Shown piece by piece: positions 1 through 64,000 of a DNA stretch of 64,000 nt. The DNA comes from Bifidobacterium sp. (GTDB lineage Bacteria; Actinomycetota; Actinomycetes; Actinomycetales; Bifidobacteriaceae): positions 908,452 through 972,451 of the forward strand of contig JAGGHK010000001.1 in assembly GCA_024104275.1 (NCBI GenBank), given 5' to 3'. Each line of letters opens with the position of its first letter. Position 1 is the stretch's first letter. The notes under the pieces are model-generated. The model saw only the letters and a program-made list of their open reading frames with translations. It ran no database searches and had not been told where the DNA came from. The translations under genes were made by a program, and so were the position numbers.

Positions 1-21
1 CGTTTTCGACCCGCTTCGGCT

Positions 22-1500
22 TCACGCGCGGAAATAATCCGGGACGGTGATGAACGCGGAGGCTTGCGGAGGAAGGGCGAGGTTGATATGCCCGCCATGC
101 GCGGTCAATGGCTCGGTCATGAGGCTGGAAGCGGCACGCAGCTCTTCGACCTCGGCGGCATTCGGATACTCCGGGCTGCCCATGCGCTCCCACTGCTTCT
201 TGGGGTTGGCATGGTCGTCATCGATGCGTTGCAGGGCGCATTGCGCGTCTCCTGCGGCCGTGCCCAGGTCGATGTCGATGTCTTCCTGCTTGATGGCGCC
301 CATGGGAACGTTCTGGTTGTAGGCAAGCAGCTGCAAATCGCCGCCCTTGCGCACGGCCAGAAGTTCCGCTGTGGAATCCGGGTCGGAGGACTCGACAGCC
401 ACGCGCTTATCGCCCAGCTCATGGTAAATCTGGAACATACGATACGAAGGCTTTTCGATGCCCTGCGTGGTCTGCAGGCCGAACCCGCCGTGGAAGACAC
501 CCGGCTGCTGCGACTGTTCCTCGAAAATGTCGGTGAAGGTCCAGAAGGAATAGCCTTGGACCATCCCGTCGTTGTCTGCCAAGGTCTTGGCCACGAAAGT
601 CGCCGTGTACGATTCGTCGTGGACGTGGTCGTCCGCCATGGCCGAGGAATTCCACTCGGTGTAATAAAGCGGCAGATCTCCGGCCTGTTTCTTGACCTCG
701 AAGACCATGTCCTTCAAGACACCGCGGTGATAGTCGGTGAGCTGCCCCTTGGTCTCCTTGAAGAATTCCACGATATCCTTGCCGCTCTTCCACAGCGGAT
801 CGTCGGTGGGATAGTGATGGGTCGAGATGAAGTCCAGCGGCACGTCGTTCTTCTTGCAGAAATCGATCAGGTCGGGAATCCATGAGTTGAACGAGGTGGC
901 CGGCCCGCCGACGCGCACCTTCGGATCGGCGGCCTTGAGCGTGCGCACCGTCATCTCGAAGAGATGGAAATAATCATCCTGCGTTCCGGTGAAGAAGGCC
1001 GGAAGGTTCGGCTCGTTCCAGACCTCGAAGAACCAGGACTCGACTTCCTCCTTGCCGTAGCGATCAAGCAGATGCTCGATGAACCGGCGGATCAGCCCCG
1101 TCCACAGATCATCGTCCTTGGGCATGGTGATGTTGCCGTGATAGGCACCGAAGGTCTCCTTGCCGCTGGCCAGGCAGGTGGGCATGAATCCGAGCTCGAA
1201 GAAGGGCTTCATGCCGATGCTCAGCAGGAAATCGACGATGCTGTCGAGGTTGACGAAGTTGTATCGGATGCCCTGCGACTTGCCGTCGAAACCGAAATTC
1301 TCGATGCAGATGCTCATGTCGTCATCGAAGAGGCCGTGGAAGCGCACATAGCGGAACCCGAGCTCGTCGTGGGCCTTCTTGAGCTGCTGGCGATAGTCCT
1401 CGCGCAGCGCCGTATAGGCGTGGCAGCTGCCGACGCAGGTCTCCCAATAATGCGGGAAATCGGTGGTCTTTGCATCCTTTGAAATCTTGAAATCTACCAT
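22..1500 (-). CDS. GH39 beta-xylosidase-like glycoside hydrolase
   Basis: Predicted cytoplasmic exo-glycosidase of the GH39 type (beta-xylosidase or a related retaining enzyme). No signal peptide is visible. The protein has the (beta/alpha)8 clan GH-A pattern: the acid/base sits in WNEPNLP (Glu about residue 163) and the probable nucleophile in LYYTEWNSS (Glu about residue 282). The length of about 492 aa fits the family. I chose the inner ATG at 1500 because AAAGG lies 7 nt upstream of it; an upstream ATG at 1521 would add seven residues with a poorer ribosome site. It is the last gene of a minus-strand set with a GH2 enzyme, an esterase and a transporter, which suggests breakdown of imported xylosides or decorated xylo-oligosaccharides. 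The exact substrate is inference. Confidence 0.85.
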   Translation of the reverse strand: MVDFKISKDAKTTDFPHYWETCVGSCHAYTALREDYRQQLKKAHDELGFRYVRFHGLFDDDMSICIENFGFDGKSQGIRYNFVNLDSIVDFLLSIGMKPFFELGFMPTCLASGKETFGAYHGNITMPKDDDLWTGLIRRFIEHLLDRYGKEEVESWFFEVWNEPNLPAFFTGTQDDYFHLFEMTVRTLKAADPKVRVGGPATSFNSWIPDLIDFCKKNDVPLDFISTHHYPTDDPLWKSGKDIVEFFKETKGQLTDYHRGVLKDMVFEVKKQAGDLPLYYTEWNSSAMADDHVHDESYTATFVAKTLADNDGMVQGYSFWTFTDIFEEQSQQPGVFHGGFGLQTTQGIEKPSYRMFQIYHELGDKRVAVESSDPDSTAELLAVRKGGDLQLLAYNQNVPMGAIKQEDIDIDLGTAAGDAQCALQRIDDDHANPKKQWERMGSPEYPNAAEVEELRAASSLMTEPLTAHGGHINLALPPQASAFITVPDYFRA

Positions 1501-1533
1501 TGTATTACCTTTTGTTACCATTGTTTTCCGCTA

Positions 1534-3981
1534 TCACCAAGCGAGTTTTCCGCTCAGTCCGTTTTCGGACGTAACCCGCAAGGTCGACGCGGCGCTTCCG
1601 GCATCCCGTTCGACAATGATAAGCGCACGGCCATGGAAGGCCCTGCCCTTTGTGCCGTTGAACGGCAGCGTGGCGCTGTGATCGCCGCTGCCGACGGCGT
1701 AGATCTTGCCGTCACCATCAAGCGAGACGTCGAAGGCGACATCGCCATCAGTGACCACATTGCCGTCTGCATCACATAGCGTGACGTCGATATATTGCAG
1801 ATTATAGCTGTCGCCGCAATCCATCCGATTGAACTCGGTTTCGGCCTCGAGGCTCAGCTGCGTGGCAGGACCGGCGGAAACCAGCGTCATTTCGCCGATA
1901 ACCTGATCGCCGTCGTAGGAGACGGCTTTGAGCTCACCGGGGGCGTATTCGGTTTCAAAGAGGGTGCGATAGTCGACCTCGCGTCCGGCAGGCTTGCGTC
2001 CGAGGCTCTTGCCGTTGGCGAACAGCTCGACGCTGGTGCCGGGGCTGTAGACTTCGACGACAACCTTGGAGCCGGCGGGCACGTCCCACGACCAGCTGGA
2101 GATGCTGTCGCTGATGATCCACGGTGTCAGGCGGACGTCTTCGCCGTAATGGTGCGGGTTCTGCACCGCGATATACGGCGTTTGCCGCAGTCCGTAGACG
2201 ATCTCGCGATAGTAGGAGGTCGGGCGCCTGAAGCCTGTCAGGTCGATATCGGCGACGTACGAGGTCAGGGCCGGATACTGCGAGCCGAAGCCGCCGACAC
2301 CGAACTGGTAGCTCGGCACGCCGACACCGGCCTCACCCAGATAGTCCCATCCGGTCCAGGTGAAATCGCCGAGCACCTGCGGCAGCTTTTCGACCGCCTT
2401 CCAGTCGCGGGCGATCTTGGGCGGGTAGGTTTCCGTGCCGACGATGATGCGGTTGGGATGCGCCTTGACATCATCCTCGTAGCGGGCACCCATGTAGTTG
2501 TATCCGAGGATGTCGAGTTCGGAGGCGATGTCGTCCAACCGCTTGGAAATGGCGGGATGGCTGACGATCTGGTCCAGATACTTGTCCTGATACATCATGA
2601 ATTCATTGATGTTCAGCCCCTTGATCTCACGGCTTTCCTGAGCGCTGGCGACTTCGGCCACCACGTCCAGGATGCCGTTGCCGACGGTGTACATGCCGTT
2701 GATGGCGGCCAACGTATAGCGGGTGTCGTCAAGGCTCTTGATCTTGCGATCGATCCGCGAGCAGAGCTGCAGACCCTGGTCCGTGCCGATTTCGGGAATC
2801 TCGTTGCCGATGGAATAGAGGATGACGGAAGGATGGTTGAAGTCCTTGCGGACCATCGCCTCGACGTCCTTCTTCCAGCATTCGTCGAAAACGAGGCTGT
2901 AATCGTAATCAGACTTGCTGCGGTTCCACATGTCGAAGGTCTCGTCGAGCACATACATGCCGAGCTCGTCGCAGGCGTCGAGCAACGCGGGGGCGGCGGG
3001 CTGGTGCGACATGCGAATCGCGTTGAATCCGGCACGTTTGAGCAGGGCCAGTTCGCGGTAAGAATTCTTCTTAAGCGTCACGGCACCAAGCAGACCGGAA
3101 TCGTGGTGAATGCAGGCGCCACGCAGCTTAACCTGCTGCCCGTTGACCTTGAGGCCACCCACCGGGTCGAGGGTGAGCTTGCGGATGCCCGTCCTCGTGC
3201 GATGGGTGTCGATGGTCTCGTCGCCGCTTTTGAGCGTCAGCGTGACCTCGTAGAGATCGGGGTGCTCGTCGCTCCAAAGGCTCGGGTTCTTGACGTAGAG
3301 CCGCTGGCTCAATGGCCTCGTCTCGCCGGCGAACAGCACCACCGGCGCCTCGTCCTGGGCCACCACATTGCCGTCATGGTCACGGATTTCAGTGGATAAC
3401 ACGCACTCGCGGCGCTCGCTTGTATTGCAAATCTCGGAATCGACCTCGAGACTTGCCAGATCACTGCCGCATTCCAGGGTTTTGACCTGCACCGCGTCAG
3501 GGCGCAGATAGGTCTTGCCGGCCTGCAGCAGATAGACGTCGCGGTAGATGCCGGAACCGGAATACCAACGGCTGTTGGGCTCCGCCCCCGTCTTGACCTG
3601 CACACGGATCTCGTTGTCTTCCCCGTAGTTCAAGTAGTCGTTGAGCGGCACATAGAAGGTCGAGTAACCGTAGATGTTCTTGCCCGCCAGCTGGCCGTTG
3701 ACGAAGACGAAAGCGTTCTTGTAGACCCCGTCGAAGCGGAGTTCCAGCGTTTGCTCACGCGCGGATTCGTCGACGTGAAGGTTCTTGGTATAGAAATACG
3801 TGCCGCCATCGAAGAAACCAGTGTTTCCGCCGTTCCTGCTTTGCGGGTCACGCTTGCTTTCGATCATCGCGTCGTGCGGAAGCGTCACCTCGCGGGCGTC
3901 GTCGGGAGTGGACCAGATCAGCGCGAAGGAGTTCTTGTCCTCCCAGAAACGCCATCCGTCATTGAATTTCGTGAATTTCAT
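1534..3981 (-). CDS. Glycoside hydrolase family 2 (beta-galactosidase/beta-glucuronidase-like)
   Basis: GH2 enzyme of 815 aa with the usual order: jelly-roll sugar-binding domain (about 1-160), immunoglobulin-like domain (about 170-270), TIM-barrel (about 275-570) and C-terminal beta domains. The catalytic acid/base is Glu394 in SIGNEIPE; the likely nucleophile is the Glu of VGTETYPP further on. There is no signal peptide, so it should act on imported oligosaccharides. It lies 8 bp downstream of the esterase gene and 33 bp upstream of the GH39 start, so the three are almost certainly cotranscribed. Substrate within GH2 (beta-galactoside, beta-glucuronide, beta-xyloside or arabinopyranoside) cannot be told from motifs; the neighbours favour a hemicellulose-derived substrate. 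Confidence 0.85.
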   Translation of the reverse strand: MKFTKFNDGWRFWEDKNSFALIWSTPDDAREVTLPHDAMIESKRDPQSRNGGNTGFFDGGTYFYTKNLHVDESAREQTLELRFDGVYKNAFVFVNGQLAGKNIYGYSTFYVPLNDYLNYGEDNEIRVQVKTGAEPNSRWYSGSGIYRDVYLLQAGKTYLRPDAVQVKTLECGSDLASLEVDSEICNTSERRECVLSTEIRDHDGNVVAQDEAPVVLFAGETRPLSQRLYVKNPSLWSDEHPDLYEVTLTLKSGDETIDTHRTRTGIRKLTLDPVGGLKVNGQQVKLRGACIHHDSGLLGAVTLKKNSYRELALLKRAGFNAIRMSHQPAAPALLDACDELGMYVLDETFDMWNRSKSDYDYSLVFDECWKKDVEAMVRKDFNHPSVILYSIGNEIPEIGTDQGLQLCSRIDRKIKSLDDTRYTLAAINGMYTVGNGILDVVAEVASAQESREIKGLNINEFMMYQDKYLDQIVSHPAISKRLDDIASELDILGYNYMGARYEDDVKAHPNRIIVGTETYPPKIARDWKAVEKLPQVLGDFTWTGWDYLGEAGVGVPSYQFGVGGFGSQYPALTSYVADIDLTGFRRPTSYYREIVYGLRQTPYIAVQNPHHYGEDVRLTPWIISDSISSWSWDVPAGSKVVVEVYSPGTSVELFANGKSLGRKPAGREVDYRTLFETEYAPGELKAVSYDGDQVIGEMTLVSAGPATQLSLEAETEFNRMDCGDSYNLQYIDVTLCDADGNVVTDGDVAFDVSLDGDGKIYAVGSGDHSATLPFNGTKGRAFHGRALIIVERDAGSAASTLRVTSENGLSGKLAW

Positions 3982-3989
3982 GATTGTCG

Positions 3990-4970
3990 TTATTCCTTGT
4001 CGGCGTTTTGAGAGGCGATCATTTTTTCGAAATCACCCAACGCCGGCAAATCCAGCGGGAAGTTCTTTTTCATCCAAACGGCACACGCCTCGGTCCATTG
4101 GGAGACATCGGGCTTGATTTGGGATTGCGATTCGGCGCTCGCCTGGCTGGCAAGGCTCAAACCGTGCATGCCGTTGCCGAACACGTGGATCTCGTAGGGA
4201 ATCCCTTGATTGGCGAGGGCTACGGCCATGCTCAACGAATGGACGGGATTGACCAGCGGATCGGTGGCGGTGGTCCAGATGAAGAACGGCGGAGTCTTCG
4301 AATCGACGTGCCGTACCGCGCTGACCTCCTCAATCAGCTCGTCATCAGGAGATTCCATACCGAGGAACGCCACGTTGGAGGCCTTCATGAAGGCATAATC
4401 CATCGGACTGGTGTCCTTTTTGGCTTCAAGGTCCTTTTCCAGCAGGGCGTAATCCGTCAACGGGTAGCCGACAATGGCGGCCGCAGGACGCAGCTGCTCT
4501 TCCGAGGCATGCAGGTAATCCATAAGAACAGGTTCATCGTATCTGGTCGCGTATAGAGCGGCGACATGGCCACCGGCGGAGAAACCGCAAACCATCACTT
4601 TTTCGGCATCGACATGCCACTCTTTGGCATGCTCTTTGACCGTAAGCACCGCCTTGCCCAATTGGCGAATCTGCTTGGGGAATATGTCGTTTTCATGAGG
4701 CGGCAACGGCTTGGAAAGATCCGGCATTTCCAGACCACCATTGGCATAAGTGGTATAGCGGAGCACCAAGGCCTGGTAGCCCAAAGACGCGAAATACATC
4801 GCCACCGGCTCCCCTTCCCTGTCCGAGCAGCTGAAATAGCCGCCGCCGGGGCAGATGATGACCGCAGGACGCGGCTTGCCTTTCAGCATTTCGGCAGAAT
4901 CATCCAGAATATAGCCTGTCAGCTCTGCATTCGATCCGTCGACTTCAAGTGTGGTTTGTTCGATCTTCAT
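3990..4970 (-). CDS. Alpha/beta-hydrolase, acetyl-xylan-esterase-like
   Basis: Serine esterase of the alpha/beta-hydrolase fold (326 aa), similar in layout to BD-FAE/AXE-type carbohydrate esterases. Visible elements are the oxyanion motif PGGGYFSCSDREG near residue 42, the nucleophile elbow GFSAGG near residue 130, an Asp in TATDPLVNP and the catalytic His in NGMHGLSL. No signal peptide. AAGGA sits 8 nt before the ATG. The gene lies between a transporter and two glycosidases, so removal of acetyl or other acyl groups from imported glycosides is the likely role. Family assignment is firm, substrate is inferred. Confidence 0.8.
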   Translation of the reverse strand: MKIEQTTLEVDGSNAELTGYILDDSAEMLKGKPRPAVIICPGGGYFSCSDREGEPVAMYFASLGYQALVLRYTTYANGGLEMPDLSKPLPPHENDIFPKQIRQLGKAVLTVKEHAKEWHVDAEKVMVCGFSAGGHVAALYATRYDEPVLMDYLHASEEQLRPAAAIVGYPLTDYALLEKDLEAKKDTSPMDYAFMKASNVAFLGMESPDDELIEEVSAVRHVDSKTPPFFIWTTATDPLVNPVHSLSMAVALANQGIPYEIHVFGNGMHGLSLASQASAESQSQIKPDVSQWTEACAVWMKKNFPLDLPALGDFEKMIASQNADKE

Positions 4971-5064
4971 CTTGCGTGTCCTTATGGAGATTTCTTGTTT
5001 GTTGTTTTTCTAAGCGGTATTGCCGTCCCGTTGACCGGTATCGGCAAATATCCAGGATTCAAGC

Positions 5065-5104
5065 AACGGGTGTCTGAAGGAAACAGCACCGACAGACACC
5101 CGTT
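5065..5104. terminator. Hairpin between transporter and esterase genes
   Basis: A 12-bp perfect inverted repeat (AACGGGTGTCTG at 5065 and its complement ending at 5104) lies downstream of the transporter stop and upstream of the esterase. It has a T-run on the plus-strand side only, so for minus-strand transcription it may act as a processing or partial attenuation site, making esterase and glycosidase expression differ from transporter expression. Confidence 0.5.
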
Positions 5105-5164
5105 TTGATGTCCTTTGGCTTCTTCACCCGATCCGCGGTACGTCAAAAAGCCGGAAGTTATGGC

Positions 5165-6358
5165 TCATTGATTGCTGCGAGCCTTGACCCTGTTGCCGAA
5201 GCGAGTGACCATGAGGACCACGAAGACCACGGCGCAGAGGATCACGCCGAAGAGGAAGGAATCGAATCCGGGCTTGATCTTCACGGCTGCCAGGAACATC
5301 GGGATGATCAGGCCGGCGATGCTGGAAATCAGGGTATTCAGGGAAATGGCGACGGTGAAGTGCTTCTGATCGGCCAGAATCGAAAGCTCGTAAGGAATCG
5401 TGGCGTTGATCATCACGATGCTCATGCCAGAGAACATGTTGCCCAGCACGTGCAGCACGACGTTCGGGGAGAACATGATGCAGATGAAGGAAAGAGCCGC
5501 CGCGACGAAGCCCCAGGCGATGGTGTCTTCCTTGGTGAGCTTGCGGATGTAGGTGAGCACGGCCGCGGTGACGATGCCGCCGATGTTGCCGAGCGCCACG
5601 ACGATGGCCGTGTAGGTGGTTCCCTTGCCGTAGCTGGAGAGCAGAATGGACTGGTTGGACATGAAGGTCATCATCACCATGGAGGTGGCGAAGGTGATCA
5701 CGTAAATGAGCCAGGTGTAGCCGTTGAGACCGGTCAGCGTCTTGAACACGCCGACCTTCTCGGACTTTCCGGCTTCCTCACCGGCAGCGGGCTTGGCGGT
5801 CTTGGTTTCCTTGGGGATCATGAAGAAGCCCATGAGGAAGATGACCAGGCCGACCGCATAGACCCAGAAGAGGTTGTGCCAGTTGGATCCGCCGAGCACG
5901 CCGCCGATGGCGGTGAACACCATCATGCCGATGTTCGACACGCCGGTGGACCAGCCCATTACGGTCGCTCGTTGCTCACCGTCAAAATTCTCCTGTGTCA
6001 GCACAGGCACGACGTTGCTGATGATGCCAGTGCCAAAACCGACCAGGACCATGCAGGCCAGAATGAGGTTGAGGCTATTGGCATAAAAGACGGGAACCAG
6101 ACCGGAAACCGTGACAATGGCCACCGAAACCAAGCCGAGATTCTTCCTGGTGAACTGGAAAGCCAACCAGCTGAACAGCAGTGTGGCGACAATCTGCCCA
6201 AGCTGGGGGACGGAACTGATCATCTGCACCTTGGAAATCGGTTCTTTCGGGAACGATTTCGCGATGGCTGCAATGGCGGCACCGACAGCGGAAGTCGACA
6301 TCAGCAGCAGGTTCATGCTCAATATGCCTGCCGCGGTTACTATTTGCTTCTTTTTCAA
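5165..6358 (-). CDS. MFS transporter (probable oligosaccharide/glycoside permease)
   Basis: Major facilitator superfamily permease of about 397 aa with roughly 12 hydrophobic helices and a cytoplasmic loop near the middle (rich in Lys/Glu after IPKETKTAKPAAG). I place the start at a TTG (6356-6358, LKKKQIV) because AGGAG lies 7 nt upstream; the open frame extends farther upstream but with charged, unlikely sequence. It heads the minus-strand catabolic set with an esterase, GH2 and GH39 enzymes, and faces an IclR regulator. Uptake of the substrate of those enzymes is inferred from context. It could also be an exporter. Confidence 0.75.
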   Translation of the reverse strand: MKKKQIVTAAGILSMNLLLMSTSAVGAAIAAIAKSFPKEPISKVQMISSVPQLGQIVATLLFSWLAFQFTRKNLGLVSVAIVTVSGLVPVFYANSLNLILACMVLVGFGTGIISNVVPVLTQENFDGEQRATVMGWSTGVSNIGMMVFTAIGGVLGGSNWHNLFWVYAVGLVIFLMGFFMIPKETKTAKPAAGEEAGKSEKVGVFKTLTGLNGYTWLIYVITFATSMVMMTFMSNQSILLSSYGKGTTYTAIVVALGNIGGIVTAAVLTYIRKLTKEDTIAWGFVAAALSFICIMFSPNVVLHVLGNMFSGMSIVMINATIPYELSILADQKHFTVAISLNTLISSIAGLIIPMFLAAVKIKPGFDSFLFGVILCAVVFVVLMVTRFGNRVKARSNQ

Positions 6359-6529
6359 AGGGCATCTCCTTGACGTCGTTATCAAATTTTGCGGAATTTC
6401 ATCACCGTTTCCATTACTTAACAGACGACAGGTGACCTCCGAATCCCGTATCAACACGATGGGGCAATGTCGTTATTGCGACCGTCGATGTTTTATTTCT
6501 ATCGTTTTGGACATTGTTAAGCGAATGCA

Positions 6530-6548
6530 TTTTCCACTGAGTGGAAAA
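6530..6548. promoter_or_regulatory. Palindromic operator candidate for the IclR regulator
   Basis: TTTTCCACTGAGTGGAAAA is a perfect 9+1+9 palindrome in the divergent gap between the transporter (minus) and the IclR gene (plus), 32 bp before the regulator start. Size and place fit an IclR-dimer operator that would control both directions. Seen directly; the regulatory role is inferred. Confidence 0.6.
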
Positions 6549-6580
6549 ATAGAAAAACCCTCACCTGTCGCCTGTTTAGA

Positions 6581-7423
6581 ATGATTACCATGAATCAGCC
6601 ATTGCCTGGGGAAAAGAAGAACGAAGCGACTCCCGCCAGCAGCAGACTGGGAATGATCGACCGGACTTTCGCCGTTCTTGACTGTTTTACACCCGACCAA
6701 CCGCAGCTGAACCTCACTCAGATCGCCGCTCGCAGCGGGCTTCCCATCAGTACCACCAGCAGGATTCTTGCGGACCTTGAACGCCACGGGGCAGTGGAGC
6801 GCTGGAACAACGGCGTCTACTCCGTCGGTTCCCACCTCATCAACCTGGCGCAGACGGCCAGACCGATGCTGGACATCCAGGAGACGGCCTCACCTTCCTT
6901 GGACAACCTCGAACGCATGACCAACCTTCATGTCCAGCTGGCGACACTGCAGGGGTCGGGCGCCCTGATCGTCGACAGGCGCGACGGCAAGCAGCAGCTT
7001 CCCATCTATTACCATATCGGCGACATCCTGCCCATAGTCCCGACGGCGGTCGGGCGTGTGCTCTTGGCGTTCGGCTCCCCTTCGCTGCAGTCGGCGGTGC
7101 TTGACCACGACAACTTCATCTGGCCTTCATGGGAGACGAAACGCCCGAGTTTGCAGACGGTACGCGAGGAATTGGAAAAGATACGTCGAGAGCATATCAC
7201 CTTTTTCGACCTCAAGGACATTCCCGTCAATTCGGTCGCGGTCCCCATCTTCGATCGAAGCAAGAACGTGGTGGCCGCTATCGGTATCGTCGTCAAAACC
7301 GGCACGGTGCCGCTGGCGCCGAAGCTGGCGGACCTGGTGAGGGGCACGGCCAAGGAAATCGCGCGAAAGCTGGCCGAACCAAAACCGGGACGTGTCCTGC
7401 CGCCGTGGAATGCCGGAAATTAA
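6581..7423 (+). CDS. IclR-family transcriptional regulator
   Basis: 280-aa regulator with an N-terminal winged helix-turn-helix (about residues 25-85, LNLTQIAARSGLPISTTSRIL) and a C-terminal IclR effector-binding domain (about 100-265). It is divergent from the transporter and glycosidase genes with a palindrome in the shared gap, so it is probably their local repressor or activator with a sugar or its derivative as effector. No good ribosome site is seen before the ATG at 6581; a second ATG three codons in (6590) is an alternative start. Confidence 0.85.
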   Translation: MITMNQPLPGEKKNEATPASSRLGMIDRTFAVLDCFTPDQPQLNLTQIAARSGLPISTTSRILADLERHGAVERWNNGVYSVGSHLINLAQTARPMLDIQETASPSLDNLERMTNLHVQLATLQGSGALIVDRRDGKQQLPIYYHIGDILPIVPTAVGRVLLAFGSPSLQSAVLDHDNFIWPSWETKRPSLQTVREELEKIRREHITFFDLKDIPVNSVAVPIFDRSKNVVAAIGIVVKTGTVPLAPKLADLVRGTAKEIARKLAEPKPGRVLPPWNAGN

Positions 7424-7480
7424 CGGAATCACTCTATCTGCTTGTGTTCCCCAGACCCTGCCCCAGCTGCTTCATTTCTC

Positions 7481-8206
7481 TCATTCGCCAACGATGGCGA
7501 GCGCCTCTTTAAGCGTGAAAGCGTGGGCATAAAGGGATTTGCCGAGGATTGCGGCATCGATGCCGATGCTTTCGAGCCGGGCCACTGCACGGATGTCATC
7601 GAGGCTGGAAATACCGCCGGAAGCGGTGACGTGGGCCGGGGTGCGTTCGGCGACTTCACGCAGCAACGTGAGGTTCGGGCCATCCATCATGCCGTCGTGG
7701 GCGACGTCCGTGACCACGTAGCGCCGGCAGCCGGCCTTATCGAGCATCGCCATGGTCTCGAAAAGGTCGCCGCCTTTGCTCGTCCAACCGCGGCCGGCAA
7801 GCGTGTGGCCTTTGACGTCAAGGCTGATGGCCACTTTGTCGCCGTATTTTTTGATAATTTTGGCAGTCCATTCCGGGTTTTCCAGTGCTGCGGTGCCGAT
7901 ATTGACTCGGGAGGCGCCGGCGTCGAAAACGGCTTCGAGACTCGCGTCGTCGCGGATGCCGCCGCTCATTTCGATATGGACCTTGTTTCCCAGTTTCTCG
8001 CCGATTTCACGCAGCTTCGAGCGGTTGTCGCCGGTGCCGAACGCGGCGTCGAGGTCGACCAGGTGAATCCAATCCGCACCTTCGTCGTACCACGTCCGTG
8101 CGGCCTCGTACGGGCTGCCGTAATCGGTTTCGGAGCCGGACTTGCCCTGACGCAGGCGCACGGCCTTGCCGCCTCGGACGTCAACGGCCGGAAGCAATGT
8201 CAGCAT
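7481..8206 (-). CDS. priA: Phosphoribosyl isomerase A (HisA/PriA)
   Basis: ProFAR isomerase, step four of histidine synthesis; in actinobacteria this enzyme (PriA) often also serves as TrpF in tryptophan synthesis. The 241-aa TIM-barrel opens with [18 protein letters not shown] (catalytic Asp) and has the second catalytic Asp region at [15 protein letters not shown] and the phosphate loops SGGI and ASGGISS. AAAGGAG lies upstream of the ATG. It closes the minus-strand his cluster, about 115 bp after hisH. The dual role is from knowledge of the family, not shown here. Confidence 0.92.
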
Positions 8207-8322
8207 GTTGTTCTCCTTTGAATCGAAGGATTTCTCTATCTGTCGATACTCAATTTGTAATACGTAATGATAAATTCATAATGATGCAACCGCAACCTTA
8301 TGGCGTCAACGAATCGGCGCCC

Positions 8323-9021
8323 TTATATCGTTGCGGCCCAGTTCTTGAGCAGCTGGGCACCCGCCTCCCCCGACTTTTCCGGGTGGAACTGGGTGGCCGA
8401 AAGCGGACCGCGCTCGTAGGATGTCACGAAACGGCTGCGTCCGTAGTCACAGAAACCGACCTTTTGCACGCTCGCATCGTCAATGGAAGATTGCGCATGA
8501 CCATGGTATCCGTCCGTTTGTGACGCTGCCACACTTGCTGCGGGCACGTGTTTTTCGGGAATGGACGCGCTCATGGCGGCATAGGAATGCACGAAATAGA
8601 AACGCTCACTCTCAAGCCCATGCAGAATCACCGAATCGTCGGGGGCGCTGATGGTGTCCCAGCCCATATGCGGTACCACGTCGGCGTCGACCAAATCCAC
8701 GCTGCCGTCGATGACGCCAAGGCCTTGGCAAACAGAGCCGCCTTCCGTGCCCTGAGCGAACATGACCTGCAGACCGACGCACACGCCAAGCACCGGACGC
8801 CCGGCCTTGAGCCTCCCGAGAATGATCTGGTCGCCGCCCACGGCTTTCAGGCCGTCCATGCACGCCGCGAAAGCACCGACACCGGGGACAACCAACCCGT
8901 CGGCTTCGAAAGCCTGCTTGCGGCTGCTGGTCAGCGTCGGCTCAAGCCCGATATAGGCCAGCGCACGCATCATCGAGCGCACGTTGCCGAAGCCGTAATC
9001 GAACACCACCACTGCGGTCAT
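8323..9021 (-). CDS. hisH: Imidazole glycerol phosphate synthase, glutamine amidotransferase subunit
   Basis: Class I glutamine amidotransferase that feeds ammonia to HisF. Key sites: VPGVGAF, the nucleophile Cys in GVCVGLQVMF, and the His/Glu dyad in TQFHPEKSG. About 232 aa, a little longer than usual because of a low-complexity insertion after SYAAMSAS (about residues 155-180). Start taken at 9021, where GGGG lies about 7 nt upstream; an ATG two codons earlier (9027) is too close to it. HisF is not in the window. Confidence 0.9.
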   Translation of the reverse strand: MTAVVVFDYGFGNVRSMMRALAYIGLEPTLTSSRKQAFEADGLVVPGVGAFAACMDGLKAVGGDQIILGRLKAGRPVLGVCVGLQVMFAQGTEGGSVCQGLGVIDGSVDLVDADVVPHMGWDTISAPDDSVILHGLESERFYFVHSYAAMSASIPEKHVPAASVAASQTDGYHGHAQSSIDDASVQKVGFCDYGRSRFVTSYERGPLSATQFHPEKSGEAGAQLLKNWAATI

Positions 9022-9234
9022 TGCCATACCCCGTTTCGTAAGTTTGCCGTAAGTTTGTTCAGATATGTCAAGTATCGTCCAGATTCGCACATTCCACGAG
9101 AACCATTCACGATGCGATATGCAACGGTTCAGGCTAAGAGATCGGCGGGGTCGCGCCCCTCTGAGCGTTACTTCGCTGCTTGCCTGTTTTCCAGCTTTTT
9201 ACCGGTTCATATACCTTGTTGCCGAATCAACGAA

Positions 9235-10080
9235 TCACTGGATACTAGGCTTGCCACGCCCACGCGAACGCGTATGGTCGGCGATCACCCCGAGCGCTTT
9301 CTGGCGGTCGAAATCGGCGGTCGCCACCACATGCACGCCCTGTTCCTTGAGTTCGGCGACATTGGTGATGCCAAGCATCAGATCCTCGACGCATCTGGGC
9401 GTGGTGGTGAACAACACCGGCGGCGCGAACTGCTGGCCCGACTCCCCTGCCATATAAAGCGTGGAAACGAGCTTGTCGGCACGGTTGACCGAAAGCACTG
9501 CCGGCATGCCGTTGACCACACTTGTCAGATCCTTGGCGGCAGCCTCGGGTGCGTCCCCGTCGAGATTGTGTAGAATGGCGACCGCTCCGTTTTCGTCGGC
9601 CACGCAATCGGCGGAAATATCGGCGATCTGGCAGAACGCAGCGAGCAGGTCCGCCGAAATCAGACGGGTGATCAGCACGGCGACCTTGGCACGGTTGCCG
9701 ATCAGCCCTTCGAGCTCCTCGTCAAAGTCCATTTTGTCGAGTTCGTCGGTGATCTTGCGGTCAGATTGTTCGGAATCTTGGCTTGCGCCGTTCACACCAG
9801 AATCGACCGTCTCGTCTTTGTCGGCTTTCTTGTCGTCAGGGTCGTCCGCGAATTCCTTCTCGAAACCGGCCAGAGCCGCCTCGAGTTCCTCATCGCTGAA
9901 CAATCCATCATTCTCATCGGCGAAATCATTGGATTTATTGGAGCCGTTAGAGCCGTTGGCGTTACCGGAACCATTCAGATTGTTGGATTCGCTGGCATTG
10001 CTGGATTCGCCGGCATTGCTGCCATTACTGAAATCCTTGAAATCGTCGCCCTGTTCGTCGTCATCGCGGCGTTCGCTCAT
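9235..10080 (-). CDS. Acidic conserved protein of the his operon, function unknown
   Basis: 281 aa. Residues 1-125 are very acidic and Asn/Ser/Gly-rich (NGSGNANGSNGSNKSN) and look disordered; residues about 130-280 form a compact domain with alternating hydrophobic segments (VAVLITRLISADLLAAF, PPVLFTTTPRCVEDLMLGI). Its ATG overlaps the hisB stop by one base, and hisH follows after about 210 bp, so it belongs to the same transcript. I do not recognise the family. Its position suggests a lineage-specific accessory of histidine metabolism, but a passenger role cannot be excluded. Confidence 0.7.
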   Translation of the reverse strand: MSERRDDDEQGDDFKDFSNGSNAGESSNASESNNLNGSGNANGSNGSNKSNDFADENDGLFSDEELEAALAGFEKEFADDPDDKKADKDETVDSGVNGASQDSEQSDRKITDELDKMDFDEELEGLIGNRAKVAVLITRLISADLLAAFCQIADISADCVADENGAVAILHNLDGDAPEAAAKDLTSVVNGMPAVLSVNRADKLVSTLYMAGESGQQFAPPVLFTTTPRCVEDLMLGITNVAELKEQGVHVVATADFDRQKALGVIADHTRSRGRGKPSIQ

Positions 10081-10682
10081 CACAGCGCCCCTTTCGTACT
10101 GGGAATGATGCCGGCGATACGCGGGTCTGGCTCGACCGCGAAACGCAACGCACGGGCCAGTGCCTTGAACTCGGCCTCGGCGATGTGATGCGGGTCACGG
10201 CCGGCGAGCACCGTCATGTGCAGGCAGAGGTCGGCGTGGAAGGCGATGGATTCCATGACGTGGCGGACCAGCGAACCGGTGAAATGCCCGCCGATCATGG
10301 CGTATTCGAAGCCTGCCGGCTCCCCGGTGCACACGGCGTACGGGCGTGCGGAAATGTCGACCACGGCGCGGGCGAGCGCCTCGTCCAGCGGAACGGTGGC
10401 GTCGGCGAAGCGTCGGATGCCGCGCTTGTCGCCCAACGCCTGCTTCAGAGCCTCGCCGAAAACGATGGCCGTGTCTTCGACGGTGTGGTGCACGTCGATG
10501 TCGGTGTCGCCGCTGGCGCGAATCTTCAAATCAATCAGGGAATGCTTGCCGAGTGTGGTCATCATATGGTTGTAGAAAGGCACCGAAGTCTCGATGTCGG
10601 TTTTGCCGGTCCCGTCGAGATTCAGGCTCAGCTCGACTTTGGATTCGCTGGTCTCACGTACTATCGTCGCCGTTCTTGCCAT
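10080..10682 (-). CDS. hisB: Imidazoleglycerol-phosphate dehydratase
   Basis: Dehydrates IGP to imidazole-acetol phosphate. The 200-aa monofunctional form shows the manganese-binding motifs [11 protein letters not shown] (about residue 63) and [17 protein letters not shown] (about residue 165), plus [13 protein letters not shown] near the N-terminus. There is no fused phosphatase domain, as usual outside enterobacteria. Overlaps the next gene by one base, showing tight coupling. Confidence 0.95.
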
Positions 10683-10851
10683 ATCCGCCCCTTTATCGCC
10701 GGTTCACATACATTTCGACGCTTCTACCATCATAATTCATCGCGGAGTCAAGCGAAACAAGCTGAATGTATCACAAGAATAACGAAAGAGACGAACAGGT
10801 CGTAACGATTACCACTGTCGACAACTAAACCATGAATCGCAATGAGCACTA

Positions 10852-12012
10852 TTAGTTTTCTAGCTGCGCCAACACTTCCGTCAACGCCTCACGGAAGCGA
10901 GCCATCTCTTCGTCGGTACCCATGCACACGCGCAACCAGCCGTCCGGACCGACGACGCGGATAAGCACGCCTCGCTTCAGCAACTCGTCGAAAATGCGTT
11001 CGTGGTTTTCGAAGGAACCACCGAAGAGGACGAAATTGGACTGGGAATCGGCGACCTGAAGCGGCTTGCCGTGCCAAGTCTGGGTTTTGAGCCACGCGGC
11101 TGTCGCTTCGCGGGTCTTACGCAGGTGCTCCACCTGACTCAGCTGCTCGTCGGTGTGTTTGAACGCGGCGAGCGCCGTGGCCTGCGTGACGGCGGAAAGA
11201 TGGTAAGGCATACGCACGATGCGCACGCAGTCGACGATGCCCTGGTCGGCGGCAAGATAGCCCACGCGCGCCCCGGCGAAGGCGAAGGCCTTGCTCATGG
11301 TGCGGCTGACCGCAAGATTCGGGTATTCGGCGAGCAGTTGCAACGCTGTCGGCGTGCCGGGCGTACGGAATTCGATATAGGCCTCATCCACCACAACCAC
11401 CGGGTGCACGCTTTCTGCAGCTCCGTCAACCTTGGCGTTCTGCGCGGCCTTCAGCACCACTTCAAGCTGATCGAACGGCAGGATGGTGCCGGTCGGGTTG
11501 TTCGGGCTGGTCAGAAGGATAATCGACGGCTGCTCGCGCTCAATGGCATCCAGCAGCGCGTCAAGATCGAGCGAGAAATCGGCATTACGCTTGACCGTAA
11601 TCCACTGAGTGAACGTGTCGCGCGCATATTCTGGGTACATGGAGTAGGTAGGATCGGCACCCAAAGCTTTGCGCCCCGGACCACCGAAGGCCTGGAAGAG
11701 CTGGAGCATGATCTCGTTGCTGCCGTTGGCACCCCACAGCTGCTCGACACCGAGCTTCACGCCGGACTCGCGTTCAAGATAGTCCGAGAACGCCTGACGC
11801 AGCTTGGTATGTTCACGGTCCGGGTATCGATTCAGGCTCGGGGCAATGTTGCGCACGTCCTCGGCGATTTCGTCGACCACATCCGGCGCAGGCTGGTACG
11901 GGTTCTCGTTGACGTTCAGGCACACCGGCACATCAAGCTGCGGCGCCCCGTAAGGCTTCTCTCCAATGAGGTCATTGCGCAGCGGCAGGTTCTCTGGAAT
12001 CGTATCGGTCAT
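10852..12012 (-). CDS. hisC: Histidinol-phosphate aminotransferase
   Basis: PLP-dependent class I/II aminotransferase of about 386 aa. Visible landmarks are NVNENPYQP near residue 35, GANGSNEIM, SPNNPTGT, the VVDEAYIEF segment and the PLP lysine in SRTMSKAFAFAGARVG. I start at MTDTIPEN (12012) rather than the extended upstream start because the added residues are basic and atypical. A 169-bp gap precedes hisB, and a terminator separates it from hisD upstream. Confidence 0.93.
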   Translation of the reverse strand: MTDTIPENLPLRNDLIGEKPYGAPQLDVPVCLNVNENPYQPAPDVVDEIAEDVRNIAPSLNRYPDREHTKLRQAFSDYLERESGVKLGVEQLWGANGSNEIMLQLFQAFGGPGRKALGADPTYSMYPEYARDTFTQWITVKRNADFSLDLDALLDAIEREQPSIILLTSPNNPTGTILPFDQLEVVLKAAQNAKVDGAAESVHPVVVVDEAYIEFRTPGTPTALQLLAEYPNLAVSRTMSKAFAFAGARVGYLAADQGIVDCVRIVRMPYHLSAVTQATALAAFKHTDEQLSQVEHLRKTREATAAWLKTQTWHGKPLQVADSQSNFVLFGGSFENHERIFDELLKRGVLIRVVGPDGWLRVCMGTDEEMARFREALTEVLAQLEN

Positions 12013-12170
12013 GATCTGTTCTTCTCTCCTCGCCCTGCGGCGACATAAATATTGGCGATATATCAATGCATATTACTGGTGATTCCGCTACTCACAATAG
12101 CCAGAAAATTACCATACTATAAAAATAAAATATATGGAATGATATGCCGAATCCGCTGATAAACCTAAAA

Positions 12171-12212
12171 AGCGGTTTTGCCGAAACCGAAACCCGGAAC
12201 AGCAAAACCGCT
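12171..12212 (-). terminator. Rho-independent terminator after hisD
   Basis: AGCGGTTTTGC (12171-12181) pairs with its complement at 12202-12212. Read on the minus strand the stem ends in CGCTTTTTAGG, giving the U-run of an intrinsic terminator 20 bp after the hisD stop. It would separate hisD from hisC, or act as an attenuator between them. Confidence 0.75.
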
Positions 12213-12230
12213 AAACAAAATCAGACGGCG

Positions 12231-13613
12231 CTACTTGCGCAGGCCGGCCTTGCGCTCCTGGTCCTTGAGCGTGGCTTTGTCATACGGGTCGTCGATGAAA
12301 CGGCTCAGCACGCACTCGCCGTGGGCAGGCAGGTCTTCGGAGACGGCGAAGGCATTGATCAGCGACGCCAGCGGCTTCAGACCCTGCTCGTCATATTCGA
12401 TGACCTCGACCGGCTTCATGAAGGTGTGCACGCCGAGACCGCAGGCGAAGCGGGCGGTGCCGCCGGTGGGCAGCACGTGGTTCGAGCCGGACATGTAGTC
12501 GCCCAGCGGGACCGGCGAATACGGCCCGCAGAAGATGGCGCCGGCGTTCTTGATACGCGGCACGACCTCGTCCGGGTTCTCGGTCTGGATCTCCAAGTGC
12601 TCGGCGGCGTAGGCGTTGGCGGCATCCACCGACTGGTCGAGCCCGTCGGTCAGGATAATGCCGGACTGGCGGCCGGTGAGCGACGTGGCGACGCGCGTAT
12701 GCGACATGGTGCGCGGCACGCGATAATCAAGGCTTTCCTGGGTCATCTTGGCCAGTTCCTCACTGTCGGTGATCAGGACGGAACCGGCGAGCTCGTCGTG
12801 CTCGGCCTGACCGATGAGATCGGCGGCCACCCAGCTCGGGTTGGCGGTCTTGTCGGCAAGAATCGCGATTTCTGTAGGTCCGGCGACAGCGTCGATGCCG
12901 ACGATGCCGGAGACCATGCTCTTGGCCGTGGCCACGAAGATATTGCCTGGGCCGGTGATCTTGTCGACCGGTTCGCACAGCACTTCGCCGTCCTGCGGCT
13001 CGGACCCGTTGGCGCCGTAAGCGAACATCGCGACAGCTTGTGCCCCGCCGACCGCATAGACCTCGTCGACGCCGAGGATGGCGCAGGTGGCGAGGATGGT
13101 CTTGTTGGGCAGACCATCGTTGTCGGCGCTCGGAGGCGTGGCGATGGCCAGCGACGAGACGCCCGCGACCTGGGCCGGAACGGCGTTCATGATCACGGAA
13201 GTCGGGTAGACCGCCTTGCCGCCGGGCACATACAGGCCGACGCGCTCGACCGGAATCCAGCGTTCGGCTACGCGTGCGCCTTCGGCCAAATCGGTGTAGA
13301 AGTCCTTGGGCACCTGCGAGGCGCAGACCTTGCGGATACGGCGCGTCGATTCCTCGATGGCGGCGCGAACTTCCGGGTCGAGCTCCTCGAGCGCGCTTTG
13401 CATCGCCTCGGCGGGCACGCGCAGATGGTGCGGGCGAATATGATCGAATTTCTCCTCGAAATCGCGCAAGGCCGCGGCTCCGCGGGCCTTGACCTCATCG
13501 AGGATCGGGCGCACGGCGCTGCTGGCTTCATTCGTGCCCATTTCGGCACGAGGCATGGCCTCCAGCATTTGCGCGCGGTTGAGGCGCTTTCCGCGCAGAT
13601 CGATAATTCGCAT
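12231..13613 (-). CDS. hisD: Histidinol dehydrogenase
   Basis: Zinc- and NAD-dependent oxidation of histidinol to histidine. About 460 aa from the MRIIDLRG start; a start five codons upstream (13628) is also possible. Family landmarks include VERVGLYVPGGKAVYPT (nucleotide-binding), TGPGNIFVATAK, IAGPTE-type loop (DAVAGPTEIAI), AEHDE and the late SGSNHVLPTGG signature. It is the first gene of the minus-strand cluster and is followed by a terminator. Confidence 0.93.
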   Translation of the reverse strand: MRIIDLRGKRLNRAQMLEAMPRAEMGTNEASSAVRPILDEVKARGAAALRDFEEKFDHIRPHHLRVPAEAMQSALEELDPEVRAAIEESTRRIRKVCASQVPKDFYTDLAEGARVAERWIPVERVGLYVPGGKAVYPTSVIMNAVPAQVAGVSSLAIATPPSADNDGLPNKTILATCAILGVDEVYAVGGAQAVAMFAYGANGSEPQDGEVLCEPVDKITGPGNIFVATAKSMVSGIVGIDAVAGPTEIAILADKTANPSWVAADLIGQAEHDELAGSVLITDSEELAKMTQESLDYRVPRTMSHTRVATSLTGRQSGIILTDGLDQSVDAANAYAAEHLEIQTENPDEVVPRIKNAGAIFCGPYSPVPLGDYMSGSNHVLPTGGTARFACGLGVHTFMKPVEVIEYDEQGLKPLASLINAFAVSEDLPAHGECVLSRFIDDPYDKATLKDQERKAGLRK

Positions 13614-13742
13614 GGTGTTATTTTCCATACCCACCATCGTATTCTGCAGGGCATATCGATATGAGACGCAACTCACATTCTGAGACCAATTGTCCATCAA
13701 ATATTATATGACCCGATGAGCCGCGATATCACTATGCACCTG

Positions 13743-13940
13743 TTGGCGCGCCAAGAAGCCCAAAATTACAAGAATGACATCAAATTCGTTATTTTTTGAA
13801 CCTGTTGGCGCGCCAAGAAGTCGAATATTCGATGATTCAACCCCAAATCTCTCGATTTTGGGATACTTGGCGCGCCAAGAGGGCCAAAATCCGAAGATTC
13901 AACCACCAATCTTCAAATTTAGGGGCACTTGGCGCGCCAA
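13743..13940. repeat. Array of four TTGGCGCGCCAA palindromes at exact 62-bp spacing
   Basis: The gap between hisD and dnaE (13614-14002) holds four perfect copies of TTGGCGCGCCAA at 13743, 13805, 13867 and 13929; every step is 62 bp. The 50-bp segments between them are similar to one another but diverged, and each contains an imperfect inverted repeat (for example CCAAAATCCGAAGATT and AATCTTCAAATTTAGG around 13883-13923). So this is a degenerate 62-bp tandem repeat in which only the palindrome is strictly kept. No coding sequence is seen here. Confidence 0.9.
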
Positions 13941-14002
13941 CAGGTTATGAAACGAGTTGAATTGATGCATCGAATGGGCCATTACTCCTACACTGAGGAA
14001 AT

Positions 14003-17000
14003 CTACGACGCCGGAAGGCACTTGGGGCCGAAGAGGATTTTGATTTCGGCGAAGAGCGACGTATCGCGTTTCACGCGAAAACCATCCCCGAACGTCAGCA
14101 CTTTGGCGTTGCCGTCGGAGTCCATGATGGCAAGCTTAACCTCGCAGACACCGGGATGCTTGGTAAGTATCTGCCCCAGTTGCATGACATGCGGCCGGCT
14201 CAGCGCGGTCTGCGGCAACGTGAGCACCAGCGGCCGTTCGTCCTCGGCCACGAGGTTCGGGACGTTCATCTCGTTGGCACGCATGCTCACCGTCTCGTCT
14301 CGCAGTTCGATCTGACCGCGAATCTGCACCACCTCGTCGACGGCCATCGATTCTGCCGCGGAAGTATAGGCGCGCCCGAAGAACATGCACTGGATAGAGC
14401 TTTCCATGTCTTCGACGGTGACGATGGCCCACGGGTTGCCCTTTTTGGAAACTCGCCGATCAACGGAAGTGATGAGCCCGGCGATGGTGACTTGCTGGCG
14501 GTCATCCATGTTCGCGGCGCTGTTGACCAGTTGGGCGATGGACATGTCACGCAGACTGTTGAGCACCGAGGCCATGCCGGAAAGCGGATGGTCGGAGACG
14601 TAGAGGCCAAGCATTTCGCGCTCGAAGTTGAGCTTGGTCTTCTTGTCCCATTCGGGAATGTCGGGAACACTGACCTGAGCGTCGCCCATCGCGTCGCCGC
14701 CAACCCCGCCGTCATCACCGTCGGAATCCATACCGCTGAACAGATCGAACTGTCCCTCGGCCTGCTTGCGCTTGAGGCTCACCACCGAATCGATGGCGGT
14801 CTCGTGAATCTGGAAAAGCGCGCGGCGGTTCGGGTCGATGGAATCGAAGGCACCCGCCTTGATCAGCGATTCGACCAGACGCTTGTTGAGCGCGCTCAGC
14901 GGCACACGGCGGATGAAATCCATGAAATTGACGAATTTGCCGCGCTTGCTCTCGCGTTCGGCGATGATGTCCTGCACGGCCTTGTCGCCCACGTTGCGGA
15001 TGGCGCCAAGACCGAAACGGATGATGTCGCCGACAGGCGCGTATTCGAGCCGCGATTCGTTGACATCCGGCGGCAGCACCTTGATACCCATGCGCCGGGC
15101 CTCGCCCAAATAAAGGGCGGTCTTGTCCTTGTTGCTGCGTTCGTTCTGCAACAGCGCGGCCATGAATTCCACCGGATAGTGCGTTTTCAAGTAGGCCGTC
15201 CAGTAGGAAATCAGTCCGTAGGCCGCGGAATGGGCCTTGTTGAACGCGTAGCCGGCGAAGGGCACGAAAATGTCCCAGACGTCCTGTGCCGCCTTCTGGG
15301 AGTAGCCATGCTGCTTCATGCCTTCGAAGAACGGCTTCTGTTCCTTGGCCAGCACCTCGGGCTTCTTCTTGCCCATGGCGCGTCGCAGCACGTCCGCTCG
15401 GCCGAGCGAATAGCCGGCCAGAATTCGGGCTGCGGACTGCACCTGCTCCTGGTAGACGATCAGGCCGTAGGTCTCGTCCAAGACAGGTGCGAGTGCCTCA
15501 GCCACTTCGTCGTTGATCGGGGTGATCGGCTGCAGACCGTTCTTGCGCTTGGCATAGTTGTTGTGCGAGTCGACATCCATCGGACCCGGGCGATAGAGGG
15601 CGATGAGTGCCGAGATGTCGTTGAAGTTATCGGGTTTGAGGCTTTTGAGCAGGGCCCGCATGCCGTCGCCATCGAGCTGGAAGACGCCGAGGGTGTCGCC
15701 TCGGGTCAGCAGCGCATAGGTTTCCTTGTCGTCGAGCGGAATCTTGGTGTAGTCGATCGGCTTTTTGCCGTTGAGTTCGATGTTCTTCAAGGTGTCACGG
15801 ATGACCGTCAGGTTGGAGAGGCCGAGGAAGTCGTTCTTCACCAGCCCCAGCGTTTCGCAGGTGTGATATTCGAAGGTCGTGGTCACCGTGCCGTCGGTGC
15901 GTTCCAAAAGCGGGGAGGTGTCGGTGATCGGCGTGGCCGACATGATGGTGGCGCAGGCGTGCACACCGGTCTGGCGGATCAGGCCTTCGATGCCCTTCGC
16001 TTCGTCTGTAATACGTTTAGCGTCAGGGTCGGAATCGTAGAGCTCGCGGAATTCACGCGCTTCGGCGTACTTCTTGGAGGTCGGATCAAACATCTCCTTC
16101 AAGCTGGCGTCCTTGCCGTTCTTGCTCGGCGGCAGCGCCTTGACAATGCGGTCGCCCACGGAGAACTCGTAGCCCATGATTCGCGCGGAATCCTTGAGCG
16201 CCTGCTTGGTTTTGATGGTGCCGTAGATCACACACTGCGCCACCTTGTCGTGCCCGTATTTGTCGGCCACGTAATCGAGCACCTTCTGGCGGCCTTCGGG
16301 GTCGAAGTCGATATCGATATCAGGCAGGGAAACGCGTTCCGGGTTGAGGAAGCGTTCGAAGATCAGGCCATGCTCCAGCGGGTCGAGTTCGGTGATGCCC
16401 ATGGCGTAGGCCACCATCGAGCCTGCCGCGGAACCACGTCCGGGGCCGACCATCACACCGTGGGTCTTGGCCCAGTTGATGTAATCGGCGACCACGAGGA
16501 AGTAGCCGCAGAACTGCATCTGGCAGATCACGCCGCATTCGTAATCGGCCTGCTTGCGTACCTTGTCGGGCACGTTGCCTTCGTAGCGTTTCTCGAGGCC
16601 CTGCTGCACGTCGTGAAGGAAGAGCGAGGTCTCGTCCCAGCCGTCCGGGCAGTCAAAAAGCGGCATGAAGGCGCCGTCCTCGTGGTCGTCGAACATCACG
16701 TTGCAGCGTTCGGCCACTTCCAGCGTGTTGTCGCAGGCTTCGGGCAGGTCGCGGAACAGCTCGCGCATTTCCTCGGCCGACTTGATGTAGTAGCCGGAAC
16801 CGTCGAATTTGAAGCGGTTCGGATCGTCAAGATGCGAGCCGGAGTTGATGCAAAGCATCGCGTCCTGCGAACCGCGGTCGGCTTCGTGGACGTAGTGGGA
16901 ATCGTTGGTGGCGATGATGGGGGCGCCGAGGTCCTTGGCGATCTTGAGCAGGTCTTTGGAGACGCGCTTTTCGATTTCCAGATTATGGTCCATCAGTTCG

Positions 17001-17572
17001 ATATAGAAATTATCCTTACCGAAAATATCCTGTAGCTGGTGTGCCGCGCGCAAGGCCTCTTTGTATTGCCCCAGACGCAAACGGGTCTGGATGATGCCGG
17101 ACGGGCAGCCGGACGTGCCGATGACACCTTTGTGATACGTTTCGAGCACGTCGTAATCCATACGCGGCCACTTGCCGACGCGGCCTTCAAGATTGGCCAC
17201 GGATGAGGCCTTCATCAGGTTGACCAGGCCTTCGTCGTTTTCGGCCCAGAATGTCATATGGGTGATGAAGCCGCCGCCGGAGACGTCGTCGCTGCGTTGG
17301 GCTTCGGTGCCCCAGTGCACGCGGGTTTTGTCGGTTCGCGACGTTTCGGGGGTGACATAGGCTTCGATGCCGATAATCGGCTTGATACCGGCACTTACGG
17401 CATTGCTCCACATCTCGTAGGCACCGTGCATATTGCCGTGGTCGGTGATGCCGACGGCGGGCATATCAAGCTCTTTGGCACGGTTGATCAGATCGGGAAT
17501 CTTGGACGCGCCGTCGAGCAACGAGTAATGCGTATGGTTATGTAATTGAACAAAGTTTCCCGAATGAGCCAT
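14003..17572 (-). CDS. dnaE: DNA polymerase III alpha subunit
   Basis: Replicative polymerase subunit of about 1189 aa. N-terminal PHP domain (HNHTHYSLLDGASK), polymerase domain with GPGRGSAAGS and the catalytic aspartates in PDIDIDFDPEGR (about residue 405), a finger region, helix-hairpin-helix segment and a C-terminal OB-fold (VTIAGLITSVDRRVSKKG, about 1000-1080). Start chosen at MAHSGNFVQLHNH (17572) to match family length; a GTG at 17608 would add 12 residues. It stands alone between noncoding repeats. Confidence 0.95.
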   Translation of the reverse strand: MAHSGNFVQLHNHTHYSLLDGASKIPDLINRAKELDMPAVGITDHGNMHGAYEMWSNAVSAGIKPIIGIEAYVTPETSRTDKTRVHWGTEAQRSDDVSGGGFITHMTFWAENDEGLVNLMKASSVANLEGRVGKWPRMDYDVLETYHKGVIGTSGCPSGIIQTRLRLGQYKEALRAAHQLQDIFGKDNFYIELMDHNLEIEKRVSKDLLKIAKDLGAPIIATNDSHYVHEADRGSQDAMLCINSGSHLDDPNRFKFDGSGYYIKSAEEMRELFRDLPEACDNTLEVAERCNVMFDDHEDGAFMPLFDCPDGWDETSLFLHDVQQGLEKRYEGNVPDKVRKQADYECGVICQMQFCGYFLVVADYINWAKTHGVMVGPGRGSAAGSMVAYAMGITELDPLEHGLIFERFLNPERVSLPDIDIDFDPEGRQKVLDYVADKYGHDKVAQCVIYGTIKTKQALKDSARIMGYEFSVGDRIVKALPPSKNGKDASLKEMFDPTSKKYAEAREFRELYDSDPDAKRITDEAKGIEGLIRQTGVHACATIMSATPITDTSPLLERTDGTVTTTFEYHTCETLGLVKNDFLGLSNLTVIRDTLKNIELNGKKPIDYTKIPLDDKETYALLTRGDTLGVFQLDGDGMRALLKSLKPDNFNDISALIALYRPGPMDVDSHNNYAKRKNGLQPITPINDEVAEALAPVLDETYGLIVYQEQVQSAARILAGYSLGRADVLRRAMGKKKPEVLAKEQKPFFEGMKQHGYSQKAAQDVWDIFVPFAGYAFNKAHSAAYGLISYWTAYLKTHYPVEFMAALLQNERSNKDKTALYLGEARRMGIKVLPPDVNESRLEYAPVGDIIRFGLGAIRNVGDKAVQDIIAERESKRGKFVNFMDFIRRVPLSALNKRLVESLIKAGAFDSIDPNRRALFQIHETAIDSVVSLKRKQAEGQFDLFSGMDSDGDDGGVGGDAMGDAQVSVPDIPEWDKKTKLNFEREMLGLYVSDHPLSGMASVLNSLRDMSIAQLVNSAANMDDRQQVTIAGLITSVDRRVSKKGNPWAIVTVEDMESSIQCMFFGRAYTSAAESMAVDEVVQIRGQIELRDETVSMRANEMNVPNLVAEDERPLVLTLPQTALSRPHVMQLGQILTKHPGVCEVKLAIMDSDGNAKVLTFGDGFRVKRDTSLFAEIKILFGPKCLPAS

Positions 17573-17645
17573 GCCCTCCACGATACCGAGTCGGTCAGAC
17601 CCAAACACTTTTCTGCACGCTGAAATTTCGGAAATCTTTAGTACC

Positions 17646-17815
17646 GCTGTTGGGGGAGATATACATTGTTCGGGACACTTTGGTTAAACCGTTAAGCGAG
17701 AAGTCCTGTGGACTTCTCGTAGGTTTAGTGAGCGCGATATACGAGCGCGAAAACACGATTTTCAATCGTGTTCGGCCAAGCCTACGCCCGAACAACGCAT
17801 ATCTCCCCCAACAGC
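17646..17815 (+). ncRNA. Large hairpin element, copy A (candidate structured RNA)
   Basis: A 170-bp inverted-repeat element in the gap between dnaE and the pseudouridine synthase gene. The outer stem is 17 perfect pairs (GCTGTTGGGGGAGATAT, 17646-17662 with 17799-17815), a 3x3 internal loop, then 9 perfect pairs. Inside are two perfect hairpins (17697-17719 and 17752-17772) and the motifs CCGTTAAGC, AGTGAGCGCGAT and GGCCAAG, all of which recur in copy B at 24470. Strand is uncertain; plus is favoured by G-T pairs in copy C. Confidence 0.6.
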
Positions 17816-17892
17816 TACGTTTCGCTTAAACCCACTTTTGCAGTTACTTATTTAAGTAGAGATTAATATGGCTGAAGCTCGCGGGTCATCAA

Positions 17893-18816
17893 TCAATTAT
17901 CGGCATGAGATGCCCTCACAAAATCCAGCGCATGCTGGAGATCGGTGGGATAACGGGATTCCACTACCGTGCGGATATGGGTGCGCGGATGTTTGAATTC
18001 CAGGCGCATCGCATGCAGCCATTGACGGGTCAAGCCAAGATGCTCGGCCAGCACAGGGTTGGCGCCGTACATCGGATCGCCTACCAGCGGATGGCCGATG
18101 GAGGAGAAATGCACACGAATCTGGTGGGTGCGCCCGGTTTCGAGGTTGACGCTTACCAGCGTCGCCTCGCTGAACCGTTCCAGCACGTCCCAGTGGGTGA
18201 TGGCCTTCTTGCCCAGCGGGGTGACGGTGAAGCGGAAGTCCGAGACTTTGGCACGTCCGATAGGCGCTTCGATGGTCGCCTTGTCGTGGGTCAAGTTGCC
18301 CTGTACCAAGGCGTGGTAGATTTTCGTGACTTCGTGATGGGCGAATTGGCGACGCATCTCGCGGTAGGCCAAATTTGATTTGCACACCAGCATCAGCCCG
18401 CTAGTACCGACGTCGAGCCTGCTGACGATGCCTTGCCTACCGGGAGCCCCCAGAGATGTGATATGCACTCCTCTGGCCAGAAGACTGCCAAGTACCGTCG
18501 GCCCCGTCCAGCCTGCCGAAGCGTGGGCCGCCACACCGACCGGCTTGTCGACCACGACGATATCCTCGTCTTCGTAGACGACGGCCATGCCTTGGGCGAG
18601 CGGTTCCGGTTCGGGGTCATGCTCGACGATATCGAATTCGACGGTGTCCCCGCTACAAAGCGTACCCGACTTTGAAATCTTATGCTGAAGAACGCTTACT
18701 TCGCCTGCTTCGATGAGTTCGACGGCCTTGGAACGCGAGACACCGAGCATTTTGGCGACGGCGACATCGAACCGCTTGCCAATCAACGCATCGGGGGCAG
18801 GGACCAAGCGACTCAT
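17893..18816 (-). CDS. RluD-family 23S rRNA pseudouridine synthase
   Basis: 307-aa RluA/RluD-type enzyme. N-terminal S4 RNA-binding domain (about 10-70, KMLGVSRSKAVELIEAGEV), then the catalytic domain with VSRLDVGTSGLMLV holding the catalytic Asp (about residue 135), and GRTHQIRVHFSSIGHPLVGD. Its ATG overlaps the lspA stop by four bases, as in many bacteria where these two genes are coupled. Exact target uridines are not deducible. Confidence 0.9.
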   Translation of the reverse strand: MSRLVPAPDALIGKRFDVAVAKMLGVSRSKAVELIEAGEVSVLQHKISKSGTLCSGDTVEFDIVEHDPEPEPLAQGMAVVYEDEDIVVVDKPVGVAAHASAGWTGPTVLGSLLARGVHITSLGAPGRQGIVSRLDVGTSGLMLVCKSNLAYREMRRQFAHHEVTKIYHALVQGNLTHDKATIEAPIGRAKVSDFRFTVTPLGKKAITHWDVLERFSEATLVSVNLETGRTHQIRVHFSSIGHPLVGDPMYGANPVLAEHLGLTRQWLHAMRLEFKHPRTHIRTVVESRYPTDLQHALDFVRASHADN

Positions 18817-19361
18817 CGGCCGTCTGCTCCCTCGTTTTCGACGGTTTTCTCCGATTGCTTTTTAAGATCTTTCTCGCTGAATGGGACGTTTGCAAGCAGC
18901 AAGACGACAATAAGCACTGCGGCGATGCCCAGTTCGATATCGGCGACATTGCCGACCGACCAGCCATAGTTGAGGAAATCCACCACTTTTCCGTTAAGGA
19001 ACCCTTGGGCGAAAATTACCCGGTCAATAAGATTACCGAAAGCCCCGGCAAATGCCAAGGTGAGCGCAGCCGTCCACCAGAGCGAAAACGTGGTCAGTGC
19101 TAGATACACCAGCGCCACACAGGCGACCAAGGCCAGACAAGAAATGAGCCAGGTCACCGACGATCCCATCCCAAGCGAGGCCCCGGGGTTATGCACCAAC
19201 GTCAAACCGAGAAACTTGGGAATGACGATAATGGTCTTACCGTCACTGAGAGCGGCTTGCGCCCATAGCTTCGTAAGACGGTCGAGCAGCAACGCCACCA
19301 CCGTGACGATAACGAAAACGGCCACACGATGTCGTGGCCGTTTGGTTGATACATTCTTCAT
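18813..19361 (-). CDS. lspA: Lipoprotein signal peptidase II
   Basis: Membrane aspartyl protease that cleaves prolipoproteins. 182 aa with four hydrophobic helices; catalytic aspartates are in AFGNLIDRV and VGNVADIELG, and the NPGASLGMG segment matches the family. Start MKNVSTKRP at 19361 falls 13 bp after the divIVA stop. Overlaps the downstream pseudouridine synthase gene. Confidence 0.92.
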   Translation of the reverse strand: MKNVSTKRPRHRVAVFVIVTVVALLLDRLTKLWAQAALSDGKTIIVIPKFLGLTLVHNPGASLGMGSSVTWLISCLALVACVALVYLALTTFSLWWTAALTLAFAGAFGNLIDRVIFAQGFLNGKVVDFLNYGWSVGNVADIELGIAAVLIVVLLLANVPFSEKDLKKQSEKTVENEGADGR

Positions 19362-19374
19362 ATCGATGGCCGAA

Positions 19375-20649
19375 TCAGTCCTTGGATTCTTCCATCTTAT
19401 TGTACGTATTCGTATCGCTGACCTGGGAGACAAGCTGGCCCAGGAACTCGGTCAGACGGGTACGATATTCGGTCTCGAACTGCTTGAGGCTCTGAATATT
19501 CGCCTCGATGACCTTGGACTGGGAAGCGAGGTTGTCACGCACCTGCTGAGCATAGGTCTCGGCGGCGGAACGGGTCTTCTGGTCGTACTCAGCAGCGCGG
19601 CGCTGAACTTCGGACTCGTAGGTATCGGCCGAAGAGTGCTTCTGCGTGGAGTAATCGTCGGCTGCGGTGCGGGTCTTCTGCGCATACGCATCAGCTTCGG
19701 AACGCGTCTGCTTGGAATAAGCCTCAGCCTTGCTGCGAGTCTGCTTGGCATACTCGTCAGATTCGTTACGGGTACGGGTGGAGTAATCGTTGGCCTTGTT
19801 GACCAGCTCCTGGTACTTGGTCTGGCTGGCCTCGGTAATTTCCTTGGCCTTGGCCTTGCCCTTGTCCACATACTGGTCGTGAAGCTGCATGGCAAGCGTC
19901 AGCATAGCGGTCGCACGTTCCGGCTCGTTGGAAGCTCCAGCGGCGGCTCCTGCAATCTTCTGCAGGCTGCCGGTCTCGGTGCTCGGCTCAATCTTGGAGA
20001 CCTGAGCGCGCAGCTGATTTTCACGCTGCTTCGATTCCTCAAGTTGACGCGAAAGATCCTGCAGCTGCTTGGCCTGCTGACTTGCGGAAGAAAGCTGCTT
20101 CTTGGCCTGTTCAAGCTCACGGGAGAGCTTCTCATTGCCGCTGCGGAACTCGTCACGCTCGTGCTGGACCGCAACAAGCTGGTTATCGATGTCCTTCTTG
20201 CCTTGAGCTTGGGCGGCCTGCGCAGTGAGCTGATCGATCTGCGCATTCAAGCGGTCGACCTGATCTTTAAGCTGCTTGTTCTGCTCGGCCAGTGCCCTGT
20301 TGCTTTCCTCGGCTTCGGCGAGTTTGGAGGCATCCACGCTTGCGTTCGCGGACTGATTGGCGGCGCCCTGCTGCTGGCTTGCGGCCGTCTTCAAAGTCTG
20401 GTTTTCACGGCTCAGGGTCTGAACCTGGCTGGTCAGATCGGAAATCTTGGAATTGAGCTTGCTGACGTCCGGGCCAAGCGACTGGGTCGACTGGCCGTTG
20501 CCGTTCGCCATCGCCTGCTTGCCGAGAGCTTCGACGGTCTCGGTGACCTGATCGAGGAAGTCATCGACCTCTTCGACGTCGTACCCTTCTTTAAAACGTA
20601 CGGTTTGGAAGGCATGTTCCCTGATATCTTTCGGCGTTAACAGTGCCAT
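19375..20649 (-). CDS. DivIVA/Wag31-like polar growth protein
   Basis: 424 aa. The N-terminal DivIVA domain (TPKDIREHAFQTVRFKEGYD, then VEEVDDFLDQVTETV) is followed by a long coiled coil with many Ala/Gln/Glu heptads, including a run of related units (YSTRTRNESDEYAKQTRSKA and on, about residues 285-385). It sits in the division cluster ftsZ-sepF-yggT-divIVA, where the actinobacterial homologue directs apical wall growth. The internal repeats are longer than in Wag31 of mycobacteria. Confidence 0.9.
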   Translation of the reverse strand: MALLTPKDIREHAFQTVRFKEGYDVEEVDDFLDQVTETVEALGKQAMANGNGQSTQSLGPDVSKLNSKISDLTSQVQTLSRENQTLKTAASQQQGAANQSANASVDASKLAEAEESNRALAEQNKQLKDQVDRLNAQIDQLTAQAAQAQGKKDIDNQLVAVQHERDEFRSGNEKLSRELEQAKKQLSSASQQAKQLQDLSRQLEESKQRENQLRAQVSKIEPSTETGSLQKIAGAAAGASNEPERATAMLTLAMQLHDQYVDKGKAKAKEITEASQTKYQELVNKANDYSTRTRNESDEYAKQTRSKAEAYSKQTRSEADAYAQKTRTAADDYSTQKHSSADTYESEVQRRAAEYDQKTRSAAETYAQQVRDNLASQSKVIEANIQSLKQFETEYRTRLTEFLGQLVSQVSDTNTYNKMEESKD

Positions 20650-20745
20650 AAACTTTTACACCTCACTTTGGGCATAATGCCTCTGATTTTTTGACTCTTG
20701 GATAAATCTTACACCATGCAGTGTACCCTCACGCCGGAAATGCCT

Positions 20746-21024
20746 TCAGATGATGAAATCCACCACTGCCAAGAAGAACCACAAGACCATAGGCGTGACG
20801 TCCAATCCCCCGTTACCCATACGGATAATGGGTATGAATCTACGCAGCCAACGCAACGGCGGATCGGTGAGCACATAAAAAACATTGACGATCGAACCGA
20901 CCACGCGCCCAGGACGCCAACGCGGTATCAACACGAAAACCCAGTCAATCAGTACCCTGATAAAGAGCACCGTCTCATAAACGCCGATGAGCCACTTGAT
21001 CAGATAAAGGATAGTGAGCAGCAT
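20746..21024 (-). CDS. YggT-family membrane protein
   Basis: 92 aa with two hydrophobic segments at each end and the family core FVLIPRWRPGRVVGSIVNVFYVLTDPPLRWLRRFIP. YggT proteins are conserved next to sepF in actinobacteria and Firmicutes; a role in division or osmotic response is suspected but not settled. Strong GAGGTGTC ribosome site; it starts 6 bp after the sepF stop. Confidence 0.88.
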   Translation of the reverse strand: MLLTILYLIKWLIGVYETVLFIRVLIDWVFVLIPRWRPGRVVGSIVNVFYVLTDPPLRWLRRFIPIIRMGNGGLDVTPMVLWFFLAVVDFII

Positions 21025-21030
21025 GACACC

Positions 21031-21513
21031 TCAGAACAGTTCATCGTCGGATTCATCGGATGACGACTGATCGACCTTGATGTTGACCTGAGCAGGGCTC
21101 AACAAGAACACCCTGGGTGTGACGCGTTCGAGCGAACCGCGGACTCCAAAGACCACACCGGCCGAGAAATCAACGATGCGATAGGCGACAGCCTCGGACA
21201 CGCCGGTAAGGTTCAAAACCACCGGAATGCCGTCACGAATGGCGCGGCCGACCTTTTGGGCTTCGTCGTAGGTCTTGGGATGGATCGTGGTGATACGGTT
21301 GATACGGCCAGCGGGGAAAGGCTTGGCGGCGCGCGAAGACGAAGGAGCCTCCTGGCTTTGGGAGACAGGAGCCGCGTGCTGAGTGATTGGCGTCACGGTG
21401 CTGTCCGAATCGAAATCGGAAGGCGCCGCATCCTCATCCTGCATCTCGTCATCATCATCGACTACATCAGCCATACCGAGATACGACATCGCCTTTTTCA
21501 TATATCCAGCCAT
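21031..21513 (-). CDS. sepF: Cell division protein SepF
   Basis: 160 aa. Short N-terminal membrane-binding helix (MAGYMKKAMSYLGMAD), a variable acidic linker, and the SepF core (about 65-150) with KTYDEAQKVGRAIRDGIPVVLNL-type start and VDFSAGVVFGVRGSLERVTPRVFLLSP. It links FtsZ to the membrane. Lies 21 bp after ftsZ with AAAGGA before its ATG. Confidence 0.93.
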   Translation of the reverse strand: MAGYMKKAMSYLGMADVVDDDDEMQDEDAAPSDFDSDSTVTPITQHAAPVSQSQEAPSSSRAAKPFPAGRINRITTIHPKTYDEAQKVGRAIRDGIPVVLNLTGVSEAVAYRIVDFSAGVVFGVRGSLERVTPRVFLLSPAQVNIKVDQSSSDESDDELF

Positions 21514-21534
21514 AACAATCCTTTCGTCTTCTCT

Positions 21535-22734
21535 TTAGCGCAGGAAATCGGGGATATCGAGGTCGCCTGGATCGTCGGGCGAGGACGATTCACCCGGCTC
21601 GTCGTAGGACTCGGGCTCAGGGGTATGCGAGACGGTCGGAGTATCCAGATCCGGCACATGACGCACCAAAGGAGTCTGAGGCTCGGCTTCATAGGCCTGA
21701 TTCGACGAATCACTCGCGCTGTGGGATGCCGGCTTTGAGACTTCGCCGAGATTTTCGGCATCCTTCTTGCTTTCGGCATCGAAACCCGCCGCGATGACGG
21801 TGACACGAACCTCGTCGCCATAGGCATCGTCCAGAGCCAGGCCCCAGATGATCTGAGCCTCGGGATGGATGGCCTTGCGCACAAGTTCGGTGGCGTCGCT
21901 GGCTTCCTGCAGTTTCAGGTCCGTCGGGCCGGCGATATTGATGAGCGCACCGTGGGCGCCTTCGATGCTCTCTTCGAGCAGAGGCGAGCTGATGGCGATT
22001 TCGGCGGCCTGCGTAGCGCGGTCCTCGCCGCGCGCCGAGCCGATGCCGAAGAGGGCCGTGCCCGCACCGCGCAGAATGGCGGTGACATCGGAGAAGTCGA
22101 CGTGGATATAGGAATTCATCGTGATGAGGTCGGTGATGCCCTGCACGCCGGCCAGAAGCGCGGTGTCTGCGGTCTTGAAGGCGTCGACGATGCCGATGGT
22201 CTTGTCGGAAAGCTCGAGAAGACGGTCATTGGGAATGACGATCAGCGCGTCGACCTCTTTGCGAAGGTTTTCGATACCGAGTTTGGCCGAGGCCGCACGC
22301 TGCGGGCCTTCAAACGCGAATGGACGAGTGACCACGGCTATCGTCAGTGCACCCTGCTGATGCGCCGCACGCGCGACGATAGGGCTTGCACCAGTGCCAG
22401 TGCCGCCGCCCTCACCGCAGGTGACGAAGACCATATCGGCGCCCTTAAGCGCTTCTTCAATATCCGACTGGTGATCTTGGGCGGCCTTGGCACCCTTTTC
22501 CGGGTCTGCACCGGCTCCAAGCCCGCGGCTGGAGTGATCGCTCAGGGAAATCTTCACGTCCGCGTCGCTGCGGAGCAGATCTTTCGCGTCGGTATTAATC
22601 GCTACAAATTCAACGTTCTGCAAGCCTTCGGCAATCATTCGATTGACGGCGTTACCACCAGCACCACCGACACCGACCACCTTGATGCTCGTCTTATCGT
22701 TGAAATTGTCATTCTGGGCAATCTCGCTCACCAT
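21535..22734 (-). CDS. ftsZ: Cell division GTPase FtsZ
   Basis: Tubulin-like division protein of 399 aa. GTP-binding GGAGGNAVNRM near residue 27, the tubulin signature GEGGGTGTGASP near residue 108, and the T7-loop region NSYIHVDFSDV. The C-terminal tail ends DPGDLDIPDFLR, the usual FtsA/SepF docking peptide. First gene of the ftsZ-sepF-yggT-divIVA-lspA set; upstream DNA carries two AT-rich inverted repeats. Confidence 0.97.
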   Translation of the reverse strand: MVSEIAQNDNFNDKTSIKVVGVGGAGGNAVNRMIAEGLQNVEFVAINTDAKDLLRSDADVKISLSDHSSRGLGAGADPEKGAKAAQDHQSDIEEALKGADMVFVTCGEGGGTGTGASPIVARAAHQQGALTIAVVTRPFAFEGPQRAASAKLGIENLRKEVDALIVIPNDRLLELSDKTIGIVDAFKTADTALLAGVQGITDLITMNSYIHVDFSDVTAILRGAGTALFGIGSARGEDRATQAAEIAISSPLLEESIEGAHGALINIAGPTDLKLQEASDATELVRKAIHPEAQIIWGLALDDAYGDEVRVTVIAAGFDAESKKDAENLGEVSKPASHSASDSSNQAYEAEPQTPLVRHVPDLDTPTVSHTPEPESYDEPGESSSPDDPGDLDIPDFLR

Positions 22735-22915
22735 AGTCTCCTGTCACTTCACGGTTATGCCTATTACTCTATCGCAGAACACGCCTAAATTAAGACTATT
22801 TCCCGGGGTGTACCACATGTTTTTGAAATTTTCGCAATTTTTATAAGGATCGTTCCGGTCGTTGTTTTCGACGTAAACACAAAAATGCAACAATTCTCAG
22901 TAAATGTTCCATAAA

Positions 22916-23027
22916 TGTGCCTTTTTACTTGCGATAAACAACGTCCTAAGTAAAAAACCACATTTAAAGGTCGTAATTGTGTCTTTTTACTTGCCAGCAC
23001 TTTTATAGCAGGTAAAAAGACACAATT
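22916..23027. promoter_or_regulatory. Paired inverted repeats upstream of ftsZ
   Basis: In the 363-bp gap between dus and ftsZ, two AT-rich inverted repeats lie side by side: an imperfect one at 22916-22962 and a perfect 16-bp one (AATTGTGTCTTTTTAC at 22975-22990 with 23012-23027). TGTGYCTTTTTACTTGC occurs as a direct repeat at 22916 and 22978, 62 bp apart. This may be a regulator site for ftsZ or a dus terminator; the lack of a clear U-run makes the first more likely. Confidence 0.55.
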
Positions 23028-23097
23028 AGGCTGGCGAAATACGACATGTTTAAAAGGGCCTCAGAACGTCTCCGCCGCAAATCGTCCAGGCCGACAA

Positions 23098-24411
23098 TCA
23101 GTAGCTGGCATCCATCGGATCATCGCCGAAAAGCTGCTCGCGCTCTTCGTGGGTGGTGGTGCGCGAATCGAACCAACCGTAGGGAACGTGAACCTTTTTC
23201 GCGTAGCGAACACGGCCGCGAGGCTTATCGGTTATCCGTTCCGGATAGGTGACAGTCGGATCGAGTCTGTCCATCACTTTTCTGACATCGTCCAACGTTT
23301 CGGATTCCATGAATTCGCGACGGGTATTGCCGCCGACCGGGAAACCCTTCAGATACCACGCGATGTGCTTGCGCAAGTCGTGCACGGCCATGGTCTCGTC
23401 GCCGTCGTAGAAGCGCAACAGCAGCTGACCATGAGTCAAGATGATCTTGCAGACGCCTCCCAGAGTTGGGCTGAAGCGTTCGTCGGAACCGGCGAAAGCG
23501 TGCTTGATGTCGGAGAAAATCCACGGCCGGCCCTGACAACCGCGGCCAATGGCGACGCCGGCGCAACCGGTCTCGCGCACCATCTCCAGCGCGTCCTCGG
23601 CACCCCATATGTCGCCGTTGCCGAAAACCGGGATATCAACAGCCTCGACCAGCTCGGCGATGCGGCTCCAATCGGAATGGCCTCCATAGTATTCAGCGGT
23701 GGTGCGCGCGTGCAGCGTCACCGCAGCGCACCCCTCGTCCTCGGCGATACGCGCTGCATCGAGGAAGGTGGTGTGGTCCGCGTCGATGCCGACGCGGATT
23801 TTCGCGGTCACGGGAATATTGGCATCGCTGCACACCTCGACCACGCGGTGAATGAGTTCACGGAAGAGGTCGGTTTTCCACGGCAGCGCGGAACCGCCGC
23901 CACGGCGCGTAACCTTGGGCACCGGGCAGCCGAAATTCAAATCGACGTGGTCGGCCAGATTGCCATGGACCACCATCTGCGCGGCTTGAGCAGTGATGTT
24001 GGGGTCGACACCGTAGAGCTGCAGCGAGCGGGGCTGCTCAGTGGGCGCGAAGCGGCAGAGCCTGAACGCCTTGGGATTGCGGGCGACCAGAGCACGCGCG
24101 GTGATCATTTCGGCGACATACAGGCCTTCAGGGCCATACGCACGGCAAAGCGAGCGGAACGGCCAGTTGGTGACGCCCGCCATCGGAGAGAGGACGACTG
24201 GGGTCTGAATATGCAAGTGCCCCAAATCGACGGGCGCAATTTTCGGCAGAGGCTTGCCATCGTCAGCCGCTTCGTATTCGCCGGCCTGCGCACTGGTTTC
24301 ACTGGAATCCAGCCCGGGCAGCTCCCCCAGCACTTCGTCCCAGCCATCGTCAAACCGTTGCCGAGCCTCCGAATAATCGACCTTGCTCAGCCATTCCTTA
24401 AAATCTTTCAC
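23098..24411 (-). CDS. tRNA-dihydrouridine synthase
   Basis: FMN-dependent Dus enzyme of 437 aa, reducing uridines in tRNA D-loops. Landmarks: LSPMAGVTNWPFRSL near residue 75, the catalytic Cys in LNFGCPVPKV, GSALPWKT, TAKIRVG and the late phosphate-binding GNGDIWGAEDAL and GVAIGRGCQGRPW. The N-terminal 50 residues and C-terminal tail are actinobacterial extensions. Monocistronic between noncoding elements. Confidence 0.92.
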   Translation of the reverse strand: MKDFKEWLSKVDYSEARQRFDDGWDEVLGELPGLDSSETSAQAGEYEAADDGKPLPKIAPVDLGHLHIQTPVVLSPMAGVTNWPFRSLCRAYGPEGLYVAEMITARALVARNPKAFRLCRFAPTEQPRSLQLYGVDPNITAQAAQMVVHGNLADHVDLNFGCPVPKVTRRGGGSALPWKTDLFRELIHRVVEVCSDANIPVTAKIRVGIDADHTTFLDAARIAEDEGCAAVTLHARTTAEYYGGHSDWSRIAELVEAVDIPVFGNGDIWGAEDALEMVRETGCAGVAIGRGCQGRPWIFSDIKHAFAGSDERFSPTLGGVCKIILTHGQLLLRFYDGDETMAVHDLRKHIAWYLKGFPVGGNTRREFMESETLDDVRKVMDRLDPTVTYPERITDKPRGRVRYAKKVHVPYGWFDSRTTTHEEREQLFGDDPMDASY

Positions 24412-24469
24412 GTATCCCCTATTTTTTATTTTGTTTATCTAATACTCGTCAAACAATACTTCGACTGAC

Positions 24470-24647
24470 GTGCTTGGGGCCGGGATATGCAATGTCTGAC
24501 ACGCTCCGGGCTGAACCGTTAAGCAGGAAGCCCAATGGGCTTCCTGCAGGCGAAGTGAGCGCGATTCTCGAGTGCGAAGGCAAAATCTTTGATTTTGCAC
24601 AGGCCAAGTCTTTACGGTCATACATTGCATATCCCGGCCCCAAGCAC
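24470..24647 (+). ncRNA. Large hairpin element, copy B (candidate structured RNA)
   Basis: A 178-bp element with a 26-bp perfect outer stem (24470-24495 with 24622-24647). Inside are an 11-bp perfect hairpin (24523-24547) and an 8-bp one (24580-24598), and the motifs CCGTTAAGC, AGTGAGCGCGAT and GGCCAAG in the same order as in copy A at 17646. Stem sequences differ from copy A but stay complementary. Lies between dus and glyS. Confidence 0.6.
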
Positions 24648-24737
24648 TCAACAAGTTCTGAATCTCTGACGAATTGGCTCTTAATGGCCTACATGGATTA
24701 TTCGAGTCGAAAGTAAAAACAACTGAATTCCGTTGAG

Positions 24738-24828
24738 TGTTGGGTGTCGGGATATGCGATGGCTAGACATAAAGCTTGGCCTACTGGCCTGGAGGGTGTC
24801 TAGACATTGTATATTCCGACACCCAACA
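24738..24828 (+). ncRNA. Hairpin element, copy C (short form)
   Basis: A 91-bp hairpin 90 bp after copy B: TGTTGGGTGTCGG (24738-24750) pairs perfectly with 24816-24828 and the stem continues through GATATGCGATG to CTAGACA with three G-T wobbles. The outer arm shares TTGGG and GATATGC with copies A and B, but the conserved core is replaced by a short loop. The wobbles make sense only if the plus strand is the RNA. Confidence 0.5.
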
Positions 24829-24878
24829 ACGTCAGTTGAAGTTTTAGAGAGCTTGTATTAATTAGTTCTCAGAGCGAC

Positions 24879-26399
24879 TCAGTAGAGACCGCCGGCCTCG
24901 GCTACCTTGACCGGTTCGGACTCATCGACGCCGGACTCCTTGGCGAAGTCCACGCCACCGTCGGCCGCGGTGGTGCTGACGATCGAGGCCGGGCCTTCAG
25001 GGTAGCGCACGCGCTTCTCTCCGATGCGGTCGGCAACGTACTTCGCCACGTTGTCGAGGTCGACGCGCTCCTGCTTCATCGAGTCGCGTTCGCGGATGGT
25101 GACGGCGTGATCGTCGGCGGTGTCGAAGTCGACCGTAATGCAAAGCGGGGTGCCGATCTCGTCCTGACGACGATAGCGACGGCCGATGGCTCCGGCTTCG
25201 TCGTAGTCGATCATCCAGTCGTGCTGACGCAGTTCGGCGGTCAGATCGTGGGCGATGCCCTGCAGCGGCGCCTTCTTGCTCAGTGGGAAAACGGCGGCCT
25301 TGACAGGAGACAGGCGAGGGTCGAGACGCAGCACGGTACGGCGGTCGACGCCGCCCTTGGTGTTCGGCGCCTCATCGACGGCGTAGGCGTCCACAAGGAA
25401 GGCCATGAGCGAACGGGTAAGGCCCGCGGCCGGCTCGATGACGTAGGGGATGTACTTCTTGCCGCTGGCCTGGTCGAAGAAGCTCAGGTCCTCGCCGGAA
25501 TGCTCCTGATGCGCGGAAAGGTCGAAATCGGTGCGGTTGGCCACGCCTTCGAGTTCGCCCCAGTCGGAGCCCTTGAAGCCGAACTTGTATTCGATGTCGA
25601 CGGTGCGCTTGGAATAGTGCGCGAGCTTCTCCTTGGGATGCTCGTAATGACGCAGATTCTCCGGGTTGATCCCCAGGTCGGTGTACCAGCGAGTGCGGGT
25701 GTCGATCCAGTATTGGTGCCATTCCTCATCGGTGCCGGGCTCGACGAAGAACTCCATCTCCATCTGCTCGAATTCGCGGGTGCGGAAAATGAAGTTGCCG
25801 GGGGTGATCTCGTTGCGGAAGGACTTGCCCATGTTGGCAATGCCGAACGGCGGCTTCGAGCGCGAGGAGGTCATCACGTTCTTGAAGTCCACGAAGATGC
25901 CCTGCGCGGTTTCCGGGCGCAGATAGTGCAGCGAGTTCTCGTCGTCAACGGGCCCGAGATGGGTGCGCAGCATCATATTGAAGTCGCGAGGTTCCGTCCA
26001 CTGGCCGCGGGTGCCGCAGTCGGGGCAGACAATCGACTTGAGGCCGTCTTCCGGCATCTTGTCGCCGTGCTTCTCGGCATAGGATTCCTCGAGCTTGTCG
26101 GCGCGCTGGCGCTTATGGCAGTTCAGGCACTCGATCAGCGGGTCGTTGAAGACCTTGACGTGGCCGGAGGCCTCCCAGACGGCGGAAGGAAGAATAATCG
26201 AGGTGTCGACGCCGACCACGTCACCACGGGTGACGACCATCGAACGCCACCATTCGCGCTTGATATTGTCCTTGAGCGCGACGCCGAGCGGGCCATAATC
26301 CCATGCGGAGCGCGTGCCGCCGTAAATCTCCCCCGCAGGGAACACGAAACCACGACGCTTGGCCAGCGATACGACTTCATCAAGTTTGGATTGAGCCAC
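24879..26399 (-). CDS. glyS: Glycyl-tRNA synthetase (alpha2 type)
   Basis: Class II synthetase of 506 aa. N-terminal [20 protein letters not shown]-like start, motif 2 region ([20 protein letters not shown]), and the C-terminal anticodon-binding domain with [19 protein letters not shown]. It contains a zinc-type cysteine set (CLNC and CPDC, about residues 100-145). Start taken at GTG 26399 (VAQSKLDEV) because GGAAGG lies 6 nt upstream; an extended frame to 26480 lacks family similarity. Confidence 0.95.
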
Positions 26400-26563
26400 G
26401 ACACACCTTCCGCTTTCGGCTTTAATCAGCCATTTCATGACATGTACTTGTGTGCCCACTTTACCGACACAGCCTGACACATAGGCTCAACACGCAAACC
26501 CGTAATGCCAAGCCTTGCGGGTATCATACAGGCAGCGATTTCAAAGACACAATAGGAGATACC

Positions 26564-26941
26564 ATGAGCGAGAACATCGACCGCAACGCCGTAAAACAGA
26601 CCGTCCCCACCGACTCGAAAACCGGCAAGCCCTACATCAACACCGTTGCCGCCGTGGCCATCGCCCCCAGCGGCACGGGTTCGGAACTGAGCGAATACGT
26701 TGCACAATCCGTCAATGTCATCCGTCAATCAGGCCTGCCCAACGAGACCAACGCGATGTTCACCAATATCGAGGGAAATCTTGACGATGTACTAAAAACT
26801 GTGCGTGACGCGACCATGGTGCTGGCAAGTCAAGGATATCGAACCGAAGTCACGCTAAAACTTGACATACGTCCTGGTTTTTCCGGTCAAATCAAAGAAA
26901 AGCAACAGCTTGTTGACGAGATTCTACGTCAAACGAAATAA
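26564..26941 (+). CDS. MTH1187/YkoF-type thiamine-binding-like protein (UPF0045)
   Basis: 125 aa. The domain (about 25-125) shows the family pattern VAAVAIAPSGTGSELSEYVAQ, then ETNAMFTNIEGNLDDVL and a late LKLDIRPG. Proteins of this family bind thiamine or pyrimidine precursors, or metals, as small tetramers; exact ligand here is unknown. AGGAG is 6 nt from the ATG. It is divergent from glyS and followed by a LacI regulator. Confidence 0.75.
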   Translation: MSENIDRNAVKQTVPTDSKTGKPYINTVAAVAIAPSGTGSELSEYVAQSVNVIRQSGLPNETNAMFTNIEGNLDDVLKTVRDATMVLASQGYRTEVTLKLDIRPGFSGQIKEKQQLVDEILRQTK

Positions 26942-27027
26942 ACGCCATTTTCCAACGGAATAGACATTTGTTTCAAATAGTAGGCATCTCGTTTAATTAG
27001 TCCGTAAATAGGTATAGATTAAAGACC

Positions 27028-28077
27028 ATGATGACTATGAAAGACGTCGCGGAGAAAGCCGGAGTTTCGATCTCCACTGTCTCCTTGGTACTCAACAACA
27101 GGGATGCCGGACGCGTAAAAACTCAGATAGCCGCAAAGGTGCGGGAAATCGCCGACGAGCTCGGTTATAAGCCCAATCCGATGGCACGCAGCCTGCGTAC
27201 CGGCAAAACCGGGATTTTGGGCTTCACCGCCGATGAAATCTACGATATCCCTTACACCGCGCAAACTCTGCAGGGCGCGCAGGACGCCGCGAGCCACTAC
27301 GGATACATCATTCTGTTCGTCGATACCGACGGGTCGGCCAGCCAGACTGACCAGATTTCGGTGCTGCAACGGTACGGCATGGACGGATTCCTCTATTCCA
27401 AGCCCTCCAGCCAGGTCACCGAAGTTCCCGAGGATCTCGTCCACTCCCCGCTGGTGCTGATTTCCACCAATACCGTCGATAACCGCTTCCCCATCGTCGA
27501 GCCTGACGAATTTGCCATCGGTTACGACGCCACCAAGAAGCTGATCGATTCGGGAGCGAAGAAAATCGCCTATATCGGCAATGCCGCACCGACCATCGCT
27601 CAGGCCACAAGACTTGAGGGCTATCGCAAGGCGCTCAAGGAAGCCAAGATGCCCTTCGACAAGAATCTGGTCGTCAACGTCTCGCAGAATGACGACGCCC
27701 TTGGCAAGGTCTCCTCGCTTTTCGACGAGGTGCACCCCGACGGGTTCTTCTGCTACGACGACGCACGCGCCTGGTACATCTACGAATGCGCCGCACGTCG
27801 CGGGCTGAACGTCGGCAAGGACCTTTCGGTTATCGGCGTGGGCAACGACAGCAATATCGCCGACACCTTCACCCCCAAGCTGACCAGCGTTGCCATGCCG
27901 TATTACGAAATGGGCTATTGGGCTGTCTGCAAATTGGTTTCGCTGATTGAAAAGCGCTCCTTGGGAGACGATCCGTTCCCGAAGAACCTCATCGATCTGC
28001 CGCCGATCAATTCCGCGATTCCGGCCTGCATCCATTGCCAGATCATCGAAAACCAATCGGTCGTCGGCGACGAATAA
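27028..28077 (+). CDS. LacI-family transcriptional regulator
   Basis: 349 aa. N-terminal helix-turn-helix (MKDVAEKAGVSISTVSLVLN) with hinge helix (KPNPMARSLRTGKTG), then a periplasmic-binding-protein-like effector domain (about 62-340). Adjacent genes are not sugar genes, so its target lies elsewhere or it acts globally; no clear LacI palindrome is visible upstream. The first two codons are ATGATG, and MTMKD is an equivalent start. Confidence 0.88.
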   Translation: MMTMKDVAEKAGVSISTVSLVLNNRDAGRVKTQIAAKVREIADELGYKPNPMARSLRTGKTGILGFTADEIYDIPYTAQTLQGAQDAASHYGYIILFVDTDGSASQTDQISVLQRYGMDGFLYSKPSSQVTEVPEDLVHSPLVLISTNTVDNRFPIVEPDEFAIGYDATKKLIDSGAKKIAYIGNAAPTIAQATRLEGYRKALKEAKMPFDKNLVVNVSQNDDALGKVSSLFDEVHPDGFFCYDDARAWYIYECAARRGLNVGKDLSVIGVGNDSNIADTFTPKLTSVAMPYYEMGYWAVCKLVSLIEKRSLGDDPFPKNLIDLPPINSAIPACIHCQIIENQSVVGDE

Positions 28078-28107
28078 CGCAACGATGGCACTGGCTTAAC
28101 AGTTGAG

Positions 28108-28187
28108 GCCGGTTGGCGATAATCCTTACGAATCATCGCCAACCGGCAAATATTAACGGCTCTTCCGTAACATCTCGGAAGAGCCGT
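28108..28187. terminator. Two tandem hairpins between lacI-type gene and uppS
   Basis: Two perfect stems follow the LacI gene: 13 bp (GCCGGTTGGCGAT, 28108-28120 with 28135-28147) and 12 bp (ACGGCTCTTCCG, 28156-28167 with 28176-28187). Neither has a strong U-run. They sit between convergent genes and probably stop transcription from both sides. Confidence 0.6.
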
Positions 28188-28249
28188 CAGTGTATCCAGT
28201 ATCCATATGGTATGTTACGAATAATGCGCGTCTGTAATATACGAACCCG

Positions 28250-29050
28250 TCACTTCGCTTTTGTTTTGACACCGCCGAAACGACGGTCGCGGTGGACATA
28301 GTGGTCGATGGAACGCCAAAGCGCCTCGCGTCCGTAATCCGGGAACAGTTCAGGGGCGAAATCGAGTTCCGCGTAGGCCGCTTCCCACGGCAGGAAGTTC
28401 GAGGTGCGCTGCTCGCCGGAAGTGCGAATCACGAGGTCGCAATCAGGGATATCAGGATTGTAAAGATGATTGGAAATCATTGATTCGGTGACGCGGTCAC
28501 CGCTGATCTTGCCGTCGCGCACTTCCTTGGCGATGGCCACCGCAGCGTCCGCGATTTCGGAACGACCGCCATAATTGATGCAGAAGACCACGTCGATGGT
28601 CGAATTGTGCTTGGTGCGCTCCATGGCAACCTCAAGCTCGTCAATGACGGACTTCCAAAGCCTCGGGCGACGTCCGGACCAGCGCACGCGCACGCCCCAC
28701 TCGTCCATCTGGGCCACGCGACGATGGATGATATCACGCGAGAAACCCATCAAGAAGCGCACTTCCTGCGGGCTGCGCTTCCAGTTTTCCGTCGAGAACG
28801 TATAAAGGCTCAGGTAACGCACGCCGGCTTCGATGGCACCGGCGATGGTGTCGAAAACGACCGGCTCGGCCGCCTGGTGGCCGTGGGTACGGGTCAGGCC
28901 GCGCTGCTGGGCCCAACGGCCGTTGCCGTCCATGATGACGCCGACGTGACGGGGAACCTTGTTCTTCGGGAACGCCGGGATGATCGAGGGGTCGGAGAAC
29001 GGTGCCGCCGGCACATCGAGCGACGTGTAATCCACATGTTCAAAAGCCAT
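28250..29050 (-). CDS. uppS: Isoprenyl (polyprenyl) diphosphate synthase
   Basis: cis-Prenyltransferase of 266 aa that makes the lipid carrier for cell-wall synthesis. Family motifs: HVGVIMDGNGRWAQQRG (catalytic Asp, about residue 42), LYTFSTENWKR, and the late SGEQRTSNFLPWEAAYAELDF. It begins 2 bp after recO, so the two are coupled. Chain length (C50 or C55) cannot be read from sequence. Confidence 0.93.
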   Translation of the reverse strand: MAFEHVDYTSLDVPAAPFSDPSIIPAFPKNKVPRHVGVIMDGNGRWAQQRGLTRTHGHQAAEPVVFDTIAGAIEAGVRYLSLYTFSTENWKRSPQEVRFLMGFSRDIIHRRVAQMDEWGVRVRWSGRRPRLWKSVIDELEVAMERTKHNSTIDVVFCINYGGRSEIADAAVAIAKEVRDGKISGDRVTESMISNHLYNPDIPDCDLVIRTSGEQRTSNFLPWEAAYAELDFAPELFPDYGREALWRSIDHYVHRDRRFGGVKTKAK

Positions 29051-29052
29051 AC

Positions 29053-29775
29053 TTACGAATCTAGCAACTTCAACGAACGGATGGGACGTTCAAGGTAATA
29101 TTCTCCCCATTCTTCAACAAATCGCCGTATTTCCGCTTTCAAAGGCGCACGGTCGAGTACATTCCAGTCCCCCTCAATAAGCGCCTCCATCTGCTCACGA
29201 CCGTCGAGATCGATGCGCCGCGAATCGGGCGTGTGGTCAGTGGAGCAGAGGATGCCGCCGGAAGCCACGGAAAAGTAACCGAGGTCGTCGCGTCTGCCGC
29301 ACACCGCGCAGGAGGAAAGACGTGGGGTCCAGCCGGCCTGGGCCAAAGCCCGCATCACGTAGGAATCGCTGATCGCTTCGGCCGGGTGGAGTGCTCTGGC
29401 CAGCGCCGCCAACGCGGAGATCAGCAGCATATATTGGCGTTGTGCGGGCTCGTGCTCGGTGGAAACGAGCTTGTCGGTGGTCTCGGCGATGACGTTGGCG
29501 GCGGTATAGGCATCGTAATCCACACAGATACGGGCGGCATAGGAGGAAATGGAAGCGGCCTGGGAGACGACATCGAGCGAACGGCCTTCGGCTATCAGCA
29601 AATCGTCGCGCATGAAGGGCTCAAGCCGTCCGCCAAACCTTGATTTGGTGCGCCTCACACCCTTCGCAACAGCACGCACCTTGCCGTGCTGCTTCGTCAT
29701 AAGGGTGATGATGCGGTCGGCCTCGCCGAGTTTGACAGTCTTCAGCACCACACCCTCGTCACGATACAACGCCAT
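29053..29775 (-). CDS. recO: DNA repair protein RecO
   Basis: Helps RecA load in RecF-type repair. 240 aa: N-terminal OB-fold (DEGVVLKTVKLGEADRIITL), helical middle, and a C-terminal zinc-type site (CAVCG and a CSTDH segment). Start set at MALYRDEG (29775), where GGAGG is 8 nt upstream; a GTG at 29784 is an alternative. Upstream of uppS on the same strand. Confidence 0.9.
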   Translation of the reverse strand: MALYRDEGVVLKTVKLGEADRIITLMTKQHGKVRAVAKGVRRTKSRFGGRLEPFMRDDLLIAEGRSLDVVSQAASISSYAARICVDYDAYTAANVIAETTDKLVSTEHEPAQRQYMLLISALAALARALHPAEAISDSYVMRALAQAGWTPRLSSCAVCGRRDDLGYFSVASGGILCSTDHTPDSRRIDLDGREQMEALIEGDWNVLDRAPLKAEIRRFVEEWGEYYLERPIRSLKLLDS

Positions 29776-29880
29776 CCGCTTCACCTCCCCGATTCTGATA
29801 ACAGATACATACTACAGGCACCGTCCGTCGCCATGCCTCGAGCGAGAGCAGCATTGATCAAGGCTTCTCCCGACGACTTT

Positions 29881-29970
29881 GTGCCCCTAATCGGTCACTA
29901 GTGCCCCTTGACGTATGTTTTTACGCTCAAAAATCTACGTTATGGGGCACTACTGACCGGTTCAGGGCAC
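29881..29970. repeat. Hairpin repeat D1, left border of the surface-protein island
   Basis: About 90 bp with nested complementary arms: GTGCCC outside, TCGGTCA with TGACCG, AGTGCCCC with GGGGCACT, ACGTA with TACGT, around a T-rich/A-rich loop. It ends in GGGCACAACTTATGG. A diverged second copy with the same design lies at 35901-35988, so the two bracket the surface-protein region. Confidence 0.75.
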
Positions 29971-30126
29971 AACTTATGGACGGTTGGAAGTGGGATTGAC
30001 CAGAGGAACGAAGCATTTTCCATGGCGGAATTTTGGCCAGTCTACTGTAAAGGACAACACACAGGGCGGGGTCGGAATTGAGCACTTCCCGAAAAATCAT
30101 GGATTATTATGCTTTGTGCAAGGAAA

Positions 30127-30186
30127 TGGGCCGGCCCCATGATGGGAACCGGCCCAGATTGCATCAGTCAGATCCTACGGTCTGAC
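30127..30186 (-). terminator. Hairpins downstream of the surface-protein gene
   Basis: After the surface-protein stop (minus strand) come two stems: GTCAGA with TCTGAC (30166-30186) and TGGGCCGG with CCGGCCCA (about 30127-30157). The second is GC-rich and followed by TTTCC on the minus strand. Likely transcription end. The remaining 29971-30126 stretch shows nothing else. Confidence 0.5.
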
Positions 30187-30202
30187 TATCTCAGTTATTG
30201 GC

Positions 30203-31807
30203 TTACTCGTTTTCCTTGCGTTTGCGCAGGGCGAGGGCCAGACCTGCCAGGGCGGTCAAGGTGAGCGCCAGCGTCGCCGGAGCGGTGACGGCGGCACCGG
30301 TGTTGGTCAGGCCGTTCCGGAGCTTCAGGCCCGCCAGTGCGGCGCGCAGAGCAGCCGCAGCCTGGTCGATGTCGGACTGCGAGGCGTTCGGATCACGGGC
30401 AACCGCCTTGTCATGGTTCAGCGCGTCCTGGAACGCCTTCCACGAATCCTGCGTGTAGTCGGACTGCCTGTGCCTGCCCGCCTCGGCCTCCGCCGCCTGG
30501 CCGATCAGACCGTTCAGGCCCGCCAGACCGTCGGAGCCGTTCGCACCATTGGAACCGATCAACTTGAGACCGTTGAGCGCATCCTGCAACGCGCCCATCG
30601 CCTGGTCCACGTCGGACTTCGAGGCGTCCTGGTCCTTGGAGACGGACTCGGCATGGTCGAGCGCGTCCTGCAACGGCTTCCATGTATCGGGCGTGTAATC
30701 CGACTGCTTGTCGCCCTTGGCCTGTTCGATCAGCGCGTTCAGCGCCGTCTTGTCCGGGGCCCACTTCGCAGTCAGCGCCACATCGGCGGTGACGCCGGTG
30801 TCGAAACCATAGTCACGGCCCTGCGAGTCCAGCCAGCCCGCCAGGACGTAGCCGTCACGGCTCACCGCACCGGCCGCAGGCCGAGTCGCCTTGTCGCCTT
30901 GATTGACCACTTGCATAGCAGGTTGGCCGATGCCGCCAGCTGGGTCGAAGGTCACGTTCCACGTTTTGATCCATTGAGCATACGTGGTGAAGTCATGATC
31001 GGGGGCCACGTTGAAGTCGAGCTTTGAACCACCCGTAGCATCCGTGTACCATGCATCAAACCGGTAGCCGGTCTTCGTCGGATTCTGCGGCTCGGTAAGT
31101 TTGTAGCCATCCGCGACACTCTGGCCAGGAACAGGCGAACCATCTTGCGAGTCGAACGTGACATTATGATGAGCGTCCGCCCACTTTGCCTTCAACGCCA
31201 CATCCCCGGTCAACGGCGTGTCGAAATCATACGGCTCGCCGGTGCTCACCACGACCCATCCCTTGAACACGCTACGCTCGGAATGATGGTCAAAAGGCGG
31301 GGTGCCGGGAACATCAGGGTTCGTAGCCTTGAGGCCCTCATCACGCGTCTGCGTCGCCGGGTGCACGCTGCCGCCGTTCTCGTCGAACGTCACGTCCCAC
31401 GTCTTGACCCATCCGCCGTACAGGGTGAAATCACTTCTAGGAATGGTCGTCGTGAAATCGAATGCGTCGGCACCACGCGTAGCCTCCAACAGCAACGACG
31501 ACGGACGAATCAGATACCATGCGTCAAACCGGTAGCCCGTCCTCGACGGTTCGGACGGAGGAGTCAGCAGCGCTCCGTCAACCACCCAACTATCCGTCGA
31601 ACTGCCGCCGTTCATCGAGTCGAAAGTGATCTTGTGGCGCGCGTCGCCCCACTTCGCCTTCAGCGTCAGGTCGCCAGTCACCGGCTTGGTGAAGTCATAC
31701 TTCACGTCGCCGTCGTACCAGCCAAGGAACTTGGCCGACTCGCCATGCGAATCACGAGGCACCGTGGTCGGCGCGCCCGGATCGGACGCCGTGCCACCCG
31801 TATCCAC
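30203..31807 (-). pseudogene. Surface protein, C-terminal part after a frameshift (InlB-type repeats, FIVAR, wall anchor)
   Basis: 534 codons that continue the protein encoded at 31702-34782 in another frame. It holds about four more InlB/Flg-type beta repeats (pattern VTFD..GG...GYRFDAWY...AKW), then two FIVAR-like helical repeats (SDYTPDTWKPLQDAL and SDYTQDSWKAFQDAL), and a C-terminus with GLTNTGAAVT, a hydrophobic helix and RKRKENE. LTNTG is a variant of the LPXTG sortase motif. The repeat interrupted at the junction resumes here (TVDTGGTASD), which shows the two parts were one gene. One missing base in the stretch 31808-31825 explains the break, unless it is a sequencing error. Confidence 0.8.
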
Positions 31808-34782
31808 CGTTTCCTGGCGACATCACTGCCACCGGCCGAGTTGAATGTCACCACATACGTCTTGATCCAGTGCGCGTACACCGTGGTGTCCTCGGTGATC
31901 TCGGTCGTGTCGAAATCGAACTTGGTCGAACCGGTCGCATCCGTATACCAGTTATCGAACCGGTAACCCCCGCGCGTCAGGTTCTTGCCCGCCGCAGGAC
32001 GTGCCGCCTTGCCGCCATCGGCGACGCCCACTGCGTCCGGTGCGCCAGAACCGCCTTGGGCGTCGAAGGTCACCGTGTGGTTGGCGGCGGCCCACTTCGC
32101 CTTGAGTTTCAGGTCACCGGTCACCGCATCGTTGAAATCGTATTTGGCCTTGCCGTTGTACCAGCCGCGGAACACCGAGGGGTTGCCGTCACCATCATTC
32201 GGAGCCGGGCTCGGTGTGCCCGGATCGGGGACCTTCTTGCCGTCATCCACCGTCACCGGAGTCTTCACCGCGCCGCCGCCGTTCGCGTCGAACGTCACCT
32301 TGTGAGTCACGACCCAGTGCGCATACGCCGTCACATCGCCGGTCAGCGCCTGCGAGAAGCTGAACTCGTCGCCCCCCGTGGTGGCCGTATACCAGCCAAG
32401 AAAACGATGGCCGGCCCGAGTCGGATCCGCCGGCTTGTCAGGACTCTTCCCGGCATCCTTCACCTGATCATCCACCGCGGAACCACCGTTCGCCTCGAAC
32501 CTCACCTTATAGATCCTGACCCACTTCGCCACAATCGTCGTGTCCGCATTGATGGCCATATCAGAGAAATTGAACTCCGTGTCATACGTGTCATCCGTAT
32601 ACCAGCCATCGAACCGATAGCCGGTCTTCGACGGGTCGGGGGTCGGTTTTGTGGCATGGCCGCCATCCTTGACACCCTGGTCGACGGGAACATCGGACAC
32701 CTCGCCCGAACCCACGTCGAAGTGGACCGGGTTCAGCATCTTCACGTCCACGGACGCGGAAACATTGTTCCGGCCTTCGATGCCATTCGTGCCGGCGGTA
32801 TCCGTGGCCTTGACCTTGGCCTTCCCTCTCATCGGCACGCTCGCAGGCACATCCACGCTGAACTTGCCGTCAGTGCCGGAGGTCACCGTCGAAGTCGTCC
32901 CGTCCGGCCAGGTGATGTCGACCGTATCGCCGGATTCGGTCGTTCGGTCGGACTGGGTCTTCTTGTCGCCGCTGGACCACACTGTGCCCTTCAACGTCCC
33001 CGCCGAGGAGTCGACCTTCAGATCCTCGAACCCAGGTGCCACTGCATCGACCTTGGTCTCGTACGGCTCCGAATCATCGGCATCCTCGTCGGAACCTCTG
33101 GTGATCTTGGCGGTGTACGTCACGTCGCCGCCCTTGCCGACCGTATCCTTCGGCAGGGGTACCACGGCGCTCCACGTCGTCTCACTGTCCGTCAACGCCA
33201 CCTCGCCGCTGGACTGCTTGCCATTGTCACTGACAGTAAGCTTGTCACCGTTGTGAACCGTGCCCGCGATCGACCCCGTCAGATGCACGCCATCCGTATT
33301 CACCGTATGAGCGGTAATGGTCGGCTGCGGCTTGTCGGACCAACGAGCATATAAGGTGACGTCCCCCATATCATAGGGAATCACGGAAACATTGCCATTC
33401 ACATCCTTGAGTGGATAATCGGTGCCTTGCATATTCGCCTGGGTGTTCCAGCCCTTGAACCGGTAACCTGGACGGGTTGCAGCCGTGCAGATTGCGGCAT
33501 TAGGGACCGCGTAGCCGTCACCGCACCCCGTGACGCTGCTGCTACTGCCGTTGCCGTTATACTGGGCCGTCGTCAGATACAGCCACTCACCTTTACCATC
33601 AAGACCCACAGGACCCGGATCAATACCCTGCCACCCCGGCATCTTGGCCTTCTGATCTACAGACTCATATCTAGGAGTCGTAGGAATGCAATCGTCCGAA
33701 AATGGATAAGCTTGGCAATAATAACTTGGCATATCTTGGTGCCCATACACCGACCATTGGCCCGCAGGATCATTATTCGTTTTTCCGGGAGCGATGTGCG
33801 CACCAGAACCTAGCTTCAAACGTTTCAGACTAGTGGTGCCTTGAAACATACAAAAATAGGATCGTAAGCGGGCAGGATAACTGTTCCCGGAACCATTACC
33901 GTACCACAGCCAAGTCAGCCCGCTCATGTCGAAGCCACTTATGTCCAGTGACTGCAACGAAGAACAGCCCTGGAACATGCTCGTCATGTCCTTGACCTTG
34001 GCCGTCTTCCAGTGCGACAGATCGAAACTGCGGCCGTTCGGCGCGGCCTGGGGACTTCTGTCGACGTCGCCCACCAGGGCGCTGTCGTTCAAAAACATGT
34101 GGTTCATGTCAACGACGGTGCTGGTGTCCCACTTGTTGATGCCCGTGACCGTGGTCAGATGGGCGAGGTCATGGAACATGTAGCCGATGTGGCTGGCACT
34201 GCTCGTGTCGAGGTTCCCCACGTCGGCGGTCTTCAGATTCGGCAGGAAATAGTTGTCGAAGATGCCCCAGCCGCTCGTCAGCTTGACCGGGTCCCCCGCG
34301 TTCTCATCGACCACGAGTCTGGTGACCTGGGTGCTCTTGTACTGGGAATTGATCGGGTTGCTGCCATCATCTCCGATGGTACCTGTGTCGGGGATGGTCC
34401 CCGATTCCAGTTCGAGCACGCAGTCCTGCTGGTCATCGGAAAGATGGATGTTCCAGTGCAGCGTGCCCCACGTCTGATTAGCCTTCTCCGTGCAGGGCAC
34501 CGCGTCCCGCGCGCCAACGGAGCCTTGTGCGGTTTCGCCTGAGCCAGATTTCGGCTTTTGAGGAGAGACTGGAACCGTTCCCGAAGTCGCCGAGCCATTG
34601 CCAGACTCACCTTTGGAAGGTGCTTCAATCGGCCAGTCAGCCTTCTTGTCGGTATCAGCCTGAACGGATTGAGACTGAGTGGTTGCTTTCTCATTGGTCT
34701 GCGTATTGGCGGAAGCAGACGGACCGGCCAATCCGACCAACATCGCCGGAGCCACGAGCGCGGCCGCAACACCCTTGAACAT
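31702..34782 (-). CDS. Large BspA-like surface protein, N-terminal part (frameshifted)
   Basis: 1026 codons. Signal peptide about 1-26 (ALVAPAMLVGLAGPSASA), low-complexity linker, then a BspA/DUF285 leucine-rich region (about 130-300; FDNYFLPNLKTADVGNLD, MFHDLAHLTTVTG, DMTSMFQGCSSLQSLDISG), an Ig-like pair (about 480-690), and five beta repeats of the InlB/Flg type. Translation leaves the family pattern after TFNSAGGSDVA and ends in about 35 unrelated residues. The full protein would be about 1,530 aa and wall-anchored, for adhesion to host or other cells. An in-frame TAG just before the ATG fixes the start. Confidence 0.85.
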   Translation of the reverse strand: MFKGVAAALVAPAMLVGLAGPSASANTQTNEKATTQSQSVQADTDKKADWPIEAPSKGESGNGSATSGTVPVSPQKPKSGSGETAQGSVGARDAVPCTEKANQTWGTLHWNIHLSDDQQDCVLELESGTIPDTGTIGDDGSNPINSQYKSTQVTRLVVDENAGDPVKLTSGWGIFDNYFLPNLKTADVGNLDTSSASHIGYMFHDLAHLTTVTGINKWDTSTVVDMNHMFLNDSALVGDVDRSPQAAPNGRSFDLSHWKTAKVKDMTSMFQGCSSLQSLDISGFDMSGLTWLWYGNGSGNSYPARLRSYFCMFQGTTSLKRLKLGSGAHIAPGKTNNDPAGQWSVYGHQDMPSYYCQAYPFSDDCIPTTPRYESVDQKAKMPGWQGIDPGPVGLDGKGEWLYLTTAQYNGNGSSSSVTGCGDGYAVPNAAICTAATRPGYRFKGWNTQANMQGTDYPLKDVNGNVSVIPYDMGDVTLYARWSDKPQPTITAHTVNTDGVHLTGSIAGTVHNGDKLTVSDNGKQSSGEVALTDSETTWSAVVPLPKDTVGKGGDVTYTAKITRGSDEDADDSEPYETKVDAVAPGFEDLKVDSSAGTLKGTVWSSGDKKTQSDRTTESGDTVDITWPDGTTSTVTSGTDGKFSVDVPASVPMRGKAKVKATDTAGTNGIEGRNNVSASVDVKMLNPVHFDVGSGEVSDVPVDQGVKDGGHATKPTPDPSKTGYRFDGWYTDDTYDTEFNFSDMAINADTTIVAKWVRIYKVRFEANGGSAVDDQVKDAGKSPDKPADPTRAGHRFLGWYTATTGGDEFSFSQALTGDVTAYAHWVVTHKVTFDANGGGAVKTPVTVDDGKKVPDPGTPSPAPNDGDGNPSVFRGWYNGKAKYDFNDAVTGDLKLKAKWAAANHTVTFDAQGGSGAPDAVGVADGGKAARPAAGKNLTRGGYRFDNWYTDATGSTKFDFDTTEITEDTTVYAHWIKTYVVTFNSAGGSDVARKRWIRVARRPIRARRPRCLVIRMASRPSSLAGTTAT

Positions 34783-35199
34783 CGGTATAACCTACCCTCT
34801 CAGTGTGGTCGAAGCGCCTTCGTCCGCGAGAACCCGCCATGTCAGCACATCGTCGCAGGACAGCCCTGAAACCACAGAAATGTGTAGCATAATTTGCAAT
34901 ACCTATTAAACCCAATATGGCTAACATCACACTATCTGTTACACGGCTATCAAATTCGGCCTATCCTGCAAACAAGCATCAAAACGATAAAATGCAATAT
35001 GATATAAATAAACCGAAATAATCGCCGTAAGCGTTCGGCAATGAGACAGACCGCGCTTTTCCTGTCGACTCAGGGGCACACTATCCTAATAGACAGGTTG
35101 CACCTAAGCGAAAACACAGACGAAAAGCAAACATTCCAACAGCACCTCATCGTGCCCGAACCTCAATCCGTCAAGCCCATCGTCTTCATTGACCCGCTA
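34783..35199. other. Noncoding DNA upstream of the surface-protein gene
   Basis: AT-richer than its surroundings (for example 34960-35040). It should hold the surface-protein promoter, but no operator, RNA or gene could be recognised. Small open frames here lack codon structure. Confidence 0.4.
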
Positions 35200-35421
35200 T
35201 CAGGAAATCGTGGACATTTTCTGCTTCTCAGCACAATCCGGCAAAGCGCCGACACCATACTCATCCATGACTCTTCTGGCTGTCTCCGCATCAAGATTGC
35301 CATAGACAACGGGACCGACGCAACCTTCCCAAGTACCATCCTCATATTCGGCTGCCATCTCATCCAGTTGCCGCTCGGTATAACCGAACTCGCGCTCTAT
35401 CTCTTCGCTGTTCGCCATCAT
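35200..35421 (-). CDS. Probable antitoxin of a toxin-antitoxin pair
   Basis: 73 aa starting MMANSEEIEREFGYTERQLD. The segment ERQLDEMAAEYEDGTWEG resembles the N-terminal part of actinobacterial antitoxins with a DE.LD..A..YE.GTW.G pattern that are paired with small RNA-targeting toxins. Its ATG overlaps the restored toxin stop as ATGA, which is typical of such pairs. The C-terminal half (after VVYGNLD) does not look like the usual ribbon-helix-helix and may be diverged or truncated. Lies inside the accessory island. Confidence 0.45.
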   Translation of the reverse strand: MMANSEEIEREFGYTERQLDEMAAEYEDGTWEGCVGPVVYGNLDAETARRVMDEYGVGALPDCAEKQKMSTIS

Positions 35422-35698
35422 CTCCTTCGCAGTAATCCTAATTCTTCTAGTGTACGCTTTGTCGGCGGCGTCTTCGCGTGGAAACAAGCCAACGACCATT
35501 CCTCTTCATAGTAGCCACCAATTCCAAATGCCTCCCACGACCGTCCAATCCGATTGAAGACCAATATCCCGAACCATCAGGTCTCAGCCGCGAGCACAAT
35601 TGCGTTCGCCATGCAGCAATCACGTCCTCGTCGGTTATGTCCGGGTGGCGTTGTTGGATTCGCGGAGCGACCACTGGATCTCCAAGTACTTTGTTCAT
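35418..35698 (-). pseudogene. Toxin gene with a one-base frameshift
   Basis: Begins MNKVLGDPVV and reads RIQQRHPDITDEDVIAAWRT, SIGLDGRGRHLELVATMK, NGRWLV, which looks like a small toxin of the type found with GTW-motif antitoxins. After WLV the frame runs into STRRRRRQSVH and stops. Adding one T at about 35485-35487 restores FHAKTPPTKRTLEELGLL, a credible family C-terminus (the FHA segment), with a stop that overlaps the antitoxin start. So the toxin is probably inactive here, or the base is a sequencing error. Confidence 0.5.
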
Positions 35699-35900
35699 AC
35701 CTCCATTGCACACGACGGAAGCGTTGCGGCGCAAGCCAAAACGGGTACTGTGGTCGAATGCTCAGGGTTATGCACAACCCGAGCGTGTCGCGGTTTTTGC
35801 ACACAAAACGAGCACGGGGAATCTGGCTATACACATCTTTAATATCCAGTGGTCATTTATCCACAAGCCCGGCCATCTTTGTCACAAGCCACGACCTTCC

Positions 35901-35988
35901 TGCCACAAACCGGTCATTAATGCCACCTGACGTAAGTTTTTCCGTCCAAAAACCGACGTGATGGGGCACTATTGACCGGTTTGTGGCA
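35901..35988. repeat. Hairpin repeat D2, right border of the surface-protein island
   Basis: TGCCACAAACCGGTCA (35901-35916) pairs perfectly with 35973-35988, and further inside TGCC with GGCA and ACGT with ACGT. It is followed by a second GTGGCACAACTTATGG. This is a diverged copy of D1 at 29881 in the same orientation. The stretch 35735-35900 contains no recognisable gene. Confidence 0.75.
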
Positions 35989-36060
35989 CAAGCGACCGAT
36001 TTGTGGCACAACTTATGGTCGTTGCTGGAAACAGACAGACCAGCGCGTAAGCCTCAAACC

Positions 36061-37767
36061 TTAGAAAATAAACAGACCCCAGAAGGCGAAGAACAGCAAG
36101 ACGCTGAACATCGCGGCGGCTACCAGCCAGAAGAAGACACGGCCGAAACGTTTCGAGGCGAACACCGGTTCTCCGCCACTGACCACATCGCGAATCGCCT
36201 CTTTGCGCGGCGGAATCTGGGCCAGTCCGCGCATCTGCGCGACTTCGATGCAACGCGCGAGGATGCGGGCCCAAGCCCACACCACCAGAATCGAAACCAC
36301 CTGGATGACCGGCCAGCTCCAATACATCATGCCAGGGTTCTCCGTAGGGGCGCCTCCCCAACCGAGCTTGACGACGGCCATGATGACCTGCCCCAGGCCC
36401 GTGGCGAAAAGCACGAACGTGGCCATCGTGGTCAGGGTGACAGCCAGGAGCTCGCCACCGAAGCCACGCATGAAGCCGAACACCTTGTTGCGCTTGCGTC
36501 GAACCAAACGGAACGCCTTGATGCCGCAACCGATCAGTGCGACAAGCAACGCAACGCCAAGCAAAACCACCATGCCGACATTGACAATGGTGCCGTAGAT
36601 GGTGAGGTTGCGGTCCGCCTTCAGTTCCAGCGGCACGGCGATGGACTGGCGGATGGTGGTGCCAGCGACGAGCTCGCTGGTCTGTTTGAGCCCCGAAGTC
36701 GTGCCCACGGCCCACGAGATGACGTCGTTGATGTAATCGTCGGCGAACGGCGTGCCGGTGTCCGCCTCGTCTCCGAGCCGCAAAACGTGGTTCGCTACGG
36801 AATAGCTGCGCACCGTCACATTCTGGTTGCCGGCGAGGTGAGCGGAATAAAGAATATGTTGAAGCCCTTCGACCTGCGCGGTCAGGACGTCCTTGGAGCC
36901 ATAGACGACCATGGTCGGCACGGCGTAAGCTTCCGGCAAGTCCATCGGAAAGTCCAGATTATGGAGCCCCACCATGTCGGTATCGGCGTGGAAAAGCCTG
37001 CGGACGATGGATTGATAGCCGTTGTTCGCCCCGACCAGCGAGAAATCCTGACCGACGAAGAATCCCAAAGACTGTCGCGGCCCATAGACCATCGGGCTCA
37101 ACAGAAGCTGGAAGGCGATGCGCTTATCGTATTTAATCACGTAGGGCGAAATCCATGTGCTCTCGGAAGTCGCGTAAAGCCCGACCTTGTCGGGGTCAAC
37201 GTTGCTTTGCGCGCGCAGATATTGGACGACTTGGTCGTAGGCCTTTGCGCTTCCCGGATAATCGCGGGTCAAATCATTGGTCGACCAGACCGGCTTGTCG
37301 AGCACGGCCGTGACAAATCCGGCGGAAGAAAGGTCTTCGGCGGCATCACCGAAACTGTTTTCCGCGGTTCCATAGCCCGCGCCGTGCATGAAGACGACTC
37401 CCGGGTGCTTTAGGTTCACACCTACGGGGTCCTTCGGGGCTCTAATCAGTACATTGATATGTTGGATCTCTCCGGTGGAAGGTCGTTTGATATCCAGCGT
37501 CACCGTGCGCGAAGAAACCTTGAACGTATCACGCTGCGCTAGGGGCACACCCTGCGGATTGTCAAACGTCACGGCGGTGTTCGGCGAAAGCGTGGATACC
37601 GACTGGCCGGTCGGCTCGCGTTTCCACGGCACGCTGGTGAGGTTGGAGACCGTGACCAGAATGCCCAGCAGGACGATGAAAATAGGAATGGTCACCAAAA
37701 GACGGCGGCCAAGGCCCCACGACGTGCTGGCTTTACTGGTGGAAGGTTCGTTTGGCACAGTGCTCAT
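36061..37767 (-). CDS. Membrane-bound alpha/beta-hydrolase
   Basis: 568 aa. One N-terminal membrane helix (LLVTIPIFIVLLGILVTVSNL), an extracellular alpha/beta-hydrolase domain (about 60-370) with HGAGYGTAENSFGDAAEDL and LYATSESTWISPYV near the expected nucleophile elbow, then four to five C-terminal membrane helices (about 385-565). The domain resembles dienelactone-hydrolase/acyl-peptidase relatives, but the elbow sequence is ATSES, not the common GxSxG. Substrate unknown. It may work on cell-envelope esters. Confidence 0.7.
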   Translation of the reverse strand: MSTVPNEPSTSKASTSWGLGRRLLVTIPIFIVLLGILVTVSNLTSVPWKREPTGQSVSTLSPNTAVTFDNPQGVPLAQRDTFKVSSRTVTLDIKRPSTGEIQHINVLIRAPKDPVGVNLKHPGVVFMHGAGYGTAENSFGDAAEDLSSAGFVTAVLDKPVWSTNDLTRDYPGSAKAYDQVVQYLRAQSNVDPDKVGLYATSESTWISPYVIKYDKRIAFQLLLSPMVYGPRQSLGFFVGQDFSLVGANNGYQSIVRRLFHADTDMVGLHNLDFPMDLPEAYAVPTMVVYGSKDVLTAQVEGLQHILYSAHLAGNQNVTVRSYSVANHVLRLGDEADTGTPFADDYINDVISWAVGTTSGLKQTSELVAGTTIRQSIAVPLELKADRNLTIYGTIVNVGMVVLLGVALLVALIGCGIKAFRLVRRKRNKVFGFMRGFGGELLAVTLTTMATFVLFATGLGQVIMAVVKLGWGGAPTENPGMMYWSWPVIQVVSILVVWAWARILARCIEVAQMRGLAQIPPRKEAIRDVVSGGEPVFASKRFGRVFFWLVAAAMFSVLLFFAFWGLFIF

Positions 37768-37809
37768 GATAAACGACCCATGGCACAGCGTACGCTTCTG
37801 GTGGAAGTG

Positions 37810-39177
37810 TCACTCACCGGTCTTCTGGTCGCCGCTTTTAGGCGCACCGAAATCAGGGAACGAGATATCGGGAATGTCGACATCAGGGGTGCTCATCGGC
37901 GAAGAGGCATTGGCATTGCCGCTTGCATTCGCGTTGACATCAGTATTGCCCGCATTGCCCTGAACCGGAGTGTTAAAGGCAGGCACCTGAGGAACGAAGG
38001 CCGCCGTTTGTGCATCAGAGGAAGTGTTCTGAGAGGTATTTGCCATATTCGCCAAAGCAGCGAGTGAGGAATTGGCATCGGCACCGTCCGCATTGCCATG
38101 TGAGGAAGTCGCGGCATCGGCCGTGCTGCTGGGTGCCCCAACACCGTCAGGCAGATTCGGGATTACCGGTGCAGTCGGAGCGGAAGTATCGGAAACCGTG
38201 CTATTGAAATCAAACGTCGAAGAAGACGTAGCAGCCGAATCACCGACGGTTGTTGGCGTGGTATTCGTCTGGAATGCACCGAAAGAACTCGAAGAGGCAG
38301 CGTCCTGCAACGGTTGCGTAGACTCAGTGGGCTGGTAGGTAGGAGCAGTCGTCTGAGCAGACGGAACCGTAGGATCGGCAAACGAAGCCGCGGTGTCGCT
38401 GCCAATCAAGGGACTCACGGAAGTATTGCCGAGCCCGGATGCCGGCTGGGACTGCGGGACGACCGGAACGGCCACAGGTGCTGCGACCGGCACACCAGCC
38501 GGCTGCGCGGCCGCGGCTGCTGCAGCGTTCTTTTCGTTGTAATCTGTGATACGCGCGTAGGATTCCACGCGGCTCAGAAGCTGGACGCAGACATCGAGAT
38601 AGTAATCGACCTGACGCTCGTCATAGCCGCGGCTGCCCTTGCGCTGGGTGAAGATGACATTGGCGACGGTGCTCGAATTAAGATCGGCGAGATCCTTGGC
38701 TTCGTCGCTGCTCATCGACCTGACGCCCAAATCGTCGGCCGCCTTGGTGATGATCTGATCAATCAGGCGATCGACCTGCTTGACATCGTATGAAGGACGC
38801 TTCCTCTCCCCACGGATGAAGCGATCGCTGTGGCTGCGCTTGGCGTGAGCGCTGATCATGCTGTAAAGCTGTTGGGTACGAGCCTGCCAAGCGACATTGC
38901 CGTTGCCGGCAATCTGGCGAGCCGTCTCCTTGTCCACTACCGCGTGTTCGAGACGCGCCAAAGCGGCGTCGACCTCGGCTATGACATAACCGCCCTTGGT
39001 GAACGTGAATGCGGCGCTCTGAATATCCTGTTGGGTGAGCTCGCCGTCATTTTTGTCATACATTTCGTGGGCACGTTCGAGGAAATCATCTACCTGGTCA
39101 ACGTCATAACCCCACTTACGCTTCCCCGCATATTCTATTCCCGTTGAGCTTTGGTTGTTCTCCGACTCTTCAGCCAT
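37810..39177 (-). CDS. DivIVA-domain protein (second copy)
   Basis: 455 aa with three short DivIVA-type motifs: RKWGYDVDQVDDFLERAHEM (about 20), PSYDVKQVDRLIDQI (about 130) and RGYDERQVDYYLDVC (about 195). The C-terminal half is long, Ala/Pro/Thr/Ser/Asn-rich and probably disordered. It differs from the long coiled-coil DivIVA encoded at 19375. AGGAGG precedes the ATG. A role in polar growth or septum placement is inferred. Confidence 0.8.
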   Translation of the reverse strand: MAEESENNQSSTGIEYAGKRKWGYDVDQVDDFLERAHEMYDKNDGELTQQDIQSAAFTFTKGGYVIAEVDAALARLEHAVVDKETARQIAGNGNVAWQARTQQLYSMISAHAKRSHSDRFIRGERKRPSYDVKQVDRLIDQIITKAADDLGVRSMSSDEAKDLADLNSSTVANVIFTQRKGSRGYDERQVDYYLDVCVQLLSRVESYARITDYNEKNAAAAAAAQPAGVPVAAPVAVPVVPQSQPASGLGNTSVSPLIGSDTAASFADPTVPSAQTTAPTYQPTESTQPLQDAASSSSFGAFQTNTTPTTVGDSAATSSSTFDFNSTVSDTSAPTAPVIPNLPDGVGAPSSTADAATSSHGNADGADANSSLAALANMANTSQNTSSDAQTAAFVPQVPAFNTPVQGNAGNTDVNANASGNANASSPMSTPDVDIPDISFPDFGAPKSGDQKTGE

Positions 39178-39583
39178 CAGTTCTGCCTCCTGAGGTTATC
39201 TATGCATCTGTGCCAGTATATGTGGTCGTTACGACGCAATAAGGTTGCCTTCACTTAAAAATCGCAAACGTTCTATAAATACACGCTAATACTAGTTGAC
39301 AAATTAGAACAACACAACTTTCGAGACACATATTTAAAACAAGTCTCAAACAATTCAGATGCATCACAACTGCTGTATTCGCAGGACCTCCGTCGTTCCT
39401 TCTGACCTAGTATCTGCTCACTAAACCGAGGATAGACAACCTCATCAAATCGAGTCCGAACCTTACGGCAAAGCTTTCTTAAAACACCCGAAAAAAGAAT
39501 TTTTCAACCGTTGCATGACATATCGCTCTTGCATCGCCGACACCCCGCTGGGCAACGGTTGCGGTAAAGTAATTGAGGTCTTC
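39178..39583. other. Noncoding DNA before tRNA-Val
   Basis: This 406-bp gap must hold the promoters of the DivIVA-domain gene and of the tRNA. It is AT-rich (39280-39500). CAACCGTTGC near 39508 and GCAACGGTTG near 39553 form a loose inverted repeat. No gene or known RNA is recognised. Confidence 0.4.
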
Positions 39584-39657
39584 GGGCAATTAGCTCAGTT
39601 GGTTAGAGCGCCACCTTTACACGGTGGATGTCAGGGGTTCGAATCCCTTATTGCCCA
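39584..39657 (+). tRNA. tRNA-Val (anticodon TAC)
   Basis: A full cloverleaf: acceptor GGGCAAT with ATTGCCC, D-arm TAGCTCAGTTGGTTAGAGC, anticodon arm CCACC TTTACAC GGTGG giving TAC, and T-arm GGGGTTCGAATCCCT. 74 nt, without encoded CCA. Confidence 0.95.
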
Positions 39658-39944
39658 CGTTTTGAAATCATTGGGTTTCATTTACATTTCAATAACGGAT
39701 TTCACCATTCCCCGATATATAACGGATTATCAATTCTTGCGATAACGGTTTGTCCATAAATGAGACAGATGAGGCGCGTCCCGGCATCTTTCTGGCATAA
39801 TGGCACTAGTGCGGCAATGAGGCAAAATCCCCTTGACTGCACAATCCGTAGAATCCATTCCTTTGATAAGGACGACGAAGCGGAAGCAACCTGTCGCGTT
39901 GACGGCAGGCCATGAGTATTAACGAGTATTAAAAGGAGTTCGAA

Positions 39945-41264
39945 ATGGCTGAACCATTCAAAGCCGACACATCCAACCCTGCAGTCGTGCAGAGTTCGTC
40001 GGACGTGTTCAATGCACCCATCGCACAAGCGGACCCCGAAATCTCGTCGCTGATCCAAGATGAACTCAAGCGCCAACAGAACGGCCTTGAGATGATCGCT
40101 TCCGAAAACTTTGTGCCCCGCGCCGTACTCGACGCGCAAGGTTCCGTCCTGACCAACAAATACGCGGAAGGCTACCCCGGACATCGCTACTACGGAGGCT
40201 GCGAGTTCGTCGACGGCATCGAGACGTTGGCCCGCAACCGCGCCAAGGAGCTTTTCGGCGCCGAGTTCGCCAACGTGCAGCCCCATTCGGGCGCGCAGGC
40301 CAACGCCGCCGTCTATCAGGCGCTGATCAAGCCGGGCGACACCGTGCTGGGCCTCGCGCTCGACCATGGCGGCCACCTCACGCACGGCACCAAGATGAAC
40401 TTCTCCGGCAAGTTCTACCACGCCGAGTCCTATGGCGTGAACCCCGACACCTTCCTCATCGATCCGGAAATCATCCGCCAGCGTGCGCTCGAGGTCCATC
40501 CGCAGCTCATCATCGGCGGCTGGAGCGCCTACCCGCGCATCGAGGACTTCAAGGCGATGAAGGAGATCGCCGACGAGGTCGGCGCGAAGTTCTGGGTCGA
40601 TATGGCCCACTTCGCCGGCATGGTGGCCGCGGGTCTACACCCGAGCCCGGTCCCCTACGCCGATGTCGTCTCCTCGACCGCGCACAAGACGCTGGGCGGG
40701 CCGCGTTCCGGCTTCATCCTGGCCAAGAAGGAATACGGCAAGAAGATCAATTCCGCCGTCTTCCCCGGCCAGCAGGGCGGGCCGCTGATGCACATCATCG
40801 CCGCCAAGGCCGTGGCCTTCAAGGTCGCCGGCACTGAGGCCTTCAAGCACCGCATGGAGCGCACGCTCGAGGGCGCGAAGATTCTCGCCGACCGCCTCAA
40901 AGCCGACGATGTCAAGGCTCAGGGCATCACCGTCCTTACCGGCGGCACCGACGTGCACCTGGTGATGGTCGATCTACGCAACAGCGAAATGGACGGGCAG
41001 CAGGGCGAGAACCTGCTGGCAGAATGCGGCATCACCGTCAATCGCAACACTGTACCGTTCGATCCGCGTCCGGCTTCCGTGGCTTCCGGCCTGCGCATCG
41101 GCACCTCGGCCCTGGCCACCCGCGGTTTCGCCGCTCCGCAATACGAGGAGGTCGCCGACATCATCGGCACCGCCCTCGCCCAAGGCAAGGACGCTGATGT
41201 GGAAGCGCTGCACGCCCGCGTCACCAAGCTGACCGAGGACTTCCCGCTCTATCCGGGCCTTTAA
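39945..41264 (+). CDS. glyA: Serine hydroxymethyltransferase
   Basis: PLP enzyme converting serine and tetrahydrofolate to glycine and methylene-THF. 439 aa. Landmarks: [48 protein letters not shown] and the PLP lysine in [22 protein letters not shown] lies 7 nt before the ATG; a hairpin terminator follows. Confidence 0.97.
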
Positions 41265-41289
41265 ATCGCAGCCGAAACCCCAATAATCT

Positions 41290-41323
41290 AAATCTCCATC
41301 GGGTTCATCGCCGATGGAGATTT
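41290..41323. terminator. Terminator after glyA
   Basis: A 13-bp perfect stem AAATCTCCATCGG with its complement and an 8-nt loop, ending in ATTTTAG. It lies between glyA and the convergent DUF3052 gene and probably serves both. Confidence 0.8.
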
Positions 41324-41353
41324 TAGTATACGTTGAAAATCTGCGTTTCCGCG

Positions 41354-41770
41354 TTAACGGCCTTTGCCGAAGGCACGGAGACGAATGCCATTCCAATCAT
41401 CGGAAATCGTCAGCGGGGTGGCCGCGTTCATGCCGGCGGTCTTGGCGGCGGACTGCACCGTGTTGGAAGCGGGGGCTCCGGGACGACCGGGTTTCGGGGT
41501 GAGAATCCACAGCGGACCATCCTCACCGATGACACCGTAGGCGTCCATGATCGTATCAGCCAAGGCGTCCTCGTCATCGCCGTCGCGCCACCAGATAATG
41601 ACGCCATCCACAGCAGAATCGTAATCTTCATCGACCAGATCCTGACCGGTCAAATCCATAATCTTCTCTCGAGTGGATTCACTCACGTCGTCATCCCACA
41701 GCCATTCCTGCACGATGTCGCCTTTGTGAAAACCGAACTCTTCAGCGTTTTTTGATGCCGTTTCATTCAC
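41354..41770 (-). CDS. DUF3052 family protein
   Basis: 138 aa from a GTG start (41770, VNETASK). Matches the actinobacterial DUF3052 pattern: FGFHKGDIVQEWLWDDDV, DGVIIWWRDGDDEDALADTI and DGPLWILTPKPGRPG. Function unknown; the family is almost confined to actinobacteria. A frame open to 41839 exists, but its extra residues are unlikely. Confidence 0.8.
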   Translation of the reverse strand: MNETASKNAEEFGFHKGDIVQEWLWDDDVSESTREKIMDLTGQDLVDEDYDSAVDGVIIWWRDGDDEDALADTIMDAYGVIGEDGPLWILTPKPGRPGAPASNTVQSAAKTAGMNAATPLTISDDWNGIRLRAFGKGR

Positions 41771-41872
41771 ACTTCTAATATAGCAAAGATACGGAACAGC
41801 ACGCGCCACGACATTGCGAGTTATCCACATTGCGGGCAATACCAGACATTTGGGCCGCTGGTATTTGCCCCG

Positions 41873-42937
41873 TTAGTTCGCGGTGCAATGCGGCAGGTTA
41901 TCGGCCTTGCCCTGACCTATGGCGACCAAGGCGCGGTAGGCTTCGTCGAGTGTCGAAACCTTGACGTCACGCAAGCCGTTCGGCACGTGGCCCACCACCT
42001 CGTCGCAATTGCCGGCAGGAGCAAGGAAGTAGGTGGCACCGTCACGCTTGGCCGCAAGCATTTTGAGCTGGATACCGCCGATTTTGCCGACCTTGCCCTT
42101 CCCGTCGATGGTGCCGGTGCCCGCTATCGTCTTGCCGCCGGTTTCGTCGGCCGGGGTGAGCTTGTCGATGACACCCAACGTATACACCATGCCTGCAGAT
42201 GGGCCGCCGATGTCATCGACATGCATTTCCACTTTCGCGGTTTTTGCCCCGGCTATCTTGTGTTTTTGGGCAAAGGCGAGCGCCGCTGTGGTGGCGGAAT
42301 CCTGCGAGCCCGTCATCTCTTTGGTCGCCGTCTTCTTGTATTCCTGCGAGCTCTGCCCCACCGGGAACACGGCCTCGCTAGGCATGACCTGCTCATGTGG
42401 GTCAAGCCAAGCGATCAAAGTCTGGATGCCAAGAGCGGATGAACCGGGCACACCTTGGGCGTTGACCGTCAGCAGCAACAGTTTGCCTCGGCTTTTGTGC
42501 GTGGTCACGCCGGTGATGGCGATGACTTCTTTGCCGTCCGCCTTGCCCAGCACATCCTGGGTCGGGCCCGGCGTTTCGATGACGTAAGGGCTGGGAAGCA
42601 GTAATACAAGGAAACACAGCGCCGCACAGATAAGCCCTGCGAAATATCGCAACGAATGGCACGAGAAGTAACGGGTGAAGCGATGCCAGAATCCATCATG
42701 ACCACGATCGGCAATGGCCGTCTCTCCGGCTTCGGCACTGACATCGAAAACAGAATCCCCGTCGGTATCGCTCGGGCTTTCGCCGGTTTCGGTGGCGCTG
42801 CTCTCCGTTTTGCAAGCACCGATAATGCTGTTGAAATCAACATTGCCGTAAGACAACGAATCCGCCATGCCTTTGCCGGCCGGTGATATCGGCGTTTGAT
42901 CGCCCGAATGCCGTTGGTCCTGATTGCTGCGTGCCAT
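41873..42937 (-). CDS. PDZ/Lon-type secreted serine protease (YlbL-like)
   Basis: 354 aa. Acidic N-terminus, one membrane helix (YFAGLICAALCFLVLLLPSPYV, about 95-116), a short PDZ-like region and a C-terminal Lon (S16) protease domain with the catalytic Ser in DDIGGPSAGMVYTLGV and Lys in KIGGIQLKMLAAK. In actinobacteria this family neighbours the DUF2342 metalloprotease gene, as here (divergent). Confidence 0.85.
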   Translation of the reverse strand: MARSNQDQRHSGDQTPISPAGKGMADSLSYGNVDFNSIIGACKTESSATETGESPSDTDGDSVFDVSAEAGETAIADRGHDGFWHRFTRYFSCHSLRYFAGLICAALCFLVLLLPSPYVIETPGPTQDVLGKADGKEVIAITGVTTHKSRGKLLLLTVNAQGVPGSSALGIQTLIAWLDPHEQVMPSEAVFPVGQSSQEYKKTATKEMTGSQDSATTAALAFAQKHKIAGAKTAKVEMHVDDIGGPSAGMVYTLGVIDKLTPADETGGKTIAGTGTIDGKGKVGKIGGIQLKMLAAKRDGATYFLAPAGNCDEVVGHVPNGLRDVKVSTLDEAYRALVAIGQGKADNLPHCTAN

Positions 42938-43153
42938 AACCTACCAGTATGGTGCCTCACCCAGACGCAGCGCTTTCGCCGCACGCCGCAGCGAAACAAC
43001 GAAATATCGCCGGACCGCAGCATATTCCCGACTTCGCCGCAATCTCGTCGCCAGCGGAAGATTGCGCCGATAAGACCATAGAAGACCATAATATGGAATC
43101 AACATACCGGCGCTATATTGCTTAATGGGACTTCAAGATAAAGGACGATACCG

Positions 43154-44761
43154 ATGGACGAAAACGCGATTCACCAATGGCTGATCGATTGCTTCGGTCA
43201 GGTTCAAGGCGACATGGCCTTCCAGCAGCTGAGCGCGCTGCCCGACGCGGTCAAAGACCAGCTCCTCGGTCAGGATCCTTCCAAGCTGCCCAAGCCCGCC
43301 GAAGTGAAGGCACTGATGAACGCGTTCACCACCAGCGGACTCAACACTGTCGGCGACATGCAACAGAGCGCCGACCAGGGGCCGGTCAACGTGAAACTGG
43401 CGACCTCCCTGGCTCTGGCCATCGCCAACGACGAGGGTAGCGAACAGACCGTCACCGCGAGCGAAGGCGAAGCCGTGCGGCAGGCGATGAGCGAGGCGAA
43501 CCTTTGGCTTGACACGGCCAGCAGCATCGACCCGGCCCCGGGCGAGCCGCAGGTGTTCACCCGAGCCGATTGGGTCAACGCGACCGTCGATTCCTGGGCG
43601 AAATTCGCCAGTCCGGTCGAGCAATCGATGAGCGACGCGCTTTCCAGCGTCGTTTCCGAACGGTTCGGCGACGCGTTTGGCGACGGCGAGATCGCAGGGG
43701 TCTTCGCCGGCCCGATTCCCGTGCCGATTCCCGACAACATGAAAGACCCGGCCAATCTCATCAAGATTCTCGGCAACACCGCTTTTTCCACGCAGCTCGG
43801 GCACGCGGCAGGCCAGCTTTCGCACGAGGTGCGCGGCAGCTTCGACCAGGGCATCGCCTTGCAGAAGAACCCAGCCGGCGCCTTGATCGCCCAAAACTCC
43901 ATCGAATATGCCAAAACGTTGGAAATCGACCAGTCGGAAGTGCTTGCGTTCCTCGCACTTGAGGAAGTGGCGCACGCCCGTCTCTTCGCGCACGTGCCGT
44001 GGCTCATGCCCCGCTTCGAGGCGCTGATCGGCAAGTATGCGCGCGGCATCAGCATCGACTTGGACGCGATGGAAGAGCAATTGCGCGACGCGACCTCGAT
44101 GGATCCTGATTCGATCTCCGGTGCCGTGGATCTGACGAAAGTCGGCATCGCTGATACTCCGGAGCAGAAAGAGGCGCTCGAAAGCCTGGAAACGCTGCTG
44201 GCATTGGTCGAAGGATGGGTCGATGCCGTGACATGGAAGGCTGGAGTGGCCCATCTGCCGCATATCGAACAGCTGCGCGAGATGGTGCGCCGCGAGCGCG
44301 CGGTCGGCGGACCGGCAGAACGCACCTTCGAAAACCTGCTCGGCATGGAATTGCGACCCAAGCGCATGCGTGAGGCGGCCGATATCTGGGAGAAGATCGG
44401 TTCCGAAGAAGGAGACAAGGCCCGCGACGAGAAGTGGTCACACCCCGACCTGCTGCCGAAGTTGCCGGATGTCGACGGCGAACAGGCCGAAGTCGAAAAA
44501 CCGGAAACCCCCGAATCTGACAGTAATACAAACCCCGACGCCAATATCAGCACCTTCGCCGCCGACGGCAGCGATACCTCATCGTCCAAGCACAGCATCG
44601 ACTGGGATGCCGAACTCGAGAAACTGCTCGATGCCCAAGGCGATGACGATGATAATGCTGAAAACAACGGCAGCGATGGTGAAAACGGCGAAAGCGGCAA
44701 AGACACGTCCAGGGAAACCGGCGACGGCAAACCGGATGACGACGACAAACCGCAAAGCTGA
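43154..44761 (+). CDS. DUF2342 zinc-dependent metalloprotease-like protein
   Basis: 535 aa. Core of about 400 residues as in the actinobacterial DUF2342 family (F420-associated or zinc-dependent hydrolase), with LALEEVAHARLFAHVPWL (about residue 270) at the predicted metal-binding helix. The last 90 residues are an acidic Asp/Asn/Gly tail. The neighbours (PDZ-Lon protease, UvrD2-like helicase) match the conserved actinobacterial context. Biochemical role unproven. Confidence 0.8.
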   Translation: MDENAIHQWLIDCFGQVQGDMAFQQLSALPDAVKDQLLGQDPSKLPKPAEVKALMNAFTTSGLNTVGDMQQSADQGPVNVKLATSLALAIANDEGSEQTVTASEGEAVRQAMSEANLWLDTASSIDPAPGEPQVFTRADWVNATVDSWAKFASPVEQSMSDALSSVVSERFGDAFGDGEIAGVFAGPIPVPIPDNMKDPANLIKILGNTAFSTQLGHAAGQLSHEVRGSFDQGIALQKNPAGALIAQNSIEYAKTLEIDQSEVLAFLALEEVAHARLFAHVPWLMPRFEALIGKYARGISIDLDAMEEQLRDATSMDPDSISGAVDLTKVGIADTPEQKEALESLETLLALVEGWVDAVTWKAGVAHLPHIEQLREMVRRERAVGGPAERTFENLLGMELRPKRMREAADIWEKIGSEEGDKARDEKWSHPDLLPKLPDVDGEQAEVEKPETPESDSNTNPDANISTFAADGSDTSSSKHSIDWDAELEKLLDAQGDDDDNAENNGSDGENGESGKDTSRETGDGKPDDDDKPQS

Positions 44762-44817
44762 AAAGCGTGTCTCAACGCTGAAATCCAATAAGACAGGATG
44801 CTAAAACGCAAACCGAG

Positions 44818-44860
44818 AAAGGCCGGTAGCGACTTATCAAAAGTCGATACCGGCCTTTTT
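44818..44860 (+). terminator. Rho-independent terminator
   Basis: AAAGGCCGGTAGCGACTT pairs with 44841-44858 (one mismatch) around ATCAA and ends in CCTTTTT. It closes the metalloprotease gene and also lies 20 bp past the convergent helicase stop. Confidence 0.85.
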
Positions 44861-44882
44861 CATACTCGCGCATCATCAAAAC

Positions 44883-46388
44883 CTACCAAAAACGGCTCGG
44901 CGAGCGCGAGAACGTCGAGGCACCGTCCTTGCCGCGCGCGTAGGAAAGATGCAGCGAGTCCTCGGCACGGGTGACGGCCACGTAGAAGAGACGACGCTCC
45001 TCCTCTAAAGCGTCTCCTGGCGCAGGCGATCCATATGGCAAGAGGCCTTCCGAGCAACCGATGATGAAGACGTGCTTGAATTCCAGGCCTTTGGCGGCAT
45101 GGATCGAAGAGATCATGACCCCCGGCTCGCGCCTGCTGGCCAGAATCTTCATGGCCTCGCGCCGACTTTCGTTGTTGTCCTCGAGAACCGTGTCCTGCCC
45201 GCTGGCGTCGCGGCGGGTTCGGTAGGCGATTCCCTGCGCCTTCAAGGCCTTGCAGACCACCTGCTGCTGGGCGTTGAGCCGCGTCAGCACCGCACACTCC
45301 GAGGGTTTCGCCCCCTCGGCGATGAATTGGGCGATGCGCTTGGCCACGCCCTGAGCTTCCTCTTCGTCGCTTTCGTACGCGGTTTTGACCACGCGCATGC
45401 CCTCGCTTTTATCCCTTGCGGAGATCAGACGCAGGTATTGGTCGCGGTCAGGCGCGGCAGCCAGCACACGATTGGCCATCGAAACGACCTGCGGTGTGGA
45501 ACGGTAATCGGTATTGAGGTTGACGTCGGCGGAAAGCCTGCCGAACTCCCCCGCAAAATTGAGCAGGTCGTAGCTCGAGGCCCCCGCGAAGGAATAGATC
45601 GTCTGAGCCGGGTCGCCGACCACGCAAACGTTTTGGTTGCCGTCACCCAGCCACAGGTCCATCAGCCGGTGCTGCAGCGGTGAGACGTCCTGATATTCGT
45701 CGACGGTGAGCCAACCGACCGACTGCCTGATCTGCGCGGCCTGCTCGTCGAACGCCTCCAGCACGTGGCAGTCCAGAAGCAGGATGTCGTTGAAATCCAT
45801 TTCGCCGCGCGAGGTCTTCTCCTGCTCATAGGCCATGTAGACGTCCGTGAATTGTTGTGGGTCCAGCTCGGCTGGCGGCACGCGATGGGTCGCCGCGCAT
45901 ACACGCCCGTAATCTTCCGGAGCGATGAGCGAGACCTTGGCCCAGTTGATTTCAGCCAGCAGATTGCGTCTGGCAATCCCGTCGTATTGATCACTTCCGG
46001 TGGCACGTTTGAGCGCCCGCGCCATGATTTCCTGGGCATCCTCAATGACATGCGGGAACGGGGCGACGCTCACGTCGTACCAAACACGACGCAACTGGTG
46101 CAACGCGGCAGAATGGAAAGTGGCGGCGGTGACCTTATCCCCCACCCCGAGCGCCGACAGACGCTGCTTCATCTCGTCGGCGGCCTTCACCGAAAAAGTG
46201 ACCGCGAGCGCACGGTTGGAATCCCACTCGCCTTTGGCGCAGGCATAGGCGATTCTCCGCGTGACGGTGCGCGTCTTGCCGGCACCGGCGCCGGCGATAA
46301 TGCGAACCGGTCCGTCAAGGGCGGTGGCGGCGGCACGTTGGGCGTCGTCAAGTCCTTCAAGCAAGGTTTGCGCATCGCGGGTTGTCAT
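44883..46388 (-). CDS. UvrD2-like ATP-dependent DNA helicase
   Basis: SF1A helicase of 501 aa, shorter than classic UvrD (about 700). Motifs: Walker A GAGAGKTRTVTRR (about 35), DEYQDVSPLQ (motif II), GDPAQTIYSFAGA (motif III), DYRSTPQVV (IV), SSIHAAKGLEFKHVF (V) and EEERRLFYVAVTRA (VI). The C-terminal HRDC found in some UvrD2 proteins is absent. All helicase motifs are intact, so it should be active. Confidence 0.88.
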   Translation of the reverse strand: MTTRDAQTLLEGLDDAQRAAATALDGPVRIIAGAGAGKTRTVTRRIAYACAKGEWDSNRALAVTFSVKAADEMKQRLSALGVGDKVTAATFHSAALHQLRRVWYDVSVAPFPHVIEDAQEIMARALKRATGSDQYDGIARRNLLAEINWAKVSLIAPEDYGRVCAATHRVPPAELDPQQFTDVYMAYEQEKTSRGEMDFNDILLLDCHVLEAFDEQAAQIRQSVGWLTVDEYQDVSPLQHRLMDLWLGDGNQNVCVVGDPAQTIYSFAGASSYDLLNFAGEFGRLSADVNLNTDYRSTPQVVSMANRVLAAAPDRDQYLRLISARDKSEGMRVVKTAYESDEEEAQGVAKRIAQFIAEGAKPSECAVLTRLNAQQQVVCKALKAQGIAYRTRRDASGQDTVLEDNNESRREAMKILASRREPGVMISSIHAAKGLEFKHVFIIGCSEGLLPYGSPAPGDALEEERRLFYVAVTRAEDSLHLSYARGKDGASTFSRSPSRFW

Positions 46389-46479
46389 ATCCTCCTATTG
46401 TGCCAGCGGCACCCGATAGCCGTCAACCCCTTGAAAGCGCGCAAACTCTAGGACATAGGGGTGTATTAATCTGGTAGAT

Positions 46480-48291
46480 GTGACTTTACGAAGCAAGTTT
46501 ATGCTGGCGGCCCTCGCCTCCGCCACCATGCCGGAGACCTCCATGGCCGGTGTGTGCGAAAACACCCGCAGCGACAAGGCCGACAATGATGCCGGTATCG
46601 ATTATGCCGTGGTGCAGGATACCGCAGGACGGCAATACGATGTATTCGTTTCCAGCGAGGCAAAAGGCAAGAAGCTTCTCGCAGGGCGCGCCAAAGCAGC
46701 CAAGGTGTTGGCCAAGTCCCATGAAATGAGCGGACTGGGCTTTGCCGTGGATCGCGCGCTGGCGTTCAGCGCGGCCGGAACCGGCAGCCCGACCGGCAAA
46801 AACTCGGTCATGGTCTCCCCGCATGTGCAAGGCGAGGCGCGCCAACTTGATTTGCTGACGATTCAGGATGCTGCAAGCGTCGGCACGGCCATCGGGGCCA
46901 TCCACCGTCAGCGTACCGATTTTTTGACTGAAGCGAAATATCCGGCGTTCACCACCGGGCAGATTCGCGCCCAGCTGACCGGCTGGATCAAACGTCTGCA
47001 GCAGGCCGGCCACGTGCCGCCCGCCATCACCTCCAGCTGGGCGAAGATCATCGAGACCGATGGTCTCTGGTCCTTCTCCACCACCTTGACTCATGGGGGG
47101 TTTGCAGACGGCGATTTCCTTTTCGCCGGTTCCACCATCACGCAGGTTCGCAATTGGCAGGATATGCAGATCAACGATCCAGCGCGCGATCTGGCGTGGA
47201 TGTTCGCCAAAATGGATGAAGCCCATCGCAACGCATTGATGAACGCCTACGGCGGGATGATGGGCTCCCGGGTTGATGACCTGATTCTCCTTCGCGCCAA
47301 TCTCTGGCTGCAAATGGAGCAGGTGGGCGATTTCATCGAGGCACTTGGCCGTGCGGACAACGCCAGGATCCTGCAGTTCAAGGCGCAGGTCGAGCATTTG
47401 GCGCATCAGCTCACCGTCGTGGCCAACAAAGCCGCGGGTGCCGCCACAGCGGCTTCGGCCGTGGTCCCGCCGAAGGACAGCACCTCGTCCTCTGCGGCAA
47501 AGCGCAAGAACTCGGCACGTTCGTACGATCAGGAAGCCGACCAGACCGGCGAAAGCGACAAGACAGGTTCGGCAGAAGTGACCAAACTTGTTCAAGCAAG
47601 CGAGCGCACCGCCAATCGGCCGGTACGTTTCAACACCTCACATTCATCAGACTCTGATAACGAGGACGACGACCGTACCGACGACAGGCAGAAACCGGCC
47701 GCGCGATCCAAGACGCTCTATCCCAATATGCCAGACCCTTCGTCTTCGGCCACAATCACTTTGAGCGAAGCCGAGAAAAACCCTGATTTCGCCGATGTCC
47801 GCGATGACGATGCCGAAAGCGCCGAAGTCGGCAATGAAGGCAAGAAGGACGAAACCGGGGAATCCAAGGTCTCCTGGCATGTCCAGTACTCCGAAGAAGA
47901 CGATATCTATAACGCTGCCACAAAGAAGAACGACGTCGACCACGACGCACCCACAACCCTGATTCCGCTGCTCGAACAGGAACAGCAGGCTTTGCATGAC
48001 GCTCAGCTGGGACTTGAGGAAGTCGAGGAAAAGGCGGAGAAGGAACGCGCCGCTTCAAGAACCGACATCAAGGCCCAAGATGACGCAACCGACGAGAACG
48101 CGCCGGAATCAAACATCGCCAAGGAACTGGACGACGCGGCAGAAAAGGAAGACGCAGCGGATGCAAACACGTCCTCTGCCAGTGATCGCACCTCCGATAA
48201 CGGCGATTCCGACAATTCCGAAGATTCCGGCGATTCCGAGACCGTCACCGATACAGAGACAGGCAGTGAGGCAAAAGACTCGTCCGACTGA
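46480..48291 (+). CDS. Phosphotransferase-fold protein with degenerate active site
   Basis: 603 aa. Residues about 30-310 follow the aminoglycoside-phosphotransferase/maltokinase fold, but the catalytic loop reads THGGFADGDFLF (205-216) where active enzymes have HGD...N, and RNW (224-226) replaces the metal-binding IDW. NDPARDLAW still matches. So catalytic Asp and both metal ligands are changed; probably a pseudokinase. Residues about 320-603 are acidic, Ser/Asp/Glu-rich and disordered. GTG start; divergent from the helicase gene. Confidence 0.7.
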   Translation: MTLRSKFMLAALASATMPETSMAGVCENTRSDKADNDAGIDYAVVQDTAGRQYDVFVSSEAKGKKLLAGRAKAAKVLAKSHEMSGLGFAVDRALAFSAAGTGSPTGKNSVMVSPHVQGEARQLDLLTIQDAASVGTAIGAIHRQRTDFLTEAKYPAFTTGQIRAQLTGWIKRLQQAGHVPPAITSSWAKIIETDGLWSFSTTLTHGGFADGDFLFAGSTITQVRNWQDMQINDPARDLAWMFAKMDEAHRNALMNAYGGMMGSRVDDLILLRANLWLQMEQVGDFIEALGRADNARILQFKAQVEHLAHQLTVVANKAAGAATAASAVVPPKDSTSSSAAKRKNSARSYDQEADQTGESDKTGSAEVTKLVQASERTANRPVRFNTSHSSDSDNEDDDRTDDRQKPAARSKTLYPNMPDPSSSATITLSEAEKNPDFADVRDDDAESAEVGNEGKKDETGESKVSWHVQYSEEDDIYNAATKKNDVDHDAPTTLIPLLEQEQQALHDAQLGLEEVEEKAEKERAASRTDIKAQDDATDENAPESNIAKELDDAAEKEDAADANTSSASDRTSDNGDSDNSEDSGDSETVTDTETGSEAKDSSD

Positions 48292-48416
48292 ACCGGAAGC
48301 GGGCCGGTTTCGTTCTCCGGCCAATGGACAAACGCGGGAATCATAGCCAAAAGCGTAATGACCAGTCTTCGGGCACAATAAAATCTAAGAACATTCCCAA
48401 CGGAAAGAGATAACAC

Positions 48417-48641
48417 ATGGATGTCGAACTCGGAATTCAGAACGTGGCACGTCCGGTCAATTTCACGACCGAGAAAAGCGCCGATGAAGTCAGCCAGGCC
48501 ATTTCGAACGCGGTGACGCAAGGCGAGCCAATCGATCTGGTCGACGACAAAGACCGTCACATCATCGTTCCGGCCGGTGCGCTGGGTTACGCCATCGTCG
48601 GTTCGGAAACGAAGCACGCCGTCGGCTTCGGAGCCCTCTAG
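48417..48641 (+). CDS. DUF3107 family protein
   Basis: 74 aa, the usual size. MDVELGIQNVARPVNFTTEK at the start and IIVPAGALGYAIVGS near the end fit DUF3107, an actinobacterial family commonly found near helicase genes; role unknown. Confidence 0.82.
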   Translation: MDVELGIQNVARPVNFTTEKSADEVSQAISNAVTQGEPIDLVDDKDRHIIVPAGALGYAIVGSETKHAVGFGAL

Positions 48642-48696
48642 ACGCAAGGTCCACAGGCACATAATTATGCCTGTGGAATAATATCTTTCAGTAATA

Positions 48697-48735
48697 CCCA
48701 GTCTTTTGTGATACATCTCACAGACTGGGCAATTT
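48697..48735 (+). terminator. Terminator after the DUF3107 gene
   Basis: CCCAGTC with TCACAGACTGGG forms the stem, followed by CAATTTTTC. A second hairpin, CCACAGGCA with TGCCTGTGG (about 48651-48676), lies just upstream. Confidence 0.7.
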
Positions 48736-48824
48736 TTCTACCCCTTCTCTTTCAGAGACGACAAAACTATTCCGACACCCTTGATTTGCCTCCGGAAAGC
48801 CTGCCGTCAAAGGATGACGAGAGC

Positions 48825-49709
48825 TCAGGAAACCAACCCGATGGCCCCACGTTCCACGATTTGCGCGACGACGTCGTCGGCAGTCAGGTTCTCACCCAGT
48901 TTGTTGGGCTTGCCTTTTCCATGCCAATCCGAGCCGCCGGTAACAAGCAGGCCGAGCTCGCCCGCAAGCCTCAGCAAACGTTCACGCTCTTTGCCTTGAT
49001 TGCCGCGGTGCCACACTTCAAGCCCGCCCAGTCCCGCATTGGCAAGCCTTCCGATCTGCTCGTCGGAAAGCAGAATCTTGTTACGGCTGTAGTCCGCAGG
49101 ATGGGCGACAACGCTCACCCCTCCGGCCTGCCGAACCACTTGAACCACTTGCAAAGCACTCGGGGAAGACGTCGGTATGTAATACTTGCTGGAGGCGGAA
49201 ATCGCACCGGCAAAAGCCTCTGAGCGCGTGCGGTAGAACCCGGCCGATACCAAGGCGTCGGCCATATGCGGCCTGCCCACAGTCGTCTCGTCTCCCTTTT
49301 TGGTTTGGCTCATCACATCGTCCCAAGTGATGGGAAAATCCTTCGACAGCCGCGACACCATCCGTTTTGCCCGCTCGATACGCGCCTGACGAGTGGAACG
49401 GAAGAGGTCCACAATGCCCTCATTTTCGGGGTCATATTGGTAGGCAAGCATGTGCACCGAAACATGGCCGTCCTGGGCGGTGATCTCGCTGCCCCGCAGC
49501 AACGGGAAACCGCGGCGCTCAGCGGCTTTTTGAGCATCCGCCCAACCTGCGGTGGTATCATGGTCTGTGATTGCGACACCATGCAGGCCGTTTGCGCCTG
49601 CAAGGTCGACAAGTTCGGCAGGGGTCTTGGTACCATCGGAAAAGACCGTATGACAGTGGAGGTCCCAGCCGAGTGACGGACCGAAATCGTTATATTTGTC
49701 GCTAGTCAT
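48825..49709 (-). CDS. PHP-domain phosphoesterase
   Basis: 294 aa, PHP family related to nucleoside 3',5'-bisphosphate phosphatases (RnaseAM/TrpH type). Metal motifs are DLHCHTVFSDGTKTPAEL (residues 16-33), AITDHDTTAGW, a middle VAHPADY and late GGSDWHGKGKP. Probably recycles small nucleotides (pAp or RNA ends). Confidence 0.85.
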   Translation of the reverse strand: MTSDKYNDFGPSLGWDLHCHTVFSDGTKTPAELVDLAGANGLHGVAITDHDTTAGWADAQKAAERRGFPLLRGSEITAQDGHVSVHMLAYQYDPENEGIVDLFRSTRQARIERAKRMVSRLSKDFPITWDDVMSQTKKGDETTVGRPHMADALVSAGFYRTRSEAFAGAISASSKYYIPTSSPSALQVVQVVRQAGGVSVVAHPADYSRNKILLSDEQIGRLANAGLGGLEVWHRGNQGKERERLLRLAGELGLLVTGGSDWHGKGKPNKLGENLTADDVVAQIVERGAIGLVS

Positions 49710-49776
49710 AGACCTATCGTAGGCCTATGAGCCTGACAGCCGATGAAATGTTAGGGGAAAGAAAGCAGGGATATGC

Positions 49777-50487
49777 ATGCCGACTAAACACAGCGCTGCG
49801 GCCGTAAAAAACATGGAAAGAGTGTCAAGAGACCTCAACGGCCAGCTGCCCCCTGATTTGCGTGACAACCGCGAACCCACAGGATTTTTCCATGGGCCTA
49901 TCTGGAATTATGGTGTGATGTGCTTGGGAGCCGGTATCGGCCTGTTCGCTTCGCTGATGCTTGCCGCAGAGACCCTGAAACTTGCCCGCAACCCAAACAA
50001 GGCCTTGGGGTGCGATGTCAACTCCGTACTTTCTTGCACCACCGTGGCCGAATCATGGCAGGCCGAAATCATCAAGTTCGGCGGGCTGAGCTTCCCCAAC
50101 GCGTTCTTTGGCATTTGCTTCTATTCGGTATTCGTCACCGTCGCCGTGGTCGGTGCCTGCAACGTGAAGCTTCCCTACTGGTTCTCCGCAGCAGCATGGA
50201 TCGGCGGGGTGACCTGCATTTCCTATGCCTACTGGCTGATGAGCCAGTCCATGTTCGTCATCAAAGCGCTCTGCCCCTGGTGCATGACCATGATGTTCGC
50301 CACGACGTTCATGTTCATGGGGCTGACACACGCCACGGTCACCGTACAGAAAATACCGCGTAGGCGTTGGCGCAAGGGCCTCAATACTTACTATCGTATG
50401 CGCTACGACCTGATGGTTGACATTGTCTGGGTCTTCGCCATCATCGCGCTCATCTTCGTCAAGGAAGGCGCAGCGATCTTCGCCTGA
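49777..50487 (+). CDS. Vitamin K epoxide reductase family protein
   Basis: 236 aa with four to five membrane helices. VKOR features: CDVNSVLSCTTVAESW (loop cysteines), FPNAFFGI and the active CPWC in IKALCPWCMTMM (about residue 165). Bacterial VKORs re-oxidise DsbA-like proteins for disulfide formation in exported proteins; no DsbA gene is in the window. No fused thioredoxin domain. Confidence 0.88.
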   Translation: MPTKHSAAAVKNMERVSRDLNGQLPPDLRDNREPTGFFHGPIWNYGVMCLGAGIGLFASLMLAAETLKLARNPNKALGCDVNSVLSCTTVAESWQAEIIKFGGLSFPNAFFGICFYSVFVTVAVVGACNVKLPYWFSAAAWIGGVTCISYAYWLMSQSMFVIKALCPWCMTMMFATTFMFMGLTHATVTVQKIPRRRWRKGLNTYYRMRYDLMVDIVWVFAIIALIFVKEGAAIFA

Positions 50488-50508
50488 TCGGCTTTCGTCT
50501 TTAATCAG

Positions 50509-50549
50509 GAAACCCGCATGTTCGTCGTTGCGACGGCCGTGCGGGTTTC
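50509..50549 (+). terminator. Terminator after the VKOR gene
   Basis: GAAACCCGCA pairs with TGCGGGTTTC around an inner CGTCG/CGACG stem and is followed by TTGTTTG. Confidence 0.8.
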
Positions 50550-50651
50550 TTGTTTGTCGTGGACTGTTTGCTATGAACACCGGTTATTTTTATCTGTTTG
50601 TCGTCTTTGTGCGCCCGAAATATGAACGCCGCCGAATGGAAGCCTTGCCTT

Positions 50652-51551
50652 TTAAAGCAGTTCCACTTTCGCCACGATCACAGCGGCACCGGTAAGCCGC
50701 ACGTCGTCATCGCTGACGTCGACATGCACCAGACCGCCGCGAATGCCGATATCCCAATGACTCACGCCGGTCTTGGCACGCAGCGTCACCGCCGTGGCAC
50801 CCAGCCCGGTACCGCAGGAAAGGGTCTCGCCGCAGCCACGTTCGTTGACTCGCATGGTGGCGCGGCCGGCATCCGCGTCCTTGTCACAAGTGTCGATACG
50901 CACGAATTCGGCGTTCTGATCGGTCTCGATAGTCGGGTTTACCACCGGTTTGACGATGAGATTCAGATCCTCGACTGCGGGCAAGCTGGCCTTGCCGTCC
51001 TCCAAAACCGAGACGACATGGGGGTTGCCCATATCGACGAACGTTCCGGCAGCCTCGCCATCAGTTCCCGGAATCATAACCTTGTAGGTATTCAGGGCAC
51101 CGATGTTGCCGGGACCAAGGCTCACTTGAAACACATCTTTGCCGTAAGGCTCAAGTGCCCCCAGCGAGCGCAATGTCTTGACCCCCGCTCGCGTGCCCAA
51201 TTTGAAAGGCGCACCACCGGGAGCCTCCGCTATGCCGGCACGTTGGGCAAGCAGCGTGGTCACCCGTGTCCCGTTGCCGCACATCTCCGCAAGCGTTCCG
51301 TCGGCGTTGCGATAATCCATGAACCATTCCGCCTCGCCATCGCGGCATTGCACGACCTGTTCTGTTGTAAGGTCACTGACATATTCCGGCCTGGTCAGGC
51401 GAATAAGGCCGTCGGCGCCGATGCCGAAATGACGGTCGCAGATATGACGAACCTCGTCAGCACTTGGCTCGAACTTGCCGTCGCGATCGATATAAACAAC
51501 GAAATCGTTGCCGGTGCCATGGCCTTTATAAATGTATTGCGGAAGACTCAT
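50652..51551 (-). CDS. dapF: Diaminopimelate epimerase
   Basis: Interconverts LL- and meso-diaminopimelate for lysine synthesis. 299 aa. The two catalytic cysteines are in LAEMCGNGTR (about residue 98) and CGETLSCGTGLGA (about residue 240); KGHGTGNDFVV starts the fold. Start at MSLPQYIY (51551). Confidence 0.93.
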   Translation of the reverse strand: MSLPQYIYKGHGTGNDFVVYIDRDGKFEPSADEVRHICDRHFGIGADGLIRLTRPEYVSDLTTEQVVQCRDGEAEWFMDYRNADGTLAEMCGNGTRVTTLLAQRAGIAEAPGGAPFKLGTRAGVKTLRSLGALEPYGKDVFQVSLGPGNIGALNTYKVMIPGTDGEAAGTFVDMGNPHVVSVLEDGKASLPAVEDLNLIVKPVVNPTIETDQNAEFVRIDTCDKDADAGRATMRVNERGCGETLSCGTGLGATAVTLRAKTGVSHWDIGIRGGLVHVDVSDDDVRLTGAAVIVAKVELL

Positions 51552-51833
51552 AACAGACAAGTTTACCCGTCCTTGCGCCTCGCGAGGAACGCCGAAAGCG
51601 AATACGTTAAACACATTTTCGGCACGCTGCTACATCAAATCCGCGAACTCGTACCGACTAAAAGTCCATCACCGGCCTTATTAACGCGATATGGCCAGCC
51701 ATACCCATCCGGTTGGCAGCCTTACCACGGTTGGCCTATCGTGTGTATGTTTGCTCAGGCCGATACGATACGGAAACAAAATCGCTAAGCTTACAAGCAG
51801 ATTGATCGGAAAATCGCGGTGAAAGAGGACGGC

Positions 51834-52610
51834 ATGGCATCAAACGCTCCCATTGGTGTATTCGATTCGGGGCTGGGCGGCATCTCCGTCGTCCGTGAAA
51901 TCCGAAGGGAAATGCCAAACGAACGCATCGTCTATTTCGGAGACTCCGCCAACGCGCCTTACGGCACCAAAACACCGGAGGAAGTACGCAGACTGTCGTT
52001 CGCCATCGTCGAGCGGTTTGTCGCCATGGGCGTCAAAGCCATCGTCATCGCCTGCAACACCGCCACCTCGGCCGCCGTCAATGACCTTCGCGCGACTTAT
52101 GACCTACCCATCATCAGCATGGAGCCGGCACTGAAAGTGGCTTGTGACAGGGGAAACGGAAAACCGCAACGGGTCATCGTGGCCGCCACCCCACTGACGC
52201 TTCGCGAAAGGAAATTCACGGCGTTGATGCGGCGTTTCAGCGCCGCCAATACCATCTACCGGCAACCGTGCCCTGATCTGGTGGAAATCGTGGAACACGA
52301 CCAGCTCGAGGACCACGACCTCGTGATGCGCACGTTGCATCGCTATTTCGACAGCTATGATCTCGACACCATCGACTCCGTGGTGCTCGGCTGCACACAT
52401 TTCGTCTTCTACCGCGACTATTTCCGCGAGCTGCTCCCCGCCTCCACCGCCATCATCGACGGCAACGAAGGCACCGCTCACCATCTGCACGCCCTGCTCG
52501 CCGCTTCCGACGAGCTGGCCACCATAGACGCCAAAGGCAGCGTTACGTTGGAGAACTCGGACAAAAGCGAGAGCATGGCAGATTTGGCCGCCAAGCGCCT
52601 CAACTCCTGA
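51834..52610 (+). CDS. murI: Glutamate racemase
   Basis: Makes D-glutamate for peptidoglycan. 258 aa. Substrate loop [17 protein letters not shown], catalytic Cys in [11 protein letters not shown] (about 75) and in [11 protein letters not shown] (about 190). Start at ATG 51834 with GAGG 5 nt upstream; a GTG at 51819 is possible. Confidence 0.94.
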
Positions 52611-52782
52611 CAACCAACGAAACCGTGCTTCCGCCTCATACGAACTATTACACATTGCGACAATTCATCACATTTCCATTGTTTGTTTAATCCCCGACCA
52701 AAGCCGAAATAATGTCCGTAAGGCGGACGTATGCTCGATTAACTAAAGATAATGACTTTGGCCTTAAAGGAAAGGTGAGACG

Positions 52783-53628
52783 ATGACGAAAACTGCTTTG
52801 ATCGATGTCGGCGGGGGCTTCCGTTCTATCTACGGCGCGGGCGTGATGGACAGGCTTATGGATAAAGACATCGCCTTCGATAAATGCTACGGCGTCTCAG
52901 CCGGCAGCGCGAACATGATCTCCTACATTTCCGGCCAGCGCGGACGCACCCACAAGTTCTATACGGAGTACGCTTTCCGCCCGGAATACGCGAGTGCCAA
53001 CAACTTCTTCAAGCTGCACAACTACGCCAATCTGGACTACATCTACGGCACACTGTCGAACTCCGACGGCGAGTACCCCGTCGACTACCCCGCTTTCGCC
53101 GCTTCACCCACCGAGTTTACGGTGGTCGCCTGCGACGCGCGCAACGGCTACGCTCGCTATTTCGACAAGTCGGATGTGTACCAGGACAATTACGACGTGA
53201 TGAAGGCCTCCAGCGCGGTACCGGTGGCCTGCGAACCATACGTCGTCGACGGCATTCCGTATTACGACGGTGGCATCGCCGACCCGATTCCGGTGCAGCT
53301 GGCGGCGGACGAGGGCTACGACCGCATCGTGCTCATCCTGACCCACCAGCGCGATTTCGTGCGTGAGGCCAAGAAAGACGCTGCTCCTGCGGCGCTGCTG
53401 AAGCGCTCCTACCCTGCCGCTGCGGAACGGCTCAAGAACCGTTACCGCACCTATAACGAAGAGATGAAAGTGGCGGAAAAACTCGCCTCCGAAGGCAAAG
53501 TCCTGATTCTGGCTCCCGACGACCTCTGCGGACTCGACACGTTGAGCAAGAACTCCGAGGGCCTGGAAAAGATGTATCAGAAGGGACTCGACGCGGCCGA
53601 AGCCGTGCCGGAATTCCTTGCAAGCTGA
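52783..53628 (+). CDS. Patatin-like phospholipase
   Basis: 281 aa with the Ser-Asp dyad: oxyanion loop VGGGFRSIYGAGVMD, the GVSAGS elbow near residue 39 and DGGIADPIPV near residue 165. Similar to the RssA/YlbK-type cytosolic acyl hydrolases; lipid substrate unknown. Good ribosome site (AAAGG). Confidence 0.87.
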   Translation: MTKTALIDVGGGFRSIYGAGVMDRLMDKDIAFDKCYGVSAGSANMISYISGQRGRTHKFYTEYAFRPEYASANNFFKLHNYANLDYIYGTLSNSDGEYPVDYPAFAASPTEFTVVACDARNGYARYFDKSDVYQDNYDVMKASSAVPVACEPYVVDGIPYYDGGIADPIPVQLAADEGYDRIVLILTHQRDFVREAKKDAAPAALLKRSYPAAAERLKNRYRTYNEEMKVAEKLASEGKVLILAPDDLCGLDTLSKNSEGLEKMYQKGLDAAEAVPEFLAS

Positions 53629-53653
53629 GAATAGCCGAAACCACTGAAAACAT

Positions 53654-53699
53654 AAGTGTTGGGCGGGTTCCTCGGGTGAGTGAGGAATCCGCCCAACTT
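53654..53699 (+). terminator. Terminator after the patatin gene
   Basis: A long stem: AAGTGTTGGGCGGGTTCCTC pairs with GAGGAATCCGCCCAACTT, with one mismatch and one bulge. GC-rich and directly after the stop. Confidence 0.75.
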
Positions 53700-53850
53700 A
53701 ACGATACGCCCTTGTATCCAGGTCAAGACACTGGATTTGTTAGGCATCTTGACCGGTATTGTTCATTATAGATATGTTGTAATCTTGCTCACAAATCCAT
53801 CGGCGTGGCCGACTTTAAACCGATACAATCAATCAACAATCAATCGGATT

Positions 53851-53953
53851 TTATTTCGCTACGTTGCAAGCGACCATGGCTTTCGTGACCTCGTCGAAAA
53901 GCTGCCGGTAACCGCCGGGGGCAGAGGCAGGAAGCACGGCCGTTTCGACGTAC
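53851..53953 (-). pseudogene. Possible C-terminal gene remnant beside crcB
   Basis: Read on the minus strand, the frame ETAVLPASAPGGYRQLFDEV then TKAMVACNVAK and stop shows strong codon periodicity but no start; it lies right after the fluoride-channel stop in another frame. It may be the tail of a deleted gene. Family not recognised. The rest of 53700-53850 is AT-rich without visible features. Confidence 0.3.
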
Positions 53954-53959
53954 CTACAC

Positions 53960-54871
53960 CTAGACAAGCATGCCCAGCAGCAGCGCCACAAGGCAGACAG
54001 CCATCATGCCAGCCGTATGTGCGAAAGCCCATAGCGGCTTGCCGCCACGCACCAGCTTCGCGCCTTCCACACTGGCGGTGCTGAACGTCGAATAGCCTCC
54101 GAGGAACCCGGAAGCAAGAAGGTATTGCAAGCTCGTCAGGCCGGGATGAGTCATGCACCAGCCCGCGACCAGACCCATAGCCAGGCAGGCGGTGAGATTG
54201 ACGACGATGGTGCCAGCGGGTAATGGAAGATGAACGCGATTGTTGACCCAGGCATCGACGCTGTAGCGCGCGAAAGCGCCCAATCCGCCGATAAGCGATG
54301 CCACAAAAAGAAGACCAAAAGTGCCGCCGGCCTGCCAATGACGGCGATTGACCAGCAATGCGGCAATGGCGACGCAGGCGAAGAGAACGAACGCGGCACC
54401 GATCAAAGGCCTATGCTTGGGCTCGGCGGAAGCACCATTGAGCCGCACCCGACGTTCGCCGACCGCTTTGCCGACCGAAAGCCCCAGCATCGCGCACAAC
54501 AGACCCACAACAATGCTGACCAGCAGATACGCCACGCCTGCTGCCGCTTGACCGTCTTTGACGCGCTTGCCTACTTCGAGCATGAAGGCGCTATACGTGG
54601 TGTACCCGCCGATCAGCCCGGTTCCCAGTGCGAGCCTGGTCGCTCTCCAAACGCCGATATCGGGGCCGAGAGCCGCCATATAAGCGGTGATAAATCCGAG
54701 AAGGAAGGCTCCGGTGAGATTGATCGCCATGGTCACGAAAGGCCAGACGACATCGCTTGGCTGCAAAGCGCTCAACGCCAGCCGTACAAAAGACCCACAG
54801 GCCCCGCCGACGAACAGGCTTGCAGCGACCATCATCGTCGAAACAGCGGCAGAATCCGACCTTCTTGCCAT
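53960..54871 (-). CDS. crcB: Single-chain tandem fluoride channel (two CrcB/Fluc domains)
   Basis: 303 aa and about nine membrane helices. Domain 1 is residues 13-137 (AINLTGAFLLG, GGYTTYSAF), an extra hydrophobic segment follows at 157-174, and domain 2 is 181-303 (VVNLTACLAMG, GGYSTFSTAS). Bacterial Fluc proteins usually have one domain and form antiparallel dimers; a fusion of two repeats needs an extra helix to invert the second, as in eukaryotic FEX. GGAGG 7 nt upstream fixes the ATG at 54871. Exports fluoride passively. No classical fluoride riboswitch is seen upstream. Confidence 0.85.
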   Translation of the reverse strand: MARRSDSAAVSTMMVAASLFVGGACGSFVRLALSALQPSDVVWPFVTMAINLTGAFLLGFITAYMAALGPDIGVWRATRLALGTGLIGGYTTYSAFMLEVGKRVKDGQAAAGVAYLLVSIVVGLLCAMLGLSVGKAVGERRVRLNGASAEPKHRPLIGAAFVLFACVAIAALLVNRRHWQAGGTFGLLFVASLIGGLGAFARYSVDAWVNNRVHLPLPAGTIVVNLTACLAMGLVAGWCMTHPGLTSLQYLLASGFLGGYSTFSTASVEGAKLVRGGKPLWAFAHTAGMMAVCLVALLLGMLV

Positions 54872-55131
54872 GGCAGAACCTCCATTCACACCGTCGGCAC
54901 CGGCTTGCAGCGGGTACACCCCACCTCGCGTACAAGCCAAAACCGCATTCGGGCTCTTAAAATAATCCGTCAAGCTGACAAAACGATTTATATATGCACT
55001 TATCATTGATATGTCGTATATTTACATGTGTTTCTTGATAACCTTCGAAAAAACTTTATACACAAAGAGAGTCAAACAGATTTCAAAATCTGCTATTATA
55101 TTTAATATCGTCGGTTTTCCAAGGAAAATCA
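54872..55131. other. Divergent leader region between crcB and nox
   Basis: The crcB side has a GC-rich 100-nt leader (about 54880-54960) with GGGTGTACCC and CCGGTGCCGACGG on the minus strand; it could fold but matches no riboswitch I can recall with confidence. The other side is AT-rich and should contain the nox promoter. Confidence 0.4.
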
Positions 55132-55197
55132 ATGACAGATAATACTAAAAACGTTTTAATAAACCCACGTTTGCAAGGCATTCGTCGAGCCTTCTAG
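55132..55197 (+). CDS. Short leader peptide upstream of nox
   Basis: A 21-residue frame, MTDNTKNVLINPRLQGIRRAF in order, with AAGGA 6 nt before its ATG. It ends inside a hairpin 79 bp before the NADH oxidase start. It is probably translated, given the ribosome site; a regulatory leader role is inferred. It is not rich in one amino acid, so classic amino-acid attenuation is unlikely, though the RLQGIRR stretch is basic. Confidence 0.45.
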   Translation: MTDNTKNVLINPRLQGIRRAF

Positions 55198-55218
55198 TTA
55201 TACCCTTAGAAAGGCTTG
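55186..55218 (+). promoter_or_regulatory. Hairpin overlapping the leader-peptide stop
   Basis: CGAGCCTTCTA (55186-55196) pairs with TAGAAAGGCTTG (55207-55218) with one bulge and is followed by AGTTTTAC, giving a weak terminator look. AAAGAGAGT at 55064 is complementary to ACTCTCTTT at 55225, which could offer an alternative fold. Confidence 0.45.
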
Positions 55219-55275
55219 AGTTTTACTCTCTTTGGAGTACAACGTGGCATTGAGGAATTATCAGAGGGGATTGTC

Positions 55276-56694
55276 ATGACCACAGTCGCTGTCATCGGAT
55301 GCACACACGCAGGTACGTTTGCCGCCAATTCCATCCTTAAGAACCATCCCGACTGGACGGTTGACGTCTTCGAGAAGAACGACACCGTCTCCTTCCTCTC
55401 CTGCGGCATCGCCCTGTGGGCCGGCAACCATGTCAGCAGCACGCAAAAGATGTTCTACACCTCGCCCGAGGAGCTCGAAAGCAATGGGGCGAGCATGCAC
55501 ATGCACCATGAGGTCACCGACATCGACGTCAAAGCCAAGAAGCTTGACGCCACCGACCTTGAAACCGGCAAATCGAAACAGTACCGGTTCGACAAACTCG
55601 TCATCACCACGGGTTCCTCACCGGCTGCCCCCTTCATCCAGGGGCTTAGCGAAGCGCTCAAGAACGGCTCGGCGATGCTGTGCAAGGACTTCAACGACGG
55701 CAAGCGCATCGTCGAACGCGTGAAGAAGATCAAATCGGCCGTGGTGGTCGGAGCAGGGTATATCGGCTGCGAGCTGGCGGAGCAGTTGAGCACGCGCGGC
55801 ATCAAGGTGACGCTCGTCGACGCGTTGCCGCATGTGCTCGACAACAATTACGACAAGTCCGTCACCGATCAGGCCGAAGCTGCGTTCAAAGAACACGACG
55901 TGACGTTGGCCATGAACCAGAAGGTCGTCGCCTTCCGGCCGGAAACCGGCAGCGACGTGGTGGAGGATTCCGGAGTCACCGTGGTCACCGAACTCGGCGA
56001 ATACACCGCCGATCTGGCCGTGATAGGCGCAGGCTTCGTGCCGAATACCAGCCTGGTCTCCGCCCAGCTGTGCACGTTGGGCTATGGCGCCATCATCGTC
56101 GACAAATACATGCGCGCCGCAACCCCGGAAAACGACATCCTCGACGACGTCTTCGCCGCCGGCGACTGCGCGACCGTGCATTTCAACCCGACGAATTCCG
56201 ACGAATACCGTCCGCTGGCCACCAATGCCATCCGCGAGGCGATGCTGATCGGCGAGAACATCGAAGAACCGACCAAGGCCTACGCGGGCACGCAGGCCAC
56301 CAGCGCCATCCAGCTTTACGATCTGTCGATGTCTTCCAGCGGCATGACCTTGGATCTGGCCAACCGGCGCCATATCGAGGCCGACTCCGCGACCATCCAG
56401 GAAAACTACCGTCCGGAATTCATGCTCTCCACCACCCCGGTGACGGCGACCATCGTCTATGAGAAGGCTACCGGGCGCATTCTGGGTGCACAATTCGCCG
56501 CAAAGCACGACATCTCCATGGCGGCCAATCTTATTTCCGTAGCCATTCAGGCAGGTTTCACGGTAGAGCAACTGGCTTCGACCGACATGCTCTTCCAGCC
56601 CAACTTCGACCAGCCGGTCAACTTCGTCAGCTCCCTGGCGATGGCCGCTGCAGACAAGCGCAGCAAAGAGAACAAAAACGCCAAGGAAGCATAA
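55276..56694 (+). CDS. nox: NADH oxidase / CoA-disulfide-reductase-type flavoprotein
   Basis: 472 aa, FAD-dependent. N-terminal FAD site VIGCTHAGTFAANSIL, redox Cys in VSFLSCGIALW (about residue 43), NAD site AVVVGAGYIGCELAEQL (about 155-171), the second FAD site VFAAGDCATV (about 295) and a C-terminal dimer domain. The single redox Cys fits water-forming Nox of anaerobes and lactic bacteria. Probably protects against oxygen. Preceded by a leader peptide and hairpin. Confidence 0.88.
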   Translation: MTTVAVIGCTHAGTFAANSILKNHPDWTVDVFEKNDTVSFLSCGIALWAGNHVSSTQKMFYTSPEELESNGASMHMHHEVTDIDVKAKKLDATDLETGKSKQYRFDKLVITTGSSPAAPFIQGLSEALKNGSAMLCKDFNDGKRIVERVKKIKSAVVVGAGYIGCELAEQLSTRGIKVTLVDALPHVLDNNYDKSVTDQAEAAFKEHDVTLAMNQKVVAFRPETGSDVVEDSGVTVVTELGEYTADLAVIGAGFVPNTSLVSAQLCTLGYGAIIVDKYMRAATPENDILDDVFAAGDCATVHFNPTNSDEYRPLATNAIREAMLIGENIEEPTKAYAGTQATSAIQLYDLSMSSSGMTLDLANRRHIEADSATIQENYRPEFMLSTTPVTATIVYEKATGRILGAQFAAKHDISMAANLISVAIQAGFTVEQLASTDMLFQPNFDQPVNFVSSLAMAAADKRSKENKNAKEA

Positions 56695-56777
56695 GAAGAA
56701 ATAAAATAAGGATAGAACCTCTGGATTGATGACCGCCGAGGGGTATTCCAACGGTATCATCCGATGCAGTATCGTCT

Positions 56778-56814
56778 CAGCCCGGTCCGCGAATCAACAA
56801 CGCGGACCGGGCTG
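56778..56814 (+). terminator. Terminator after nox
   Basis: A 14-bp perfect GC-rich stem, CAGCCCGGTCCGCG with its complement, around AATCAACAA, followed by AATTGTTTC. Confidence 0.85.
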
Positions 56815-56868
56815 AATTGTTTCGTCAATCACTTGGCGAATCCATAAGCATGTCAGTACGCCATTGCG

Positions 56869-58284
56869 TCAGTATGCGCCTGCGATAACCCGGTCCAGAT
56901 CCGCGATAAGGTCGGAAGGCTCTTCGAGTCCGATGGAAAGCCGCAGCAAATGATCATCGACACCGGCGGCACGACGATAGTCGCCCGGAACCTCGCGGTG
57001 CGTGATGCGCGCCGGATTGACGATCAGCGAATGCGTGTCGCCAATGTTGGGGACGTAGGAAAACACACGCACGGCATTGACCACACGATTGATATGTGAT
57101 TCGTCGCCTTCCAAACGGAAGGAAAGCACCGGGCCGATGCCGTCTGGGAAATAGCGGTCGGCGAGCGGCTTGTCGGCGCTGGAATCGAGGCCGGAGTAAT
57201 TGACCTGAGCGACATGCGGCACTGTTTCCAGATGACGTGCGATTTCAAGAGCGGTGTCGGTTTCACGACGGAACCGCTGCGGCAGCGTCTCCAAACCGAT
57301 GAGCTGCAGATAGGCGTTGGCCGGCGACATCACCGCGCCGAGATTGTGCAGGTATTTGATGCGTACGCGACCGGCGAAAGCGGCGTTACCGTAAGCCTCG
57401 ACGAAACTTTTCCAGATGCCTTTCCTCTCGTCGCTGATCACCAGTTCCTTTTGCGTGAATTGCGGGAAACGGCCGTTGGCCCAGTCGAACTTGCCTGAGT
57501 CTACAACCACACCCCCCAAGGCGTTGCCGTGCCCGCTGATGCCCTTGGTGGTGGAATGGACAACGACATCGGCGCCGAACTCGATTGGACGGAACAGGTA
57601 TGGTGTCGGCACGGTGTTGTCGACGATGAGGGCGACGCCGTGGCGATGAAGCATGCTGGCAAGGGGCTCAATATCGGTGATTTTGGTGGAGGGATTAGCC
57701 ACGGATTCCGCGAAGACTGCGCGGGTATCAGGCGTGATTTTCGATTCGACCTCGGCAATATCGTTGATATCCTCGACGAAATCGGTATGGATGCCGAACT
57801 GCGGGAAGAAACTTTCCATCGCATCGATGGAGGCACCGTAAAGGTCTTTGGGAGCGATGAGCCTGCCACCGCCCTCGGCAGCACATAGCAACGCGAACGA
57901 CACCGCAGCCATGCCCGACGCCAGCGCGACCGCCGAAACTCCGCCCTCGAGGTCGGCCAGACGGCGTTCCAGCGCATCAACCGTGGGATTGGCGCAACGT
58001 GAGTACGAGAATCCCTCGATTTCGCCGGAGGAAAGGCCGTCGCCGCGAACCGCGTCGTGCATGGCGAAAGCGGCGCTCTGATAGATCGGGATGCTTACCG
58101 AACCGTTGTGTTCGTACGGGTCGTAGCCGGCGTGAACGGCACGGGTTTCGAAGGCCAGTTGCGGCTTTTGGCGTCTTGCTTCTTGGGAACCGTTAATCGG
58201 TGAATCGCTGGCTGAGGAATCGTAGGCTTGGGAATCATCGAATTTTGGACAGCCCGCCAAACCGTTTTCGGTGTCACTGGACAT
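56869..58284 (-). CDS. O-acetylhomoserine sulfhydrylase-type PLP enzyme
   Basis: Cys/Met-metabolism PLP family, 471 aa. Features: FETRAVHAGYDPYEHNGS, PIYQSAAF, SYSRCANPTVDALERRLADL, and the PLP lysine in VVHSTTKGISGHGN (about residue 240). Most like O-acetylhomoserine aminocarboxypropyltransferase (MetY) in length and the late GDTHSLIVNPA, which would make homocysteine from sulfide. Start at MSSDTENG (58284) with GGGAG upstream. Cystathionine gamma-synthase is the alternative. Confidence 0.85.
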   Translation of the reverse strand: MSSDTENGLAGCPKFDDSQAYDSSASDSPINGSQEARRQKPQLAFETRAVHAGYDPYEHNGSVSIPIYQSAAFAMHDAVRGDGLSSGEIEGFSYSRCANPTVDALERRLADLEGGVSAVALASGMAAVSFALLCAAEGGGRLIAPKDLYGASIDAMESFFPQFGIHTDFVEDINDIAEVESKITPDTRAVFAESVANPSTKITDIEPLASMLHRHGVALIVDNTVPTPYLFRPIEFGADVVVHSTTKGISGHGNALGGVVVDSGKFDWANGRFPQFTQKELVISDERKGIWKSFVEAYGNAAFAGRVRIKYLHNLGAVMSPANAYLQLIGLETLPQRFRRETDTALEIARHLETVPHVAQVNYSGLDSSADKPLADRYFPDGIGPVLSFRLEGDESHINRVVNAVRVFSYVPNIGDTHSLIVNPARITHREVPGDYRRAAGVDDHLLRLSIGLEEPSDLIADLDRVIAGAY

Positions 58285-58443
58285 AGCGCTCCCCCAATAT
58301 CTTCTCGATTTCGATAAATGTTTTGATACTACGTTACCGTGCAGGGCCTTCGCCGCCACGCGTCTTGCCATATCAAAAATCTATACATGGTTCATGGAGC
58401 TACAAGAGGCAACGTAAATGGCGGGGATTCACAAATGAAAAAA

Positions 58444-58480
58444 CACGTGCGCATGCATCTTTGGAATGCATGCGCACGTG
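58444..58480 (-). terminator. Rho-independent terminator of the ABC transporter gene
   Basis: A 15-bp perfect stem (CACGTGCGCATGCAT, 58444-58458 with 58466-58480) followed on the minus strand by TTTTTT. A strong intrinsic terminator just after the transporter stop. Confidence 0.92.
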
Positions 58481-58498
58481 CCATGATTGAGAGAAGGG

Positions 58499-61381
58499 TT
58501 ATTCGGTGCGCAACGCCGTGGCCGGGTCCTGTTTGGCGGCCTTGCGAGACGGGATGAGCCCGCCGATCAAGGTGAGGACCACCGACAGGATAATGAGTAT
58601 TATCGCGCCGGAAAGCGGCAGCGCGGCGTTGACGCGGTTGGTGCCCATGAAGTGGTGCATCACCGCGTTGCCAGGCACGATCAGTATCAGCGTGACCACG
58701 ATGCCTATCACGCCTGCACACAGGCCGATGATGCCCGTCTCGGCGTTGAAGACCGTGGAGACGTTGTGCTTCGAGGCCCCCATCGCGCGCAGGATGCCGA
58801 TCTCCTTGGTGCGTTCGAGCACCGAGATGTAGGTGATGATGCCGATCATGATCGACGAAACGACCAGCGAGACCGCGACAAAGGCGATCAGGACGTAGGT
58901 GATGACGTTGATGATGGTGGTCACCGAGTTCATCATCAGACCCGCGTAATCGGTGTAGACGATGCGGTCCTTCTTCTTGGCGCCATCGTTGTAGCTCTTG
59001 ATGGCATCTTCGATCTTGTTTTTCGCCTCGAAACTGTCGGCGTAGATCTTGATGGAGCTCGGGGCGTCACGGCCGATGACGCCGAAATCGGCGAGGTTGC
59101 CGTTGTAGGTGCCGGTGGAGACGTACTGGTTGTAGATCGAGACCAGCACGTTCTCGGGGGCCGTGGCGAGGTAGTTGCTGAAGGCCTGTGCCACCTGCTG
59201 CTCATCCATGCCGGAGACCGCTTCCTGCGGATTGCTGGCCACGGCGGCGTTTCCGGCGGCGGCCGCGGCGGCGTTACGTTGCTGGGTGACTTCGGCGGAT
59301 TGGCCGGAGCTTGCCGCACCCATGCCACCGGGCGCCTGGGTCATCAGGCTCTTGGCCATGTTCGCTTGGTCGGAGACGGGCAGTGAAGCCACATAAGCCT
59401 TGGCGTTGGCGGCCTTGGTCGCGTCGTCGGAAGGCGCGAAGGTCATACCGTTCAAGATGTTATGGCTGGAATCGGCTTTCTGCGCGTTGACGATTTCACT
59501 GGATTTGGTGTAGTCGATCAGCGAATTGGTGAGCATGCGCGTATAGCCGATGCCCGGCGCCAGCGGCGTAGTCTTGGCATTCGCGTCGGCCCGGATCACA
59601 CCCACGACCTTGAGCTTCACCGCGGCCTGCGAGTCCATGAGCTTGCCGACCTGATCGGCGTCATTGCCCACATATTTGAAGTGACCATCGGCACCCTTGA
59701 CATATTGGTCAGCTGCAGGCAAAAGCGTCAGCGACTGGTTCATCGCCTTCGAATAGTCGATGCGGGAGGTGTTGGTCTTGACTTTCTCACCGCTGTTCAA
59801 ACGGTTCATCATATCGTTGTAATCAGCGCTCGGGAGCAGGCCAAGCTCGTAGACCTGGGTCAGCGGGATCTCGTTGTTTTTGTCGAGCACCAGCACCACC
59901 TGATCGCTCGATTTGGGCCAGTGGCCCTTGACCACCTGATAGTTATCGGTAATCACCGAGCTGATCGGCTGCTTGTCGGCGTGTTCGCCTGGCATGATTT
60001 CGGCAAATGCAGACGGTGCCTTGTTGTTGTCGTCCTTGCCGGTGATTTTCGATATCTGCATAGATTGCAGACTTCCAAGATCACTGGATGACGAATTGAG
60101 TCCGGCGACAATACTCGCTCCGGACTGCGCCGCGACGGAACTACCCCCTACTTTCACGCCATCGACGTCCACAAGCGTGTCCTTGGAATCGTGGGTGAAC
60201 ACGGAGAATTTGGGGGAATAGGAATATTGGATGCCGACGTCGCCGACATACTTGCGCACGTCGTTGCCGGGCTTGTCGAGGTACTGCTTGAAGGGACTCA
60301 GGTTGTTGCTGGTGATGCCGTTGGTCACCGATGCCGCGCCCTTGACGCTGGAATCGTCGGGGTAGATGCCGTTGCGCGGCTTGGTCTTCTCCTTGGAATC
60401 GGCGGCGGCCTGGGCGGTGTCCATGATCTTGTTCATATCGAAGGTCTGCTCATTGATCTCTATGGGGTACGAGGTCAGTGTCTCCTTCTGGATATCCGCG
60501 ATATAGCGGTTCACACCGGTGGAAACCGAAAGAATCAGAGCAATACCGATAATGCCTATTGAACCGGCGAACGAGGTGAGAATGGTACGGGCCTTCTTGC
60601 TTTTGAGGTTGTTGAAGCTCAGCGCGACCGCCGTGGCGAACGACATCGAGGCCTTGCCCATCGTGCGATGGACGGCAGGCTTCTCATCAGCCATTTCCTC
60701 GGGTTCTACAGGTCTGGAATCACCGCGAATCACACCGTCCTTGAGCTCGACGATACGGTTGGCGTATTGGTGGGCGAGGTCGGGGTTGTGCGTGACCATG
60801 ACGACCAGGCGGTCCCTCGCCACCTCTTTGAGCAGGTCCATGATCTGCACGGAAGTCTCGGAATCGAGCGCGCCCGTCGGCTCATCGGCCAGGACGATGC
60901 TCGGATCGTTGACCAGTGCGCGGGCGATGGCGACGCGCTGCATCTGCCCGCCGGAAAGCTGGTTCGGCAACTTGTTGATGTGCTCGCCCAGCCCGACCTT
61001 CTGCAGGGCCTCTTCCGCACGCTTGCGGCGATCGGCGCGCGAGACGCCGGAGATGGTCAGGGCCAGCTCGACGTTGGAAAGGATGGTCTGGTGCGGGATG
61101 AGGTTGTAGCTTTGGAAAACGAAGCCGACCGTATGGTTGCGGTAGGAATCCCAGTCACGGTCCTTGTATTTCTTAGTCGACGTGCCGTTGATCACGAGGT
61201 CGCCGGAATCGTAACGGTCGAGCCCGCCGATGATGTTCAGGAGCGTGGTCTTGCCAGAGCCGGATGGCCCCAGAATCGCGACGAACTCGTTGTCGCGCAA
61301 GGTGAGGCTCACATGGTCCAGCGCCTGCTGGACGAAATCGCCCGTCTTATACTGCTTGCTGATGTCTTTGATCTGTAGCAC
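58499..61381 (-). CDS. MacB-like ABC transporter (fused ATPase and FtsX-type permease)
   Basis: 960 aa. Residues 1-230 form the ATPase: Walker [17 protein letters not shown], signature [15 protein letters not shown], Walker [12 protein letters not shown]. The permease has one membrane helix after residue 260 ([20 protein letters not shown]), a large extracellular domain (about 290-820) and three C-terminal helices (about 830-950) ending [15 protein letters not shown]. Extrusion or mechanotransmission, possibly in antimicrobial-peptide resistance or protein export, is typical for the family. GTG start at 61381 with AGGGA upstream. Confidence 0.9.
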
Positions 61382-61531
61382 GAATTCCCTGCCTGCCTAA
61401 TTGTCGCGTTTCTCGTCGCGTTTCTCGCCACACCAAAACTTAGTTCTGCTACTCTACCCCAATGCACGGCCTTGGACTCAAAATTTCTTGAGACTTTAGA
61501 CGATAATGCAAAAACATGTATAATTGATTCT

Positions 61532-61703
61532 GAAGCTTATGCTTCCGTATCGGCTAATACGTTAGCTCGCCGCCGGCTGGGAATGGCGTCAACCCAGATA
61601 GTCCGAGTCGTCGGACGAAAAAAATAACGGCAAGAACGGCAGCGCCGTAAGCCTTCGCGAGAGGCAGCCAGGAGGGTACCCTACCTGCGGGGCGGTATCC
61701 TCC
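61532..61703 (+). ncRNA. Multi-hairpin RNA candidate upstream of a nuclease-like relic
   Basis: About 172 nt filled with stems in order: GAAGC/GCTTC (61532-61545), CGGC/GCCG (61551-61572), CTGGG/CCCAG (61577-61597), GTCCGA/TCGGAC with a GTCG loop (61601-61616), ACGGC/GCCGT (61636-61648), GCCT/AGGC (61651-61665), and a 10-bp stem GGAGGGTACC/GGTATCCTCC (61671-61703) closing a loop with CTACCTGCGGGG. It ends 30 nt before the start of the nuclease-like gene. The design resembles large structured RNAs of mobile elements such as HEARO, but I cannot confirm a match. Confidence 0.5.
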
Positions 61704-61732
61704 TTCACTTATCAATGCAGATAGGAGGTACG

Positions 61733-62303
61733 GTGGCGAATCCTCAGCATCGTCAACAAGACGTTAAACACATCATTGAAGAATGTGCTGGTAACTATGA
61801 GAAAAATCTATTGAACCGATATGTGCTTTTTGGACCAACAGACGGAAGTCACCCATACGAAACCTTCTTCCCGGCCGAATGTTTCTTTCATTTGTGCGGA
61901 TTGGAATATAAGAATAAATGACAGAAGGTCTCAGCAAAGAAATTCTTTGAACTGGCTCTCGAACACCGCATAGACGCAGGGGTTATTTACACCGAAGTAC
62001 TCGCGTTATACAGCTCTGAAACTCTCAATTCTTCCACGTCTCGTTCGCATTGATGGATATGCCTCCAAATTTGTTTTCCCGTTCCCCTCTCTCGTCTTCG
62101 GCAAAACAAAAGCAGAATTTGCTGTCTATAACGGTGACGTCATTATGGGCTTCCGAATGGATTATGCCAAATCAAAAGCGTACGTTCCTTGTACAGCTCT
62201 ATGCGAACGGATGCCAAAATTACACGCTGAGAAGAACATCGGCTTCGTTAAGAAAACCCGACCCCAAACGATTAAGTCCAAACCGTGGATACATCCTGAT
62301 TAT
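61733..62303 (+). pseudogene. Broken PBECR4-like nuclease gene
   Basis: GTG start (61733) with AGGAGG 4 nt upstream. The first segment runs MANPQHRQQDVKHIIEEC to FFPAECFFHLCGLEYKNK, where a TGA stops it (61919-61921). The same frame then continues as KVSAKKFFELALEHRIDAG. Past a frameshift (about 62025-62035) it goes on as RLVRIDGYASKFVFPFP, MGFRMDYAKSKAYVP and NIGFVKKTRPQTIK until the insertion sequence at 62304. The F.HLcG motif and late I.F.KK pattern recall PBECR4 (phage Barnase/EndoU/ColicinE5-RelE-like nuclease 4) proteins. Inactivated by at least two lesions. Confidence 0.5.
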
Positions 62304-62374
62304 GGGGATATAGGCCAGAATGTGTGTCTGTAGTCGGTTTTGAGGGGTTGTCCCGTAATGGCCTTGTGACGGTT

Positions 62375-62398
62375 CGAAAGTGTCGGGCGACACTTTCG
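62375..62398. promoter_or_regulatory. Hairpin between IS end and transposase
   Basis: CGAAAGTGTCG, GG, then the exact complement: an 11-bp perfect stem in the transposase leader. It may bind transposase or limit read-through from outside. Confidence 0.45.
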
Positions 62399-62488
62399 GG
62401 GGCGGCCGGAATGTGTGTCCGGAACGGGGCCGGGCCGTTGTGGCGTAAGGGTTCCGGCCTGTTCGAATGTGCCGTGTTCGATGGAGGC

Positions 62489-63607
62489 ATGGAGACACCC
62501 CTGTGCGCCGACTGCGGCGGGAGGATGAAGAGGAACGGAACCACCGGCGCGGGCGGGACCCGGTGGCGGTGCAAGGTGTGCGGGGCGTCGCGCACCCGTT
62601 CCTACGACCGTGCCTCCGAGGACCTCCGGAAGGGCCTGGAATGGCTGTTCTCGGGGAACACGCAGGCCGGCGCGGGCGTGGCCGCGCGCACGCTGCGCCG
62701 GGGCGACGGGCTGATGCGGCGGCTGAACCCGCCCGTCCCCGTGGTGCGGGAACGGCACGACGTGGTGCAGGTCGACGGCATCCGGCTGCACCGGCGGGCC
62801 GTGGCCCTGATCGCCGTGGCCGACGGGCACGTCATCGGCTGGCGGGTCGCGAGGAGCGGGAACGGCCGGGCCTGGATGGAGCTGATGCGCCGCACCGCCC
62901 CGCCCGGGGTCCTGGTCTGCGACGGCGGCAACGGCATCGGCAAGGCCATGAAGGCCGTATGGCCCGGCACCCGGATGCAGCGCTGCCTGTTCCACGTCTG
63001 CATGAACATCACCGTCCTGACCGGCAAACGGCCCAAACTGGAGGCCGGCAGGGAACTGCTGAAACTGGCCCGGCGGCTCAGCCGGGTCAGGGACGCCGGC
63101 ATGATGGCGGACTGGCTCGCCGCCTACAACCAGCGGGAGCAGGACTGCAGGGACTTCCTGGACGAGAAGAGCGAATACGCCGACGCCCACCAGCGCCTGG
63201 CGCGCGCCCGCGCCATGATCCGCAGGCGGATCGCCGAACACGTCATGGACACGTTCATCACCATGGCCGGCGAATGCGAGGAGCCGATACCGCCGACCGA
63301 CAACCTCGTCGAGTCATGGAACCGGCGGCTGCGCGACATGCTCCGCAACCACAACGGCCTGCCCCTGGCCCACGGGATCAAGGCCATCCGCCGGTGGTGC
63401 CACATGCACACCGGACACCCCGAAAGCCCCGCATGGCTCGCCGCCCACGCCATCACCGACCAGCAGGTCGAACGGCTCAACGAGCAGGCATGGGAACACT
63501 CGCCCGAAGGCGCGGCACGAACCCTCGGCACGCCAGAGACCCGGGGCACCGGCATCGACCGGAACGAATTCCACACCCCGACCAGATACCCCAACCAGAC
63601 CGACTAA
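62489..63607 (+). CDS. IS1249-type transposase
   Basis: 372 aa from METPLCADCGG; the frame stays open upstream. N-terminal zinc ribbon (CADCGG and CKVCGAS), then a DDE-type catalytic domain as in the IS256/Mutator group: VVQVDGIRLH (first Asp), LVCDGGNGIGKAM (second Asp), CLFHVCMNI, and a late ...NLVESWNRRLRDML with the Glu. GC content is clearly higher than in the relic on its left, as expected for a recent arrival. Appears intact. Confidence 0.85.
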   Translation: METPLCADCGGRMKRNGTTGAGGTRWRCKVCGASRTRSYDRASEDLRKGLEWLFSGNTQAGAGVAARTLRRGDGLMRRLNPPVPVVRERHDVVQVDGIRLHRRAVALIAVADGHVIGWRVARSGNGRAWMELMRRTAPPGVLVCDGGNGIGKAMKAVWPGTRMQRCLFHVCMNITVLTGKRPKLEAGRELLKLARRLSRVRDAGMMADWLAAYNQREQDCRDFLDEKSEYADAHQRLARARAMIRRRIAEHVMDTFITMAGECEEPIPPTDNLVESWNRRLRDMLRNHNGLPLAHGIKAIRRWCHMHTGHPESPAWLAAHAITDQQVERLNEQAWEHSPEGAARTLGTPETRGTGIDRNEFHTPTRYPNQTD

Positions 63608-63646
63608 AAAACAGGACCGCCAGACACACAATTTGGCCTATAACCC

Positions 63647-63963
63647 CGGAAAGACTATCTCACCGGTTGCATCGCCGCTGGGCTCGACCTCGGAGCCGGA
63701 TCCGGACCGATGGACCACGCCTGGGCTTGGCGAAACTGTTGAAATGGTGGGAAGCCGGTGATGATCGCTATTCCTAGAACAAGCCCAGATTCGTAACGGT
63801 CAACTCTGCTGATGTCAATAATCTAGCATTATTCTCAAATTATTGACACTAACCAACCCCAACTGTCAACAGCCCAAGAACAACCCACAAATACACCAAG
63901 CCGTCACGACCGGCGCAGCCCCCTCCAAACCCATCAACCCGACATCCATTAGGAACATTGCTT
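63647..63963. other. Noncoding DNA right of the IS with a 10-bp inverted repeat
   Basis: From 63650 to about 63740 the plus strand reads like a gene fragment ([17 protein letters not shown]), ending in a stop; family unknown. TGTCAATAAT (63814-63823) and ATTATTGACA (63840-63849) form a 10-bp inverted repeat ahead of the next gene, a candidate operator or promoter. Confidence 0.4.
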
Positions 63964-64000
63964 ATGAATGAACCACGAACCACCGTAAACGCGGCTACCG
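63964..64000 (+). CDS. Start of an unidentified gene (cut by window end)
   Basis: ATG with AGGAA about 10 nt upstream and a reading MNEPRTTVNAAT that runs off the window. Too short to identify. Confidence 0.4.
   Translation, partial: MNEPRTTVNAAT

Follow-up and report, generated by a model that had tools for sequence, protein, structure and literature searches.

The three large hairpins (A, B, and C) of the analyzed window, a 64,000-nt stretch of a Bifidobacterium genome, are members of a multicopy intergenic repeat family with at least 22 copies in the source genome. On balance, they probably belong with the interspersed palindromic repeats of the REPIN/BIME type, and the family has so far been seen in Bifidobacterium only. 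Family matches were found in 71 of 112 Bifidobacterium genomes, the source genome included, and in an order-wide sample (297 genomes, 94 genera) they were found in Bifidobacterium alone. The element finder misses some copies, such as a partner hairpin in L132 that was spotted by eye, and the copy counts are thus lower bounds. The preliminary description had placed three members around dnaE and dus and proposed a search of bifidobacterial genomes. Whole-genome searches yielded the many further copies given above; the family is genome- and genus-wide, and the idea of a local three-copy RNA family was dropped.

The Rfam comparison proposed at the same time gave no known family. At the gathering threshold the 64-kb window matched tRNA only, and at E-values up to 1 the sole match of L133, L127, and L141 was a plant-type miRNA model (23.1 bits; gathering score, 73). 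Among the matches listed for open-licence PMC articles, judged by titles and the starts of abstracts, no paper describing such Bifidobacterium repeats was found. Carriage by plasmids or phages was rejected, as copy C with its flanks (24700–24860) had no blastn match in either collection.

The three window hairpins are real and beyond chance (Table 1). Each folded better than all 200 of its dinucleotide shuffles, with z-scores of -11.2, -11.0, and -10.4 for A, B, and C, respectively. Inverted repeats with arms of at least 26 and at most three mismatches numbered four in the window, including A and B, vs. none in 20 block-shuffled windows. Copy C just misses this cut, with 4 non-Watson-Crick pairs in 32. 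The arm coordinates of the preliminary description were confirmed, and the TTGGG, GATAT, and CNNTG steps common to the copies, like the core shared by A and B, were found as described. A and B are oriented opposite to C. The remaining two inverted repeats passing the cut were unrelated repeats. The family is an unannotated feature next to housekeeping genes (dnaE, dus, and ftsZ).

Table 1. Positions of the hairpin copies and related features in the window.
Feature	Position	Strand	Remarks
Copy A, long form	17646..17815	-	Element forward orientation on minus strand; from arms, folding, and inverted-repeat count
Arms of A	17646-17674/17787-17815		
Insert (second repeat) in tip of A	17680..17770	-	Absent from orthologous G082 hairpin; ends approximate
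Probable remnant of deleted partner hairpin of A	17861..17895	+	Partner present in G082; by eye, ends approximate
Copy B, long form	24470..24647	-	First (minus) member of B/C pair
Arms of B	24470-24500/24617-24647		
Insert (second repeat) in tip of B	24512..24601	-	Ends approximate
Copy C, short (basic) form	24738..24828	+	Second (plus) member of B/C pair
Arms of C	24738-24769/24797-24828		
V arm of C	24738..24750	+	Pairs with 24816-24828; pairing kept, letters free
Conserved motif GATATGCGATG of C	24751..24761	+	Faces 24805-24815
Pseudoknot pair of C	24784..24795	+	Loop base 24784 (C) with internal-loop base 24795 (G)
Outer flank O of B/C pair	24458..24471	+	Complementary to 24829-24842
Outer flank O' of B/C pair	24829..24842	+	
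Site D, ftsZ-dus intergenic	22735..23097	.	No copy detected in window; copies in 6/12 near genomes

The short form, represented by copy C, is the basic one and comprises a ~30-pair stem with an internal loop and a GGCC hairpin as its cap. In the outer part of the stem (V) the letters are hardly constrained and the pairing is kept, and the middle part carries the conserved-sequence motif GATATGCRATG/CATTGTATATC. At the tip, the internal loop is conserved, and the loop of the 4-bp GGCC hairpin pairs back to it in a small pseudoknot. In the long forms A and B, a second repeat is inserted in the tip of the short hairpin; the orthologous A site in genome G082 has the same stem with a short tip. The proposal that copy C was a core-deleted derivative was not supported, because the A/B core is this insert.

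Of 97 detected copies, 76 were aligned; those left out were 13 long copies, a single copy whose orientation was unclear, and seven known from joined stretches only. In the alignment 95.3% of the cells were paired, both sides had changed in 27 of 36 pairs, and 551 doubly changed cells were observed vs. 150 in shuffles, although such percentages and the p-values overstate the effect, since the copies were found by methods that depend on pairing and many are orthologous. The pseudoknot pair (columns 50–62) was G-C in 36 copies, A-T in 21, C-G in 18, and A/C in one. It was thus Watson-Crick in 75 of 76 copies and ranked fifth strongest among all column pairs, and its three types occurred within a single sequence context. 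This pair played no part in finding the copies, although orientation was assigned partly from tip motifs containing column 62, without regard to the pairing of 62 with column 50. The covariation first noticed in three copies holds on 76. The excess of doubly changed cells and the covarying pseudoknot pair give good support to selection on a folded single strand.

The strand under selection is unlikely to be the mRNA. In the middle motif, the conserved G.T pairs lay on the element's own forward strand, irrespective of gene direction. Single copies between co-directional genes lay in one orientation in 22 cases and in the other in 21 (orthologues counted apart). Among the matches listed, 31 neighboring copies were arranged minus-plus in 29 cases, minus-minus in two, and plus-minus in none. 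The fixed G.T strand, the two orientations, and the inverted pair members together speak against the mRNA. Selection on RNA structure, as previously proposed, stands as selection on a folded single strand, with the mRNA an unlikely candidate for that strand.

Comparison of species revealed turnover of both sites and tips. Sites A and D were filled in some species and empty in others. The tip at site D was inverted between genomes, tips had been swapped at the B/C site while V stayed the same, and long and short forms interchanged at the A site between the source genome and G082. Locus L222 had an extra third hairpin compared with L132 and L160. When empty and filled versions of site D were compared by eye, the AT-rich flanks were strongly diverged and no target-site duplication was established. 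The preliminary description had named a miniature mobile element as its alternative; the filled and empty sites agree with it, and it is about as near the truth as the RNA-structure reading. The outer flanks of pairs were complementary beyond chance (seven flank clusters), and the complementarity of inner flanks was not. A four-way junction formed by pairing of a unit's inner flanks was rejected, as that pairing was not above chance.

The copies sit between genes, mostly shortly past a stop codon, with gene contexts called by codon score. The 27 flank clusters comprised 21 co-directional, 6 convergent, and no divergent sites. In all 19 co-directional pairs the first hairpin lay 10–70 nt past the upstream stop, and 19 of 21 minus single copies lay within 62 nt of it. 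This setting, including the absence of divergent sites, agrees with the main rival of the REPIN/BIME-like reading, a host-serving 3′-end element. Here the hairpins, as mRNA 3′ end or as DNA, would stabilize the upstream mRNA, limit read-through from one gene into the next, or bind an RNA-binding protein, and mobility would be incidental. Some individual copies kept their pairing at one site across species, compensatory changes included, which is easier to reconcile with host function than with a selfish relic, and at L133/L134 the element differed at only 2 of 87 positions next to a flank that had diverged. However, none of 96 copies had a U-tract (at least six T in the first 10 nt) on one strand and only six had one on the other, and intrinsic terminators were rejected on these counts. 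Moreover, single copies occur in both orientations, the middle-motif G.T pairs become A.C mismatches in the mRNA of minus copies, and sites are patchy between near species. We therefore regard a host 3′-end role as possible, but rather doubtful. A stronger conservation of non-coding sequence between L007 and L125 proved weak on counting (234/251, 93%, vs. 810/900, 90%, on the coding side).

It is improbable that the hairpins are relics shaped by mutation only, with arm-to-arm template switching during replication perfecting the stems without selection. Such switching would explain why G.T made up only 2.5% of the 988 V cells, and why clean double changes occur without single ones, as in the plus hairpin of L226/L227 (three double, no single). 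But the pairing boundary is sharp and its position is shared by 96 copies, the internal loop and the middle-motif G.T pairs stay uncorrected, and the pseudoknot pair covaries although it is not part of the inverted repeat. Trans-acting small RNAs, whether encoded by their own genes or processed from transcripts, would fit the covarying stems, conserved loops, and one-strand G.T preference (58 G.T vs. 22 A.C outside two motif positions), but are very unlikely given the many copies, the inverted pairs, the presence and absence between species, the lack of an Rfam match, and the two promoter-like sites found in 17500–25000 vs. 3.5 expected. The family is good test material for whether interspersed palindromes are selected as RNA, selected as single-stranded DNA, or kept perfect by replication errors.

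REP-like repeats are usually linked to RAYT transposases. The Y1_Tnp domain (PF01797) was found in none of 27 genomes with copies (the source genome and 26 others), and 5 of 14 control genomes were positive; mobilization by RAYT was rejected on this absence. We lean toward REPIN/BIME-like repeats in which selection acts on a folded single strand and which a putative enzyme moves or exchanges. The element would act as a folded single strand, and a putative protein other than a Y1/RAYT transposase may recognize the fold in single-stranded DNA or in a transcript. The same protein might copy or exchange elements, and single copies would be remnants of inverted pairs. More tentatively, the elements may be genus-specific, single-strand-acting mobile elements unrelated to REP/RAYT, in which a putative Bifidobacterium enzyme would recognize the pseudoknotted hairpin, set inverted pairs downstream of genes, and swap tips as modules. 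Stems could then diverge freely while the recognized fold stays.

REPIN/REP doublets with RAYT, in Pseudomonas and others, are described as intergenic inverted palindromic doublets with singlets as remnants and compensatory hairpin changes (PMC3116915, PMC2817692). The Bifidobacterium family is alike in its intergenic palindromes, compensatory changes, and inverted doublets (29 of the 31 neighbors among the matches listed), though many copies are single. It differs in that the Y1 transposase was not found in its 27 genomes, and in that one unit alone is already a hairpin of ~88 nt with a conserved middle and tip, a free base, and a pseudoknot. It is a palindromic family across much of one genus, without RAYT in the tested genomes, and with a covarying pseudoknot and tip exchange. 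The definition of REPs includes a GT(A/G)G head at the palindrome foot (PMC2817692). Base counts for 96 copies, taken on both strands over the 12 nt that follow the stem, showed no such head.

The BIMEs of enterobacteria resemble the family in being intergenic mosaics of palindromes whose orientation alternates, and it has been proposed that they act in termination and bind proteins (PMC2817692). Their REP units are much shorter. The Bifidobacterium copies are mostly single or form one inverted pair. For the STAXI motif, a repeated pseudoknotted motif, the choice between RNA and single-stranded DNA was left open (PMC2864571). Unlike the Bifidobacterium family, for which the Rfam comparison above gave no family, STAXI is tandem and lies near DNA-handling genes. 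The bcr1 repeat is a multicopy intergenic repeat of ~150 nt with traits of a mobile element, confined to the Bacillus cereus group. It has been listed as a repeat with a common structure (PMC2267715). Likened to bcr1 by description only, and belonging to a different bacterium, the Bifidobacterium family is likewise multicopy, intergenic, folded, mobile-like, and limited to one group.

The preliminary description had placed three large hairpins, A, B and C, around dnaE and dus. They were present at those positions, all shuffled sequences scored worse in folding, and no inverted repeat of their quality occurred in 20 shuffled windows. The window (G000:C11:908452-972451) belongs to a draft genome of 2.16 Mb, whose nearest named relative returned by a dnaE search was Bifidobacterium sp. 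ESL0784 (97% protein identity). By Pfam, the neighbouring genes are dnaE, ftsZ, dus and those for an RNA pseudouridylate synthase and a class II aminoacyl-tRNA synthetase.

Hairpins and other repeats discussed in the text
Feature	Position	Strand	Description
Copy A	window 17646-17815	-	long form
Copy B	window 24470-24647	-	long form
Copy C	window 24738-24828	+	short form
Site D	window 22735-23097		ftsZ-dus intergenic region
Insert repeat	window 17680-17770, 24512-24601; locus L003 1499-1700; locus L049 18684-18850		second repeat of the long form
Palindrome TTGGCGCGCCAA	window 13739-13940		four times, spacing ~60-75 nt, below the dnaE 3' end
Short repeats ACCGGTTTGTGGCAC	window 35885-36012	both	
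Separate hairpin repeat TAATTGTGTCTTTTTACTTGC/GCAGGTAAAAAGACACAATTA	window 22912-23028		in the ftsZ-dus intergenic region; similar second inverted repeat adjoining

The family is multicopy and not three-membered, as had been supposed. Copy A gave 19 blastn matches in its own genome, many partial and some being the element's own two arms, and reading of these loci revealed a common plan. A covariance model of 11 short copies (R1) found 19 distinct places there (32 matches, 13 of which repeat a place on its other strand); adding A, B and L002, long copies that the R1 list missed, brings the genome to at least 22 copies. Across the genus, matches at E <= 1e-6 occurred in 71 of 112 genomes, the own genome counted. 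In an order sample, 5 of 297 genomes matched, all from this one of 94 genera, under strict filters with few candidates scored, by which weak relatives may have been lost. A survey of 80 named dnaE neighbourhoods located copies in ESL0784, B. biavatii, B. saguini, B. erythrocebi and B. pongonis. Comparison with Rfam gave the family no name: a tRNA was the sole gathering match within the window, and no Rfam family matched the element. No published description of such repeats in Bifidobacterium was found among the matches listed, and a word search of the main text of surveys of hairpin repeats did not return the genus.

On the forward strand, the short form consists of an outer arm V (~12-13 nt, G-rich, different from locus to locus), GGGATATGCRATG, a second variable stem, the internal-loop strand CGTA..CTT, GGCC-NNxC-GGCC, the other internal-loop strand GAGx'GT, CATTGTATATCCC and the arm V'. 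Pairing stops outside V, from ~85-95% Watson-Crick to 23% in the 12 nt beyond. The proposed stem covariation held in an alignment of 76 forward-oriented short copies (effective number 26.6 at 80% identity), with 551 doubly changed cells vs 150 shuffled, although these are not counts of independent events, many rows being orthologous or related. Paired cells made up 95.3% of 2736 vs 74.0% shuffled, the former inflated because copies were found by pairing-dependent methods. Both sides had changed in 27 of 36 stem pairs, and slid structures paired at 35-45%.

In a scan of all column pairs, the non-nested columns 50-62, joining the third base of the GGCC loop to the 3' strand of the internal loop, ranked fifth (G-C 36, A-T 21, C-G 18, A/C 1). 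The adjacent pair 51-61 was C-G in 72 of 76 copies. Within the single context CTTGGCC / GGCC-TTGAG, columns 50-62 were A-T in 20, G-C in 3, C-G in 2 and A/C in 1. Neither R1 nor the copy finder used this pairing, though here too related rows keep the counts from being independent. Such a pseudoknot contact is meaningful only if a single strand folds on itself.

Orthologous stems also differed in both arms, as at site A, the place of copy A (window GCTGTTGGGGGA/TCCCCCAACAGC vs genome G082 GCTGTCGGGGGA/TCCCCCGACAGC). The plus-hairpin stems of loci L226 and L227 differed by three double changes and no single one. Loci L133 and L134 differed at 2 of 87 positions, one of which breaks the pseudoknot pair, and the flank alongside had diverged. 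However, the B hairpin of ESL0784 carries unpaired changes, and several stems at site D and the B/C site (the inverted pair B+C) have A.C or other mismatches, which count against a perfect picture.

At two middle-motif positions, the forward strand had G.T in 100 of 192 cells and A.C in none; in the rest of the stem, G.T exceeded A.C 58 to 22 (p 7e-5, orthologues counted apart). Split by the direction of the genes, the counts were 31 to 9 when it matched that of the element, 19 to 11 when it was opposite (by itself not significant) and 6 to 2 between convergent genes. This excess points to a strand intrinsic to the element rather than to the mRNA. In V, G.T made up only 2.5% of cells, which is low for an RNA helix and makes single-stranded DNA, or a requirement for both strands, plausible.

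By a codon-score gene caller, 64 of 77 units lay between co-directional genes, 10 between convergent genes, 3 at a locus edge, and none between divergent genes or inside genes. For comparison, the 13 syntenic stretches contain 247 co-directional, 64 convergent and 65 divergent intergenics of 100 bp or more. Collapsed on flank similarity, the units formed 27 clusters (21 co-directional, 6 convergent, 0 divergent). All 19 pairs located between co-directional genes had their first hairpin no more than 70 nt past the upstream stop; the single copies in this setting were 22 plus and 21 minus, 19 of the latter within 62 nt of the stop. Among 31 sets of neighbouring copies (7 genomes, 169 places among the matches listed), 29 were minus-plus, 2 minus-minus and none plus-minus. 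With one unit per cluster (7 clusters, five draws), complementarity of a pair's outer flanks exceeded chance (54 to 167 of 20000 permutations reached the value), and that of the inner flanks did not. Copy A seems to be what is left of a pair, its partner surviving in G082.

The strongest rival explanation is that the hairpins serve the host at 3' ends. We propose a putative enzyme that would act on the folded strand of the element. Structure, location and turnover were observed directly, and recognition, movement and function are inferred. The REPIN offers the closest working analogy; inverted palindromic doublets, compensatory changes and singlets as remnants are described for it (PMC3116915). 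In 27 genomes with copies, a search limited to Y1 transposases, the REPIN enzyme type, found none.

The near genomes differed in occupancy. Site A had copies in the own genome, G082, G085 and G088 (G086 fell outside the comparison). In G091, G089, G084, G090 and G083 the intergenic region was 80-84 bp long and had no copy, and in G093, G092 and G087 it contained 1.3-6.2 kb of other DNA. Of the 12 near genomes, 6 (G082, G083, G086, G088, G089 and G090) had copies at site D; no copy was detected in the window itself or in G091, G093, G085, G092 and G087, and G084 had other DNA there, 4.9 kb long. The inner hairpin at this site was inverted in G083 relative to flanks common with G089. At the B/C site, 11 of the 12 had one hairpin or more; G085 had one and G086 none. 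At the position of copy C, the same V carried one tip type (internal loop plus GGCC hairpin) in the window and G089 (L008, L145) and another in G088 (L147). From these differences, and those of the insert below, it follows that stems, tips and inserts behave as modules. At locus L222, a third family hairpin, absent from the orthologous L132 and L160, stood beside the pair, possibly a recent gain or duplication. G091 and G085, where the region between ftsZ and dus is shorter, lack the stretch with the separate hairpin repeat.

The long form (13 of 97 detected copies) holds the second repeat, ~85-90 nt, within the tip. In G082, the stem orthologous to that of copy A has the short tip, and G085/G088 provide another such long/short contrast on a different stem. 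We take the insert as a distinct element nesting in the hairpin tip, because its orientation is reversed in B. biavatii (L049) and an insert-type repeat follows a gene at L003 without an evident enclosing hairpin. The insert is itself a repeat (GTTAAGC, a hairpin, GTAGGC..GTGAGCGCG, then more hairpins), with stems varying in complementary fashion. Its pattern, at no more than one mismatch, occurred at 11 places in the own genome vs 1 for the control.
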